64,000 nt of DNA. Source: an uncultured Verrucomicrobiota bacterium (GTDB lineage: Bacteria > Verrucomicrobiota > Verrucomicrobiia > Opitutales > Opitutaceae). Positions 1 to 64,000 of this stretch are shown one piece after another (positions within the stretch are counted from its first letter, which is position 1; the number at the start of each line of letters is the position of its first letter). The translations under genes and the position numbers were made by a program. The notes beneath the pieces were generated by a model. The model was not told where the DNA came from. It saw only the letters and a list, made by a program, of their open reading frames with translations, and ran no database searches. The DNA is taken from NCBI GenBank assembly GCA_903960515.1, contig CAJCBL010000302.1, positions 1 through 64,000 on the forward strand, in the 5' to 3' direction.

Positions 1-186
1 CGATTGATTCTTGGCCGTTATTGAGATGCAATGTCGGCTTCACCGGTGGTGGGAGCGGGTTTATGCCCGAGACGGGTTTAAGTTTCATCACCACCAGTCA
101 CTTCCATCACCGGTGCTTTGGCCAATTGAATGGTTACGGCTTAGTTTGAACATACTCGCTCCGCCCTAGTCCCACCGAACACTCCC

Positions 187-852
187 ATGCGCGCCTCATC
201 TCTGCTCGCCCTCACCGCCTCGCTCTTCGCCGCCTCGCTTTATGCAGGCGACACACAGCGTTTCTCCCAGTCGCTCACCGCCGAGCAGCGCACCACCGCC
301 GGTATCGACCAACTTAACTCCGACCAAGTGGCAGCACTCGATGCCTTGGTGCGCCTCGACGCCCACCAGGCGGCAGCCGCCACGAAGAAGGCCGCGGCCA
401 CAGCATCCAAACCCGCCGCCGGGATGGCCTCCCCCGCACAGGCCGCCCGCCCCCCCTTTACCCGCTCGCTTTCGGTAGACCAGCGCCGTGCCGCCGGCCT
501 GGACACTCTCACCGCCGGGCAGCAGGGCGCAGTGGACACCCTCGTGGCCGGGCAACTCGCCAGCGCCAGCGTTCGCTACGAACCGTCGGCCTCCCCGGCG
601 GTCGAGGCGGTCGAGTTCTTCCCCAACCGTTACGAAGTGCACGGCGAGATGGGCCTCAGTTTTGGCGGCGGCAGCGGCTACAGTTCGCGCGAAGCGTGGA
701 TGTCCACCACCCTGCTCGACACCAAGACGGGCACCGCATTCAGCGTCGGCGTTTCCTCCGGTCGGGAGAAGTGGAAAGGGCCCTACCGGTACCGCAACAC
801 GTGGGAAGAAGTGGGCATCGGCATCGGGGCCCCTCTCTTCAGCACGCACTGA
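187..852 (+). CDS. Hypothetical exported protein with two internal helical repeats
   Basis: N-terminal signal peptide (MRASSLLALTASLFAASLYAG); repeats FSQSLTAEQRTTAGIDQLNSDQVAALDALV and FTRSLSVDQRRAAGLDTLTAGQQGAVDTLV. Confidence 0.7.
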   Translation: MRASSLLALTASLFAASLYAGDTQRFSQSLTAEQRTTAGIDQLNSDQVAALDALVRLDAHQAAAATKKAAATASKPAAGMASPAQAARPPFTRSLSVDQRRAAGLDTLTAGQQGAVDTLVAGQLASASVRYEPSASPAVEAVEFFPNRYEVHGEMGLSFGGGSGYSSREAWMSTTLLDTKTGTAFSVGVSSGREKWKGPYRYRNTWEEVGIGIGAPLFSTH

Positions 853-866
853 AACCAAAGCCCGGA

Positions 867-1340
867 CTGAACGGCTCCGCCGTTCAGCTACGCGGAAGAA
901 GGCTGAAGAACGGAAGTCTGATCCTTCGACCGCCGAACACGGAACCCGGATGCGCCGGGGACCCTGAACGGCTCCGCCGTTCAGCTACGCTGAGGAAGGC
1001 TGACGCACTGACGGCTGAAGGCGTAACAGGGGTGTTAGATCGTCGGGCGAACGGCTCGGCCGGAGCGGCTCGGCTGTAGGAGCGAGCTTGCTCGCGATGG
1101 ATTGGGAAAGCGTCGACGACCGATTGCCAACATCGCGTGCAAGCACTCTCCTACGACGCGCCGCCAGCGGCGGTCGGCCCGGAGGCTGAACGACTTCGTC
1201 GTCCGGCTACGCGGAATCGCCCGGGCTGAACGGCTCCGCCGTCCGGCTACGCGGAATCGACCCGGAGGCTGAACGGCTCCGCCGCCCAGCTACGGGAAAT
1301 CGCCCCGGGCTGTACGACTTCGTCGTCCAGCTACACGGAA
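867..1340. repeat. Cluster of hairpin repeats, consensus about GCTGAACGGCTCCGCCGTTCAGCTACGCGGAA (at least 6 copies; 4 near-tandem at 1185-1340)
   Basis: Copies read at 867-896, 964-990, 1185-1215, 1225-1255, 1268-1297, 1309-1340. Confidence 0.8.
1076..1154. repeat. REP/REPIN-like inverted pair (GTAGGAGCGAGCTTGCTCGCGATGG ... CATCGCGTGCAAGCACTCTCCTAC)
   Basis: Two inversely oriented copies of the GTAGGAGCG[T/A]GC family. Confidence 0.8.
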
Positions 1341-1376
1341 GGTAGGCGGGCTCGGGGGCACCGGGCCTCTTCGGCC

Positions 1377-2252
1377 CTATTTGTGCAGGCTCTGGCTCAC
1401 CGTGGCCACGCCGGCGCGCGCCACCTCGATCATCTTGTGGACCATCGCAGGCTCGAGCCTGTTGGCCTCCATAAACGGATGCGCGGCCACCAACTCCTCG
1501 GCCGCGGCCAGAGCATAGCCCAGGTGTGCGCTCTCGCTGCCGGGGGGCAGCAGCGCCGCGGAGAAATCCAGAGCTCCGGCCAGCCAGTTGGGCTGCGGCG
1601 CCTCAGCGGGCCGATGCTGCCACTCGACAGCCTGCACCGTGACGTCGGGGAATTGCCAATGCCGCAGCAGGATCGCCCCGGCCTGCGCCTGGGTGACTCC
1701 CACATTGTCCAGCTCCCACTGCTCCACGGGCTCGTTGTCGTTCCAGAACAGCCCGCCACCGAGGTCGTCGATGCTCTGGTTGATCGCCAGCCGCCCGATG
1801 TAGCGCAACAGCCCGGCGGTGTGCGCATCGTCGGGCGAAACCGCACCGGTGTGCGTGGCCAGCTCCTCCAACAACAGTCCGTGGAAAAGGCTCTCGGCCC
1901 AAAAGTCCTCGGCGGCGATGCCATAGCTGCCCAGGTGGCGGCCCGCGGCCAGATGCGCCACGGCATGGTTGAGCAGGCGTATACTTTCGCGGAAACCGAT
2001 CTTCTGGAGCGCGCGGTCGAGCGACGCCACCCTCTCGCCCGCCCCGTAGAAGGCGCTGTTGGAGCCGCGTATGATGTCCGCGGTGAGAGCGGCATCGGTG
2101 CGGATGAGCGCCACGATGTCGTCGAGATCCGAATTCGGGTTGCGCAGCAGCCCCATCGCCTTGCTGAGCACGCGCGGCGCCGGCGAGAAACGCTCGATCT
2201 TGAGGATCGCCGCGAGGAATTGGTCCTTGGTCGGTTTCATGGGAAGAGTCAT
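1377..2252 (-). CDS. HDOD domain protein
   Basis: HDOD-like sequence (FSPAPRVLSKAMGLLRNPNSDLDDIVALIRTDAALTADIIRGSNSAFYG); start trimmed to MTLPMKPTKD, overlapping cheA by 4 bp. Confidence 0.85.
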   Translation of the reverse strand: MTLPMKPTKDQFLAAILKIERFSPAPRVLSKAMGLLRNPNSDLDDIVALIRTDAALTADIIRGSNSAFYGAGERVASLDRALQKIGFRESIRLLNHAVAHLAAGRHLGSYGIAAEDFWAESLFHGLLLEELATHTGAVSPDDAHTAGLLRYIGRLAINQSIDDLGGGLFWNDNEPVEQWELDNVGVTQAQAGAILLRHWQFPDVTVQAVEWQHRPAEAPQPNWLAGALDFSAALLPPGSESAHLGYALAAAEELVAAHPFMEANRLEPAMVHKMIEVARAGVATVSQSLHK

Positions 2253-4687
2253 GCCGCAGTGGTGTCGATGGCGTATTCGACGCCCGAGCCCAGGCCGTTG
2301 CTCTGGGGGATGCGCGCGGCGTCGTAGGCCACCAGGCCGGAGACGTCGATGATCATGGCCACCTTGCCATCGCCCAGCACCGTGGCCCCGGTGAAGATGT
2401 CCACATGCTGCCCCAGCCAGCCCAGCGACTTGAGCACGGTCTGGTGGTTGCCCAGCACCTCGTCCACGGCGAAGCCGATACGCTTGTCCTCCAGCTCCAC
2501 CACGACGATGCGCTCGATCTCCGGCGGCTCGCCCGGGTAGTCGAAAAGTTCGCGCAGGCGCAGGTACGGCAGCAGTTCGCCGCGAAGCGCCACTACATTG
2601 CGGCCGTTGGCCGGCAGGCGCTCGCCGCGCTTCTGCTCGATGGTCTCCAGGGCGCAACTAAGCGGCAGGATGTAGCGGTCGTTGGCCACCCGCACCATCA
2701 GCCCCTCGATGATCGCCAGGGTGAGCGGCAGCGAGAGGCGGATCTCCGCGCCTCGGCCCGGCTGGCTGCGCAGCTCCACGGTGCCGCGCAACTGCTCGAT
2801 GCTGCGCTTGACGACGTCGAGCCCCACACCGCGGCCCGAGATCTCGGAGATTTTGTCGGCGGTGGAGAAGCCCGGCAGCATGATAAACTGGTAGATCTCC
2901 TGCTCGCTGGGCGTGGCGGCGGGATCGAGCAGGCCGCGAGCTATGGCCTTGGCGCGGATACGCTCGGCGTTGAGCCCGCGCCCATCGTCGGCCACCACGA
3001 TCCACACACGATCGCCGCGCTGTTCGGCGCGCAGGGTGAGGGTGGCGGCGCGCGGCTTGCCGGCGCGCTCGCGCTCCTCGGGCGGCTCGCAGCCGTGATC
3101 GAGGCAGTTGCGCACCAGGTGCATCAACGGGTCGTTGAGCTGGTCGAGCACGGTCTTGTCCATCTCCGTCTCCGCTCCCTCGATCACCAACTCCACCTCC
3201 TTGCCGAGGTCGCGGGAGAGGTCCCGGGTGAGGCGGCGGAACTTCGAGAAAGTCTCCCCGATGGGCATCATGCGCACGCCAAGCACTACGTCGCGCAGCT
3301 CGAAGGCGAGCCGCTGCAAGCCCTCGGCGGCGCCCTGCAACGCAGGCGGCAGATTGGGCACCAGCGCGCAGCCCTCGCTCACCTGGGATTTGAGGATCAC
3401 CAACTCGCCCACCAGATTGACCAGCCGGTCGAGCTTGTCGGCGGATACGCGCAACATCTCGTGCTTGGCGTTCACTGCCGCGGCGGAAGCTCCGGGTTTG
3501 CGCGCGGCGCCAACCCTGGGTGCTGTGGCCGCCTTGGGCACGGCGGGCCCCACCGCTGAGGCCGACCCGGGTGCGGCAGTTCCAGTGGTCGCTTCGGAGC
3601 CCATCGCGGCAGCGGCCACCTCGGGCTGGTCGGCCGGGGTGATGAGCGGGGCGGCATCGATGGCGAAGGCGAAGGCGTCGCCGATACGTTCGCGGGTCGC
3701 GTCGGTCTCCAGCCGCATGCGCCAGCGGCCAGGCTGGGGCTCGTCGCCGGCAGGCGGAGACTCCACAATGCGGTGCTCACCGAGCATGCTCAGCTCGAGG
3801 AAGATGGCGTCGAGCGCACCGGGGGCGTCGAGCAGGGCTGCAGTGGCCTGGAACTCCACCAGCCAGGCCCGCACGGCCACCGGAGCCTCAGCCGGTGCCG
3901 AAGTGGCGGATACCGCCAGGGCAATCTCCAGGTCGCAGTCGTCGGCGATGAAACAGAAAACGTCGCGCACGGACTCCAGCGACATGGCCGTCTGCAGGGC
4001 GATGTCCCAGCCCAGGTAGCACTGCTCGGCATCAAGCTCGGCCAAGCTGGGCAGGGCGGAGTCCACCACCCGCACCTCGCAGGCGCCCAGCGCGCGCAGC
4101 CCATCGAGGAACATCCCGGGGTCCACGCCCTGCTGGAACACTCCAGCATGGGGGCGGAAAGCGATCTTGTAACTAAATAGCGGTGGCGCCTCCGGGGCTA
4201 CGGGAACAGGCGCGGCGGCGGGAGCGACCTGAGCGGCTGCCCGGGCGACGGGCTCGCCGGGGCAGGCGTGCGCGGGCTTGGCGGCGGACTTTGCCGCGGG
4301 CAGGTGGCGCAGGAGTGCCTGCAGGTCGGCATCGGCCCCCTGGAGCACGGCGGAGGCGTCGGCCGGGGCGGCGGCCAGGTAGCGGGCGATCACATCGCAC
4401 AGGCGCAGGGTGATATCGACGATCTCGGAGTTCACGGCCACCCGGCCCTCGCGGGCGGCGTTGAAGAGGTCCTCTACGTGGTGGAGGAAGCCGGACAGGT
4501 CGGTGAAGCCGCTGGTGGCCCCGGAGCCCTTGAGGGTGTGCATCGCGCGAAACACGCGGTCGATGGCGTCGGTATTGGCCGGCTGGTGCTCGAGTTCGAG
4601 CAGGGCGGCCTCCAACTCGGTGAGCACATCGGCGGCCTCCAGCCGGAAGATTTCCCGGCTGCGGCGTTGGATCTCGTCGAAATTCAT
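2249..4687 (-). CDS. cheA: Chemotaxis histidine kinase CheA
   Basis: Hpt HTLKGS motif, ATPase motifs (LMHLVRNCLDHG, DDGRGL, SGRGVGLDVVK), C-terminal CheW-like domain. Confidence 0.95.
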   Translation of the reverse strand: MNFDEIQRRSREIFRLEAADVLTELEAALLELEHQPANTDAIDRVFRAMHTLKGSGATSGFTDLSGFLHHVEDLFNAAREGRVAVNSEIVDITLRLCDVIARYLAAAPADASAVLQGADADLQALLRHLPAAKSAAKPAHACPGEPVARAAAQVAPAAAPVPVAPEAPPLFSYKIAFRPHAGVFQQGVDPGMFLDGLRALGACEVRVVDSALPSLAELDAEQCYLGWDIALQTAMSLESVRDVFCFIADDCDLEIALAVSATSAPAEAPVAVRAWLVEFQATAALLDAPGALDAIFLELSMLGEHRIVESPPAGDEPQPGRWRMRLETDATRERIGDAFAFAIDAAPLITPADQPEVAAAAMGSEATTGTAAPGSASAVGPAVPKAATAPRVGAARKPGASAAAVNAKHEMLRVSADKLDRLVNLVGELVILKSQVSEGCALVPNLPPALQGAAEGLQRLAFELRDVVLGVRMMPIGETFSKFRRLTRDLSRDLGKEVELVIEGAETEMDKTVLDQLNDPLMHLVRNCLDHGCEPPEERERAGKPRAATLTLRAEQRGDRVWIVVADDGRGLNAERIRAKAIARGLLDPAATPSEQEIYQFIMLPGFSTADKISEISGRGVGLDVVKRSIEQLRGTVELRSQPGRGAEIRLSLPLTLAIIEGLMVRVANDRYILPLSCALETIEQKRGERLPANGRNVVALRGELLPYLRLRELFDYPGEPPEIERIVVVELEDKRIGFAVDEVLGNHQTVLKSLGWLGQHVDIFTGATVLGDGKVAMIIDVSGLVAYDAARIPQSNGLGSGVEYAIDTTAA

Positions 4688-4706
4688 AACGGGGGCGGTG
4701 TAGGGT

Positions 4707-5093
4707 TCATACCCGCACGGCGGCGGCCTGCGGGCAGACCATCTGGGCCACGCCGATGAGGCGCGCCGGGTCGAAGGGTTTCACCACCCAGCCGGTGGCC
4801 CCGGCCCTCTTGCCGGCCACCTTCTTGTCGTCCTGCGACTCGGTGGTGAGCATCACGATGGGGGTAAACTTGTACTGGGGCAGCGCACGCAGACGCGTGA
4901 TCAGGGTTATGCCGTCCATGTTCGGCATGTTGAGGTCGGTGATGATGAGGTCGGCCTTGCGCTGCTCGGCCAGCCGCAGGCCGGCCACCCCGTCCTCGGC
5001 GGCGAACACCGTGTAGCCGGCGCTGCTGAGGACCATCTTCACGGTTTCGCGGATACTCATCGAGTCGTCCACGGTGATCACAATCTTGCTCAT
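4707..5093 (-). CDS. cheY: CheY-like response regulator
   Basis: MSKIVITVDDSMSIRETVKMVLSSAGY...DLIITDLNMPNMDG...KPF; start trimmed. Confidence 0.92.
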   Translation of the reverse strand: MSKIVITVDDSMSIRETVKMVLSSAGYTVFAAEDGVAGLRLAEQRKADLIITDLNMPNMDGITLITRLRALPQYKFTPIVMLTTESQDDKKVAGKRAGATGWVVKPFDPARLIGVAQMVCPQAAAVRV

Positions 5094-5115
5094 GTTTGGC
5101 GGAGGGTCGGGCGGT

Positions 5116-5406
5116 TCAAGAGGAGGCGAATTCCGAGGTGAGGCCGTAGCGGTCCAGCGCATCCGCCCACGACGGGGCGGCGCCGGGGGCCACACAGGTG
5201 CGGGCGCCGCGGGCGGCGGCCAGCAGCACCTGCAGGCCGGCCATGTCGACGCGCGCCAGGGCAGAGGCGTCGATAGTGAGGCTGCGGGGCCGCAGCAGGG
5301 CGGTGCGCAGGGCGAACTGCAGAGCGCGCGCCTCCTCCACCGTCAGCTCGCCGTCGAGGCGCACCGTTGCCACCGTGTCGGTTGTCTCCACCAGGAATGC
5401 ACTCAT
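5116..5406 (-). CDS. STAS domain protein
   Basis: VATVRLDGELTVEEARAL...LTIDASALARVDMAGLQVLLAA. Confidence 0.8.
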   Translation of the reverse strand: MSAFLVETTDTVATVRLDGELTVEEARALQFALRTALLRPRSLTIDASALARVDMAGLQVLLAAARGARTCVAPGAAPSWADALDRYGLTSEFASS

Positions 5407-5439
5407 GGGATGGTTACGTTGGCGGCGGGGTGCCGCTTG

Positions 5440-7908
5440 TCAGGACTGGGGAGCGATGGCGACGGGGGGCACACCGGTCTCCAGTTCTTCGAGATAGCAG
5501 GACATCTCCACAGCCGACAGGTCGTGGAGGCGCTGGAGGTCGGGGCCGAAGGTGGCCCAGTCCTCGAACTGGCCGGCCCTCGCCTGGGTGATGGCGGCCG
5601 CGCAGAAGGCGGCCAGGCGCGCCCAGCCCAGCATGGTGAAGCAGCCCTTGAGCCCGTGGGCGGTCTCGGCGAGGCGCTCCATGTTGCGGTTGGCGCAGGC
5701 CTCGCCCAGGCGGGGCCAGGCGGTGGCGAGGTCTCGGCCGGCGGAGGCCTGCAACTGGCGCAGCACCTCGGCCACCTGACCGCCGGGCAGTCCGGGGAAG
5801 AGGGCGGCCAACTGGTTGCGGTCTACCAACTCGGGCTCGGAGGCCGGGCCTGCGGGCTGGGCGGGGCCGGCGGTCGTCACCCGGCGGAACAGGCGCAGGA
5901 AACACGTCTCGATGTGGGTGGGCAGCACCGGCTTGCTGAGGTATTCGTCCATGCCGGCCGCGAGGCATTTCTCGCGGTCGCCGCTCATGGTGTTGGCGGT
6001 GAGGGCCACCAGCTTGGGCCGGTTGGCGGCGTCGGGGTGGCGGCGCACGATCTCGCGGGCTGCGGCCAGGCCGTTCATCACCGGCATCTCTACGTCGAGC
6101 ACGACCAGGTCGAAGGGCTGCAGGAGCAGCGCTTCCACGGCCTCGGCACCATTGGTGACGAGCTGCGCCTTGTAGCCGAGATGTTGGAACAGGCGCTTGA
6201 GCATCTCGCGGTTGGTGGGGATGTCGTCGGCCACCAGCAGGCGCAGCGGGAGGCGCTCGCCCAGCTTGAGTACGGGGGCGGCCTCGCCCGGGGCGCTGGC
6301 CGGGGTGAGCAGGCCGGCCACAGTGCGCGCCAACTCGGTGAGATCGGTGGGCAGGGGCACGCTGGCGGCGCGCGCCGCCGGGGGCACCGGCCAATGGTGG
6401 CTGGGGCTGGTTAGCCAGACCACGGATACCGACTTCTCCTTGGTGCGGCTTTGCAGGTGGCGGCCGAGCATGGCGCCCAGGCTGCGGGCCAGGGAGGCCT
6501 CGACGATGGCCACATCGAAGGGTTCGTCGTTGTCGGGGGCGATATTCTGGCCGGGGCCACCCCAGACGGTGGGCTGCAGCCCCCAGGCGCAAAGGGTGTT
6601 GGCAAGGAATTCGCGGGTACGGGGATCCGAGCAGACCAGCAAGGCCCTACGGCCGGAGGCGGCCGGCGGTGCCACCTCCACGAGGGCGGTGCCGCCATCG
6701 GCCTCGCCCAACTCCACGGAGCAGCGGAAGATGCTCCCCTTGCCCACCCGGCTACGCACCGCGATGGAGCCGCCCATGAGTTGGGCAAAGGCCTGTGCAA
6801 TGGCCAGCCCGAGGCCGGTGCCGTGGTGGCTGCGTGTGGTGCCGAACTCGGCGCGGGCGAAGGACTGGAAGAGCTTGGGCAGGTCGCAGGCCGGGATGCC
6901 CATGCCGGTATCGACCACGGTGAAGGCGATGCGCCAGCAGCCGTCGTGGCGGCGGGCGGCCACATCCAGGTGAACCCCGCCCGTCTGGGTGTAGGTGACG
7001 GCGTTGTCGAGGAGGTTGAGCAGCACCTGCTGGAGGCGTCGCGGATCGCCCACCACGCGGGCTGGGACATTGCGGCGCACCCTGTAGGTGAGCGGCATCG
7101 ACTTGGCCCGCACCTTGTGGCCTACGCTGCGCAGCGCCTGGGTGACGAGCCCGAGCAGGTCGAAGGTCCGCGGCTCCAGGGCCACCTTGCCGGCCTGCAG
7201 GCCGGAGAAATCGATGAGCTCCTCGATGATGCCCAGCAGGTTCTGGCCGCTGTCGAGGATGAGCGTGGCGGCGTGCACGTCGTCGGGGGCCTTCGCGGTT
7301 TCCGCCAGGGTGGCGGCCAGGCCGTTGATGACGTTGAGGGGGGTGCGCAGCTCGTGGCCCATGCTGGCCAGGAAGGCGCTCTTGGCGCGATTGGCCGCCT
7401 CCGCTCCGTAGGCCAGTTCGGCGGCCTGGCGTGCGGCGGACTCCAACTGGTCGTTGGCCGCCTCCAGTTCCGCCTGCGAGAGGCTAAGGGCGGACTGCTG
7501 GCGGTTGCGCTCGGTGAGATCGTGCAGGAAGCAGAAGATCAGCGGGCTCACCCCGGGCTCGCGGCTGGCGCTCACCTCCACAGCGCGCAGCGAGCCGCCC
7601 TTGTGGCGCAGGTGGCAGTGGCACTGGGCCGCCCCGCCGGAAGTGAGCTGGTCGCGCAGGCGGGCGAAGACCGGGCCTTCACCCGGGCCATGCAGCTGCT
7701 GCACGCTCATCGCCAGAAGATCCTCACCAGAGCAGCCGGTGAGGCGGCAGCCTGCGGCGTTGGTGGCAAGGATACGGCCGGAGGAATCGAGCACGAGCAG
7801 GCCGTCGGGCGAATGGGCCAGGAGGGCCACCAGCTCGCGCTCGCGCTCCCCGAGTGCCTGGGCGGCCGGCGGGGGTGAGTTGGGGCTTGGGGTGAGTGGT
7901 TCGTTCAT
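5440..7908 (-). CDS. Hybrid sensor histidine kinase (PAS-HisKA-HATPase-REC-Hpt)
   Basis: PAS region, GHELRTPLNVI H-box, G-boxes, REC (LLVADDIPTNREMLKRL...VVLDVEMPVMNG), C-terminal Hpt (ETAHGLKGCFTMLG). Confidence 0.9.
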   Translation of the reverse strand: MNEPLTPSPNSPPPAAQALGERERELVALLAHSPDGLLVLDSSGRILATNAAGCRLTGCSGEDLLAMSVQQLHGPGEGPVFARLRDQLTSGGAAQCHCHLRHKGGSLRAVEVSASREPGVSPLIFCFLHDLTERNRQQSALSLSQAELEAANDQLESAARQAAELAYGAEAANRAKSAFLASMGHELRTPLNVINGLAATLAETAKAPDDVHAATLILDSGQNLLGIIEELIDFSGLQAGKVALEPRTFDLLGLVTQALRSVGHKVRAKSMPLTYRVRRNVPARVVGDPRRLQQVLLNLLDNAVTYTQTGGVHLDVAARRHDGCWRIAFTVVDTGMGIPACDLPKLFQSFARAEFGTTRSHHGTGLGLAIAQAFAQLMGGSIAVRSRVGKGSIFRCSVELGEADGGTALVEVAPPAASGRRALLVCSDPRTREFLANTLCAWGLQPTVWGGPGQNIAPDNDEPFDVAIVEASLARSLGAMLGRHLQSRTKEKSVSVVWLTSPSHHWPVPPAARAASVPLPTDLTELARTVAGLLTPASAPGEAAPVLKLGERLPLRLLVADDIPTNREMLKRLFQHLGYKAQLVTNGAEAVEALLLQPFDLVVLDVEMPVMNGLAAAREIVRRHPDAANRPKLVALTANTMSGDREKCLAAGMDEYLSKPVLPTHIETCFLRLFRRVTTAGPAQPAGPASEPELVDRNQLAALFPGLPGGQVAEVLRQLQASAGRDLATAWPRLGEACANRNMERLAETAHGLKGCFTMLGWARLAAFCAAAITQARAGQFEDWATFGPDLQRLHDLSAVEMSCYLEELETGVPPVAIAPQS

Positions 7909-7935
7909 AACAGAATATTCGTGACGGGAGTCGTT

Positions 7936-9876
7936 TTAGAAAAGTTCGATACCCGGGCCGAGATCGGCCGGGGGCTTGGGCGGGGGCGCTGCGGAATCGC
8001 CGGCGGAGGGCGCGGCCGGGGGCTCCTCCGGGAAGCCGAAGAGCTCCACTGTGGAGGCGGAAGGGGCTACGGCTGCGGCGGAGGCGGCACTGGCGGCACC
8101 GAGGGCGGCGGCGTGCGCCCGGCGTTCCTCCTCCATGGTGTAGCGCTCGCGGTGGGTGGCCAGTTTGGCGGCGGCGGCGGGCTCCAGCCGCGCCGTGGCG
8201 TAGGGTGCGGTGATTTCATGGAGACGCTCGCAGAGCTCCTCCGCTGGCGTAAAGCAGGAGTCGATGAGCGCCGGGAAACCCAGCCGCTCCAGCAGCGATC
8301 TGGTTTCGCCGAAGAGCCTGGAGAAATCCTGGCTGGCCTGGGCGGCGTCGGCCTGCAATTGCACGCCCAGGTGATCGAGCAGCCCGCCGATTTTCACCGC
8401 TCCCTTTTCCAGCGAGAGCTTCTCCTGGCCGACGATCTGCAGGAACATGTCGGCCTGGCCGGCGATGCCCTGGAGCGAGCCCAGCACCTTGTCGAGCTGC
8501 CCGGAGAGCGTGCCGGTGACCTCCGCGATCTGGCCGGACACTCGGCTGCACTCCTCGGAGAGTTTGTTGAGCGCCTCCGCCGAGCTCATACGAGCGGCGG
8601 CCACCTGGGAGTTGAGGGCGACCAGCTTCACGTCGAACTCCTGGCGGGCGATCTCCAGGGAGAAGAACTTCACGACCTCCTCGATGCGGCCCACCGATCT
8701 GGATACCTTCGAGTTGGTCACCTGGCCCTGGTCGGCCACCGACGCCAGTTCGGAGATCTGGGCACGGTAGAGCTCGGCCAGCCGGCAGTCGCGGAAGGTG
8801 GCGGTTACGGCCGTCTCCATCGAAGTAAAGCAGGCCATCAGCCCCTCGCCGTGCTGGAGGAGTTGGGCCATGCCCTCGGTGACCTCGTGGCCGGCGCGCT
8901 CGATCTCGGCGCGGGCGGCGGCGAGCTGGGCTCGCTGGATCTTGGCGGCCTGGTGCACGAAGGCGGCATCGGCGGGCCGGCCGGAGTCTACGCCGGCGAT
9001 GTAGCCGGCGATGTCGTCGAAGCCCACAGCGATGTGTTCAAGTTTCTGGCGCACGATATCCTGGTGCTGGAGGGCCATGACCATGCCCAACGTGATCGGG
9101 CCGGTCTGGGCGAGCTGCTCCTCGATGCCCTGGTTCTGCGCTCCGCAGGGCTCCAGGGCCAGGCGCACCTTCTCCAACTCCCGGAAGATGGTATCCACGC
9201 TGGTGTGCGCGCGCTGGTGGAGAGTCTCCTCCAGGCGGCGCAACTCGGAGCGCTCGAGGCCGGACTCCTCCACGATGGCCTCGATGCGGGCGAAGGCGCC
9301 CACGGAGGTTGTCATGATCTTCTGGGCGATCTCGCCGATGTTGGCCGCCACGTTGATGAACACGCTCTGGTGCTCGGGCTCCAGCCGCACGGCCTCCATG
9401 CGGATGTTCAACGTCAAGATACGCAGCATCATGTCGCTGCGCTCAAACTGGTCGCGGGCCGCGCAGGCCAGCAGCAGCTCCTGCTCCACGGCGTGCATCG
9501 CCTCCTGCTCGGATACGGCCATGCCGATGCTGGCGTGCACCAGGTCCACGGAGCTCTTGTAGAGGGAATACGCCGCGGAGAGGGCGCGGTCCTCGTCGCG
9601 GTCCTGCACCACGGAGGTGAGCTGGGAGGTCTGCCGGCGCACCTCGCCCAGTTCGCTGCTGAAACGCCCCAACTCCTGGGCCAGCTCGGTGAACTCCCGG
9701 TCGGAGTCGCCGCCGAAGCGCATGAGCTCGGAGCGACAGCGCCGCAACTCCGCCCCGAGAGCGGCGGCGGTGGGCTGCGCCGGCCCCGCGGTGACCTTCG
9801 AACGGAGACCGCGCAGCCGCGCCAAGCCCCGGTACAGGGGGGCAGTCCAGGTGTCGGGCTGGAGGGGACTTGGCAT
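7936..9876 (-). CDS. Coiled-coil MCP-like protein with two MCP-tip-like segments and a QHQDIVRQ motif
   Basis: 646 aa from MPSPLQPDTW; no evident TM segment; segments NIRMEAVRLEPEHQSVFINVAANIGEIAQKI and LVALNSQVAAARMSSAEALNKLSEECSRVSGQ resemble MCP hairpin tips; inside the che cluster. Confidence 0.7.
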   Translation of the reverse strand: MPSPLQPDTWTAPLYRGLARLRGLRSKVTAGPAQPTAAALGAELRRCRSELMRFGGDSDREFTELAQELGRFSSELGEVRRQTSQLTSVVQDRDEDRALSAAYSLYKSSVDLVHASIGMAVSEQEAMHAVEQELLLACAARDQFERSDMMLRILTLNIRMEAVRLEPEHQSVFINVAANIGEIAQKIMTTSVGAFARIEAIVEESGLERSELRRLEETLHQRAHTSVDTIFRELEKVRLALEPCGAQNQGIEEQLAQTGPITLGMVMALQHQDIVRQKLEHIAVGFDDIAGYIAGVDSGRPADAAFVHQAAKIQRAQLAAARAEIERAGHEVTEGMAQLLQHGEGLMACFTSMETAVTATFRDCRLAELYRAQISELASVADQGQVTNSKVSRSVGRIEEVVKFFSLEIARQEFDVKLVALNSQVAAARMSSAEALNKLSEECSRVSGQIAEVTGTLSGQLDKVLGSLQGIAGQADMFLQIVGQEKLSLEKGAVKIGGLLDHLGVQLQADAAQASQDFSRLFGETRSLLERLGFPALIDSCFTPAEELCERLHEITAPYATARLEPAAAAKLATHRERYTMEEERRAHAAALGAASAASAAAVAPSASTVELFGFPEEPPAAPSAGDSAAPPPKPPADLGPGIELF

Positions 9877-9881
9877 GATGC

Positions 9882-10271
9882 TCAGCGGGCGGTGGTCGGA
9901 GTGCCTTCGATACCCAGCATCGCGCGCACTTGGGCGATGAGAGTGTCGGGCATCACCGGCTTGAGCAGGAAGCGCAGGTTGTGCGCGTGGCTGCCGAACT
10001 GCTCCTCGGCGTGCTTGGCCTCGGAGGTGATGGCCAGGATGGGCAGGTGGGCGAACTCGGGCTGAGCGCGCAGGTGGCGGATGAGGTCGGCCCCGCTCAT
10101 GTTGGGCATCACCATGTCGAGCAGCACCAGATCCACGGGCTGCTGTTTGAGCAGGGTGAGGGCCTCCTTGCCATCGCAAGCGGGCACGCAGCGGAAGCCC
10201 TTCTGGGTTAGAAACATCGAGTGGTAGAGGCGCACGATCTCGTAATCGTCGACGACAAGGATGGTTTTCAT
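9882..10271 (-). CDS. CheY-like response regulator
   Basis: MKTILVVDDYEIVRLYHSMFLTQKGF...LVLLDMVMPNMSG...LKPV. Confidence 0.9.
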   Translation of the reverse strand: MKTILVVDDYEIVRLYHSMFLTQKGFRCVPACDGKEALTLLKQQPVDLVLLDMVMPNMSGADLIRHLRAQPEFAHLPILAITSEAKHAEEQFGSHAHNLRFLLKPVMPDTLIAQVRAMLGIEGTPTTAR

Positions 10272-10371
10272 TTTCGCTTTCTTTAGGTACGCCGCACCCG
10301 GCGCGCTGGGTAGGCCGATCCGTTGCGGGCGCGGCTGAGGAGTTTCATGGACAAGAGGGAGAGTCGCCTAC

Positions 10372-11436
10372 TCATCGGCCGCGTAGCAGGGCAGTTGAGA
10401 TAAGTTCGAGAGAACAAACACGCACGGCCCCCCCGCGTTTGATCGCCTCCTTGGGCATGCCGAAGACCACGGACGAATCCTCGTCCTGGGCCACGGTGAA
10501 GGCGCCGGCATCGCGAAGCTCCTTGAGGCCGAGCGCGCCGTCGTCGCCCATGCCGGTGAGGATGGCGGCGGAGGCGTTGGCCCCGGCATAGCGGGCGGCC
10601 GAGCGAAAAAGCACATCCACCGAGGGGCGGTGGCGGCTCACCAGCGGACCGTCGCGCACCTCCACGGCGTAACCAGCCCCTTGACGCCGGATGAGGGTGT
10701 GGCGGCCCCCGGGGGCGATGAGGGCCTGGCCGGGGATGACCAGATCGCCATCGGCGGCCTCCTTGACCTTGAGCCGGCAGAAGGCGTCGAGACTGTTCGC
10801 AAAGGAGCGGGTGAAGCCCTCGGGCATGTGCTGCACCACCACGATTCCAGGACACTCGGCGGGCAGCGACTCCAGCACCAGTCCCACCGCCTCGGTGCCG
10901 CCGGTGGAGGCGCCGATGACGATGAGGCGTTCGGTGCCCACCCGGGAGGAGGAAGAGGCGGTGGCCTTGGCCAGCATGGCATCGGCGGTGAGTTTCTTCT
11001 GGGCCGGGGCGCGAGGGGCCAGGCGGCTGGCCTGCACGCCGGCGGCGGCCTTCACCGCATCGCAGATGACGATCTGCGACTCGGCCAGGAAAGTCTCGGT
11101 GCCCAGGCGGGGCTTGGTGATGATGTCCACCGCGCCGTATTCGAAGACCCGGGTGGTGACATCCGACCCCTCGGTGGTGTGGCTGGAGCACACCACCACG
11201 GGGATGGGGTGCTGGGCCATGATCTTCTTGAGGAAGGTGAGCCCGTCCATGCGCGGCATCTCGATGTCGAGGGTGATCACATCGGGGGTGTTGGTGCGCA
11301 TGATCGCCACCGCCTCGTAGGGGTCGGCGGCAGCACCGATCACCTCGATGTCGGGGTCGGAGCTGAGCACGGCGGTCATCGCCTGTCGCACGACGGGCGA
11401 ATCGTCCACCACCAGCACTTTGATTGGATTGCTCAT
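10372..11436 (-). CDS. cheB: Chemotaxis response regulator methylesterase CheB
   Basis: REC domain plus [12 protein letters not shown] / QHMPEGFT / APGGRHTLI / LTGMGDDGA motifs; start trimmed to MSNPIKVL. Confidence 0.95.
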
Positions 11437-11455
11437 GAGAATGTTTTGGGGCGCT

Positions 11456-11953
11456 TCAGGTCTTTTGGCCGTGCAGCTTGAGCCACACTGTGCCGGTCCA
11501 GCTTTCGAAAAACAGGCGCAGGCCGCCGCTATGTTCCACCTTTTCGGCGACGATCGGGATGCGGTGCGCGGCCAGAATCTCGTGGGCGACCAGCACATTG
11601 GCCCGGCCCACGGCGAACTCCTCGTTGGCTAGGCGCAGCGGGCTGCCCCCGCCAAAGATCTTGGCCTTGAGCTGGCGGGGCGAACTGCCCAGCGCGCACA
11701 TGCGCCGCACCAGCTCCTCGTTGGCCCAGTCGCCATGGATCGCGGACTTGCCGCCGCGCGGCACCAGGTAGTGGTTCATGCCGCCCATCTGCATCGAGGC
11801 GTCGAAGAGGCACACCGCCACACAGGAGCCGAGCACGGTGGACATCCGGATGCGACCGGCTTCCGCCACGATGTCGCCAGCCCAAAGCACGGCCTCGCCG
11901 AAGACGATACCCTCGGCTGCCGCAGGCGGGGCGATGAATTCGGAGTCACGCAT
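11456..11953 (-). CDS. cheD: Chemoreceptor glutamine deamidase CheD
   Basis: [26 protein letters not shown] motifs; start trimmed to [10 protein letters not shown]. Confidence 0.92.
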
Positions 11954-12037
11954 GGGGGAGCGCCTCCGGGGGCACAGCGCAGAGAGGCCCGGGGCCAAAG
12001 GCCGGGGCGGAGGGGGGGATCGACAAGAGAACAGCCT

Positions 12038-12892
12038 TCATGACGGCGGAGCCCCCGCTTCGCGCCGATACACGGAGGGCCCCACCGTGCGCAACGGCAG
12101 CGGCAGGCCCTGCAACGTCTCGGCGTGGGCTATGAAAAGGGTGCCGCCCACCCGCAGGTTGTGGCACATCCGCCCGACCACCTCCTGCTGCGTGGCGCGG
12201 TCGAAGTAAATCATCACGTTGCGAAAGAAGATGACGTCGAACATCTCCCGTATCCCGAAGTCGGGTGCCAGGAAGTTGAGCTGGCCAAACTGCACACAGG
12301 CGCGCACCTCGGGGGCGATGCGCACCACCGGATGCTTGGGGTCGCGGCTGCGCAACAGGTATCTGGACTTCAACGCCTCCGGGATGGGCGTCGCCTGCTC
12401 GGGCGAGTAGATGGCCTGCTTGGCGATGCCCAGCACCCGGGTGCACACATCGGTGGCCAGCAGCGAGAACTCGAAGGGCTGGAGCCGGCGCTGTTCGAGC
12501 AGAGTCATCGCCAGGGTGTAGGCCTCCTCGCCCGACGAGCAGCCTGCGCACCACACCCGGAATACGGGTGAAGGCGGACGTTTGCGCCAGGCGGGCAGCA
12601 CGTCGTCCACGAGCCGGTCGAAATGCGCCGGCTCGCGGAAAAAGTCGGTCTTGTTGGTGGTGGCCAGGTTGAGCAGGTGCTCGAGCTCGTCGGCCTGCAT
12701 CTGCGGGTCGGAGAAGAAGAGGCGGTGGTACTCGTCCACGGTTTCCATGCCCAATTCCCGGACACGGCGGTGCAGCCGGCTCTGCAGGAGCACGCGTTTG
12801 CCCTCCGGCATCTTGATCCCCAGGCGGGTGGTGATCAGGGTGCTGAAGTCGGCGAATTGCTCAGCGGTGAGGGCGGCTGCTTCTGAGATCAT
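12038..12892 (-). CDS. cheR: Chemotaxis methyltransferase CheR
   Basis: VWCAGCSSGEEAYTLAM, FSLLATDV, FDVIFFRNVMIYF; start trimmed to MISEAAAL. Confidence 0.95.
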   Translation of the reverse strand: MISEAAALTAEQFADFSTLITTRLGIKMPEGKRVLLQSRLHRRVRELGMETVDEYHRLFFSDPQMQADELEHLLNLATTNKTDFFREPAHFDRLVDDVLPAWRKRPPSPVFRVWCAGCSSGEEAYTLAMTLLEQRRLQPFEFSLLATDVCTRVLGIAKQAIYSPEQATPIPEALKSRYLLRSRDPKHPVVRIAPEVRACVQFGQLNFLAPDFGIREMFDVIFFRNVMIYFDRATQQEVVGRMCHNLRVGGTLFIAHAETLQGLPLPLRTVGPSVYRREAGAPPS

Positions 12893-12925
12893 GAGGAGAA
12901 ACGGGGCATGCGGAACCGATCCGAT

Positions 12926-13146
12926 GTAGGAGCGTGCTTGCACGCCAATCCGAGGCTTGGTTTCCGAATCCGTGGTAGGAGCGTGCTGGCACGCGATTCC
13001 GTGGTTGGTTTCCGATTCCGTTGTAGGAGCGAGCTTGCTCGCGATGGCCCGGGGCGGGCGTCGCCAAACATCGCGTGCAAGCACGCTCCTACAAGGAAAC
13101 CTGCGGCCGAGGCCGCCGGAATCGCGTGCACGCACGCTCCTGCTAC
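12926..13146. repeat. REP-like repeat cluster (5 copies, includes an inverted pair at 13023-13092)
   Basis: Copies at 12926-12946, 12975-12997, 13023-13046, 13069-13092, 13120-13146. Confidence 0.85.
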
Positions 13147-13194
13147 ATCCGGAAGCGAAAAAGATAGTGTATCCGATTGCATGGGCATGACGCC

Positions 13195-15276
13195 TTAGCG
13201 GGCGAAGGCGGGGGCGCGGGAAGCCGAGGCGCTGCGCGCGCCAGCGATGGTTTTCGTGCGGCGGGCGGCGGCGGCGCGGCCGTCGTCGTTGACCTTGAAA
13301 AACTCGATGGCGCTCTGGAGCTGCTCGGCCTGGCTGGCGAGCTCCTCGGAGGAGGAGGCCATCTCTTCGGAGGCGGAGGCGTTCTGCTGGATCACCTTAT
13401 CCAGTTCCTGGACGGCCTTGTTCACCTGCCCGGCGCCGCTGGCCTGCTCCTCGCTGGCGCTGGTGATGTCCTTCACCAGGTCGGCGGTCTTGCGGATGTC
13501 GGGCACCAGTTTGGTGAGCATCTCACCGGCGGCCTCGGCGATCTCCACCGAGGAGGCTGAGAGCTTGCTGATCTCACCGGCGGCGGTGGAGCTGCGCTCG
13601 GCCAGCTTGCGTACTTCGGAAGCCACCACCGCGAAGCCCTTGCCGTGCTCTCCGGCGCGGGCGGCCTCGATGGCGGCGTTGAGCGCGAGCAGGTCGGTCT
13701 GGCGGGCGATCTCCTCGATGATGGAGATGCGCTGCGCGATCTCCTTCATCGCCTTCACCGTCTGCGCCACGGATTGGCCGGCCTCGGCCGCATCGGTGGC
13801 TGCCTTGGTGGAGATCTTCTCGGTCTGGCGGGCGTTCTCGGTGTTCTGCTGGATGGAGGCGGTGGACTGCTCCATGGAAGCGGATACCTCCTCCACGGAG
13901 GCGGCCTGCTCGGAGGAGCCGGTGGAAAGCGTTTGGGCGGTGCTGGTCATCTCCTCGCTGCCGGAGGAGACGTTCTCGGCGGCCGAGCGCACGTTGGCCA
14001 CCACGTCGCGCAGGTTGGTCACCATCTTTTGGAGAGCGAGGCCGAGGGTGTCCTTTGCTGAGGCCAGTTTTACCTCGTGGCGCAGGTCGCCGTCGCCGAT
14101 TTGCACGGCCAACGCGGCCTTGGCGTCGAGCGCCTCAGCCATGCTGTTGGCGGCGGTCGAGAGTTCGCCGATCTCGTCAGTGGTTTCCACCACCACTCGG
14201 GCGCTGAGGTCGCCGAGGGCGATCTGGCCCAGGCCATCCATCAGTTGGCGCACGGGCCGCACGATCACTCGGGTGAGTCCCACGGTGAGCACCACCGAAA
14301 GCGCGAGCCCCACGAGAGTGGCTCCCACGGAGAGCGACTTGATCGTGGTGCCGAAGCGCTCACTCGCCTGGGAGCGGGCCTCGATGGTGGTGGCGTTGCT
14401 CACGAGCAACTTGGCCAGCAACGTTTCGGCCTTGAGCTGGGCGTCCCGGGTGGCGACGAGCGCCTGTTGTTGCAACGCGGCGGTGAGCTCGTTGGCCCGA
14501 GTAGTCAGTTTCTGCATCTCGTCGAACTTCGCCATGACGAACTTGGCGTGATCGCCGAGGGGATGTTCAAGGTAGTCGATGGAGTCGGCCACATGGCCGT
14601 CGCGCACCAGTTCCTTGCAACGCTTGATGCTCTCGTGGAAGGACTGGTGCAAAGGAGCAAGCTCAGCCAAAGCACGGGCCAGTTCCAGGTTCTCCAGGGT
14701 GTTGGCTGCCGCCCAACGGCCGAAGCTGCAGGTGCGGGCATCCTCCCCTCCTTCGAACACTTTGCCCTGAGCGCACATGTCCTGGGCGCTAACGAGCAAC
14801 TGGAAAGTGTCTCCACGGAAGCGCGAGAGGTCGCGCTCCAGGCGCGTCGGATCGCCGATCTTCAAGGCGTCCAGTTCGCGCGCCAGCTCGAAGAACTTGT
14901 TGTTCTGGATGCGCAGAACCTCCCAGGCGGCGGAGAACTCCAGCCACAACGCATCCTCCTCGGCCTGCCGAGGGATCGACTCGTAGCTCTTCCACGCGGA
15001 GGCGATATCATCGCGAGCCTTCGCCACCAGCGCATATTGCCGGGTGCGGACGGCGACGGGGATGCTGAGGTTGAGCAGCGTGCGGGTACAGCACTTCAAC
15101 ACATTGGCGCGATCCTGGAAGACCAGTAGCGCATGCTGGGCGGGCAAGGACTGCTCGGCCAGTTCGTCGATGTTACGGGAATTTGCCGACGCGCCGTAGT
15201 AGCTGATCGCCCCAAGGATCAAGGCGATGAGGGCGATGCAACCAAAGCCCAAGGTGAGTTTGCTACCGAGTTTCAT
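13195..15276 (-). CDS. Methyl-accepting chemotaxis protein (MCP1)
   Basis: N-terminal TM, HAMP, signalling tip [42 protein letters not shown]-terminal CSFGRW...HQSFH motif. Confidence 0.95.
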
Positions 15277-15311
15277 AGGACTAGCGAAAGGCCGAGGCTG
15301 GCGAAGTCATT

Positions 15312-15532
15312 GTAGGAGCGTGCTTGCACGCGATGCCGAGGTTTGGTTTCCGATTCCGACGTAGGAGCGTGCTTGCACGCGATGCCGCGAGCTGGGTTTC
15401 CGAATCCGGTGTAGGAGCGAGCTTGCTCGCGATGGCTCGTGGCGGGCGTCGCCAGAAATCGCGTGCAAGCACGCTCCTACAAGGAAACCTGCGGCCGGCG
15501 TCCCCGGAGGAGCGTGCACGCACGCTCCTACA
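15312..15532. repeat. REP-like repeat cluster (5 copies, includes an inverted pair at 15411-15480)
   Basis: Copies at 15312-15334, 15361-15383, 15411-15435, 15458-15480, 15507-15532; flanks match the 12926-13146 cluster. Confidence 0.85.
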
Positions 15533-15549
15533 TCCGGAAACGGCGGCCA

Positions 15550-16065
15550 TCACTTGGCCACGGCGCCGGACCCCGCCGGCCTCCCGGTCGACTCGGTGAG
15601 GGCCACAAGATCCTCAGTGGAGAACACCCGCTCGATATCCAGAATGATGGTGAAGCGGTCGTTGCGCCGTCCCATGCCCAGGATGAGGTCGGTGCGCCAG
15701 CGCATGCCGATGGAGGGCGGCTCGTTGATCTCGTTGGGCTCCAATTCGAGCACCTCGTGCACGGCGTCGGCCAGGCCGCCTACGACCACACTCTCGCCGT
15801 CGATGAGCAGGTCCATGACAATGATGCGGGTGGTGAGCGTATCGGCGGTCTGGGGCAGGCCGAACTTGTGGCGCAGGTCGACCACGGGGATGGCGTTGCC
15901 TCGCACGTTTACGACTCCGCGCAGGTAGCTGGGCGCTGTGGGCACCCGGGTGATATGGCTGAGGTCGAGGACCTCGCGCGCCTTGGCCACGTTGATGGCG
16001 AAGAGCTCGTCGCCCAGGCGGAAGGTGAGGTAGCGGGCGGTCTCGGTGATTTTGGAGGTGCTCAT
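15550..16065 (-). CDS. cheW: Chemotaxis coupling protein CheW
   Basis: YLTFRLGDELFAINVAKAREVLDLSHITRVPTAPSYLRGVVNVRGNAIPVVDLRHKFG. Confidence 0.95.
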   Translation of the reverse strand: MSTSKITETARYLTFRLGDELFAINVAKAREVLDLSHITRVPTAPSYLRGVVNVRGNAIPVVDLRHKFGLPQTADTLTTRIIVMDLLIDGESVVVGGLADAVHEVLELEPNEINEPPSIGMRWRTDLILGMGRRNDRFTIILDIERVFSTEDLVALTESTGRPAGSGAVAK

Positions 16066-16182
16066 GAAAAGCTGGAGTAAGGTTTCGTTTTTGAAATTCT
16101 GAGGAGTGAGGTCACAGAAGCCGGATCGCTTCGCGCTTCAGCTACGGCTGGGGGGGCGGGGTGTAGCGCTTAGGTCTCAGTC

Positions 16183-16254
16183 GTAGGAGCGAGCTTGCTC
16201 GCGATTTTGTCTTGGTCCGGCGGTGGCCGGAATCGCGCGCAAGCACGCTCCTAC
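16183..16254. repeat. REP/REPIN-like inverted pair
   Basis: GTAGGAGCGAGCTTGCTCGCGAT ... ATCGCGCGCAAGCACGCTCCTAC. Confidence 0.8.
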
Positions 16255-16279
16255 TGGCCTCTGTGACGAATGATCGGGC

Positions 16280-18514
16280 TCAATACCGCTCGAAGTTGGT
16301 GTCGTCGGTTCCGGCACCGAGATCGATCGATACCCCCGAGGAGGGCTTGCCCTTGGCGGCCGGCCGGTTGAGGTCGGCCAGAGCCGCCTTGGCTACATGA
16401 GCCGGGGCGGGCTTGCCAAGATGCACCGTGGAGTGCGCCACCTGCACATGAGCCGGGGCTGAAGCGCTTCGCGCTCCAGCTACACGCCGGGCGGCGGCGG
16501 CGCGGCCGTCGTCGTTGACCTTGAAGAACTCGATGGCGCTCTGGAGCTGCTCGGCCTGGCTGGCGAGCTCCTCGGATGAGGAGGCCATCTCTTCGGAGGC
16601 GGAGGCGTTCTGCTGGATCACCTTATCCAGTTCCTGGATCGCCTTGTTGACCTGCCCGGCGCCGCTGGCCTGCTCCTCGCTGGCGGTGGTGATGTCCTTG
16701 ACCAGGTCGGCTGTCTTGCGGATGTCGGGCACCAGTTTGTTGAGCATCTCACCGGCGGCCTCGGCGATCTCCACCGAGGAGGCGGAGAGCTTGCTGATCT
16801 CACCGGCGGCGGTGGAGCTGCGCTCGGCCAGCTTGCGTACTTCTGAAGCCACCACCGCGAAGCCCTTGCCGTGTTCGCCGGCGCGGGCGGCCTCGATTGC
16901 GGCGTTGAGCGCCAGAAGGTCGGTCTGGCGGGCGATCTCCTCGATGATGGAGATGCGCTGGGCGATCTCCTTCATCGCCTTCACCGTCTGCGCCACGGAC
17001 TGGCCCGCCTCGGCCGCATCGGTGGCGGCCTTGGTGGAGATCTTCTCCGTCTGGCGGGCGTTCTCGGTGTTCTGCTGGATGGAGGCGGTGGACTGCTCCA
17101 TGGAAGCGGATACCTCCTCCACGGAGGCGGCCTGCTCGGAGGAGCCGGACGAAAGGGTCTGGGCGGTGCTGGTCATCTCCTCGCTGCCGGAGGAGACGTT
17201 CTCGGCGGCCGAGCGCACATTGGCCACGACATCGCGCAGATTTGTCACCATCTTTTGGAGTGCGAGGCCGAGGGTGTCCTTGTCGGAGGAGAGTTTCACC
17301 TCGTGGCGCAGGTCGCCGTCGCCGATCTGCACAGCCAGCTTGGCCTTGGCGTCGAGGGCCTCGGCCATGCCGTTGGCGGCCACGGAGAGGGCGCCAATCT
17401 CGTCGGTGGACTCGACCACCACGCGGGCGGTGAGATCGCCAATGGCGATCTGGCCCAGGCCGCTGACCAGCTTGGACACCGGGCCGGTGATCATGCGGGT
17501 GATGATCATTCCTAGCGCAAGGGCCAAGCCCACGCAGATGATGCAACCGGCGATTAGGACGTTCGAAGAGGTGGCCAGCGAAGTGGCGGCCTCCTGGGCG
17601 GAGGTCGCGGTGGCCTTCATATTGAACTCGGAGGTGCTTCTCGCGGCATCGGTCACTCCATTCCCTGCAACCAAGCGCCTCTTGCCGAGTTCTTCGCGGG
17701 CAAACCATTGGGCGAGGAAGCGCTCCATGTTGCCGAGGTAGGCTTGGCCGGCGGCGCGGCAGTCCTCGATCTGGCGCAAATTCACTTCCTGATGGGTGAT
17801 CGGCTTCAGTTCAGCGAGTTTCCGGTTCACCTCATCGAACTTCTTCATGGTCGCCTTGAATAGGTCGGGGTCGCGAGTGGCGATGGCCTGCCAAGTGCCC
17901 AGGCGGATCGTATTACCAATGTCGATAATGTCGTTGCAGATCACCGTCTTCTTGATGCGCTCCTGCACCTTGTCCTCGGTCAGCTTACCGCCGATGGCCG
18001 TGCCGATGTCGGCGTCGAGCGAGCGCATCTGGCCTGCGAGGAACTCGTTGCAGGCCTTCATGAAGGCAGCGGCGGCCACCAGCGAGCCGTCCTTCTCCTT
18101 CTGCATCGCCTCGGTGGCCTTCACCGTGTCGTTGAGCAGTCGCTCGTACTCGGAGGCCTTCTCGTCGGCGTTCTTGGCATTATCGGCCAGCACCTTGAGG
18201 TCGTACTTCTCGGCATGGGCGGCGGCGTCGCGGAGAAACTTCTTCACGCTGACCAGTTCGGCGCGAGCCTTCTCGAGGAACTGGTTCTCCTCGGTGTAGG
18301 AATAGCCACGCACCTCAAGCATGACATTCTGAGCAGAGCGCTCGACGTCATTGGCCACGGACACGGCCGGGACATTTTCCTGTGAGAGCGTAGTGGCGAC
18401 AGTTTTCACCTTCAGCATGCTGAAGATGGCGAGAGCCCCCAGTATGAGGGTGAGCCCAGCGACTCCGATGAACGAGCCGTTCAACTTCACTCCGAGTTTC
18501 AGATTCTTGAACAT
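16280..18514 (-). CDS. Methyl-accepting chemotaxis protein (MCP2)
   Basis: TM, HAMP and the same signalling tip as MCP1; C-terminal half nearly identical to MCP1. Confidence 0.95.
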
Positions 18515-19054
18515 AATGAACTTCTTTCGTTGGTTGTTGCTTTAGGAAAGCTGCCAGCCGGCTGAGGGAACCGAACGTGCGACAGTGCAAAGCACTCCGC
18601 CGACCCGATGCCGCCCCGCCCCACCGCGCCCGATCCGCTGCCGACCGATCCCGGTGTGTCCGTTTCTGGAAACTGCCGCTTGCATGTGAGCCCCATCTAT
18701 CGGCACCGCGCGCCGAAACTTGCGGGGTAATACCACCACTTTGCGTCGGGCAAATCCCTACGCCGTCGGAGCCCCCGACTTCCGAGAAACCTTACAAGCA
18801 GTAGCGAGCAGCGGGTAGTGAGTAGCGAGTAGACGGAAGCGGAACGCGGAGGCTTGAGGAGCGCGAGGGCGGGTATCGGGGAGTGAGAAGCGGGAGGAGG
18901 GAAGCACCGCGCGCGGCCCTCTCGCGTAGCTGAAGCACGAAGCGCTTCAGGGCATTGCGGGTTCAGCCGACCGCTCCGTCCGCTCTGCTCCCGCCGCTCT
19001 CCGCCTTCCGCTTTCCCAAATCTGCGCTCAACCTCGCGCTGGGCAGTCCGATAA

Positions 19055-22000
19055 ATGGCTCTCGCCCCCGCCTGCTGCCCCCCAGCGCTCGGGTCGATGT
19101 GGAGCATGCCTACCCCAACACCCCTTCCCCTCACCACGCCCGCTGCCCCCCTGCCCGGGCTCAACGCCATCGCTTGGGCCGCCGCCTTGGGCTGGACCGC
19201 CCTGATCACCGCATCCCTCGCGTACGGGCTCCACCAAAAGCATACCGAGGCCATCGCCTTCGCCCGCAGCGAGGCGGGCATCAGCATCGACAAGGATGTG
19301 CTCTTCCGCCGCTGGATCGCGCTGCAGGGAGGCGTGTATGTACCACCATCCGACTACACTCCACCCAACCCCTATCTCGACTTGCCCGAGCGCGATGTGG
19401 TTACCACCACCGGCAAGGTGCTCACCCTGATCAATCCGGCTTACGCCACCCGGCAGGTCCACGAACTCGAGGCCGCCAACCCGTCCGGCCTACGTGGACA
19501 CATCACCAGCCTCAAGCCCATCCGCCCCGAGAACGCCGCCGACGCATGGGAGACCCGCGCCCTGCATTCCTTCGAAACCGGCACTCGTGAGGTCGCCGAG
19601 GCGTTGACCCCTGCCGAGGGGCCCAAGGTGTTCCGGATCATGCGCCCCTTTATCACCGATACGTCCTGCCTGAAATGCCACGCATCTCAGGGCTACAAGG
19701 TGGGCGACATCCGCGGAGGTATCAGCACCACCGTGGCGCTGGCTCCCTTCCTCTCCGCCGCCCACCGCGACGATTTCCGCCAGTGCGCCACCCACGGCGT
19801 CTTTCTGCTGCTGGGCCTGGGGGGCATCGCCTTCGCCCGGCGCCACATCACCCGCGCCTTCACCGAGCGCCAGCGGGCCTATAGCGCGCTCTTCGAAAGC
19901 GAGAACCGCAATCACCAGATCTTCGAGAAGCTTCCGCTCTACATTGTCACCTGCTCGCCCCGGGGCACCCTCGCCTACTGCAACCCTGCGCTGCTCGACC
20001 TTTGCGGTCGCAGCTCGGCGGACACGATAGGCCAGAACTGGTTCGAGGTCTTCATCCCCCGCGAGCAGCGCGCTGCGGACGAGGCAACCTTCCGCCAGGC
20101 CCTGCAAGCTGGCACCGCACCAGCCCGCGCCATAGGAGAAATCGTTACCCGCGACGGCCAGCGCCGCACCGTGGCATGGGTCTCCACCCTCATCACCGAT
20201 GAGAACGGCCAGCCAGTAGGAGTAACCAGCCTGGGCGAGGACATCACTGAGCGCCGAGCCGAGGACCTGCGCCTGCGCCTGCTTGAGCGCGCCGTCGAAC
20301 ACAGCCCCGTATCGATCGTCGTCACCGACCGTGAAGGGCGCATCGAATACGTTAACGAAAAGTTCACCCAACTCACCGGCTACACCCGCGCCGAAGCGCT
20401 GGGGCAAAACCCGAGAGTGCTCAACTCGGGCAGAAACCCGCCCGAGCTCTTCCGCGAACTCTGGACGGCCCTTCTTGCCGGCAGTGAGTGGCACGGCGAG
20501 TTCCACAACCGCAAGAAGAACGGCGAACTCTTCTGGGAGGACGCCCGTATCAGCCCGATCAAGGACGATGCCGGTGCGATCGTGCGCTTCATCGCCCTTA
20601 AGGAGGACATCACCGAGCGCAAACGCAGCGCCCAGGCCGCCGCCGAAAGCGAGCAACGCTTCCGTGCCCTAGTCGAAAACGCCCCCGCCGCCGTCATCGT
20701 CCACCGCGCCCACCGCTGCATCTACGCCAACTTGGCCGCACTGCGCCTCTTCGGCTACGACGACAACGCCTCCACCTCCGGCCTCGACATCTGGTTACAT
20801 CTGCAACCCGAATCGATCGCGGTAGTGGCCGACCGCGAGAGCCGCCTGCTCGCCGGCGAGCACCTCGCCCCTGTAGAGCTGCATCTGCGCCAGCGCGACG
20901 GCACTCCCATCGTGTGCGAATCCACCGTCACCGCCATCGCCTACGACGGGGCGCCCGCCGCCCTGGCCATCCTCAGCGACATCACCGAGCGCCGCCAGAT
21001 GACCGCCGCCCTAGAGGAGAGCGAGGAGCGCTTCCGCAGCTTCGTGGAGGCTGCGCCCTTGGCCATCTTCACCCTGGTGAACGGCCGTTTCACCTACGCC
21101 AACCCCGCCACCGCTGCGCTCTTTGGCTTCGCCCACGCTTCAGACCTCGTAGGCCAAAGCCTCTGGAGCCGGGTGCATGCCGACTGTCTCCACTGCACCA
21201 CCGCACTGGTGGCCGGCACCGAGGCCGGCTGCAAGGGGCAAGCCGTAGAGCTCAAACTGCTGCGCCGCGACTCCTCCATCGTGCTCGGGGAAACCGTGGG
21301 CGTGCCCATCACCTTCGGTAGTCAACCCGCGGTGATGGCCATCGTCACCGACGTCACCGAGAGCAAACACCTTGAGCAGGCCCTGCTAGAGAACGAAGCC
21401 CGCATGCAGGAGACCCTCGAAAGCACCAGCGCGGGCTATTTCCGCCTCGATTCCCAGGACCGCCTCCAGCACGCCAACAGCGCCTGGCTCCAACTCTTCG
21501 ACCAGATCGACGCGGCCTCGGCCACCGGCCGGCCGTTCACCGACCTGCTGCCCGAACCAGAACGCGATTACACCCGGGAAGTACTGCGCCGGCTCGCCTG
21601 CGGCGAGGAGTATGTGGCGGGAGAGTTCAACCACACCCGCCCCGACGGCTCCCCCGGCTTCTACAGTTTCACCGCCCACCTCGTGCGCGAAGGCGACCGC
21701 TTGGCCGGCTGCGAGGGCTTCTGCCTGGACACCACCGCCATCCGCACCAGCCAAGAGCGCTACCAGATGCTCTTTGAGCAGATGCTGGACGGCTTCGCCC
21801 TGCACGAGATCGTGTGCAATGCCGAAGGGCGGCCCACCGACTACCGCTACCTCGCGGTCAACCCGGCCTTCGAGAAGCTCATGGGCCGGCCCGCCGCCGC
21901 TATGATCGGGCGGCGAGTGCGAGAAGTGCTGCCCTCCATCGAGGAGAAATGGATTACCCGTTACGGCCAGCTCGCCTTGGGCGGCGAGCCCCTGCGCATC

Positions 22001-23260
22001 GAGGACTACTCGCGCGAACTCGACCGCCATTTCGAGATCCTCGCCTTCCGCCCCAGTCCCGGCCGCTTCGCCACCCTGGTGCGCGATGTCACCGCCCGCC
22101 ACCGCCTCGAAAGCCAGCTCCAGCAGGCCCAGAAAATGGATGCCGTGGGCCAGCTCGCCGGCGGGGTGGCTCACGACTTCAACAACATCCTGGTGGCCAT
22201 CCTCATGAACCTCTCGCTGCTGCGCAGCGAGGCCAACCTAAGCGAGGAGACCGTCGAGTCGCTCAAGGCCCTGGAGCAGGAGGCCAAGCGCGCCACCACC
22301 CTCACCCGCCAGCTCCTGGTATTCAGTCGCCGGAGGGCTGTGGAGTCCCGCCCTGTGGACCTCAACGACCTGCTCGAGGCGATGGTGAAGATGCTGCGCC
22401 GCCTCTTGGGCGAGCACGTAACCATCGCTACCGTCTTCGCGCCCGGGCTGCCCCCCATCCAGGCCGACCCCGGCATGATCGACCAGATCGTGATGAACCT
22501 CTGCGTGAACGCCCGCGACGCCATGCCCAAGGGCGGTCTCCTCCAGCTCACCACTACGCGCATGTGCTTCACCGAAGCCGACCACCTCTCCCGCCCCGTA
22601 CGCCGCCCCGGGGACTTCCTGCGCCTCAGCGTATCCGATACAGGCTGCGGCATGGATGCCGCCACACTCAGCCATCTTTTCGAGCCGTTCTTCACCACCA
22701 AGGAGGTGGGCCAGGGCACCGGCATGGGCCTCTCCACCGTCTTTGGCATAGTAGCACAGCACGGGGGCTGGCTGGAGGCGGAAAGCATCGCAGGCCAAGG
22801 CAGCACGTTCCACGCATACCTGCCTGTAGCCCACATCGCTGCCTGCGAGGCTCCAGCCTCCGCCCACCCAGCCACTCCCACTGGCGGCACGGAGACCATC
22901 CTCTTGGTCGAGGACGACACCTTCGCCCGCCAAACCGTGAGCCTCGCACTGCGCCGCGACGGCTACACTGTGATCGAGGCCGACAACTTCGCCGGCGCAC
23001 GCACCGCTTGGCAGCAGCACCGGGCCGCCATCGCCGCACTGGTCACCGATGTGGTGATGCCCGGCGGGCAGAGCGGAATCGAACTGGCCCGCGGCCTGCG
23101 CGCCGAAAGCCCACAGCTAAGCATCGTGATCGTCTCCGGCTATAACGCGGACACCGGCGACATCCAGCCCCCGGTAGAGCGGGCGACCTATCTGCCCAAG
23201 CCCTTCGACTACACAACGCTCACAGGAGTGCTGCGTGCGAGTTTTGCGCGGAAGGTGTAG
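19055..23260 (+). CDS. Multi-PAS hybrid histidine kinase with Tll0287-like (DUF3365) N-terminal sensor
   Basis: [24 protein letters not shown]; several PAS domains; [14 protein letters not shown]-box; HATPase; C-terminal REC ([14 protein letters not shown]...). Start could also be 19106. Confidence 0.9.
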
Positions 23261-23311
23261 GAGCGCGCGTCCCGCCACGCGCTCCAGTTACCACTACTTG
23301 ACTGATTCAGA

Positions 23312-23335
23312 CGATCAGGCGGATCTGCCTGATCG
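23312..23335. other. Perfect 9-bp-arm inverted repeat CGATCAGGC-GGATCT-GCCTGATCG
   Basis: Palindrome just 3' of the hybrid kinase and 5' of msrB; no T-tract. Confidence 0.5.
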
Positions 23336-23447
23336 GGCACCTCGGCCCTCTGCCGTAGATCCACCGTCTTCTGCACTCTGCACTATTCACTTGGCACCGG
23401 GAGGCTTCGGCTCTGTCACAGCCCACGTGAGATCCACCACCAACTCC

Positions 23448-24050
23448 ATGCTGCCCGCCGCCGCCGCCCTGCTGCTGGCAACCGCAGCCCTGCCAGGCGC
23501 CACCTCCACCATGAAATCAACCTCCGCTGCCCCCTCCCCAGCCGTCTGCGCCCTCGGCAAAATGTCCGCCTGCGGCCTGCCCTCCAGTGTCGTCATCGAC
23601 ATGAGCAAAGTGCGCATCCAGCGCACCGATGCCGAGTGGCGCTCCCGACTCACCGCAGACCAGTACCGCGTAGCCCGCAAACAGGGCACCGAGCCGCCCT
23701 TCGAAAACCAGTACTGGGATTCCCACGGCGATGGAGTCTTCTTCTGCGTAGGCTGCGACACGCCCCTCTTCGACTCGAAGCACAAGTTCAACTCCGGCAC
23801 CGGATGGCCCAGCTACTGGCAACCGCTCGAGCCCGCCTTCGTGGCGGAGACCGTCGACACCAGTCATGGAATGAGCCGCACCGAGGTGCACTGCGCCGTG
23901 TGCGGCTCGCACTTGGGCCACCTCTTCAACGACGGCCCGCAGCCGACGGGGCAGCGCTACTGCATCAACTCGGCCTCGTTGAAAATCATGCCTCGCGGCG
24001 AGTACGAAGCGTGGCTGCTCAAGGGCGGAACGACTGGCCCGGCCCGGTAG
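23448..24050 (+). CDS. msrB: Peptide methionine sulfoxide reductase MsrB, predicted exported
   Basis: Signal-like N-terminus; [57 protein letters not shown]. Confidence 0.93.
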
Positions 24051-24063
24051 TGACCATTCCGCC

Positions 24064-24120
24064 GTAGGAGCGTGCTTGCACGCGATTCAGAGGGCAGATC
24101 GCGTGCAAGCACGCTCCTGC
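24064..24120. repeat. REP/REPIN-like inverted pair with short loop
   Basis: GTAGGAGCGTGCTTGCACGCGAT tcagagggcag ATCGCGTGCAAGCACGCTCCTGC. Confidence 0.85.
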
Positions 24121-24200
24121 ATCTACACTGGATCGGAATTCTTCCCGTCTCGAACGCGACGTGGAATCACTCGGCCTCAGTCCCCGGCCCACGGCGCCAT
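24098..24200. repeat. Direct repeat, copy A, upstream of PEP-CTERM gene
   Basis: Shares ATCGCGTGCAAGCACGCTC..GCATCTACAC.GGATCGGAATTC...GCGACGTGGAATC..ACTCGGCC.CAGTCCCCGGCCC with 25295-25397. Confidence 0.75.
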
Positions 24201-24285
24201 TCGTGCCGGGTCTTCGTTTACGAGATTTTTGTTTACTCGATACAGATCCCGAAGCAAAAGGTCGGACGTCAGTTAATTCCTAAAC

Positions 24286-25125
24286 ATGAAAACTACTCGT
24301 CTACTGATTGCACTCACTGTGGCTGCCGCACTCTCCGTGGCCGCCTCGGCACAGATCCGCTCGCTCACCGGCTTCAGCGCTCAAACGCTGGCGGCCAATG
24401 ACGACGGCTCTACTGGCCTCGTTAACCTCGGGTTCACCGCGAACTTCTTCGGTGAAAATTACTCGCAGACCTACGTCAACAACAACGGCAATCTGACCTT
24501 CGACGCAGCGATGGAGACTTTCACCCCGTTCAGTCTCTCCAATACCAACCGGGTGATCATCGCTCCGTTCTTTGGTGATGTGGACACACGCGCTGCTGGC
24601 TCCGGGCTTACGACCTACGGCACCGGTACGCTCGGCGGGCACAACGCCTTTGCGGCCAACTATCTCAATGTCGGCGTTTTCGGACAGATCCCGATCTTCA
24701 ACAGCTTCCAGGTTGTCTTGATTGATCGTGCCGACACCGGCGCGGGCAATTTCGACTTCGAATTCAACTTCACCAAGATCATTTGGGAAACCGGAACGGC
24801 CAGCGACGGCAACAGCCAGGGCCTCGGCGGCTACTCGGCCCGGTCCGGCTATTCGAATGGCTCGGCCACCCACTCCTTCGAACTCGCCGGCTCAGCCGTA
24901 AACGGTGGATTGCTCGATTCCAACGCCACCACCGGCCTGATCCATAATAGCTTCGGAACCCCCTTCGACGGTGTCGTTGCTGACGGGCGCTATGACTTCC
25001 AGGTTCGCACCGGTCAGGTCATCCCCCCCACCGGCGCCGTTCCGGAGCCGTCCACCTACGGGCTGATGGGTGCCGGAATGCTGGCGGCGATCGTCGCCTT
25101 CCGCCGCTTCCGCAAGGCAGCCTAA
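24286..25125 (+). CDS. PEP-CTERM sorting-signal protein, nidogen-like region
   Basis: Signal peptide; GLVNLGFTANFFGENYSQTYVNNNGNLTFDAAMETFTPFSL...IIAPFFGDVDTR; C-terminal VPEPSTYGLMGAGMLAAIVAFRRFRKAA. Confidence 0.9.
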   Translation: MKTTRLLIALTVAAALSVAASAQIRSLTGFSAQTLAANDDGSTGLVNLGFTANFFGENYSQTYVNNNGNLTFDAAMETFTPFSLSNTNRVIIAPFFGDVDTRAAGSGLTTYGTGTLGGHNAFAANYLNVGVFGQIPIFNSFQVVLIDRADTGAGNFDFEFNFTKIIWETGTASDGNSQGLGGYSARSGYSNGSATHSFELAGSAVNGGLLDSNATTGLIHNSFGTPFDGVVADGRYDFQVRTGQVIPPTGAVPEPSTYGLMGAGMLAAIVAFRRFRKAA

Positions 25126-25148
25126 GGCATTCGCTAGTTACTACTTCA

Positions 25149-25183
25149 ACGGGCTCCCTTTCGAGGGGGCCCGTTTTGTTTTT
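25149..25183 (+). terminator. Rho-independent terminator of PEP-CTERM gene
   Basis: Stem ACGGGCTCCC/GGGGGCCCGT followed by TTTTGTTTTT. Confidence 0.8.
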
Positions 25184-25294
25184 GGCGAGGGGCAAAACAG
25201 CCTCCGCATCGAATGCCTTGCGATGCAGCGTGGGTGCGTAGTCAGCGAGCACAACGGCCCGATTGGGTTTCCTCGGTGCGAAGGTCGAGCCCCT

Positions 25295-25397
25295 ATCGCG
25301 TGCAAGCACGCTCACGCATCTACACGGGATCGGAATTCATTCTCATCTTGAGCGCGACGTGGAATCTACTCGGCCGCAGTCCCCGGCCCGCGCCGGC
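25295..25397. repeat. Direct repeat, copy B, downstream of PEP-CTERM gene
   Basis: Near match to 24098-24200, same orientation. Confidence 0.75.
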
Positions 25398-25486
25398 CTC
25401 CTGCCGGGAATCCCTGAGCGCTAAAACAGGTGCCCCCCGGCGCCCGTATGCTGGTCGGCCAGCGCCGAGTGCATTCCTTGAGCGCC

Positions 25487-26830
25487 ATGCCTACTTCGCC
25501 CTCCCTTATCGAAGCTTCGCTAGCGGCTGCATCGTCCTCGCGCTTCGCCGCCTCGCATTACCCCAGCGGGACGGTTTGCAGTGCTTTGGCCGCGAATACC
25601 GACCGCGAACACCTGCTGCGTTCGTTGCCTGCTCAACTGGGCTACCCTGGGGCACCCGAACTGATCGCGGCGCTGGAACAGGCTTTCGGCCTCCCCTCAT
25701 CCCGCTCAAGCGAGCACTCGCAAGCCCAAGACAAGCCGCCCCCCTCCCCCCCCAACCCCGGCGAGGAGTCCGGCACCGCCGCACGGGCTCCGGCCACTCC
25801 GTTGGCCCCGGATGACAATGCGAGCGCTGAGCGCGATGAAGTGAGCGCAGTGATCCCGTACGCAGCCCAGGTAATCCACGCCGTAATCAATCGCCGGCTC
25901 GGTCCGGTGCTATCGATCGTGCCAGAAGCCCGGCGGAGGGAGATAGCCGAGCGAGAAACAGTGGCCGACTCCGTTCACCGGTTGTACCAGATTGGGCAGG
26001 ACCGCACGCCGGGGCACCGCAACCGAGCCGTGTGCGAAAGCGACGTTGAGTGGGTGACCACAATCCTGCGGCGGCTCTCGCTCATTCGCTTTGCGCCGCT
26101 ACCGGAGTTGATCGCCTATGCAGCGGAAAAGTCGGCGGCCGACACCAACGAATTCGCGCATCTTGCCGACCCTTTTCTGATCCGCCACGTGCTCACCTGC
26201 CAGAAGGCTATACCAAATGAGGTGCTTACGCTTTCCGCCGTCGAGGGAATCCAGCACGCCCTCGACCGCCGCGACCCCGCCGCTGTGCGTGCGTGGTTCA
26301 CCTCCCTGCCGTGGCCAAAGAGCCAGCTGCCAAGGGAGACCCCAGCCTTCCTCAAGCGAGTGGTGCTGGATCGGGTGATGGCCGGCGAGAGCGACCACGC
26401 CCCTCTGGTCTTCGAGCAGGCCGTGCTAGACGTGCGCCTCTACGGGGTGCTGGGCTGGGAAAACACCCGCTCCTTCTATGTGCTGCTCAAACGGCTCACT
26501 GGAGCTGCCACTACGATCTTCGACGCCTATCTGGACACCACCGACCTCGATTCATGCGTACGCATGCACGAGGAATTCGGCGACCAGCGGCAACTGGCGC
26601 ACTTCGTCAATCTGCGCAGCAAGCGCACCCCGGCGACCTTGGCCCGGCTTGAGCGCATGGTCGCCGCCGCCGCCCTAATCCGCGATGCCACGAGGCCTCC
26701 GATCAATGGGAGTGCAACGCCGCTGCGCGAAGGGCACCACAAGGCCAGTGATCAAACAGGCGGGGCGGCGCTGGTTAGCGATCGTACTCCCGCCAACCCC
26801 ATACCGGCCCCACACGAATCGGCGCGGTAA
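25487..26830 (+). CDS. Hypothetical protein, no recognised domain
   Basis: 447-aa ORF from MPTSPSLIEAS; helix-rich C-terminal half; Pro/Ser-rich linker. Confidence 0.65.
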   Translation: MPTSPSLIEASLAAASSSRFAASHYPSGTVCSALAANTDREHLLRSLPAQLGYPGAPELIAALEQAFGLPSSRSSEHSQAQDKPPPSPPNPGEESGTAARAPATPLAPDDNASAERDEVSAVIPYAAQVIHAVINRRLGPVLSIVPEARRREIAERETVADSVHRLYQIGQDRTPGHRNRAVCESDVEWVTTILRRLSLIRFAPLPELIAYAAEKSAADTNEFAHLADPFLIRHVLTCQKAIPNEVLTLSAVEGIQHALDRRDPAAVRAWFTSLPWPKSQLPRETPAFLKRVVLDRVMAGESDHAPLVFEQAVLDVRLYGVLGWENTRSFYVLLKRLTGAATTIFDAYLDTTDLDSCVRMHEEFGDQRQLAHFVNLRSKRTPATLARLERMVAAAALIRDATRPPINGSATPLREGHHKASDQTGGAALVSDRTPANPIPAPHESAR

Positions 26831-27051
26831 CTACCGCACTTGATCCGCAGGTACAGGGTTCAGAGCCCCCGAACGCGGAAGTCCCAGAATCCGAGGTGGG
26901 GAAGAGCGGCGGTTCCTGCCGCCAATGAGAAACGGCGGGGGCCCGCAGGCCCCAAGCCGATACGAACTTGGGGCGTGCGCGGATCTGGCCCTGGGCAAGC
27001 ACGGGCAGAGGCTGCAAAGCGGCCCCCTGCCCTCGCCACGGCGCAAGCGCC

Positions 27052-28590
27052 TCACTCCCACTCGATGGTGGCTGGGGGCTTGGAGCTGATGTCGTAGACA
27101 ACGCGATTCACGCCCTTCACCTCGTTGATGATACGGGTGGAGATCTTCTGCAGCAGATCGTGGGGAAGGCGCGCCCAGTCGGCGGTCATGGCATCGACGC
27201 TCTCGACCACGCGGATGGCGATCACGTAGTCGTAGGTGCGCTCGTCGCCCATCACGCCCACGGTTTGCACGGGCAGGAAGACGGCGAAGGACTGCCACAC
27301 CTTGTAGTAGTAGCCGGACTCAACCATCTCCTCCTGCAAGACGAGATCGGCGTTGCGCAGGATCTCGAGGCGCTCGGGGGTGATATCGCCCATGATGCGC
27401 ACGGCCAGGCCGGGACCCGGGAAGGGCTGGCGCCAGACGACTTCGCGCGGCAGGCCTAGCTCGGTGCCCAGGGCGCGCACCTCGTCCTTGAAAAGTTCAC
27501 GCAGGGGCTCAAGCAGCTTGAGGCGCATGCGGGCGGGCAGACCGCCCACGTTGTGGTGACTCTTGATCACAGCGGCCGGGTTGCCGTCGATGGATACGCT
27601 CTCGATGACGTCGGGGTAGAGGGTGCCCTGGGCGAGATACTCGGTGTGGCCGATGGTTTTGATGGCGGTTTCGAATACCTCGATGAAAGTCTTGCCGATG
27701 ATCTTCCGCTTCTTCTCAGGGTCGCTGACCTTCTTGAGCTTCTTGAGGAAGAGCGCGCCGGCGTCGACCACTCGCAGATCGATCTTGAAGTTGCGCTTGT
27801 AGAGGGCGACTACGGCGTCGCGCTCATTTTTGCGCAACAGGCCGTTGTCGACAAAGACGCAGGTGAGTTGCTTGCCGATGGCCTTGTGTATGAGCGCTGC
27901 GGCGACCGACGAATCTACGCCCCCGGAAAGGCCGAGGGTAACGCGGCCTTCGCCCACCTTCTCGCGGATGTCAGAGATCGCACGGTCCACAAAGTTGGCC
28001 ATGGACCAGTCGCCTTTACAGCCGCAGACGTTGTAGAGGAAATTGCGGATGATCTGGGTGCCGTTCTCGGTGTGGTGCACCTCGGGGTGGAACTGCAGGC
28101 CGAAGAACTTCTTCTCGGCATTCTCGATGGCGGCGTAGGGCGAGTTCTCGGTGCGGGCGGTGGCGGAGAACCCGCGAGGCAACTGGGTGAGCTTGTCGCC
28201 GTGGGAGTTCCACACGCGCACGACATGCCCGAGGCCGGCGAAGAGGGTTCCTTGGCGAAGAATCTGGAGACGGCCGTGGCCATACTCGCGCTCTTCGCTG
28301 TGGGCGACCTTGCCCCCGAGGAACTGGCCCATGAGCTGCACGCCATAGCAGATGCCCAGCACGGGCAGGCCCAGGGTGAAGATGGCGCGATCGGGCAGCG
28401 GTGCGTTCTTGGCCAGCACGCTGGAGGGGCCGCCGGAGAGGATGATGCCCAGCACGCCATCCTTCTTGAGAGTCTCGGCCGGCGTGGAGTAGTGGTAGAT
28501 CTTCGAGTAGACCTGACACTCGCGGATACGGCGGGCGATGACCTGGGTGTACTGGGAACCGAAGTCCAGGACGGCGATGGTTTGTGTCAT
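27052..28590 (-). CDS. guaA: GMP synthase (glutamine-hydrolysing)
   Basis: [45 protein letters not shown]-terminal [13 protein letters not shown]. Confidence 0.98.
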
Positions 28591-28674
28591 GGCGGTAAAG
28601 TGGAGAAGATGGCGAACGAGGAAGTGATCAGTCGATACGAAACGGGGCGCAGCCGCAGAATTGGTGCCGAGCGC

Positions 28675-28908
28675 TTAGAAATGAAGCTGCGGATTGGGAT
28701 GGCGGCAGTTGGGGCAAGGCACCGGGCCGGCTTGGGGCTGAGCAGTGTAGACCCGATTGCATTTTAGGCAGTGGTAGGTCGTGCGGCAGCGGGTGCGATC
28801 GTAGAAAGAGCGGTCGCGGCGGTCGTAATAGACCCACAACCCGAGAAGCAGCGCAACGGCCACGCCGACTGGGAGGACCACAAAGGAAGTGAAGTCGAAC
28901 GCGGGCAC
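28675..28908 (-). CDS. Small membrane protein with C-terminal zinc-ribbon-like motif
   Basis: N-terminal TM (FVVLPVGVAVALLLGLWVYY), then CLKC...CPNC. Confidence 0.6.
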   Translation of the reverse strand: MPAFDFTSFVVLPVGVAVALLLGLWVYYDRRDRSFYDRTRCRTTYHCLKCNRVYTAQPQAGPVPCPNCRHPNPQLHF

Positions 28909-28938
28909 AGTTGCGGGTGAAGCGAGCTGGGAAAGCGC

Positions 28939-28970
28939 AAGACGCGCCCCGGGGAATCGGGACGCGTCTT
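28939..28970 (-). terminator. Putative terminator of ribosomal superoperon
   Basis: Inverted repeat AAGACGCGCCCC/GGGACGCGTCTT 3' of rplQ; weak T-tract. Confidence 0.5.
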
Positions 28971-29019
28971 GGTAAACTGGACCTAAACGGGCGGAAGAGC
29001 CCTAAGGCAACACGAGGAC

Positions 29020-29529
29020 TCAGGCCTGGGGCTGCTCAGCGGCGGGGGCCGCAGCGGCAGGAGCCTCGGCAGCTACCGCAGCCTTCTTGGCAGCTTTGCG
29101 GGGGCGGCTGGTCTTCTTATAGCCGGGATCGTCGGCGCTGACGAACTCGATGAGAGCCATCTCGGCGGCATCACCCAAGCGCTGGTTGCCCAGCTTGTAG
29201 ATGCGGGAGTAGCCACCGTTGCGCTTGGCGAACTGCGCAACCTTCTCGTTGAAAAGAAGGCTGATGGCGTCCTCGTTGCGCACCTCGGCCATGGCGAGAC
29301 GGCGCAGATGCAGAGCGGCGGGCTGAACCTTGCCGTCCTTGCGCTCGATGGCCGCGGCCTTCTTGGCCTTGGTGATGATCTTCTCGATGAACGGACGCAG
29401 CGCGCGGGCTTTCGCGAGGGTGGTCTTGATACGACCACTCGTGATGAGCGACGCGGCGAGGTTGGCAAGGAGCGCCGAGCGATGCTCCTTGGTGAGTCCG
29501 AGCTGGTGATTGTGTTTGCAGTGACGCAT
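29020..29529 (-). CDS. rplQ: 50S ribosomal protein L17
   Basis: MRHCKHNHQLGLTKEHRSALLANLAASLI. Confidence 0.96.
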   Translation of the reverse strand: MRHCKHNHQLGLTKEHRSALLANLAASLITSGRIKTTLAKARALRPFIEKIITKAKKAAAIERKDGKVQPAALHLRRLAMAEVRNEDAISLLFNEKVAQFAKRNGGYSRIYKLGNQRLGDAAEMALIEFVSADDPGYKKTSRPRKAAKKAAVAAEAPAAAAPAAEQPQA

Positions 29530-29630
29530 TGTCGTAAAACTTAGATTGGGGGCCGGGCTCCGGGTAGCTCAACGGGCGGCGCGAGTGGCGCGCTGCCCGT
29601 GGAAGCGGGAATCGGGGGGCCGGAGTCGGT

Positions 29631-30632
29631 TCAGGCTTCCTTCTTGGAGTCGAGGAGGCGTTCGTCGAACTTCATGCCCAGCGACAGGCCGAGTGCTTCG
29701 AGCTTCTCCTTGATTTCGTTGAGCGACTTCTTGCCGAAGTTGCGGTACTTGAGCATCTCCTGCTCGGTCTTCATAGCCAACTCGCCCACGGTGGTGATGT
29801 TGGCGTTGTTGAGGCAGTTGGCGGCGCGCACCGAGAGTTCGATCTCGTTGACGGACATGTTGAGCAGCTTGCGCAACTTGTTCTGCTCTTCGCTGACCTC
29901 AGGCTGGATGCTCTCGAACTCGAAGTGCTCCTGCGACACACGGTCGAAGACGTCGAGGTGGTGCTTGAGGATCGAGGCGGACTGCTTGAGGGCGTCGTCC
30001 GGGTTGATGCGCCCGTCGGTCCAGACTTCGAGTACGAGTTTGTCGTAATCGGTGATCTGGCCCACGCGGGTAGCTTCGACCGAATACTTCACCAAGCGCA
30101 CGGGAGAGAAGAGGGAATCGATCGGAATAACGCCGATGGGTTGGTCCTCCTTCTTGTTCTCGGAGCCGGGGCAGTAACCGCGACCAGTCTTGATCTCGAT
30201 CTCGGCCTCGAAGGTGCGAACACGGTCGAGGGTGCAGATGAGCTGCTCGGGATTGATGATCTCGATGTTGGAGTCGGCACTGATGTCGGCGGCGGTGATC
30301 GCCCCCTCCTTGTGCACCTTGATACTGAGAGCGATCGGCTCGCGTTTATGCGAGATGATCAGGATCTTCTTGAGGTTGAGCACGACGTCGGTGACGTCCT
30401 CGACGACTCCGTCGATGCTCTGGAACTCGTGGTTGACGCCATCAATCCGGATGGAGGAGATGGCGGCTCCCTCGATGGAGCTGAGGAGGACACGGCGCAG
30501 CGAATTGCCAACGGTGTGTCCATAGCCGGCCTCGAACGGTTCGGCGATGAATTTGGCGTAGGTGGGCGTGGAGCCTTCCTCGACCTTCACCAGCTTGTTG
30601 GGCAGTTCGAACTTACCGAGACGCTTGGGCAT
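29631..30632 (-). CDS. rpoA: RNA polymerase subunit alpha
   Basis: FEAGYGHTVGNSLRRVLLSSIEGAA; C-terminal alpha-CTD. Confidence 0.98.
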   Translation of the reverse strand: MPKRLGKFELPNKLVKVEEGSTPTYAKFIAEPFEAGYGHTVGNSLRRVLLSSIEGAAISSIRIDGVNHEFQSIDGVVEDVTDVVLNLKKILIISHKREPIALSIKVHKEGAITAADISADSNIEIINPEQLICTLDRVRTFEAEIEIKTGRGYCPGSENKKEDQPIGVIPIDSLFSPVRLVKYSVEATRVGQITDYDKLVLEVWTDGRINPDDALKQSASILKHHLDVFDRVSQEHFEFESIQPEVSEEQNKLRKLLNMSVNEIELSVRAANCLNNANITTVGELAMKTEQEMLKYRNFGKKSLNEIKEKLEALGLSLGMKFDERLLDSKKEA

Positions 30633-30699
30633 GGCGCAAAAAGATGAGGGTTGCGATAGGTAATGAGGTTGATCAGCGGAGGCGGGTTCAACGAGCCGA

Positions 30700-31311
30700 T
30701 TAGCGGCTGTAGAACTCGACGATCAACTGCTCATTGATGCTCGGGTCCATCTCCTCACGGGTGGGGAGGCGGACGACGCCGGCCTTAAGGCCCTCGGCGT
30801 TGAGGGTGAGCCACGGCGGGGGCGTGCGCAGGCGGTTCTCCTCGAGATTGCGCACGACGACCTGGCGGGAGCCGGGGTTGGCGCGCACCTCGATCTCGTC
30901 GCCAGCAGCCAAGGTGTAGGACGGGATGTCCACCTTGTGTCCGTTGATACGGATATGGCCGTGGTTTACGAACTGGCGTGCTGCGCGGCGGGTCTTGGCG
31001 AAGCCGAGCAGGTACACCACGCTGTCGAGACGGGTTTCCAGCAATTGCAGGAAACGCGAGCCGGTGACGCCGCGCTCGTGCTTGGCGATGGCGAAGATGC
31101 GGCGGAACTGGCGCTCGAGCAGGCCGTAGGTGTAACGGAGCTTCTGCTTCTCGATGAGGCCTTTGGAGTACTCGCTCGTCTTGCGACGGGCGGCTTTGGG
31201 GCCGTGCTGGCCAGGGGGGAAGTTGCGTTTCTCAAGCGCCTTGGTGAAGCCCATGATGGGCGCACCGAAACGGCGGTTAATTCTGGCAACAGGACCGGTA
31301 TAACGAGCCAT
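30700..31311 (-). CDS. rpsD: 30S ribosomal protein S4
   Basis: MARYTGPVARINRRFGAPI; S4 domain. Confidence 0.97.
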   Translation of the reverse strand: MARYTGPVARINRRFGAPIMGFTKALEKRNFPPGQHGPKAARRKTSEYSKGLIEKQKLRYTYGLLERQFRRIFAIAKHERGVTGSRFLQLLETRLDSVVYLLGFAKTRRAARQFVNHGHIRINGHKVDIPSYTLAAGDEIEVRANPGSRQVVVRNLEENRLRTPPPWLTLNAEGLKAGVVRLPTREEMDPSINEQLIVEFYSR

Positions 31312-31359
31312 GGAAAAGGAACGGTCGAAAGTGAAAAGTGGTGGTGATGGCGCGCGCGA

Positions 31360-31932
31360 TTAGACGCGGCGTGCCTTGCGGGGACGGCACCCGTTGTGCG
31401 GGATGGGCGTCACGTCGATGATGGCGGTCACTTCCAAGCCTACGGCCTGGAGGGCGCGCACTGCGGAATCACGACCGAGGCCGGGACCGGCCACGCGGAT
31501 GGTGATGTCCTTGAGACCGTGGGCCATGGCGCCGCGAGCGGCTTCCTGGGCTACGATCTGGGCAGCATAGGCGGTGGACTTGCGCGAACCGCGGAAATTG
31601 CACTTCCCGGCGCTGGCCCAGGAGATGACATTACCCTTCAGATCGGTGATCGAAACGATCGTGTTGTTGAAGGAGGCGGTCACGAAGGCGATGCCTGTCG
31701 TGATATTCTTGGCGCCCTTGGCCTTGCGGACCTTGAGGGCGACAATCTCGTCCTTAAGGAGGTCGGCACCGGTCGCAACCTTGGGAGCTTCGGCCACAGC
31801 GGCTTCGGCGCCGGCAGCGGCGGATTTATCGGCGGCGGGTGCGCCCTTGGTCTTGGTCTCCTCAACGGAAGCCTCGACGGGTTTGGCCTCTTTCTTCGGG
31901 GCCTTCTTGGAAACGGATTTCTCTTCAGCCAT
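31360..31932 (-). CDS. rpsK: 30S ribosomal protein S11 with long N-terminal extension
   Basis: [46 protein letters not shown]. Confidence 0.97.
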
Positions 31933-31943
31933 GGTGGTACGTG

Positions 31944-32321
31944 TTACTCGGCTTTCTTAGCGACACCAACGGTCTTGCGGGGGCCCTTACGGGTACGCGC
32001 GTTGGTCTTGGTGCGCTGGCCGCGCACGGGCAGGCTGCGACGATGACGCATGCCTCGGTAGCAGTTGATCGCCTGGAGGCGGCGGATGTTGGTGGTGATC
32101 TCACGACGGAGATCGCCCTCAACCACCCACTTCTTCTCAGCAATGAGGGTCATGATCTTGTTGAGCTGCTCTTCCGAAAGGTCGGAAGCGCGCATGTTGG
32201 GATCGATGCCGATTTGTGCGACGATCAGGTCGGCCCGGTCGGGACCGATACCGTAGATGTAGCGCAAGGCGTACGGGACTTTTTTCTTAGCGGGGATTTC
32301 CACCCCAAGGAGGCGAGGCAT
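31944..32321 (-). CDS. rpsM: 30S ribosomal protein S13
   Basis: [51 protein letters not shown]. Confidence 0.98.
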
Positions 32322-32359
32322 GGTATGAGTTTAGATTATTAGGAAAGGGAAGATGGAGC

Positions 32360-33133
32360 TTAGGCACCCTGGATCGTGAGGATCTCGGGGCCGTTCTCTG
32401 TGGTGAGCACGGTATGTTCGAAGTGGGCGGAAGGGCGGCGGTCGGCGCTGACGACGGTCCATCCGTCGGAGAGAGTCTCTATGCGGTGAGTGCCCGTGTT
32501 GACCATCGGTTCGATTGCGAGTGTCATGCCGGGGCGGATCTTGTCGCCGGTGCCTTTGCGTCCGAAGTTTGGAATCTGCGGTTCCTCATGCATCGAGCGG
32601 CCGACCCCGTGGCCAACCATGTCGCGCACCACGCTGAAACCCTCGGCTTCTACGAAGCTTTGGACTGCGTGGGAGATGTCGCCTATGCGATTCCCTACCT
32701 TGGCGAAGCTGATCCCGTGGTAAAGCGCTGCTTCGGTCACCTTGAGGAGTCGCTCGACGGCCGGTGAAACCGGGTCGATGCGCACCGTGGTGGCGTTGTC
32801 GCCTATCCAACCTTCGTATTCGAGAACAACGTCTAGCGAGACGATGTCGCCGGGGCGAAGGATGCGCTTGATCGTGCCGATCCCGTGAACGACCTCCTCG
32901 TTGACCGAGATACAGGTGTAAGCGGGATAGGCGCGATGGCTGCGGCTAGGGCGATAGTTGAAGCAGGCACTGCGGGCTCCGAACGACTCCATGAGTCGCT
33001 TCGCTTCCTGGTCGAGGTCGTAGGTGCTCACACCCGGGAGGGCTAGCGTGCGCATCTTGGCCAACACAGTGGCGGCGATGCGGCAAGCTTCGCGCATTCC
33101 AGCAATCCCCTCCTGGTTCTTGATCGGAATCAT
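32360..33133 (-). CDS. map: Type I methionine aminopeptidase
   Basis: YTCISVNEEVVHGIG, DIVSLDV, GHGVGRSMHEEPQIPNFG, GMTLAIEPM. Confidence 0.97.
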   Translation of the reverse strand: MIPIKNQEGIAGMREACRIAATVLAKMRTLALPGVSTYDLDQEAKRLMESFGARSACFNYRPSRSHRAYPAYTCISVNEEVVHGIGTIKRILRPGDIVSLDVVLEYEGWIGDNATTVRIDPVSPAVERLLKVTEAALYHGISFAKVGNRIGDISHAVQSFVEAEGFSVVRDMVGHGVGRSMHEEPQIPNFGRKGTGDKIRPGMTLAIEPMVNTGTHRIETLSDGWTVVSADRRPSAHFEHTVLTTENGPEILTIQGA

Positions 33134-33615
33134 GATTGGGTGGGGATCGTTTCGATGCCAGCATCGACAGTCAGCAGCACTCCCATTGAACGGTAGTGAT
33201 CGGCGACCGGCGAGGCCTGTGGGTTCGGTACTCCAAACAGCACACAGGCGTCGAGTGATTCACCGCGAGCTTCGAGCCACTCGTCAAAGACGAGCGACTG
33301 GCGCAGATTGCGGGGGAATCCCAGGAGCCGGAAGCCGGAGTCGGAGCGGCGGGCGAAGTACCAGCGGCGCAGAAGCGCGAGGAGCGTGTCATCGGCGGGC
33401 GGAGTTAGCGCCTTGGCCGAGCGGCGCAGCGCAGCGCCCAAGGGCGTCTGGCGGGCCGACTCATCGCGGAGAAGAGCTTCGGTTGATACGTGCTCAGAAA
33501 TCAAAGAACGGACAAATGCGGGAACCGAACCTGAGCATTCGGCTCCCGATTGGAGAATCAGGAGTTTGGATTTGTCGGATCCAAGGAGGGAAAAGAGTTC
33601 AGCAATGGCAACCAT
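33130..33615 (-). CDS. Degenerate adenylate-kinase-like protein, no Walker A or LID region seen
   Basis: Between secY and map (usual adk site); EHVSTEALLRDESARQTPLG and SGFRLLGFPRNLRQSLVFDEWL resemble Adk IST.DMLR and GF.LDGFPRT; P-loop position reads LILQSGAECSGSV. Confidence 0.7.
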   Translation of the reverse strand: MVAIAELFSLLGSDKSKLLILQSGAECSGSVPAFVRSLISEHVSTEALLRDESARQTPLGAALRRSAKALTPPADDTLLALLRRWYFARRSDSGFRLLGFPRNLRQSLVFDEWLEARGESLDACVLFGVPNPQASPVADHYRSMGVLLTVDAGIETIPTQS

Positions 33616-33632
33616 CCCAACAAAGTAAAGAA

Positions 33633-35135
33633 CTATGTTTGGGAAAAGTAGCGCACGGCCCAAGCGACCAGTCCGATGAGCAGCAAACTGCCGCAAGCCA
33701 AGAGCAAGGGCTGGATGTTGCGCGCCTCTGCCGCATCCGAGAATCCGGGGAGCGAGGTGCTACGGGAGCGCAGACGACCCTTCTTGAGGAAACCGTCGTA
33801 GTGGCGCTGAAGCAGGAAAGTCTCGAGCTGGCGCATCGTGTCGAGCATTACGCCCACGGTGATCAGCATGCCGGTGCCGCCGAAGAAGTAGGCCACGCGC
33901 GGGGCCACCTTCATGTTATAGAGCAACAGATCGGGCATTACGGCGATGGCGGTGAGCGCGAGGGCTCCGAAGAGCGTCAGGCGCGTCATAATGAAATCAA
34001 GGAACTTGGCGGTGGGTTCGCCGGGGCGCACTCCGGGGATGTAGCCACCGTACTTCTTGAGGTCATCGGCGATCTGGATGGGCTTGAACATTACAGACAC
34101 CCAGAAGTAGCTGAAGAAGAGGATCAGCACGCCGTCCAAGGTGTAGTAGATCCAGTCGCCGCGCAGCAGCTTGCCGGCGAGATCTGAGAGGAAGGGCAAG
34201 TTGAAGGTCGCTCCCACCCAAGCCAAGATCTGCTGGGGGAAAAGGAGGATGGCGCTGGCGAAGATCACGGGCATGACGCCCGAGTAATTGATCTTCAAGG
34301 GCAGGAAGGAGCTCTGGCCGCCGTAGACGCGCTGGCCGATCACGCGCTTGGCGTACTGGACCGGAATCTTGCGCTGCGCCTGGGTGATGGCGACGATGAA
34401 GGCCGTGACGCCGAAGAACAGGGTGAGCATCACCACCGCATGGATCAGGCCGAAGCTCTGGCCCGTGCCGACAGGAGCGAAGAACAACTGCCAGGTCTGC
34501 ACTGCTGCGTTGGGGATATCGGCGAGAATGCCGATGGTGATCAGGATCGAGATACCGTTGCCGATACCGCGCTGGGTGATCTGCTCGCCCAACCACATCA
34601 TCAAGAGTGTTCCGGCGGTGAGGAAAATCGTGGAGGTGACCAGGAACCAGCCCTTGCTGGCGATCACGATGCTGCCGTACTGGGCCTCGTTGTATCCAGG
34701 GAAGAGGCGGCTGGGGTTCTCAAGGGCGCCCAAGAGCAGCAGGCCCTGGACGATGCAGATCACCACAGTGAGATACCGGGTGTACTGCTGCACCTTCTGG
34801 CGGCCCACGTCGCCCTCCTGCTGGAGGCGGGCGAGCTGGGGCACCACGGCGACCATCAACTGCATGATGATCGAAGCGCTCACATTGGGCATGATGCCCA
34901 TGGCGCAGATGGCGCCCTTGAGGAGCGCGCCACCGGTGAACATGTTGTACAGACCCATCACGGCTCCTGCCGCCGATCCCGACTGTTGCCGGAAGAATTC
35001 CTGCAACGGTGCCGGGTCGATGCCCGGCAGCGGGATGTGGGCGCCAACGCGCGCCACGAAGATAAGGGCCAGCGTGAAGAAGATCCGTTGCCGGAGCTCC
35101 GGTATCTTCAGGCAGTTCGCAAAGGCGGAGAACAC
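33633..35135 (-). CDS. secY: Preprotein translocase subunit SecY
   Basis: Multi-pass protein; ARVGAHIPLPGIDP, GIGNGISILI, QQEGDVGR. Confidence 0.98.
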   Translation of the reverse strand: MFSAFANCLKIPELRQRIFFTLALIFVARVGAHIPLPGIDPAPLQEFFRQQSGSAAGAVMGLYNMFTGGALLKGAICAMGIMPNVSASIIMQLMVAVVPQLARLQQEGDVGRQKVQQYTRYLTVVICIVQGLLLLGALENPSRLFPGYNEAQYGSIVIASKGWFLVTSTIFLTAGTLLMMWLGEQITQRGIGNGISILITIGILADIPNAAVQTWQLFFAPVGTGQSFGLIHAVVMLTLFFGVTAFIVAITQAQRKIPVQYAKRVIGQRVYGGQSSFLPLKINYSGVMPVIFASAILLFPQQILAWVGATFNLPFLSDLAGKLLRGDWIYYTLDGVLILFFSYFWVSVMFKPIQIADDLKKYGGYIPGVRPGEPTAKFLDFIMTRLTLFGALALTAIAVMPDLLLYNMKVAPRVAYFFGGTGMLITVGVMLDTMRQLETFLLQRHYDGFLKKGRLRSRSTSLPGFSDAAEARNIQPLLLACGSLLLIGLVAWAVRYFSQT

Positions 35136-35163
35136 GGGATGGAGTGGTCGGGATGTAAAATGG

Positions 35164-35189
35164 GTAGGCGCGCCCGAAGGCGCGCCTGC
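35164..35189 (-). promoter_or_regulatory. Strong hairpin with C(UUCG)G tetraloop between rplO and secY
   Basis: Minus strand GCAGGCGCGCC-TTCG-GGCGCGCCTAC. Confidence 0.65.
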
Positions 35190-35200
35190 TCAGGCAACGA

Positions 35201-35647
35201 TCAGGCTACGATAGCCTGGCCGCCAGCCTTCTCGATCTTCTCCTGGGCGGACCCGGAGAATTTCGAGGCGGTAATCTTGAAGATGCGGGTAACCTCACCC
35301 ACACCGAGAATCTTCAACGGCAGTTCGGCGTAGCGGATAAGGCCAGCCTGGACCAGAACCTCGGAGTTCACTTCAACCACCGAATCCTCGAGGCAATCGA
35401 GATCGCCTACGTTGATGATGGAGAATACCGTCTTGAAGTTCTTGTTGTTGAAACCGCGGTGCGGGAGCTTGCGGTACAGGGGCATCTGGCCGCCTTCGAA
35501 GCCGGGGCGAATGCCCGAGCCCGAACGGGCGGTCTGGCCCTTGCCTCCCCTACCCGAGGTTTTGCCATGTCCGCTGCCTTCGCCGCAACCCACGCGCTTG
35601 CGGCGGTGGACGGCTCCGGGAGTGTTCTTGAGATCGTGTAGCTTCAT
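35201..35647 (-). CDS. rplO: 50S ribosomal protein L15
   Basis: MKLHDLKNTPGAVHRRKRVGCGEGSGHGKTSGRGGKGQ; start trimmed. Confidence 0.97.
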   Translation of the reverse strand: MKLHDLKNTPGAVHRRKRVGCGEGSGHGKTSGRGGKGQTARSGSGIRPGFEGGQMPLYRKLPHRGFNNKNFKTVFSIINVGDLDCLEDSVVEVNSEVLVQAGLIRYAELPLKILGVGEVTRIFKITASKFSGSAQEKIEKAGGQAIVA

Positions 35648-35673
35648 ATGCGCTGTGTGGTTGGTGCCTGCGA

Positions 35674-36198
35674 TCAACCCTGAACCTGGCGGACTTGTTG
35701 GAACTGCTCGGCCGTGCGCAATTGGCGCAGACCGCTCAGGGTGGCATTGACAACCGCGATATGGTTGCTGGAGCCCATCGACTTGGAGAGCACGTTGTGG
35801 ATGCCGGCCGCCTCGAGCACAGCGCGCACGCCGCCACCAGCAATGATGCCGGTACCGGGGCTGGCTGGGCGCAGGAGAACCTTGCCGCCATCGCACACGC
35901 CAAGCACTTCATGGGGGATGGTATCACCCTTGAGCTTGACGGGAACCATGTTCTTGCGGGCGTTTTCAGTGCCCTTCTTGATGGAATCGGGCACTTCGTT
36001 GGCCTTGCCGTAGCCGATGCCCACGCTGCCCTTACCGTCGCCTACGACGACGAGAGCGGAGAAGCTGAAGCGCCGGCCGCCCTTCACAACCTTGGAGCAT
36101 CGGTTGATGAACACGACTTTTTCGATCAAGCCGGATTCTGGGGGCGGAGGGCCGCCGCGGCCGGAGGAGGAGGAACGGGAGTCTTTATAGGTCGCCAT
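35674..36198 (-). CDS. rpsE: 30S ribosomal protein S5
   Basis: S5 motifs ([26 protein letters not shown]). Confidence 0.97.
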
Positions 36199-36208
36199 GG
36201 TCGCGGTG

Positions 36209-36571
36209 TTAGAACTTCAGGCCGGCCTCACGGACGGCTTCAGCGAAGATTTTGACCTTACCGTGGTAACGGAGGCCGTTGCGGTCGAAGACCACAGTGT
36301 TGATCCCGGCAGCGGTGGCTTTGGCGGCGAAAGTGCCGGCCAAGGTCTTGGCGCTGTTGCCGTTGGCGGCGAGCTTCTGGGCCCGCAGATCGGGGGTGAG
36401 CGTCGAGACGGCGACAAGGGTGGTGCCCAAGACGTCGTCGATGGCCTGGGCGTAAATGTGCTTGCCACTGAAGTGCACGCAGAGACGGGGGCGAACGGCG
36501 GTGCCGGTAACCTTCTTGCGGATGCGCCACTTGCGCTTCTGGAGCAGCTGGGCTTTGCGAATGGTGTTCAT
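36209..36571 (-). CDS. rplR: 50S ribosomal protein L18
   Basis: [47 protein letters not shown]. Confidence 0.97.
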
Positions 36572-36600
36572 CGCTGGATTGGTGTTCTGGTGTCGCGCGC

Positions 36601-37137
36601 TTAGGCGACAGTCTTGCCTTCCTTGCGGCGGACGCGTTCGCCAACAATGCGGACGCCTTTGCCCTTGTAGGGTTCCGGCGGATAATAGGCGCGAATTTCT
36701 GAGGCTACCTTGCCGACGAGTTGCTTGTCGCAGCCCTCGATCTTGACCTTGGTCTGGTCGGCGACCACGACCTTGATGCCTTCGGGGATCTCGTACTTGA
36801 TGGGGTGCGAGTAGCCGAGAGCGAGGTCGACAAATTTGCCGACGACGGCGGCCTTGAAACCGACGCCTTGGATCTCGAGATCCTTGACGTAGGGGGCGAC
36901 CACTCCGTTGACCATGCCGTTCACGATGGAACGGGCGGTGCCGTACATCGCCTTGGCGAAACGGCTCTCGGAGGTGGGGCTGAAGATCAGCTTGCCGTCG
37001 ATCTGTTCGATCTTTACGGCGGAAGCGAAGGAGTGCTGGACCTTGCCCTTGGGGCCTTCCACCAGGACGTTGCCGTCCTTGATGGTAACCTTGACTTTGG
37101 CAGGGACAGGGATGGGAAGTTTTCCGATTCGGCTCAT
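36601..37137 (-). CDS. rplF: 50S ribosomal protein L6
   Basis: [34 protein letters not shown]. Confidence 0.97.
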
Positions 37138-37150
37138 GGTGGGCGGCTCC

Positions 37151-37543
37151 TTACCAGATGCTGCAGAGGAGTTCGCCGCCGAGCTTCTGGCGCCGGGCGT
37201 CCTGATCTTTCATCGGCCCCTTGGAGGTCGAGACGATCGAGATGCCCAGGCCATTGAGCACACGGGGAATTTCACGGTAGCCGTAGTAGAGACGGCAGCC
37301 GGGCGTGCTGTTGCGGCGGAGGTTGGTGATGGCGGGGGTGTTGTCGACGTACTTGAGCTTGAGAACGACGGTCTTGTGACCGGCCTCGTCGCGCCCTTCA
37401 GTGCTGTCGAGGATGTACCCCTCGTTCTTGAGGATGCCGGCGATGGCAGCCTTCAAAATGCTATGCGGCACAACGCACTCGGCCTGACCGGCCTTGAGTG
37501 AGTTGCGAACTCGCGTGAGAAAATCGCTGATTGGATCTGTCAT
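37151..37543 (-). CDS. rpsH: 30S ribosomal protein S8
   Basis: MTDPISDFLTRVRNSLKAG; GLGISIVSTSKGPM. Confidence 0.97.
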   Translation of the reverse strand: MTDPISDFLTRVRNSLKAGQAECVVPHSILKAAIAGILKNEGYILDSTEGRDEAGHKTVVLKLKYVDNTPAITNLRRNSTPGCRLYYGYREIPRVLNGLGISIVSTSKGPMKDQDARRQKLGGELLCSIW

Positions 37544-37594
37544 GATGCTTGCTGTTGTGGGCCGACCGATATCCGACTGCCGGCCCGAAAATGT

Positions 37595-37900
37595 TTACCA
37601 GGAACTCTTAGTGACGCCGGGGATTTTTCCGTTCAGCGCGAGTTCACGGAAAGTGATACGCGAGACGCGGAAGCGGCGGAGGTAGCCACGGGGGCGACCA
37701 CTTAGCAAGCAGCGATTGCGCACGCGAATCGCCGAAGCGTCGCGGGGCTGCTTGGCCAAGGCCTTCTGGGCCGCGAAGAACTCTTCGTCGGTGGCCTTCG
37801 GGTTGGCGAGGATGGCCTTGAGCTCAGCACGCTTGACCGCGAATTTCTCGACGGTGGCGATGCGGCGTTTGTTCTTCTCGATGGCGGAAGTTTTCGGCAT
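37595..37900 (-). CDS. rpsN: 30S ribosomal protein S14 (cysteine-poor long form)
   Basis: [45 protein letters not shown]; start trimmed to [10 protein letters not shown]. Confidence 0.96.
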
Positions 37901-37907
37901 GGCAGTA

Positions 37908-38489
37908 TCAGGCGGCTGCGGTGGGAGTCTTGGCGTGGACCACTTCCACGCGGCGGAAGGGGAATCCGAGCAGCTTGAGCAGCTCGCGTCCTTCGTCGTC
38001 GGTGCCGGCGGTGGTGACCAGGGAAATATCGAGACCCATGGTGCGCTTGGTGTTCTCCAACGAGATCTCGGGGAAGATCGAGTAGTCGGAAACGCCCAAG
38101 TTGTAGTTGCCGTTGCCGTCAAACTTGGTGGGCACGCCGCGGAAATCGCGGATGGCCGGCAAAGCGACCACGAGCAGGCGGGAGAGGAAGTGCCACATAT
38201 TGTCGCTGCGAAGAGTGACGGTGGCACCCACGACCTGGCCGGCGCGGAGCTTGAAGTTGGCGATGTCCTTGCGGGCCTTCGTGAGCACGGCCTTCTGGCC
38301 GGCGATCGACGAGAGGTCGCGCTGGCTGTCGGCGATGACATTCTTGTCGGCGCCAGCATTGATGCCAGTGTTGAGAACCACCTTGACAATGCGAGGCAGT
38401 TGATGCGGGTTCGTGTATCCACGGCTCTGTTTAAGAGCGGGAATGACGACCTCGAGATAGTGTTTCTTAAGTTGCGGAACGTTCTTCAT
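37908..38489 (-). CDS. rplE: 50S ribosomal protein L5
   Basis: [35 protein letters not shown]. Confidence 0.97.
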
Positions 38490-38544
38490 GGGTGTGCGCC
38501 GGATTACCGACCCGGCAGCGTGGTAAGTTGGTCAGACTGACAAC

Positions 38545-38820
38545 TCAGGACGCAGCTTTACCAGCTTTTTTTGAAGCGGGTTTGTCGGCTGCGGTCACCA
38601 CCTTAAGGTTGGAGACATGTACAGAGCCTTCGCGCTCTACGATACGGCCCTGGGGATTCGCCTGCGATTTCTTCTCGTGGCGCTTGATCATGGCGACTCC
38701 TTCAACAATGGCGCGCTGCTTGATGGGCAGGATATCGAGTACCTTGCCCTGCTTGCCAGTGTGGGAGCCGGAGATAACGGTGACAGCGTCGCCGCGTTTG
38801 ATGTGGAATTTCTGCTTCAT
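38545..38820 (-). CDS. rplX: 50S ribosomal protein L24
   Basis: HIKRGDAVTVISGSHTGKQGKVLDILPIKQRAIVEGV. Confidence 0.96.
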   Translation of the reverse strand: MKQKFHIKRGDAVTVISGSHTGKQGKVLDILPIKQRAIVEGVAMIKRHEKKSQANPQGRIVEREGSVHVSNLKVVTAADKPASKKAGKAAS

Positions 38821-39185
38821 CAGAGAACCTCCGGAGCCAACGAGACGATCTTCATGAAATTTTTCGCACGCAGTTCGCGAGCGACGGGCCCGAAGATACG
38901 GGTGCCCTTCGGGTTGCCATCGGCGTCGATGATGACGACGGCGTTGCTGTCGAAGCGCAGATAGCTGCCATCGGCGCGATGCAAGGCGGCGCGAGTGCGA
39001 ACGATGACGGCCTTTACGACCTCACCCTTCTTCACGGTCGCATCCGGAGTGCTTTCCTTGATGTGGATAGTGATGGTATCACCCACACCCGCAGTGCGGG
39101 TGTTTTGGCCCATGCGACTAATCATCATCGCCCTGCGGGCGCCGGTGTTGTCGGCAACATCTACCCATGAACGCATTTGGATCAT
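38820..39185 (-). CDS. rplN: 50S ribosomal protein L14
   Basis: [22 protein letters not shown]. Confidence 0.98.
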
Positions 39186-39191
39186 AGTATG

Positions 39192-39494
39192 TTACTCCTT
39201 GGGGGCTTCGAGGTTGGCTTCGACCGCGACGACTGCGTCGGTGTGGACGATCTTGATCAAGCGCCAGCGCTTGAGGCGGCTGAGCGGACGAGTCTCCATG
39301 ATCTGGACCTGATCACCGATCTTGGTCTCGTTCTTTTCGTCGTGCACGTGCAGAACGGTCTTGCGATTGATGACCTTCCGATAACGCGGGTGCGGGATCT
39401 TGTAGGCGATGGTGACCTTGACGGACTTGTCACCCATGCGGCTTGTGACAAAGCCCAGCAGGGTTTTCCGTTGGGTACGAATGGCGGCTTCCAT
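39192..39494 (-). CDS. rpsQ: 30S ribosomal protein S17
   Basis: RKTLLGFVTSRMGDKSVKVTIAYKIPHPRYRKVI. Confidence 0.96.
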   Translation of the reverse strand: MEAAIRTQRKTLLGFVTSRMGDKSVKVTIAYKIPHPRYRKVINRKTVLHVHDEKNETKIGDQVQIMETRPLSRLKRWRLIKIVHTDAVVAVEANLEAPKE

Positions 39495-39512
39495 AGTCTG
39501 GGGCGCTCCGGG

Positions 39513-39728
39513 TTATCGGGCGGCCGCGGGAGCCGCGGCGACCTGCTTCTTTTCGGTGAGGATGGTTTCCAGCCGGGCGATGTCCTTGCGATACGCCTTG
39601 AACGTATGCGGCTTCTCGACCTGACCGGTGTGCTTGCGCAGGTTGGACTGCAGCAAAGTCTCGCGGGTCTCGCTGAGCTTTTTTTCAATCTCCTTTACGG
39701 AGAGCTCGCGGATGTCCTTGGGTTTCAT
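39513..39728 (-). CDS. rpmC: 50S ribosomal protein L29
   Basis: [25 protein letters not shown]. Confidence 0.95.
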
Positions 39729-39763
39729 GGCGTATCTATAGGTGGCTGCTGTGGGGGGCGCGC

Positions 39764-40186
39764 TTAGGCCGCAACGCCCTCACGGGCGATGAAACGGCAA
39801 CGGCAGGGCAGCTTGGTGTCAGCCAAGCGCATGGCCTCGCGGGCGATGGTGAGAGAAACACCGGCGACCTCGAAGAGGATCGCGCCGGGCTTGATGAGGG
39901 CAACGTAGAACTCGACCGGGCCCTTACCGCGACCCATGCGGGTCTCGGCAGGCTTCTTGGTCACCGGAGTGTGCGGGAACACCCGGATCCAGACTTTGCC
40001 CTTACGCTTGAGGTGGCGGTTGATGGCCACACGAGCGGCTTCGAGTTGCTTGCCGTCCATACGGACGCGAGACATTGCCTGGATGCCGAATTCGCCGAAG
40101 GCGAGCGTGTTACCGCGTTTGGCATTGCCAGCGTTGCTACCCTTCTGGGCGCGACGGTATTTGGTGCGTGCAGGTTGGAGCGCCAT
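39764..40186 (-). CDS. rplP: 50S ribosomal protein L16
   Basis: [44 protein letters not shown]. Confidence 0.98.
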
Positions 40187-40193
40187 GGCGAAA

Positions 40194-40829
40194 TCAGTTG
40201 TTGTTGTCGGTATCCTTCTTGCAGATCCAGCACTTCACGCCGATCTTGCCATATACGGTGTGGGCCTCGGCGAAACCATAGTCAATGTTTTCGCGGAGGG
40301 TGTGGAGCGGCACGCGGCCGATGCGCTGAAGTTCGCGACGGGCGATTTCCGAACCGCCCAAGCGGCCGGAGGCCTGAATCTTGATGCCGTCGGCGCCGAT
40401 GCTCATGGCCATCTGCATGGCCTTCTTCATGGCGCGGCGGTAGGAGATGCGGCGCTCGATTTGCAGAGCTACGTTCTCGGCCACGAGCTGCGCTTCGATC
40501 TCCGGCTTCTTGACCTCCTGAATGTCGAGGAGGATCTCCTTACCGGTGAGCTTGGCGAGGTCTTCTTTGATCTTCTCGACCTCCTGGCCCTTGCGTCCGA
40601 TGACGATGCCGGGGCGGGCGGTGAAGATCTTGACACGCACGCGGTTTGCGGCGCGCTCGATAAAGATGCGCGGCACGGAGGCAAGCTTAAGCTTCTCCAT
40701 GAGCTGAGCGCGGATCTTGTGGTCCTCAATGATGAGGAGGCCGAATTCCTTCTTGCGTGCGAACCAGCGCGACTGCCAGTTGCGGCGGACGGCCAGGCGG
40801 AACCCGATCGGATTGGTCTTTTGTCCCAT
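40194..40829 (-). CDS. rpsC: 30S ribosomal protein S3
   Basis: [32 protein letters not shown] motif; start trimmed. Confidence 0.98.
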
Positions 40830-40833
40830 GGCG

Positions 40834-41178
40834 TTACTTAGTTGCAGCGACTTCGGAGACGATGATGCGGATGTGCGACATCTTCTTACGGCGGGGCATC
40901 GCGGTACCGCGAGCTCCGGCCTTGAAGCGCTTAAGCACGGGGCCATTCTCAATCACGGCGCTGGACACGATGAGATTATCGGCGGAGAGGTTGTTGTTGT
41001 TTTCGGCATTGGCGATGGCCGACTTCAACGTCTTGGCAATGAGGCGGGCGGACTTGCGCGGGACCAGTGTCACCAGTGCGAGGGCCTCGGGCGCGGGCAT
41101 TCCCTGGATTTCGCGAGCGACCTCGCGCATCTTCTTGGGGGACATCCGGGCGAACCGGGTAATGGCTTGGACTTCCAT
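40834..41178 (-). CDS. rplV: 50S ribosomal protein L22
   Basis: [39 protein letters not shown]-like C-terminus. Confidence 0.96.
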
Positions 41179-41245
41179 GTTTGTGGTGTTTTGGGGGTGG
41201 CCGCCGGGCCCGCTTTGGCGGGCTTAGGCGGCGCGTCCAGTTACA

Positions 41246-41521
41246 TCAGGCGACCTTGGCGGTGTGGGAGCCGTGCGCTTTGAAGAAGCGCGTCGGGGCG
41301 AATTCGCCAAGTTTGTGGCCGACCATGTTTTCCGTCACGAAGACGGGGACGAAGGCCTTGCCATTATGGACGTTGAAGGTGACACCGACAAAGTCGGGAG
41401 TAATGGTCGAGCGGCGCGACCACGTCTGGATGGGCTTCTTGTTGCCCGACTTCTTCGCTTTCTCGAATTTCTCGAGAACGTGAGCATCTACGAAGAAGCC
41501 TTTCTTGATTGAACGAGCCAT
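41246..41521 (-). CDS. rpsS: 30S ribosomal protein S19
   Basis: [63 protein letters not shown]. Confidence 0.98.
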
Positions 41522-41556
41522 GGCGTGAAAACGTTTGGGTTACGCGGCGACGGGGT

Positions 41557-42420
41557 TTACTTTTTGCCGCGCGGCGGACGGCCGTTCTTGCGGGTGATAA
41601 TTTGCGAACTGGTGGTCTTGGAGCGCTTGCGCGTCGGGAAACCCTTGCACAATTGACCCCACGGGGAGACGAGATGCTGGCGACCGCCACCACCCTTGGA
41701 TTTGCCCTGGCCACCACCGTTGGGGTGATCGCAAGGATTCATCGCCACACCGCGAACGCGGGGGCGGATGCCCAGCCAACGAGCGCGGCCGGCCTTGCCG
41801 AGGGACTGGTTCATATGGTCACCGTTGCCGACTTCACCGATGGTGGCGCGGCAGCGTTTGTTGACCATGCGGATTTCACCGCTGGGGAGGCGAATGATGG
41901 CGTTGTCGCCTTCGATATTCACCAACTGAGCGCTATTGCCAGCCGAGCGGGCGAGCACAGCACGCTGGCCGGGCTTGAGCTCCACGCAGTGGATGTAGGT
42001 GGAAGCCGGGATCATCGACAGCGGGTAGGAGCAGCCAACGAGAAACTCGTCGGGCACCTTGTTGCTGGAAATCACCTTGGCTCCGACCTTCAGCCCCTTG
42101 GGGGCGATGATGTAGCGCTTCTCGCCATCGACATAGGCGAGCAGGGCCAGATTGGCCGAGCGATTGGGATCGTACTCGAGCGCCTGGACGGCTGCCGGAA
42201 TATCGAGCTTGTCGCGACGGAAATCGATGATGCGATAGCGGCGCTTGTGGCCACCGCCGCGGCGGAAGGAGGTCGCGCGACCGTGGCAGTTGCGACCGCC
42301 GGATTTGCGAGCTGCCTCGGTGAGGCGGGGCTCGGGGCGCTTCTTCGAGAGCTCCTGATCCACATTGAGGATCGTGAAGCGCAGCGAGGGCGTGAGAGGA
42401 CGGAATGACTTGAGAGGCAT
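41557..42420 (-). CDS. rplB: 50S ribosomal protein L2
   Basis: [54 protein letters not shown]. Confidence 0.98.
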
Positions 42421-42442
42421 GGTGGTGTCTCCAGGGTGCGGC

Positions 42443-42727
42443 TCAAATGAGCTCGATCTTGTCGCCCTGTTTGAGGGTCACGATAGCCTTCTTGTAGTCC
42501 GAGCGAACGCTGGGGCGACCGGCGCGGGACTTCTTGGGCTTTCCTTTGATGTTCATGGTGTTCACCCGTGTGACGGTCACCTTGAACGTGGCTTCGACGG
42601 CGGAGCGGATGTGCTGCTTCGTGGCGTCGCGAAAGACCTCGAAAGTATATTGGCCAAAATCGGAAGAGAGCTTGTTGGTCTTCTCCGTGAGGCGAACGGT
42701 TTTAAGAACTTCGTAGGCGGGTTTCAT
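42443..42727 (-). CDS. rplW: 50S ribosomal protein L23
   Basis: [14 protein letters not shown]...[32 protein letters not shown]; start trimmed. Confidence 0.95.
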
Positions 42728-43362
42728 CAATTGCCTCCCTTTGTCATGCGGGCGAGGACGTTCTCGAGGGCCTTCTCGGAAAGAATCAACTTCCGGTATT
42801 GGCACAGATCGAGGGTGTTGAGCAACGCTGCGTCCTGGGTGGACACGCGGTCAATATTGCGGGCAGCCAAGCGTACTTCCTTGGCGAACGGGGCGTCGAC
42901 GATGAGGATCTTGCCCTCGGGGGCGATCGCACCCATGAGTTGGCTGATCACCTTGGTCTTGGAGGCCTTGGCCTCAAAACGCTCGATGATCTCGATCTCG
43001 CCGGCTACGGCGCGATCGAAGAACGCGCGCTTCAGCGCGAGGCTCTTCACCTTCTCGTTAATCTTCTGGGAGAAGTCGCGGGGACGCGGGCCGAAAACGA
43101 CGCCGCCACCCGACCAAAGCGGGGAACGAGTCGAGCCAGCACGAGCGCGGCCGGTGCCCTTCTGCTTGAAAGGCTTCTTGCCGCCGCCGCGCACTTCACC
43201 CTTGGTCTTGGTGCTGCGCGTGCCCTGACGGGCGTTGGCTCGGTGGGCAACGACGACCTGCTTGACTGCCTGCAGGCCCTTATCGCCTTCGAAAACCTCG
43301 ATGCCGTCGAATTCCTTTTCGACCGACTGCGAGCCATCAACTGTATAAACTTTTAGCTTCAT
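42727..43362 (-). CDS. rplD: 50S ribosomal protein L4
   Basis: [54 protein letters not shown]. Confidence 0.97.
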
Positions 43363-43385
43363 GTCTTGGCGCTCCTTATAGCGGT

Positions 43386-44024
43386 TCAGGCTTTGACCGC
43401 CTTGATGGCGGAGCGGATGATGACGTCGGAGCCATTGGCACCGGGAATCGCGCCGCGGACGAGCAGCAGATTCTTGTCGGCCAAGACCTTGACGACTTTG
43501 AGGTTTTGCACGGTACGGCTCACCGAGCCCATGTGTCCGGGCATCTTCTGGTTCTTGAAGACGCGGCCGGGGGTCTGGCGCATGCCGATGGCACCGATAC
43601 GGCGATGGAACATCGAACCGTGGGAGGCGGGACCGCCTGCAACCCGGAAACGACGTACTACGCCTTGGAAGCCCTTGCCCTTGGTGACGCCGATGACGTC
43701 CACAAGCTGGCCTTCCTTGAAAATTTCGACGGTGACTACATCGCCGGCCTTGGCTGTGGGAGCGGCCGGGAGGCGCACTTCGGACAGACGGCTGACGGGT
43801 GCAACACCGGCCTTCTTAAGATGACCGAGCTCAGGCTGGCTGAGACGGCTCTCTTTTTGGGGGCCGAAACCGAGCTGGACGGCATTATAGCCATCGCTAG
43901 CCACGGTCTTGACCTGGACTACCGGGCAGGGACCGGCTTCGACTACGGTGACGGGGATGAGGGCGTTGTCGCCATCATACACCTGCGTCATCCCTACTTT
44001 CTTACCTAGGAGTGTTTGGATCAT
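43386..44024 (-). CDS. rplC: 50S ribosomal protein L3
   Basis: LLGKKVGMTQVYD; KGFQGVVRRFRVAGGPASHGSMFHRRIGAIG. Confidence 0.98.
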   Translation of the reverse strand: MIQTLLGKKVGMTQVYDGDNALIPVTVVEAGPCPVVQVKTVASDGYNAVQLGFGPQKESRLSQPELGHLKKAGVAPVSRLSEVRLPAAPTAKAGDVVTVEIFKEGQLVDVIGVTKGKGFQGVVRRFRVAGGPASHGSMFHRRIGAIGMRQTPGRVFKNQKMPGHMGSVSRTVQNLKVVKVLADKNLLLVRGAIPGANGSDVIIRSAIKAVKA

Positions 44025-44125
44025 GTTTCTAAGCGGTAGGTGGAGGTTATCCGTTTACGTGACCTACATTAGACGCGGCGCCCGCGAGGGCGGGCCGTCG
44101 CCTAAAGATTGGAAGGTTCAGACCG

Positions 44126-44434
44126 TCATACGTTGATCGTGATGTCAACGCCAGAAGGGAGGTTTAATTTTTTAAGTTCGTCGACCGTCTGCGCCGTCGG
44201 CTCGATGATGTCGAGCAGACGCTTGTGCGTACGGATTTCGAACTGCTCCATGGACTTCTTGTCCACGTGGGGCGAGCGATTGACCGAGAGCTTCTCGATG
44301 CGTGTGGGGAGCGGGATCGGGCCGGACACGCGGGCGCCGGAGCGCTTCGCGGTCTCTACGATCTCGGCGGCCGACTGATCGATGATACGATAGTCGTAGC
44401 CCTGAAGTTTGATGCGGATGCGTTGACCTTTCAT
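44126..44434 (-). CDS. rpsJ: 30S ribosomal protein S10
   Basis: [45 protein letters not shown]; start trimmed. Confidence 0.98.
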
Positions 44435-44447
44435 GGGAGCGTCGGGC

Positions 44448-46625
44448 TTACGTGCGCGCAGGTGCGCGGGTGGACGTTTCAACGATGCGGGTAAGAACCT
44501 GGTTGGGCACTTGATCGAAGTGCGAAGGTTCCATCGAGTAAGAGGCACGGCCCTTGGACAGGGAGCGAATGTCGGTTGCGTAACCGAACATGGTTTCGAG
44601 CGGCACAATGGCGGTGATGATGCAGGCGCCGTCGCGCATCTCTTGGCCTTGGATCTGGCCGCGGCGACGGTTGATGTCGCCCATGATGTCGCCCTGGTAT
44701 TCTTCCGGGACGGTCACTTCGACCTTCATGTTGGGCTCGAGCAGGATGGGAGCAGCGGTCTTCATCGCCTCCTTGAAGGCGAAAATACCGGCCATCTTAA
44801 AGGCGATTTCCGAGCTATCAACCGGATGGAAGGAACCGTCGACCAAGCGGGCGCAGATATCGACCACCGGGTAACCGGCGATCGTGCCGTTCTTGGCACC
44901 TTCGTGGATGCCTTCGATCGAGGGCTTGATGAATTCCTTCGGGATAACGCCGCCTACGGTGTCGTTGACGACCTCGTTGCCCTTGCCCTTTTCGTTGGGC
45001 TCCAGCGTGATGCACACGTGTCCGTACTGGCCCTTACCACCGGTCTGGCGGATGAACTTTCCTTCGCCTTCGGCCTTCTTGGTAATGGTTTCGCGGTACG
45101 CGATCTGGGGCTTGCCGGCTTCGGCATCAACCTTGAATTCGCGCAACATACGATCGCGGATGATCTCCAGATGCAACTCGCCCATGCCGGCGATGATGGT
45201 CTGACCGGTTTCGGCATCGGTGGAGACGCGGAAGGTCGGATCCTCGGCGGCGAGGCGGGCCAACGCGGTACCCATCTTCTCCTGGTCGGCCTTGGTCTTG
45301 GGCTCGATCGACATGGAGATAACGGTTTCCGGGAAGGACGGCGGCTCGAGGCGGATATCGACATCCTCGTCACGCAGCGTGTCGCCGGTGATGACATCCT
45401 TGATGCCAACCACCGCGCAGATGTCGCCGGCGTAGGCGATATCGATCTCTTCCTTGTCCATGGCGCGCATCAGCAGCAGGCGCGAAACGCGTTCGCTGCG
45501 GCGGGTGCGGGGGTTGTACATCGACTGCCCCTTCTTGAGCTGGCCCTGGTAGACGCGGCAGAAAACCAAACGTCCGACAAAGGGATCGCTCCAAAGCTTG
45601 AAGGCGATGGCCACGGTCTTCTCGCGATCGTCAGCCTTGGCAACAACGGGCTCGCCGTCGCTGTTCTGGGCCTTGCACTCAGGAATATCGGTGGGGGCCG
45701 GGAGATAGTTGACCACGCAGTCGAGGAGGCGCTGCACGCCCTTCTTCTTGAAAGCGGAGCCGGGGATCACACCGACGATCTTCATCGCAACGGTGGCCTT
45801 GCGGATACCGATGGCGAGCTCAGCGGCGCTGATTTCGCCGCCGGCGAGATACTTCTCGGCGATGGCGTCATCGCTGTCGGCCACGGCTTCGATCAGGGCA
45901 TCGCGATATTGCTTCGCGTCGTCCTTCATATCGGCCGGGATCTCGACGATCTTCGGAATCATGCCCAGCGGGTCGGCGGCATTCTCTTCGAAGAGATAGG
46001 CGACACCGTGCACCAGATCGACCAAACCGGCGAAGTTTTCCTCGGCACCGATCGGCAAATAGAGCGGATGGGCGTTGGCCTTCAGCTTGGAACGCATCTC
46101 ATCGACGCAAGCCAAGAAGTTGGCGCCCACGCGATCCATCTTATTGACGAACGCCAAACGCGGCACGCGGTACTTGTTGGCCTGGCGCCAGACCGTCTCG
46201 GACTGGGGCTGCACACGACCTACGGCGCAGAAAACGGCAACTGCACCATCGAGCACGCGCAGGGAGCGCTCCACCTCGGCCGTGAAATCCACGTGTCCGG
46301 GGGTGTCGATGATATTGATGCGGGTCTTGATGCCCTTGAAGGCGCCCACGGAGGGCACCCAAGCGCAGGAAATAGCGGCGGAGGTGATCGTGATACCACG
46401 CTCGCGCTCCTGCTCCATCCAGTCGGTTACGGTGCTACCTTCATGCACCTCGCCCATCTTGTGGACGGCGCCGGTGTAGAAAAGGATGCGCTCGGTGCAG
46501 GTGGTTTTACCTGCATCGATGTGGGCCGCGATGCCGATATTGCGCGTCCACTCCATAGGAGCGGGACGAGCGGGGGCATTGACTGCGGACAGTTGGGATT
46601 TCTCCGTGACGATCGAGAGTGACAT
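44448..46625 (-). CDS. fusA: Elongation factor G
   Basis: [53 protein letters not shown]; start trimmed to MSLSIVTEK. Confidence 0.98.
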
Positions 46626-46645
46626 GTCGGTCGAGGGAGTGCGGC

Positions 46646-47119
46646 TCACCAGCGCAGGTGGGCGAAGGCGCGATTGGCCTGCGCCATCTTGTGGGTGTCT
46701 TCCTTCTTCTTCACCACGGTGCCCGTATTGTTATAGGCATCGACGATCTCGGCGGCCAAGGCGTCGCGCATCGTCGTGCCCTTGCGGGAGTAGGCGGCGT
46801 CGACCACCCAGCGAATCCCGAGGGATTCCTGGCGCTCGAAAGAAAGTTCTACCGGCACCTGGTAGGTGGCGCCACCAACGCGGCGGCTCTTCACCTCGAT
46901 GCGGGGGCGGGCGTTTTCCAACGCACCGGTGAGAATTTCGACGGGGTTGCCCTTTTCGAGCTTCTCCGAGGCCTTCTCGAAGGCACCGTAAACGATGCGC
47001 TGCGCGAGGCTCTTCTTGCCGCTCACCATGATCGCGTTGATCAGGTGGGAGACGAGGGTATTCTGGTAGCGGATGTCCGGAGTTACCGGCCGCTTGGTTG
47101 CTCTACGACGGCGTGACAT
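46646..47119 (-). CDS. rpsG: 30S ribosomal protein S7
   Basis: VSHLINAIMVSGKKSLAQRIVYGAFE; RRVGGATYQVPVE. Confidence 0.98.
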   Translation of the reverse strand: MSRRRRATKRPVTPDIRYQNTLVSHLINAIMVSGKKSLAQRIVYGAFEKASEKLEKGNPVEILTGALENARPRIEVKSRRVGGATYQVPVELSFERQESLGIRWVVDAAYSRKGTTMRDALAAEIVDAYNNTGTVVKKKEDTHKMAQANRAFAHLRW

Positions 47120-47127
47120 GGCGGAGG

Positions 47128-47514
47128 TTAGGCTTTCTTGGCTTCCTTGGGACGTTTCACGCCGTACTTGGAACGGCTGCGGCGGCGCTTCTCCACACCC
47201 ACGGCATCAAGGGCGCCGCGGACGATATGGTAACGCACGCCAGGGAGATCCTTCACGCGGCCGCCGCGCACGAGCACAATTGAATGCTCCTGCAGGTTAT
47301 GGCCCTCGTCAGGGATGTAGGAAATCACCTCGGTGCCGTTGGTGAGACGCACCTTCGCCACCTTACGGATGGCCGAATTCGGCTTCTTCGGGGTGCGGGT
47401 CATGACCTGCACGCAGACTCCACGGCGAAAAGGGTTACAGGCCAGAGCCGGCGACTTGGATTTCGCGCGGACTTTCTGGCGACCTTTTCTCACTAGTTGG
47501 TTGATCGTAGGCAT
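47128..47514 (-). CDS. rpsL: 30S ribosomal protein S12
   Basis: [53 protein letters not shown]. Confidence 0.98.
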
Positions 47515-47893
47515 GGACGAAGAAGGAGGAGAATGATGGAAAAGAGGCAGAAGCTGGGGAAGGCCCCAAACCCGTGCAAGCAGTTTTTTGGCAACCTGCA
47601 CTAATTGTTGTTTTCAGAGGTGAAATACCCGTCCGGGGCACTGGTCTGGACTGGGGCCCCGGCGCCGAAAACAGGCTACGAGGTCGAAAAATACGAAGCC
47701 GGCAGATACGCCAGCGCCCGGGGGTGTTGTCAACACCGCTGTCGGGACTTTTTTGTGCGCGGCCCGTTTTCCCCTATGAAACGCGCCACAAACACCCGGT
47801 AATCCGATACACTCACCGGGGCCCTCCCGGCCGTGGCCAGCCGTGTCTCCGCAAGCTGCCCACACTCCCCGCCCCTCCCGCCCGCACCCGCGC

Positions 47894-48799
47894 TCACCAC
47901 GGGCGTCCACAAACGGTAAGCACAATTCCGGCGAGCACGCCCAGCACCGCCGGCAGCTTGCGCAGGCCGTTGCCCTCTGCGAAGAGCAGCAGCCCCCCGG
48001 CGAAGGCCACCAGCGTGCTGCCGCGGCGCAGGCTCGACACCAGCGACACCAGAGAATGGGGATCGCGCAGCGCCCCGAAGTACAGGTAGTCGGATACCAA
48101 CAGCATCAGCGCTATGCACGGTATGCTCCAGCGCCAGTGGAACTCGTTGCGCACCCACCAGCGCCGCTTCCACCCCAGGGCCAGCGGCAGGAACAGCACC
48201 GCCAGGTAGATGGAGAACCACGCCTGCACCGTGGGCACCGTGAAGCCGGCCCGGGCGAGCAGGAACTTGTCGTAGAGCGAGCTCACCGCCCCCAGCAGCG
48301 TGCCGCCCACCATGTAGCCGATCCACCGATCCCGGTGAAAACGGATACCCTCCGCCCTTCCCGCCAGCGAGAGCCCCACAAACGACGCCAGCGTGGTGGC
48401 TATGCCCGCCCACTCCAGCGCCGTGGGCCGCTCGGCCAGCACCACCAGCGCCCCCGCCAGCGTCCAGATCGGCCCCGTGGCCCGGATGGGCGAGGTGATG
48501 GAGAGAGGCAGGTGCTTCATGGCGAAGTAGGTGAACATCCACGAACTTGCGACGATGGCCGACTTCAGCGCCAGCAGCAGGTGCTCGCCCCAGGTGAGCG
48601 GTGCCACCCGCAGCCCTGCCGGCAGCGCCCCCGGGGCCGCGGCATCCAGCGCCATCAGCGCCAGCCACACGCTGGCCGCGCACACCGTGCTCAGGCACAG
48701 CACAGGCACCACGGCATTCTCGCGCACCGCGTGTTTGGTGCAGAGCTCATAGATGCCGAGGAACACTGCCGCTAGCAGGCTGGCTGCGATCCAGTTCAT
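47894..48799 (-). CDS. EamA/DMT family transporter
   Basis: Multi-TM protein from MNWIAASLLAAVFLGIYELCTKHAV; two EamA-like halves. Confidence 0.85.
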   Translation of the reverse strand: MNWIAASLLAAVFLGIYELCTKHAVRENAVVPVLCLSTVCAASVWLALMALDAAAPGALPAGLRVAPLTWGEHLLLALKSAIVASSWMFTYFAMKHLPLSITSPIRATGPIWTLAGALVVLAERPTALEWAGIATTLASFVGLSLAGRAEGIRFHRDRWIGYMVGGTLLGAVSSLYDKFLLARAGFTVPTVQAWFSIYLAVLFLPLALGWKRRWWVRNEFHWRWSIPCIALMLLVSDYLYFGALRDPHSLVSLVSSLRRGSTLVAFAGGLLLFAEGNGLRKLPAVLGVLAGIVLTVCGRPW

Positions 48800-48857
48800 G
48801 GAGGCATGTGTTGTGCCCCACCGTGGGCCCCGTAGCGAGTGGGGATTGTCCCCGCCC

Positions 48858-48920
48858 GTCGGACCTGTCGGACCCGTCGGACCTGTCCGACTCGTCCGAC
48901 CCGTCCGACTCGTCCGACCC
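48858..48920. repeat. 9-bp tandem repeat GTCGGACCY x3 followed by GTCCGACYC x4
   Basis: Read directly in the intergenic region between the EamA and NERD genes. Confidence 0.85.
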
Positions 48921-49035
48921 GTCCCCCTCCCCTCAAAAATCCGTTTGCTTGTCCCCCACCCCGCATCCGGGTTTGCACGCCACTGCACCACAGCCGATCC
49001 TGCCCGCATCCCCATCTCGGGTACCCCAGGCTCCA

Positions 49036-49920
49036 ATGAACACACTACTTACAGGCATCTTCGGCTACGGGCTGCTGCTCTCCACGGCCAGCGCAGCCCT
49101 CTTTCATTGGCGGATCCGCTCGCGGCACCGCCGGCCACCGGTGGAGTTCAGGCTCCTGCGCGGCCCCGGCGAGCTCACCCTGCGCACCCTGCGCGGCCTT
49201 GAGGCCCAAATGCCCGTTCTCCTGCTGGGCAGCGTAGCCCTGCCCCTCTTCACCGGGCTGGCCCTTATCCTTTACGTGGGCGCCCTCTCCGGCCCCACCT
49301 TTGTCACCACCGCGCTGCTCGGCAGCCTGCTTACCCTCGCCCTCATCTTCCTCTGCGGCCGACACCTGCTCAAGCAGCTCAACCTGCGCCGCGACCTCGA
49401 ACTGCGCTACCTGGGCGAGCGCGCCGTGGCCGAAGAGCTCGCCCCGCTCATCCCCTTGGGCTATCGAATGTTCCACGACGTCGCCATCCACGGCGTGGAC
49501 TCCCACCTCGACCTCGACCACGTGCTCGTAGGCCCCAACGGCGTAACCGTAATCGAGGCCGAAACCCGCCGCCGCGAGACCAAGAAGGCCACCGCCCACC
49601 AGCACGAGGTCTCCTTCGACGGCAAACAGTTGTTCTGGCCGTGGGGCCCCGACCGCGACAGCGTGGCCGACGTGGAGACCGAGGCGGTCCACTTCACCAG
49701 GTGGCTCATGCAGACCACCGGCTTCCGGGTGCAGGCGATGGCGGTGCTCACCCTGCCGGGCTGGTGGATCAACATCACCGGCCGTGGCCTCGTCACCGTG
49801 GTCAACCACAAGCAGGTGTTCTCCGCGGTCACCGAGCGCAGCACAGCGATGCTCACCGCCGAGCAGGTTGAAAAGATCTGCAAGGAGCTCGAGTCGCACT
49901 GCCGCGACGTCGAGGCCTGA
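49036..49920 (+). CDS. Membrane protein with NERD (nuclease-related) domain
   Basis: N-terminal TM segments; HLDLDHVLVGPNGVTVIEAETRRRETK. Confidence 0.75.
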   Translation: MNTLLTGIFGYGLLLSTASAALFHWRIRSRHRRPPVEFRLLRGPGELTLRTLRGLEAQMPVLLLGSVALPLFTGLALILYVGALSGPTFVTTALLGSLLTLALIFLCGRHLLKQLNLRRDLELRYLGERAVAEELAPLIPLGYRMFHDVAIHGVDSHLDLDHVLVGPNGVTVIEAETRRRETKKATAHQHEVSFDGKQLFWPWGPDRDSVADVETEAVHFTRWLMQTTGFRVQAMAVLTLPGWWINITGRGLVTVVNHKQVFSAVTERSTAMLTAEQVEKICKELESHCRDVEA

Positions 49921-50205
49921 GCCGGCGGCGTTCACTCTCGCTGGTCTTCGCCCCGCTACCCGCCCCTCCACCCGGCGCCCCCGTTGTAGGCGCCGGGGGC
50001 ACCCGCTCAACCCGCACCGGCTTGGGGGCTCCCGGTACCATCAATTTTCACACCAGGGCTCGCGATTTGTGTCGCACTTCGGGCGTTACCGTTTCACCGT
50101 CCCAGCGCTCCGAAACGTCATCGAAGGTGCCCGGGCTGCGGGGGAAAATGGATGTGAGCGTAACTTAGCCGGGCATACAACAAACCCCAAGGGACCACTA
50201 TCGCC

Positions 50206-53200
50206 ATGCCCCGGAAAAAGATCGCTGCCGCCGCGCCCAAGCGCCCACCGCTCCCCGCCTCCCCGGCGCCCGCCTCGCCCGCCCAGGATCCGACTTGCCC
50301 CGAAGCCGCCTGCGTGTCGCCCGATGCCCCTTCCCTTTGCGCGGCCGCCCCTTCGCCCCCTTCCGCTTTCCCCGCTCTCGACCCCGACTCTTTTCCTCCC
50401 CCGACCGGCTTCCCCATCGTGGGTATCGGCGCCTCCGCTGGAGGGTTGGCGGCCTTCGAGGCCTTCTTCTCCGGCATGCCGGCGGTCACCGATACTGACA
50501 TGGCCTTCGTGCTGGTGCAGCACCTGGCTCCGGACCACAAAAGCATCCTCGCCGAGCTCATCCGCCGCTACACCCGCATGCAGGTCTTCGAGGTCGAGGA
50601 CGGCATGGTGGTGAAACCCAACTGCGCCTACATCATCCCGCCGGGCCACGACATGGCCTTCCTCAACGGCGCCCTGCAGTTGCTGGATCCTTCCGAGCCT
50701 CGAGGCCAGCGCCTGCCCATCGACTTCTTCTTCCGCTCCCTCGCGCAGGACCAGCATGAGCGCGCCATCGGTATCATACTTTCCGGCACCGGCAGCGACG
50801 GCACCCTGGGCGTGCGCGCCATCAAGGGCGAGGGCGGCATGGTCATGGCCCAGAACCCCGTCACCACCGAGTTCGGCGGCATGCCCCGCAGCGCCATCGC
50901 CACCGGCATGGTCGACTTCCAACTGCCTCCGGCCGAGATGCCCGCCCAGCTCGTAGCCTACGCCATCCACGCCTTCGGCAAGCCGCCCAAGCCGGGCACT
51001 GTGCAACCACCCAAGAGCGAGAACGCCCTCAAGAAGGTCTTCATCCTCCTGCGCGACCATACCGGCCACGATTTCTCCCAATACAAGCCCAGCACCATCC
51101 ACCGCCGTATCGATCGGCGCATGGCCGTGCACCAGATCGAGTCGCTGGAGAGCTATGTGCGCTACCTCCAGCAGACTCCCGCCGAGGTGGAGGCGCTCTT
51201 CCGCGACCTGTTGATCGGCGTCACCAACTTCTTCCGCGACCCGGCTGTCTACACGGTGCTGGTGGAGCGGGCGATCCCAAGGCTCTTCGATGGCCGGCCC
51301 ACCGGCGCTCCGGTGCGCGTGTGGTCGGCGGGCTGTTCCACCGGCGAGGAGGCCTACTCCCTCGCCATCCTGCTGGTGGAGCACATGGAGCTGCTCAAAC
51401 GCAACTACGCCGTGCAGGTGTTCGCCACCGACATCGACAGCGCAGCCATCGCCTCTGCCCGCACCGGACTCTACCCGGCCAGCATCGCAGCCGACATCTC
51501 CCCCGAGCGCCTGGCTCGCTTCTTCACCCCCGAGGCCGACGGCAGCGCCTACCGCATCCACAAAAGCATCCGCGATCTGTTGATCTTCTCCGAGCAGGAT
51601 GTGATCAAGGACCCGCCCTTCTCCAGGCTCGACCTGATCAGTTGCCGCAACCTGCTCATCTACATGGGCGCGGATCTGCAGAAGAAACTCATTCCGCTCT
51701 TCCACTACGCCCTGAGGCCCGGCGGCATGCTCCTCCTGGGCACCTCCGAGGGCGTGAGCGAGTTTGGCGAACTCTTCACCGTGCTCGACCGCAAGGCCAA
51801 GCTGTACTCCCGCCAGGACGATTTCCATGGTCGCCAGCGCGCGGCCCTGGGGCGCTTCCTGCCGCTGATGGCCGAGGGCGAGGTAACGCTGCCGCGCGGC
51901 AGCACCAAACCGGCAGGCCCCGGCGGCAAGTCGCTGCGCGAGCTCACTGAGCAAGCGTTGCTGGCACACGTCGTGGCCACCGGCGCGCTGGTCAATGCCC
52001 ACGGCGACATCCTTTACCTCTACGGCCGTACCGGGATGTTCCTGGAGCCGGCCCCGGGCGAGGCAGGCATCAACAACATCCTCAAGATGGCCCGCCAAGG
52101 ACTGCGCCGTGAACTCGCCACTCTCCTGCGCGAAGCGGCCACCAGCAAGGACACTGTGCACTGTCCGGGCGTGAGCGTGAAGACCAACGGCCACTTTACC
52201 CTCGTCAACCTCACGGTGCGGCCGTTGGCCAGCGGCTTGGCCGCTCAAGTCGCTGCCAGCACCGAGCCGGGCCGCAGGGCCGCCCCGGGCGAATCGCCGC
52301 TCTATCTGGTGATCATGGAGGAGATACCCGCCTCGGCCGGGGCCGCAGCGGGCCAAGGCGAAGCCCTACCGGGCCCGAAGGGCGCTCGCACTTTGCCCGG
52401 CCCCGATTCCGATGCCGGCGTGGCCGCGCTCAAGCAGGAGCTGCACGCCAAGGAGGAATACCTCCAGAGCCTCAACGAGGAGCTGGAGAGCTCCTCCGAA
52501 GAGCTCAAATCCTCCAACGAGGAGATGCAGTCCGTAAACGAGGAGCTCCAGTCCACCAACGAGGAACTGGAGACATCCAAGGAGGAGCTGCAGTCGGTTA
52601 ACGAGGAACTGGCCACAGTAAACACCGAGCTGCAGACTAAGGTGGCCGACCTCACGCGTGCCAACAACGACATGAACAACCTGCTCGCCGGCACCGGCAT
52701 CGGCACCGTGTTTGTGGACCACCAGTTGAGCATCCTGCGCTTCACCCCTGCCGCCAGCCAGATCATCAATCTGATCTTGAGCGACGTGGGCCGCCCCGTG
52801 TCCCATCTGGTCTCCAATCTGGTGGGCTACGACCGCCTGGTTCTCGACGTGCAATCGGTGCTCGACACCCTGGTAGCCAAGGAGGTGACCGTGCAGACTC
52901 GGGATGGCCGCTGGTACACGATGCGTATCCTGCCCTACCGCACTCTGGATAACATGATCGAGGGTGCGGTGATCACCTTCGTGGATATCACCGAGATGCA
53001 TCAATCGCAGGAGGCTCTGCGCAAGGCCAACGAGGGGCTGCGCCTGGCGGTGGTAGTGCGCGATGCCAGCGATGCCATCACCGTGCAGGACCTGGAGGGG
53101 CGCACCATCGCCTGGAATCCGGGCGCGGCACGCCTCTACGGCTGGAGCGAGCCTGAGGCCCTCGTGCTCAACGTGAGCGACCGCATCCCGGAGGCGCTGA

Positions 53201-53397
53201 GGGAAGGGGCGCTCGCCAAGCTGCGCCACCTCGCCCGGGCGGAGGTACTGGAGCCGTATCGCACCCAACGCCTCACCAAGGCGGGTGCCGTGGTGGAGGT
53301 ATCGATCACCTCCACCGCGCTGGTCAACGAAGCCGGCCAGTGCTACGCGATCGCGACTACGGAAAGGGTTCTAGAAACAAGGAGGGTGCATCCATGA
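50206..53397 (+). CDS. CheB-CheR-PAS fusion protein
   Basis: IVGIGASAGGLAAFEAFF (CheB), VWSAGCSTGEEAYSLAI and FSRLDLISCRNLLIYMG (CheR), coiled coil ELESSSEELKSSNEEMQSVNEELQSTNEELETSKEELQSVNEEL, PAS. Confidence 0.95.
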   Translation: MPRKKIAAAAPKRPPLPASPAPASPAQDPTCPEAACVSPDAPSLCAAAPSPPSAFPALDPDSFPPPTGFPIVGIGASAGGLAAFEAFFSGMPAVTDTDMAFVLVQHLAPDHKSILAELIRRYTRMQVFEVEDGMVVKPNCAYIIPPGHDMAFLNGALQLLDPSEPRGQRLPIDFFFRSLAQDQHERAIGIILSGTGSDGTLGVRAIKGEGGMVMAQNPVTTEFGGMPRSAIATGMVDFQLPPAEMPAQLVAYAIHAFGKPPKPGTVQPPKSENALKKVFILLRDHTGHDFSQYKPSTIHRRIDRRMAVHQIESLESYVRYLQQTPAEVEALFRDLLIGVTNFFRDPAVYTVLVERAIPRLFDGRPTGAPVRVWSAGCSTGEEAYSLAILLVEHMELLKRNYAVQVFATDIDSAAIASARTGLYPASIAADISPERLARFFTPEADGSAYRIHKSIRDLLIFSEQDVIKDPPFSRLDLISCRNLLIYMGADLQKKLIPLFHYALRPGGMLLLGTSEGVSEFGELFTVLDRKAKLYSRQDDFHGRQRAALGRFLPLMAEGEVTLPRGSTKPAGPGGKSLRELTEQALLAHVVATGALVNAHGDILYLYGRTGMFLEPAPGEAGINNILKMARQGLRRELATLLREAATSKDTVHCPGVSVKTNGHFTLVNLTVRPLASGLAAQVAASTEPGRRAAPGESPLYLVIMEEIPASAGAAAGQGEALPGPKGARTLPGPDSDAGVAALKQELHAKEEYLQSLNEELESSSEELKSSNEEMQSVNEELQSTNEELETSKEELQSVNEELATVNTELQTKVADLTRANNDMNNLLAGTGIGTVFVDHQLSILRFTPAASQIINLILSDVGRPVSHLVSNLVGYDRLVLDVQSVLDTLVAKEVTVQTRDGRWYTMRILPYRTLDNMIEGAVITFVDITEMHQSQEALRKANEGLRLAVVVRDASDAITVQDLEGRTIAWNPGAARLYGWSEPEALVLNVSDRIPEALREGALAKLRHLARAEVLEPYRTQRLTKAGAVVEVSITSTALVNEAGQCYAIATTERVLETRRVHP

Positions 53398-55358
53398 AAC
53401 CAGAAACCGGGCACGAGTCGGACAGGTCCGACCAGTCAGCCCTGTCGGACCCGTCCGACTCGTCCCACGCCCGCACCGCGGAACTGCGCCGGCGGGCAGA
53501 GGCCCTCGCCGGTGAACTTGCGGCTGCAGCTACCGCTGCCCCCCTCTCTCCGGAGGCCATGCAACGGGTGCTCCACGAACTGCGCGTCCACCAGATCGAG
53601 TTGGAAATGCAAAACGAGGAACTGCGCCGAACGCAGGAGGCGCTGGATGCATCCCGGGAGCGCTATTTCGACCTCTACGACTTGGCTCCCGTGGGCTACC
53701 TCACCGTGGGCGAGAAAGGGGTGATCCTGGAGGCCAACCTTGCAGCCGCCACCCTGCTGGGGGTGCCCCGTGGCGCGCTGGTCAACAGGGGGATGTTCTC
53801 CCAGTTCATCGCCACGGAGGACTTGGATAGCTACTACCTGCATCGCAACCGCCTGTTTGCCACCGGCCAGCCCCAGTCGTGGGAGGCACGTATGGTGGAT
53901 ATAACAGGCACGATTTTTTGGGCCCATCTGGCTGCGACCGCCGCCACCGATTCCACGAAGGGGATCCCTCAGGCGAAGCCTGAGCTAGAACAACAGCCCG
54001 AGCAGGGCGCGCCGGGTAGGCGGCGAGTGTGCCGGGTGGTGATTAGCGACATCACCGAACGCAAGCTGGTGGAGGCGGAGAAGGAGCGGCTGGAGTCCGA
54101 GAAACGCCAGTTGCGCAAGGCCGAAAGCCTCACCTGCATGGCCGGTGCGATCGCCCACAACTTCAACAATCTCCTACAGGGCGTGATGATGGGGCTGGAA
54201 CTGGCCAAGGGCGATGTGCTCAGGCTGGAAAGCCCCGACGAAAGCCTAGACTTGGCCATGCAGTCGGCACGCAAGGCCGCCCGAGTCAGCGGCATGATGC
54301 TCACCTACCTCGGGCAGACCACAGGCAAGCGAGAGAGGCTGGATCTGGCCGAAGTATGCCGGCAGAGCCTGCCTTTATTGAGAGCAGAATTACCGACGGC
54401 CTTCGATCCTACAGGAGAGCCCGGAGCAGGGCGGGCGGCGGTGCTGTTGGCGGCCGAGCTGCCCAGCCCCGGACCGGCGGTAGTGGCCGATTCCGGGCAG
54501 ATCCAGCAGATCCTTTCCAGCCTGCTGGAGAACGCCTGGGAATCCATGGGAGCGGCAGGGGGCAGCGTGCGACTGAGCGTAAAGTCGGTAGAGGCGGCGG
54601 CGCTGCCGGTGACCAACCGTTTCCCCCTCGACTACCGGCCAAAGAGCGGCGCCTATGCGTGTATCGAGGTGGCGGACATAGGGTGCGGGATCTCGCGCCA
54701 GGACATGGAGAAGCTCTTCGATCCGTTCTTCACGCGAAAGTTTACCGGCCGCGGGCTGGGGTTGTCGGTGGTGCTGGGGATTGTGCGCGCCCATGGGGGG
54801 GCCATCGCTGTGGAGAGCGAACTGGGCCGAGGCAGCGTTTTCAGGGTGTATTTGCCGGTGGCGGGTAAAGCCGTAGGCCGGGTGGCGGTGGCCGGAGGCC
54901 TCGCACCGGTCGAGGGCTCGGGGCATGTGTCGGAGGCGGCAGCGGCTGCCGCGCTGGAGCACCGCGGCACTGTATTGGTGGTGGAGGACGATTCAGTGGA
55001 ACGCAAAGCGACGGCGCTGGTGCTCAAGCGGGCCGGGTTTGGCGTGCTGGTGGCGGAGGACGGGGTGGCTGGCGTGGAGGTATTCCGGCAGTACGCCGAG
55101 CAGATCCGCTGTGTGCTGTGCGATGTGGCCCTGCCCCGGCTGGGCGGCTGGGAGACGATGGAGGCAGTGCGCAAGCTCTCCCCCGAAGTCCCGGTGATAT
55201 TGACCAGTGGTTACAGCGAAGCGCAGACGCGGGAGCTGGCGAAGGTAAGCGCCGAGCCGCCGGAGGCCTTTCTGCGCAAGCCCTATGGGGCGGCGGTGCT
55301 GGTGGAGGTGGTCGGGCAAGCTCTGGCCCGGCAGCAGGAGCAGAAGAAGGCTTGGTGA
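53394..55358 (+). CDS. PAS hybrid histidine kinase with REC domain
   Basis: Overlaps preceding stop by 4 bp; IAHNFNNLLQGVM H-box, G-box ITRQ..GRGLGLSVVLGIV, C-terminal REC; start trimmed to MKPETGHESDRSD. Confidence 0.9.
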   Translation: MKPETGHESDRSDQSALSDPSDSSHARTAELRRRAEALAGELAAAATAAPLSPEAMQRVLHELRVHQIELEMQNEELRRTQEALDASRERYFDLYDLAPVGYLTVGEKGVILEANLAAATLLGVPRGALVNRGMFSQFIATEDLDSYYLHRNRLFATGQPQSWEARMVDITGTIFWAHLAATAATDSTKGIPQAKPELEQQPEQGAPGRRRVCRVVISDITERKLVEAEKERLESEKRQLRKAESLTCMAGAIAHNFNNLLQGVMMGLELAKGDVLRLESPDESLDLAMQSARKAARVSGMMLTYLGQTTGKRERLDLAEVCRQSLPLLRAELPTAFDPTGEPGAGRAAVLLAAELPSPGPAVVADSGQIQQILSSLLENAWESMGAAGGSVRLSVKSVEAAALPVTNRFPLDYRPKSGAYACIEVADIGCGISRQDMEKLFDPFFTRKFTGRGLGLSVVLGIVRAHGGAIAVESELGRGSVFRVYLPVAGKAVGRVAVAGGLAPVEGSGHVSEAAAAAALEHRGTVLVVEDDSVERKATALVLKRAGFGVLVAEDGVAGVEVFRQYAEQIRCVLCDVALPRLGGWETMEAVRKLSPEVPVILTSGYSEAQTRELAKVSAEPPEAFLRKPYGAAVLVEVVGQALARQQEQKKAW

Positions 55359-55474
55359 CGAAGCCGGAGAGCCGGGACCGGTATGGGCGAAAGCCGAAGG
55401 CTGAGCGCAGACCGAGGAATGGGAAAGTGGAGCTCGTCCGCGCAGCTTCCCCTCCCCCGCAGCTCCGGCAGCCC

Positions 55475-56650
55475 CGGCAGCAATTCGCCGCCCCCCCCTC
55501 CCCTCGGGGCAACACCTTCCGCAAGAGACGAAAATCCCCCGGGAAATCGGATCGAGCGCAACCGTTTGGGTTCACGACCGTGAGGGCAAACGGTTTTGGA
55601 AGTGCCCACTCTTTTCATACATGCCCCGCACCCAGGCTTCCCCCGGCTCCGGATAGCCTCCGGATGCTATGGTCCGCGGCCGCGGATGATAGCATCCCGG
55701 AGCATTCCCACCTTCCACCCGCACCACATCCCTGCCCCGGCAGCAATTCGCCGTTCCCCCACTCGGGGCCACACGTCGCTCAAGAGACGAAATCCCAGAA
55801 AGCGGATCGCGCGCAACCGTTCGGGCTCACGACCGTGAGGGCAAACGGTTTTGGTAGTGCCGAAGGGTGGGCATTCCGAGTGGGGAGAAATCCCCCAGAA
55901 ACGGATCGTGTCAGCACATCGCCCCCCGCGCACATTTCCAGGGGCGCACACACGGCACTGAATTACCTCCGGATGCTATCGTCCGCGGCCGCGAACGATA
56001 GCATCCGGAAGCAATTCCCGATCAGCACCGCCCCTGTGAGCGGCCAGTACCGCAAGTCGTCCCCTAATCACCACTTCCATTCGCCGTTTCCACTTCGTCC
56101 CCGGCAACACGTCGGGCGCGAAGAATTTCCCCAGAAAACGAGTCGCCCCCCAACCGTTTGGGTTCACGACCGTGAGGGTAAACGGTTTTGGTAGTGTAGG
56201 GTCGGTGGCGTTCCGCGAGGAGAAATCCCCGTCACAGCGGGTCGTTCGCGCAACCGTTTGGGCTCACGACCGTGAGCGCAAACGGTCTAGGATGCACCCA
56301 CTATTTCCGTACACTCCCCGCACCCAGGCTTCCCCCGTCTCCGGATAACCTCCGGATGCTATGGTCCGCGGCCGCGGATGATAGCATCCCGGAGCATTCC
56401 CGCCCTCCACCCGCACCGCATCCCTGCCCCGGCAGCAATTCGCCGTTCCCCCACTCGGGGCCACTCCTCGCTCAAGTGCCGAAAATCCCCAGAAAGCGGA
56501 TCGCGCGCAACCGTTTGGGCTCACGACCGTGAGGTTAAACGGTTTTGTTAGTGTAGCGTCGGTTGCGTTCCGCGAGGAGAAATCCCCGTCACAGCGGGTC
56601 ATTCGCGCAACCGTTTGGGTTCACGGCCGTGAGGGCAAACGGTTTTTGTA
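55475..56650. repeat. Palindromic repeat array: 6 copies of AACCGTTTGGGYTCACGACCGTGAGGGCAAACGGTTTT and 3 copies of CCTCCGGATGCTATSGTCCGCGGCCGCGRAYGATAGCATCCSGGAG
   Basis: First family at 55560-55597, 55815-55853, 56152-56189, 56252-56288, 56509-56546, 56609-56647; second at 55657-55702, 55966-56010, 56349-56395. Confidence 0.9.
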
Positions 56651-56691
56651 GTGCCGGCCCCGGGGCGTGGTAAGCTCCCGATTTCGGGAAA

Positions 56692-57390
56692 TCAGGCGCT
56701 CTTGCGGAGCTCTTCCACAGCGCGTTTCTCCACCGCTCTCCACTGTCTCCATTCCGCCGCTGGCACACCCGCCTCGTGCAGTTTCACTCGGGCGCGACTC
56801 AGCGCTGCGGCGAGATACTGGCGGTAGTCGTAGTCGCTGCCGTGGGCGCTGCGCTCCATTGCGGCCAGATCAAAATAGGGAGCCGCCACGGGAGGAGCCA
56901 CCGCGATGGCAGCCTTGGGCGTAACTGCTGGCGCGCTGAAGATACGCGGCGGCACTGCCGGAACTGAAGGAGTGGCAGGGGCAACCGCCGAAACTGGGGC
57001 AACCGCCGCAATGGGTGCAACAGGCGATACCGATCGAGCCGGAGTCGCCGGCTTAGCGGGCACCGCAAGTGCAACCGGCGCTACCCGAAGAACTGGTCCC
57101 ACTGACGGCCCAGAAGGTGCCAGTGTCGCCACGGGCAGGGCCGCGCCCTCATTTGTGCCCGCAAGCCATTGGGGGGCCACGCCCAGCGCCTTCGCCAGCG
57201 CCTCCACTTCGCTCCATTCGGCGTCGGCATAGCCCGCCTCCAGCCGGGAGATACGGCTGGCCTTGCAGTCCGCCAACCCACTTGTCCGCGCCTTCTCGGC
57301 CAAACCAGTCTGCGATAGTGCCGGCTGAAAGCCTCGGCGCGCCTGGGCCAAGCGTTCAGCGATTCTGAATTTCTTCGTGGGGTATGCCAT
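56692..57390 (-). CDS. XRE-like helix-turn-helix regulator with long Ala/Pro/Val linker
   Basis: N-terminal HTH LSQTGLAEKARTSGLADCKASRISRLEAGYADAEWSEVEALAKALGVAPQWL; low-complexity linker. Confidence 0.75.
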   Translation of the reverse strand: MAYPTKKFRIAERLAQARRGFQPALSQTGLAEKARTSGLADCKASRISRLEAGYADAEWSEVEALAKALGVAPQWLAGTNEGAALPVATLAPSGPSVGPVLRVAPVALAVPAKPATPARSVSPVAPIAAVAPVSAVAPATPSVPAVPPRIFSAPAVTPKAAIAVAPPVAAPYFDLAAMERSAHGSDYDYRQYLAAALSRARVKLHEAGVPAAEWRQWRAVEKRAVEELRKSA

Positions 57391-57787
57391 GCCAGGAGCT
57401 GAAAACAGACTGTGTTCGGAGGAGTTGATCTGCGCTCCTCAGATCTAGAAGGCGGAATATCCCCGGGTGGCGAGGGTGTTTTCGCATTTTGGCGATTCAC
57501 CTGGCGATTTGGCCGAATTGCGGCCTCCGAAGTGGCGCAACAGTGGGGCCTCAATGCCCTGCGCGATGCGCACACCAGGCTGCCCGCCCCTCCCCCTCGG
57601 GGTATTCACCCCAGCCGACTTCTCGTACCCAACCCCAGTAGACAGGATTTGATCCCCCGATCACCCGCTTGCACTCAAGCGCCGCCTCCTCCCGCCCGAA
57701 GGGTCGCTGCGCGCCCGCCGGTCCCCCCCGGTTCAAACCCGCGCAATTCCGCCCCTTCCCTAGCCAACCGCGTCGCCCCGACCCGCC

Positions 57788-58984
57788 GTGTCCCACGATT
57801 TCGCCGCCCTCGCAGCCAACCCTCTCTTCGTCGATCCCCAACTCGACGATACCAAGGTCCGCTCCGCCATGCCCCGCCTGCTCGCCGACTGTCAGGCCGC
57901 CGGCGTGAGCGACCTCCACCTCAGCGCCCAGGCGCGACCCTTCGTGCGCCGTCATGGCCTGATCCACTACCTTACGGAGACTCCGCTGCCCTCCGATGTC
58001 GCCGAGGCCGCCAACCTCACCCTGCTCGACGAGAAGCAGTTCGGCGCGCTCCAGAAGACCTCGGACCTCGAACTCGCCCTCGCGTTGGGCCCCGACCAGC
58101 GCTTCCGCGCCTGCATCACCCTGCACAAATGGGGCGTATCCGGCGCCTACCGCATCGTGCCCCCCCGCGCCCTGCCCATGGCCGAACTCGGCTATCCCGA
58201 CATCGCCGTGCTCCAGCGCCTGCTCGCCTACCACAACGGCCTCATTCTCATCACCGGGCCGGTCAACTCCGGCAAGACCGCCACCCTCACCGCCATGGTC
58301 GAGGAGGTGAACCGCTCCCGCAACGACCACATCATCACCGTAGAGGACCCGATCGAATACGTGGTAGCCTCAAAGAGCTGCAACGTCACCCAACGGCAGG
58401 TGGGCGACCACACCAAGACCTTTGCCACCGCCCTGCGCGCCGCGCTGCGCCAGGACCCCGATGTGATGGCCATCGGCGAGCTCCGCGATCTGGAGACAAT
58501 CAACATCGCCATCACCGCCGCCGAAACCGGACACCTCGTGCTGGGCACCATGCACACGGCCGACGTCACCTCCACGCTCAGCCGCCTGCTCGACGTCTTC
58601 CCTCCCTCACAACAGGCGCAGATCCGCGCGATGGTCTCGGAGTCGCTGCGGGGCATCGTCTGCCAGCGCCTCCTGCCCGCCATCGACGGCGGTACGGCCC
58701 TGGCCTGCGAGATCCTCGTGGGCAACCTGGCCGTTGGAAATCTCATCCGGGAGAACAAGCTGCAGAACCTCGCCAGCGTGCTCGAAACCGGGATGCGCGA
58801 CGGGATGCTCTCGATGGACTCCTCCGTGCTGGAGCTTTTCAAGGCCGGCCGCATCTCCGAGGAGGTCGCGCTGGCCAATATCGGCAACCGCGCCCTGCGC
58901 ACCCTGCTGCAAAACACCACTCACCCGCCCACCGAAGCCGCCGTCACCGCGCAAACCGCCCGCAAGCGTTTCGGGCTCTTCTAA
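57788..58984 (+). CDS. PilT/PilU-type twitching motility ATPase (GTG start)
   Basis: GPVNSGKTATLTAMV Walker A, IITVEDPIEYV, ALRQDPDVMAIGELRDLETI, GHLVLGTMHTADVTSTLSRL. Confidence 0.9.
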   Translation: MSHDFAALAANPLFVDPQLDDTKVRSAMPRLLADCQAAGVSDLHLSAQARPFVRRHGLIHYLTETPLPSDVAEAANLTLLDEKQFGALQKTSDLELALALGPDQRFRACITLHKWGVSGAYRIVPPRALPMAELGYPDIAVLQRLLAYHNGLILITGPVNSGKTATLTAMVEEVNRSRNDHIITVEDPIEYVVASKSCNVTQRQVGDHTKTFATALRAALRQDPDVMAIGELRDLETINIAITAAETGHLVLGTMHTADVTSTLSRLLDVFPPSQQAQIRAMVSESLRGIVCQRLLPAIDGGTALACEILVGNLAVGNLIRENKLQNLASVLETGMRDGMLSMDSSVLELFKAGRISEEVALANIGNRALRTLLQNTTHPPTEAAVTAQTARKRFGLF

Positions 58985-59082
58985 ACCGTAACCAATCTAT
59001 GGCAGCAGCGTGCTTGCACGCGATGCCCGGCGTCGGCCCAGTGCCAGCACGCGCCCAGCCCCCGAGTCGCTCGCCCCTAGCC

Positions 59083-59170
59083 CCGCCTTCCGGTCTCCGC
59101 ATTCCGAATTCCGCCTTCCGCACTCCGGTCTCCGCCCTTCCGCACTCCGCCTTCCGAATTCCGCATTTCC
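59083..59170. repeat. Degenerate short repeat of TCCGCCTTCCGC/ATTCCGAATTCCGC type directly before a start codon
   Basis: ccttccggtctccgcattccgaattccgccttccgcactccggtctccgcccttccgcactccgccttccgaattccgc. Confidence 0.65.
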
Positions 59171-59173
59171 CCG

Positions 59174-60265
59174 ATGCCCGCCCTCGACAAACTCCTCGCC
59201 GAACTGCTCCGCCTTGGCGGCTCCGACCTCCATCTCACCGTGGGCCTGCCTCCCCGCGGCCGAGTGTCGGGCGACCTGCAACCACTCGCTCCCGACGTGC
59301 TCACTGCCGAAACCCTTGAGCCCCTCCTTCAGGAGATCTGCCCCGAGCCCCGCTGGGCGCACTTCCGGGAACACTGCGACCTCGACTTCGCCTACGAGGT
59401 CCCCGGCCTTGCCCGCTTCCGCTGCAACTACCTTCACAACCATTGGGGCATGGCCGCCGTGCTGCGGCAGATCCCCTCCCGTATCCTGTCCTTCGAGCAA
59501 CTCGCGCTCCCGGAGGCCTTGAAGAAGCTCTGCAACCTGCGCTCGGGTCTTGTCCTGGTCACCGGCCCCACCGGCTCCGGCAAGAGCACCACCCTGGCGG
59601 CGATGATCGACCACATCAACGCCACCCAGACCCGCCACATCATCACCCTCGAGGACCCCGTGGAGTTCGTCCACCCCTGCCGGCGCTCCGTGATCGTGCA
59701 CCGCGAGGTGGGCGACCACACCCAGTCCTTCGCCGCCGGGCTGCGCAGCGCGATGCGCTCCGACCCCGACCTCATCCTGCTCGGCGAGATGCGCGAACTG
59801 GAGACCATCAAGCTCGCCCTCAACGCCGCCTCCATGGGCATCCTCGTTTTCGGTACCCTCCACACCAACTCAGCCCCGAAGACAGTCGACCGCATCATCA
59901 ACGCCTTCCCCTCCGAGGAACAAAACCAGGTGCGTGTGCTCCTGGCCGGTTGCCTGGCCGGCATCGTCTCCCAACTCCTCTGCAAGAAGCAGGGCGGCGG
60001 CCGGGTGGCCGTGCACGAAATCCTGCTCCAACACGAAGCCCTGCCCAACGTCATCCGCAGCGGTCGCATCTCCGACATCCGCTCGATCATCGAATCGGGC
60101 GCCGCCGATGGTATGTGCGGAATGGACAGCATGCTCATGCACCACTTGGACGCCGGCACGATCAACGCCCACGAGGCCTACATGAAGGCTCTCGACAAGA
60201 AACTTTTCGACTCCCGCCTGGCAGCCCCCCCAACGCCCGTCCTCGCCGAAGCAGCCGCCTCATAG
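59174..60265 (+). CDS. pilT: PilT-type twitching motility ATPase
   Basis: GPTGSGKSTTLAAMIDHIN, HIITLEDPVEFV, AMRSDPDLILLGEMRELETI, LHTNSAPKTVDRIINAFP. Confidence 0.92.
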   Translation: MPALDKLLAELLRLGGSDLHLTVGLPPRGRVSGDLQPLAPDVLTAETLEPLLQEICPEPRWAHFREHCDLDFAYEVPGLARFRCNYLHNHWGMAAVLRQIPSRILSFEQLALPEALKKLCNLRSGLVLVTGPTGSGKSTTLAAMIDHINATQTRHIITLEDPVEFVHPCRRSVIVHREVGDHTQSFAAGLRSAMRSDPDLILLGEMRELETIKLALNAASMGILVFGTLHTNSAPKTVDRIINAFPSEEQNQVRVLLAGCLAGIVSQLLCKKQGGGRVAVHEILLQHEALPNVIRSGRISDIRSIIESGAADGMCGMDSMLMHHLDAGTINAHEAYMKALDKKLFDSRLAAPPTPVLAEAAAS

Positions 60266-60383
60266 GCGGCCGGCGGGGACGGGCCCTTCGATGCCCCTCC
60301 GCTGGGGGCGTTCGCTGGGCTGTAACCATCCACTTGCCACGGCTCTACTCGCTTGCGTTGGAAAGTGGCTTCGGTGTCCGGTC

Positions 60384-60437
60384 GTAGGAGCGCGCCTGCA
60401 CGCGATCCGGGCTCTGAATCGCGTGCACGCACGCTCC
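60384..60437. repeat. REP/REPIN-like inverted pair
   Basis: GTAGGAGCGCGCCTGCACGCGAT ... ATCGCGTGCACGCACGCTCC. Confidence 0.75.
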
Positions 60438-60688
60438 ACTGAATGGTTACACCCAAGCCGTTACCAACCCGGCCCCCGGTGGGCCCGGAGCCTGTGGCCG
60501 TACCACCGAGCAACGCCGGCTGGGAACCGGCGCTCCGCCTTCCGCCCTCCGGTTTCCCGTCTCCGCCTTCCGCCTTCAGCCTTCAAGTTTCAGCCTACCG
60601 CCCTTCCTCGCCGCCGCGGCCCCCCCCGCCCCAATTCTGCTGGTCACCCCGCCACCCTGAGGGCTTCATCAGCGTACTCCATTCCCCG

Positions 60689-62287
60689 ATGACTCTTCCT
60701 GCCTGCACCTCTGTTCGCCTCGCACTGCTTGGGCTCGCCGCCGCGCTGTCCTTGACTCCCTGCCACGCCGGCACCGAAGACACCCCTTTGGCGGTGGCCA
60801 CACCAGCCCTTCCCTCCCTGCCCACTACGCCGCTGCCTGTCGCCGAGGCTCCTGGTCGGGTCGAAAACTCCGTGGTGAAGATCTTCTCCACCATGCGCTA
60901 TCCGGATGCATTCCGACCGTGGACGAAACAAGCGCCCACCGAGGCCACCGGCAGTGGTGTGGTGATCGAGGGCAACCGCATCCTCACCAACGCCCACGTC
61001 GTGCGCTACGCCAGCCAGGTGCAGGTGCAGGCCAACCAGTCCGGCGAAAAGATTTCCGCCACCGTAGAGTACATCGCCTACGGCATCGACCTGGCCGTGC
61101 TCAAGCTCGACGACGAGACGCTCTTCGCCACCCGCCCGCCCCTGCCCCGCGCCAACACCCTGCCCGACGTGAAGGACATCGTAATGGCCTATGGTTACCC
61201 GACAGGCGGTACCGAGCTCTCAATCACCAAGGGCATCGTCTCCCGCATCGAGTTCACCGGCTACAACGGCCCCACCTCCGGCCTGCGCATCCAGATCGAC
61301 GCCGCAATCAATCCCGGCAACTCAGGAGGCCCCGCCGTGGTCGGCGACAAGATGATCGGCCTCGCTTTCAGCGGCCTAGGCGGCGCCGACAACATCGGCT
61401 ACATCATCCCCAGCGAGGAGATCGAGCTGTTCCTGGCCGATGTCGCCGACGGCACCTACGACGGCAAACCGGGACTCTTCGACGATCTCCAGACTTTGGA
61501 GAACCCGGCGCTGCGGGCCTTCCTCAAGCTCAGCCCCACGGCCAAGGGCATGGTGGTGCATAGCCCCTCCAGCGACTCCGCCAGCTACCCGCTGCGCGAA
61601 TGGGACCTGATCACCCACATCGGCACCACCCCCATCGACGAGGACGGCATGATCCGTATCGGCCCCAACTTGCGGGTACGCTTCGCCTATCTCGTCCAGA
61701 AGGCCGCGCGCAACGGCACGGTGCCTCTCACAGTGGTTCGCGCAGGCAAGGAGCTCGCGATCGAGTTGCCCGTGGTTACAGAGCGGGTGCAGTTGCTCCC
61801 GGAGTTGCGCGGCGACTACCCGCCGTACTTCATCTTTGGGCCCATGGTTTTTTCGCGGGCCACCTCGTCGTTCGTCTCCGGCGTCGCCGGCAACAAGGTG
61901 CAAATCCCGTTCCTGTACTGCTACGGTGCCAGCCCGCTGATGCTGCGCCTGGGCGACCAGCCCGCCTTCCCCGGCGAGGAGCTCGTCGTGGTGTGCTCCC
62001 CATTTTTCCCCCACAAGCTGTCCAAGGGCTACTCCAACCCGGTTACCTCCGTGGTGAAATCGGTCAATGGCATCGCCATCAAGAACCTCGCCCACCTTGT
62101 CGAGGTGCTGCGCGACAACCGCGACGAGTTCATCGTGATCGAATCCGACCAGCGCGGCGGCGAAGGCCTCGTATTCAAGCGCAAGGAAATGCTCTCAGCC
62201 ACCGACGAGATTCTCTCCGACAACGGCGTGCGCGCCCAGGGTTCCGCCTCCATGCTGACAATCTGGAACGCCAAGCCGGCCCAGTAG
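60689..62287 (+). CDS. Exported Deg/HtrA-like trypsin-family serine protease with PDZ-like region
   Basis: Signal peptide; GSGVVIEGNRILTNAHVV (His), YGIDLAVLKL (Asp), INPGNSGGPAVV (Ser). Confidence 0.9.
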   Translation: MTLPACTSVRLALLGLAAALSLTPCHAGTEDTPLAVATPALPSLPTTPLPVAEAPGRVENSVVKIFSTMRYPDAFRPWTKQAPTEATGSGVVIEGNRILTNAHVVRYASQVQVQANQSGEKISATVEYIAYGIDLAVLKLDDETLFATRPPLPRANTLPDVKDIVMAYGYPTGGTELSITKGIVSRIEFTGYNGPTSGLRIQIDAAINPGNSGGPAVVGDKMIGLAFSGLGGADNIGYIIPSEEIELFLADVADGTYDGKPGLFDDLQTLENPALRAFLKLSPTAKGMVVHSPSSDSASYPLREWDLITHIGTTPIDEDGMIRIGPNLRVRFAYLVQKAARNGTVPLTVVRAGKELAIELPVVTERVQLLPELRGDYPPYFIFGPMVFSRATSSFVSGVAGNKVQIPFLYCYGASPLMLRLGDQPAFPGEELVVVCSPFFPHKLSKGYSNPVTSVVKSVNGIAIKNLAHLVEVLRDNRDEFIVIESDQRGGEGLVFKRKEMLSATDEILSDNGVRAQGSASMLTIWNAKPAQ

Positions 62288-62336
62288 TCACCGGACCAAT
62301 TCGGTGCCGCTAATGCCCCAGGCAGGACTGTCCGTA

Positions 62337-62459
62337 GTAGGAGCGTGCCTGCACGCGATAAGGCGCCATTCGCTTCCGCGATGAGCTGAATGCCGGATCC
62401 GTGTAGGAGCGTGCTTGCACGCGATCTGCGCTCTGGATCGCGTGCCAGCACGCTCCTAC
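62337..62459. repeat. REP-like repeat cluster (3 copies)
   Basis: 62337-62359, 62403-62425, 62437-62459. Confidence 0.8.
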
Positions 62460-62591
62460 GACAGAATGGTTACAGCCACGGCCTCGTCCCGCAGGCGCAG
62501 CCAAAGAGTGGAACAAGTGGAATAGCGTCCCCCAAACGCCGAACAACCGCCCATGGGATGCTCGACGCCTGGGGCCCGACCGACGGCAAAC

Positions 62592-63239
62592 TCAACGGGC
62601 CAGCGCCGCGCCCAGTTCCCGTCCGAGCTCGGCAACGGCCTCGCCCAGCTTGGCGGTGAGCGCGGCATAGTCGCCCGCGGCCCAGTCGGCCGGGGCGCTC
62701 TCGAAGGTGCCCGATGCCAGCACTGCGCCACTGTCGGCGGGGGAACGAATCTCCCACGTAGCCGCGAAGCGGGTCCGCTGGCCGCCCCCCCCAGTAAGGC
62801 CCTCGCAGGCCTGCACTGATACCGAAATCTCGCGCTCCGGCGTAGCTGCCTGCGGGGCCGGATAGGAGACGACCGAGCGCACCGCCGGCTGGGCCTGCAA
62901 GGTTTCCTTGAGCACGCGGGCGATCCCCAGATCCAAAGGCTCGGCCCAGCGGGCGGCCGGCGCCTGGCGCAGCTCCGTGCCGCCGGGACGCAGCACCAGC
63001 GCCACCGACCTCAAATAGGCGGGCAGTTCAACACGACTCAACCCCACGGTGACAGCTTTCGAGGAGGCCCTCTCCGCCGCTGTGCCCGCGGCGGGCGTCG
63101 CCGCCACCGATGAGGGCACCGACAACAGGTAGTAGCGGGTCGGATCCGGCTTGGCGGACGGGAACGAGCAACCGGCGAGCACGACCAGCGCGACCGGGGC
63201 AACCAAGCGGGCAAAAATGGAGAACGGGCAGGATTTCAT
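62592..63239 (-). CDS. PqiC/ABC-type auxiliary lipoprotein (DUF330-like)
   Basis: Lipobox LVVLAGC; DPTRYYLLSVP; VGLSRVELPAYLRS; next to MCE protein. A GTG at 63257 is an alternative start. Confidence 0.8.
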   Translation of the reverse strand: MKSCPFSIFARLVAPVALVVLAGCSFPSAKPDPTRYYLLSVPSSVAATPAAGTAAERASSKAVTVGLSRVELPAYLRSVALVLRPGGTELRQAPAARWAEPLDLGIARVLKETLQAQPAVRSVVSYPAPQAATPEREISVSVQACEGLTGGGGQRTRFAATWEIRSPADSGAVLASGTFESAPADWAAGDYAALTAKLGEAVAELGRELGAALAR

Positions 63240-63253
63240 GGGGACACCGGGAT

Positions 63254-64000
63254 TCACTTACGCCTCTCGGCAGCTTCCGGGCCGGCCGAGGGCCGGCCGA
63301 GCAGCAGGGCGTTGGGATTGCGTTCGAGGAAGTCGACCAGCCGCTGCATCGCCTCGGCGGCGTGGCCCACCCGTTCAAAGGTGCGCAGCGCCTCCTCGCC
63401 AAGCCCGGTCTGTGGACCGGTAAAACGGCGCACCGAGGCTGCGGCGGCGTTGAGCTGCTCCATCGCGCCTCGGGCCTCGGCAAGGGTGCGGTGCAACTCG
63501 TCGCCGGCAGGCACCACCACTCCGTCGATATGACCGATCGTGGTCTGCAACTGGGCGAGCGTGCGGTTCACGTTGCCAAAGGCCGCGACCAGTTGCGGGT
63601 CGGAGGCGAGCACACGCACCGCCGCGGCTGCCGCCTTCACCTCGTCTACGGCGGGCTGCACCTGGAGCGCGTCGATCTTGGTGCGCGCGCCCACCAGCAA
63701 CGCCTTGAGATCGGTCGAGATCCCCGAGTAGTCGACCTGCCGCAGCTTTGCCAACAAATCGGTGATGCTCGCGGTGAACTCCGCGATCGCCGAGGGGACC
63801 GAGGGCACCACCGGGCAGTCCACCTGAGGCAGGTCGGAGCGCAACGGATACTCCTGCTCCTCATGGAAGCTCAGCTCCACGTAGAGCAGCCCGGTGGCCA
63901 AACCCATCACCGCCAACTCGGCTCGCATGCCGTCCTTGACCAACTGCGCGACCTGTCCTTGGGCGGCGAAGTCGATGCGCCGGCCGTCTGGTCCCACCAG
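63254..64000 (-). CDS. MCE/MlaD family protein, truncated by window edge
   Basis: GLATGLLYVELSFHEEQEYPLRSDLPQVDCPVVPSVPSAIAEFTASITDLLAKL; C-terminal coiled coil. Confidence 0.8.
   Translation of the reverse strand: MVGPDGRRIDFAAQGQVAQLVKDGMRAELAVMGLATGLLYVELSFHEEQEYPLRSDLPQVDCPVVPSVPSAIAEFTASITDLLAKLRQVDYSGISTDLKALLVGARTKIDALQVQPAVDEVKAAAAAVRVLASDPQLVAAFGNVNRTLAQLQTTIGHIDGVVVPAGDELHRTLAEARGAMEQLNAAAASVRRFTGPQTGLGEEALRTFERVGHAAEAMQRLVDFLERNPNALLLGRPSAGPEAAERRK

Follow-up and report, generated by a model that had tools for sequence, protein, structure and literature searches.

The question raised by this locus is what a soluble, helical protein of 646 aa does in the midst of a chemotaxis (che) gene cluster. 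The window, i.e., the whole stretch of 64,000 nt that was analysed, comes from an uncultured Verrucomicrobiota bacterium of the Opitutaceae. The initial annotation, made from the letters of the DNA, described the protein, here termed X, as a receptor-like molecule with two degenerate signalling tips and a CheZ-like motif, flanked by a CheY and a hybrid kinase. As possible roles it named a non-canonical scaffold, a tandem receptor and a CheY-P sink. The open reading frame was confirmed in strand and length, and Pfam searches with the neighbouring genes agree with this position. In order of transcription the cluster encodes MCP, CheW, MCP, CheR, CheD, CheB, CheY, X, hybrid kinase, CheY, CheA and HDOD, all on the minus strand. 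X and the genes around it are as follows.

2249..4687, minus strand: CheA by Pfam, in the same cluster as X
4707..5096, minus strand: CheY preceding CheA, by Pfam; in most relatives directly after X
5440..7908, minus strand: hybrid kinase PAS-HisKA-HATPase-REC-Hpt by Pfam, directly downstream of X and adjoining it in several relatives
7936..9876, minus strand: X, soluble, helical and MCP-like, with a DxxxQ of the CheZ type; stop codon at 7936-7938
9882..10271, minus strand: CheY-type receiver by Pfam, directly upstream of X

The ATG start codon of X, at 9876, is a few bases 3′ of the stop codon of the CheY gene 9882-10271, and the genome has a single copy of X. Outside of the che cluster, a second CheR-like open reading frame (50206-53397) is followed by a histidine-kinase-like one (53340-55358).

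Used alone, the X sequence has no significant match in Pfam, NCBIfam or PDB. It displays no Pfam domain for a sensor or HAMP input part and no transmembrane (TM) segment, the top 19-residue Kyte-Doolittle mean being 1.33; the lack of TM and HAMP is as first annotated. Relatives were therefore collected. A first search at the order level returned one 61%-identical relative and five divergent ones, and profile searches enlarged the set to 49 verrucomicrobial members. A plasmid search with the window X as query gave no match, and one with a distant relative as query led to nine alphaproteobacterial members. Thus X is a family found across two phyla, with 58 relatives collected, nearly all of them within che clusters. 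The homologues on alphaproteobacterial plasmids (L139-L148) are found terminal to F8-like che clusters or oriented divergently from them. Most of the 49 verrucomicrobial homologues are only 13-25% identical to the window X, and the invariant columns among these members are F173, Q270, D273, Q277 and N422 only. Database labels on the relatives read "type VII secretion target", "hypothetical" or "chemotaxis protein"; the first two of these look like misannotations of the alphaproteobacterial homologues. As far as searches show, in a body of literature that excludes most subscription journals, the X family is undescribed.

The family profile was more informative than the single sequence. In a comparison with PDB, MCP signalling domains rank first among all chains, and the E-value to 2ch7 is 2e-11 with a profile of 15 rows and 1.5e-14 with one of 48 rows. 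PF00015 is detected in 4 of 15 family members, the window X itself being below detection. When the C-terminal half of X was aligned by hhalign with receptors from the same loci, the E-value was 1e-10, as compared with 0.02-0.16 for reversed sequences. The N-terminal half gave 3e-4 (reversed, 0.03-0.07), with its tip in register. By sequence, the C-terminal half is homologous to the MCP signalling domain, and an MCP-like nature of the N-terminal half is only suggestive. The proposed tandem of MCP-like hairpins thus has strong backing in its second member and weak backing in its first. An internal duplication that relates the two halves is not claimed: the hhalign E-value of 6e-7 is to be read against reversed controls of 1e-5 to 2e-5. 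An ordinary coiled coil is ruled out by the homology of the C-terminal half to MCPs, which is lost on reversal, and by the five invariant columns. A single coiled-coil family with no similarity to MCP or CheZ had been named in advance as the outcome that would speak against the annotation. What was found is similarity to MCPs, together with a similarity to CheZ that is present only in the active-site helix.

The three segments quoted in the initial annotation were located at X residues 157-187, 268-282 and 418-449. With the conserved C-terminal region they give the following parts, all on the minus strand.

9319..9408, minus strand: first tip-like segment, residues 157-186, predicted turn 163-166, E161 in 47/48 and F173 in 48/48
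9031..9075, minus strand: CheZ-like motif ALQHQDIVRQKLEHI, residues 268-282, with invariant Q270, D273 and Q277
8530..8625, minus strand: second tip, MCPsignal-like, residues 418-449, predicted turn 429-433, invariant N422
8113..8142, minus strand: conserved YTMEEERRAH, residues 579-588; YT in 39/48, H588 in 44/48
7939..8088, minus strand: tail, residues 597-646, low model confidence, probably disordered, two [IV]ELF copies

An AlphaFold model made with 48 sequences has a pLDDT of 86.4 and a pTM of 0.69. It displays four antiparallel helices of about 125 residues each, at 37-162 (interrupted), 167-297, 301-428 and 434-555, with tip-like turns at 163-166 and 429-433 and a connecting turn at 298-300. 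The helical arms are thus about 121-131 residues each, and the two hairpins may pack into a single four-helix bundle. A Foldseek comparison with the soluble receptor 3g67 gives a target TM-score of 0.64-0.65 over 209 columns. MCPs are the plausible Foldseek matches of the predicted model, but the E-values are weak (0.0086 and 0.015 for the best MCPs, which are interspersed with unrelated helical proteins).

Receptors of the X clusters allow a comparison of length. The distance from TM to tip is 157-167 residues in many of them and about 200 in others, the latter including both window receptors, which exceed by some 36 residues the 34H-like receptors found in other X clusters. The signalling domains of the two window receptors (13195-15276 and 16280-18514) are near-identical, and the CheR-type pentapeptide (NFERY) is only on the second. 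For a 34H receptor of the F8 system of Pseudomonas syringae, the stated positions are 165 residues apart, HAMP included (PMC11253619), a length near to the 157-167 residues. When the arms of X are set against this TM-to-tip length with its HAMP, X has about the length of the HAMP-less bundle of such receptors.

The tips themselves keep some receptor residues and have lost others. The second is similar to MCP tips at E-values of about 1e-10 to 1e-14, and the first more weakly so. The receptor Glu (47/48) and Phe (48/48) are kept at the first tip, without the Asn, and the Asn (48/48) and Leu at the second. A canonical CheA/CheW-binding tip was not found in X, in agreement with the annotation: the second tip is mostly without the receptor Glu and Arg, the equivalents of E385 and R388 in Tsr numbering. 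One reading of these features is that X mimics a receptor and serves as a scaffold or modulator of the array, with its tips inserted into the CheA/CheW baseplate where they tune or cap the array, and with the Asp-Gln helix as a non-catalytic protein-binding surface. The MCPsignal homology, the conservation of N422, E161 and F173 at tip positions, and arms that suit the 34H-type receptors of many of the same clusters, whose TM-to-tip length with HAMP is 160-167 residues, are in its favor, whereas the replaced Glu and Arg speak against it.

The CheZ motif consists of DXXXQ together with AXXF(Y)Q (PMC7750401). In the X family the corresponding sequence is [AS]LQ[FY][QE]DIxRQ, to be compared with AxxFQDLTGQ of CheZ, where AxxFQ precedes D143 and Q147 and these two residues have the same spacing as D273 and Q277 of X. 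D273 and Q277 are kept in 49/49 verrucomicrobial homologues and 58/58 members, and [LMIV]QxxDxxxQ is likewise found in 58/58; A and F/Y are frequent at their positions but not strictly kept. A PSSM was built from six CheZs and scored on 612 ORFs. The top seven of these include six X family members, each scoring at the motif, and the window X reaches 9.9 bits as compared with 6.3 for the best non-family ORF. It should be noted that several of the more divergent X members score poorly at the motif with this PSSM. On helical wheels with family-averaged hydrophobicity, Q270, D273 and Q277 are 104-175 degrees from the hydrophobic face, and D143 and Q147 of CheZ are 131-171 degrees from theirs. This disfavors a buried polar layer, and invariant polar residues on an exposed face suggest binding or catalysis, not packing.

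The similarity ends with the active-site helix. PF04344 (CheZ) has no match in X or elsewhere in its genome, a CheZ profile compared by hhalign with the whole X family reaches a probability of 1.7%, no better than reversed-sequence controls, and CheZ is absent from the listed Foldseek matches. X as a true CheZ orthologue is thus unsupported. No other part of the family is as strongly conserved as the CheZ-like motif proposed at the outset, which has the spacing, context and exposure of CheZ, and a relation to CheZ beyond that helix was not borne out. As to the receptor-mimicking scaffold, it would leave the exact CheZ spacing and context of the Asp-Gln pair unexplained, and this reading is considered unlikely.

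A second conserved feature is the C-terminal tail. The CheZ peptide VDDLLxSLGF (DDLLxSLGF) was not found in X, where the tail has [IV][ED]LF instead. A peptide of the form [IVML][ED][LF]F is present in 42/47 complete verrucomicrobial tails, mostly at the extreme C-terminus, as compared with 0.5 expected from shuffled tails, and ten complete tails have it twice or more (shuffled tails, 0). The tail of the window X has STVELF internally and GIELF at its C-terminus, and the alphaproteobacterial tails mostly end in LF. In two homologues (L047:211-2343 and L049:7536-9821) [IV][ED]LF recurs, with about three copies or more; such repeats in disordered tails are like a multivalent docking region. By analogy with CheZ, the partner of the peptide may be CheY. 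Just N-terminal of the disordered tail, YTMxxERxxH is kept across the two phyla and has no match to a known motif.

The tail also bears on whether X is a soluble chemoreceptor that couples a cytoplasmic cue to control of CheA. Soluble MCPs such as 3g67, met in the Foldseek comparison, exist, and the MCP homology of X fits such a role. However, many receptors of X clusters end in the pentapeptide xFxxY, unlike the X tail peptide, the protein has no sensor domain, the canonical tip is lost, and PF00015 is reached by few relatives and not by the window X. A receptor of this kind is considered very improbable.

Neighboring genes were surveyed in the 49 verrucomicrobial X stretches. CheY is present in 43, CheA in 39 and CheX in none; two stretches are without any che gene, and both are short contigs. 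Most loci have the gene order X-cheY-cheA, and in many relatives only one CheY adjoins X. In a subclade that includes the window X and four others (L101, L104, L125 and L127), a second CheY directly precedes X and a hybrid kinase follows, in the window one with a terminal Hpt domain, suggesting phosphorelay cross-talk of the hybrid kinase with two CheYs. In such a setting X might serve as a sink, buffer or sorter of CheY-P or CheY among CheA, the two CheYs and the hybrid kinase, with no hydrolysis. The position of X between a CheY and the hybrid kinase, with the second CheY beyond, is compatible with this, as is a tail that can hold several peptide copies. The single CheY beside X in many relatives argues to the contrary, and the strict invariance of the Asp and Gln favors catalysis over mere binding; a sink is judged improbable.

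Across 388 Verrucomicrobiota genomes no CheZ was found. PF04509 and PF13690 (CheC/CheX/FliY) have no match in X. The initial annotation saw no CheZ, CheC or CheX gene; this is true of the 64-kb window, and three CheX genes are found elsewhere in the genome (contigs C277, C188 and C220), two of which are followed by a CheY-like receiver. Another contig (C30) carries a second CheA adjoining HDOD and a receiver, and in two other genomes with X (G013 and G419) the other CheA is near CheX and CheY. The argument that X is needed since the genome has no other phosphatase is ruled out by the three CheX genes. The cell is not without a phosphatase, and therefore the proposed phosphatase activity concerns X's own system. 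CheA is found in 115/252 genomes of the taxonomic family, among them all 35 genomes with X (p 4e-14), and at least two CheA genes are found in 33/35 X genomes as compared with 14/80 others (p 2e-15); these p-values come from table counts made by hand, with genomes that are not independent and with genome size uncontrolled. X thus marks an additional chemosensory system. FliM is present in 132/252 genomes of the family, including the host genome.

The reading preferred here, with a probability of roughly 0.6, is that X is a CheZ-type CheY-P phosphatase that uses a receptor fold as its scaffold and serves F8-like chemosensory systems. It is better supported than a sink or a scaffold because the motif is conserved with the spacing, context and exposure of CheZ. 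Catalysis, CheY binding and array localisation are what we infer for X from its sequence and predicted structure. One chain with two long hairpins would form a four-helix bundle like that of a cytoplasmic chemoreceptor dimer, but with no anchor in the membrane. D273 and Q277, which face outward on the predicted helix 2, would do the work of D143 and Q147 in CheZ: Q277 would position a water at the phosphorylated Asp of the neighboring CheY, and D273 would hold the CheY lysine. The [IV][ED]LF of the flexible tail may bring in the substrate or another partner, much as CheZ captures CheY through its C-terminal peptide. The receptor-like tips may set X at the array baseplate beside CheA, so that, docked to or near the array, it would terminate the signal from the CheA-CheY pair of its own system. 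More tentatively, and with the odds somewhat against it, a duplicated receptor hairpin may have given rise to a soluble, pseudo-dimeric CheY-P phosphatase with one catalytic helix, located in F8-type arrays next to CheA. In that case X would represent a separate origin of CheZ chemistry, or a clue that CheZ descends from receptor hairpins.

Many chemotaxis systems have no CheZ, and the way in which they terminate the CheY signal is often obscure. The X family is a concrete, in-cluster candidate for signal termination in CheZ-less systems of Verrucomicrobiota and Alphaproteobacteria, and it would tie the receptor fold to CheZ chemistry. If X proves active, it would be a CheY-P phosphatase of a novel form; if not, it would be a novel component of the array, derived from a receptor.

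Among known proteins, CheZ (PF04344; E. coli 1KMI) shares with X an exposed DxxxQ with AxxFQ-like surroundings, placed on helix 2 of a long hairpin, a C-terminal peptide on a flexible tail, and a gene located by cheY/cheA. However, CheZ has about 210 aa and one hairpin and forms a homodimer, whereas X, with 646 aa, is three times longer and has two predicted hairpins per chain. X also differs in its tail peptide, and it has no significant overall sequence similarity to CheZ and no Pfam match. With the MCP domain (PF00015; T. maritima 2ch7 and 3g67; Tsr 1qu7) the C-terminal half of X aligns across the hairpin, including the LxALNAxxxAA tip. Unlike MCPs, X has no TM, HAMP or sensor, has altered tip residues and two hairpins per chain, and carries the DxxxQ motif. 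CheC, CheX and FliY have a fold and active site unrelated to X; CheX genes adjoin cheY in sister clusters of X genomes and are in none of the 49 X stretches.

At the level of systems, the alphaproteobacterial X clusters are similar to the order cheY-A-W-mcp-W-R-B of R. leguminosarum Che2, an F8 system (PMC7617929). For the verrucomicrobial clusters, F8 likeness was assessed from gene content and the length of the receptors only, many of which are of 34H length. For R. leguminosarum Che2 and P. syringae cluster II, the accessible portions of the sources name no X-like component. A last comparison is with CheT of Sinorhizobium meliloti. CheT is reported to have a DXXXQ and no sequence homology to CheZ, and to accelerate the dephosphorylation of one of two CheYs (PMC12654446). 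It is like X in being alpha-helical, encoded in a che cluster and not CheZ by sequence, and unlike X in belonging to the main rhizobial chemotaxis cluster and in having no MCP homology reported in the accessible passages. CheT is thus a precedent for X as a DXXXQ phosphatase that is not a CheZ.
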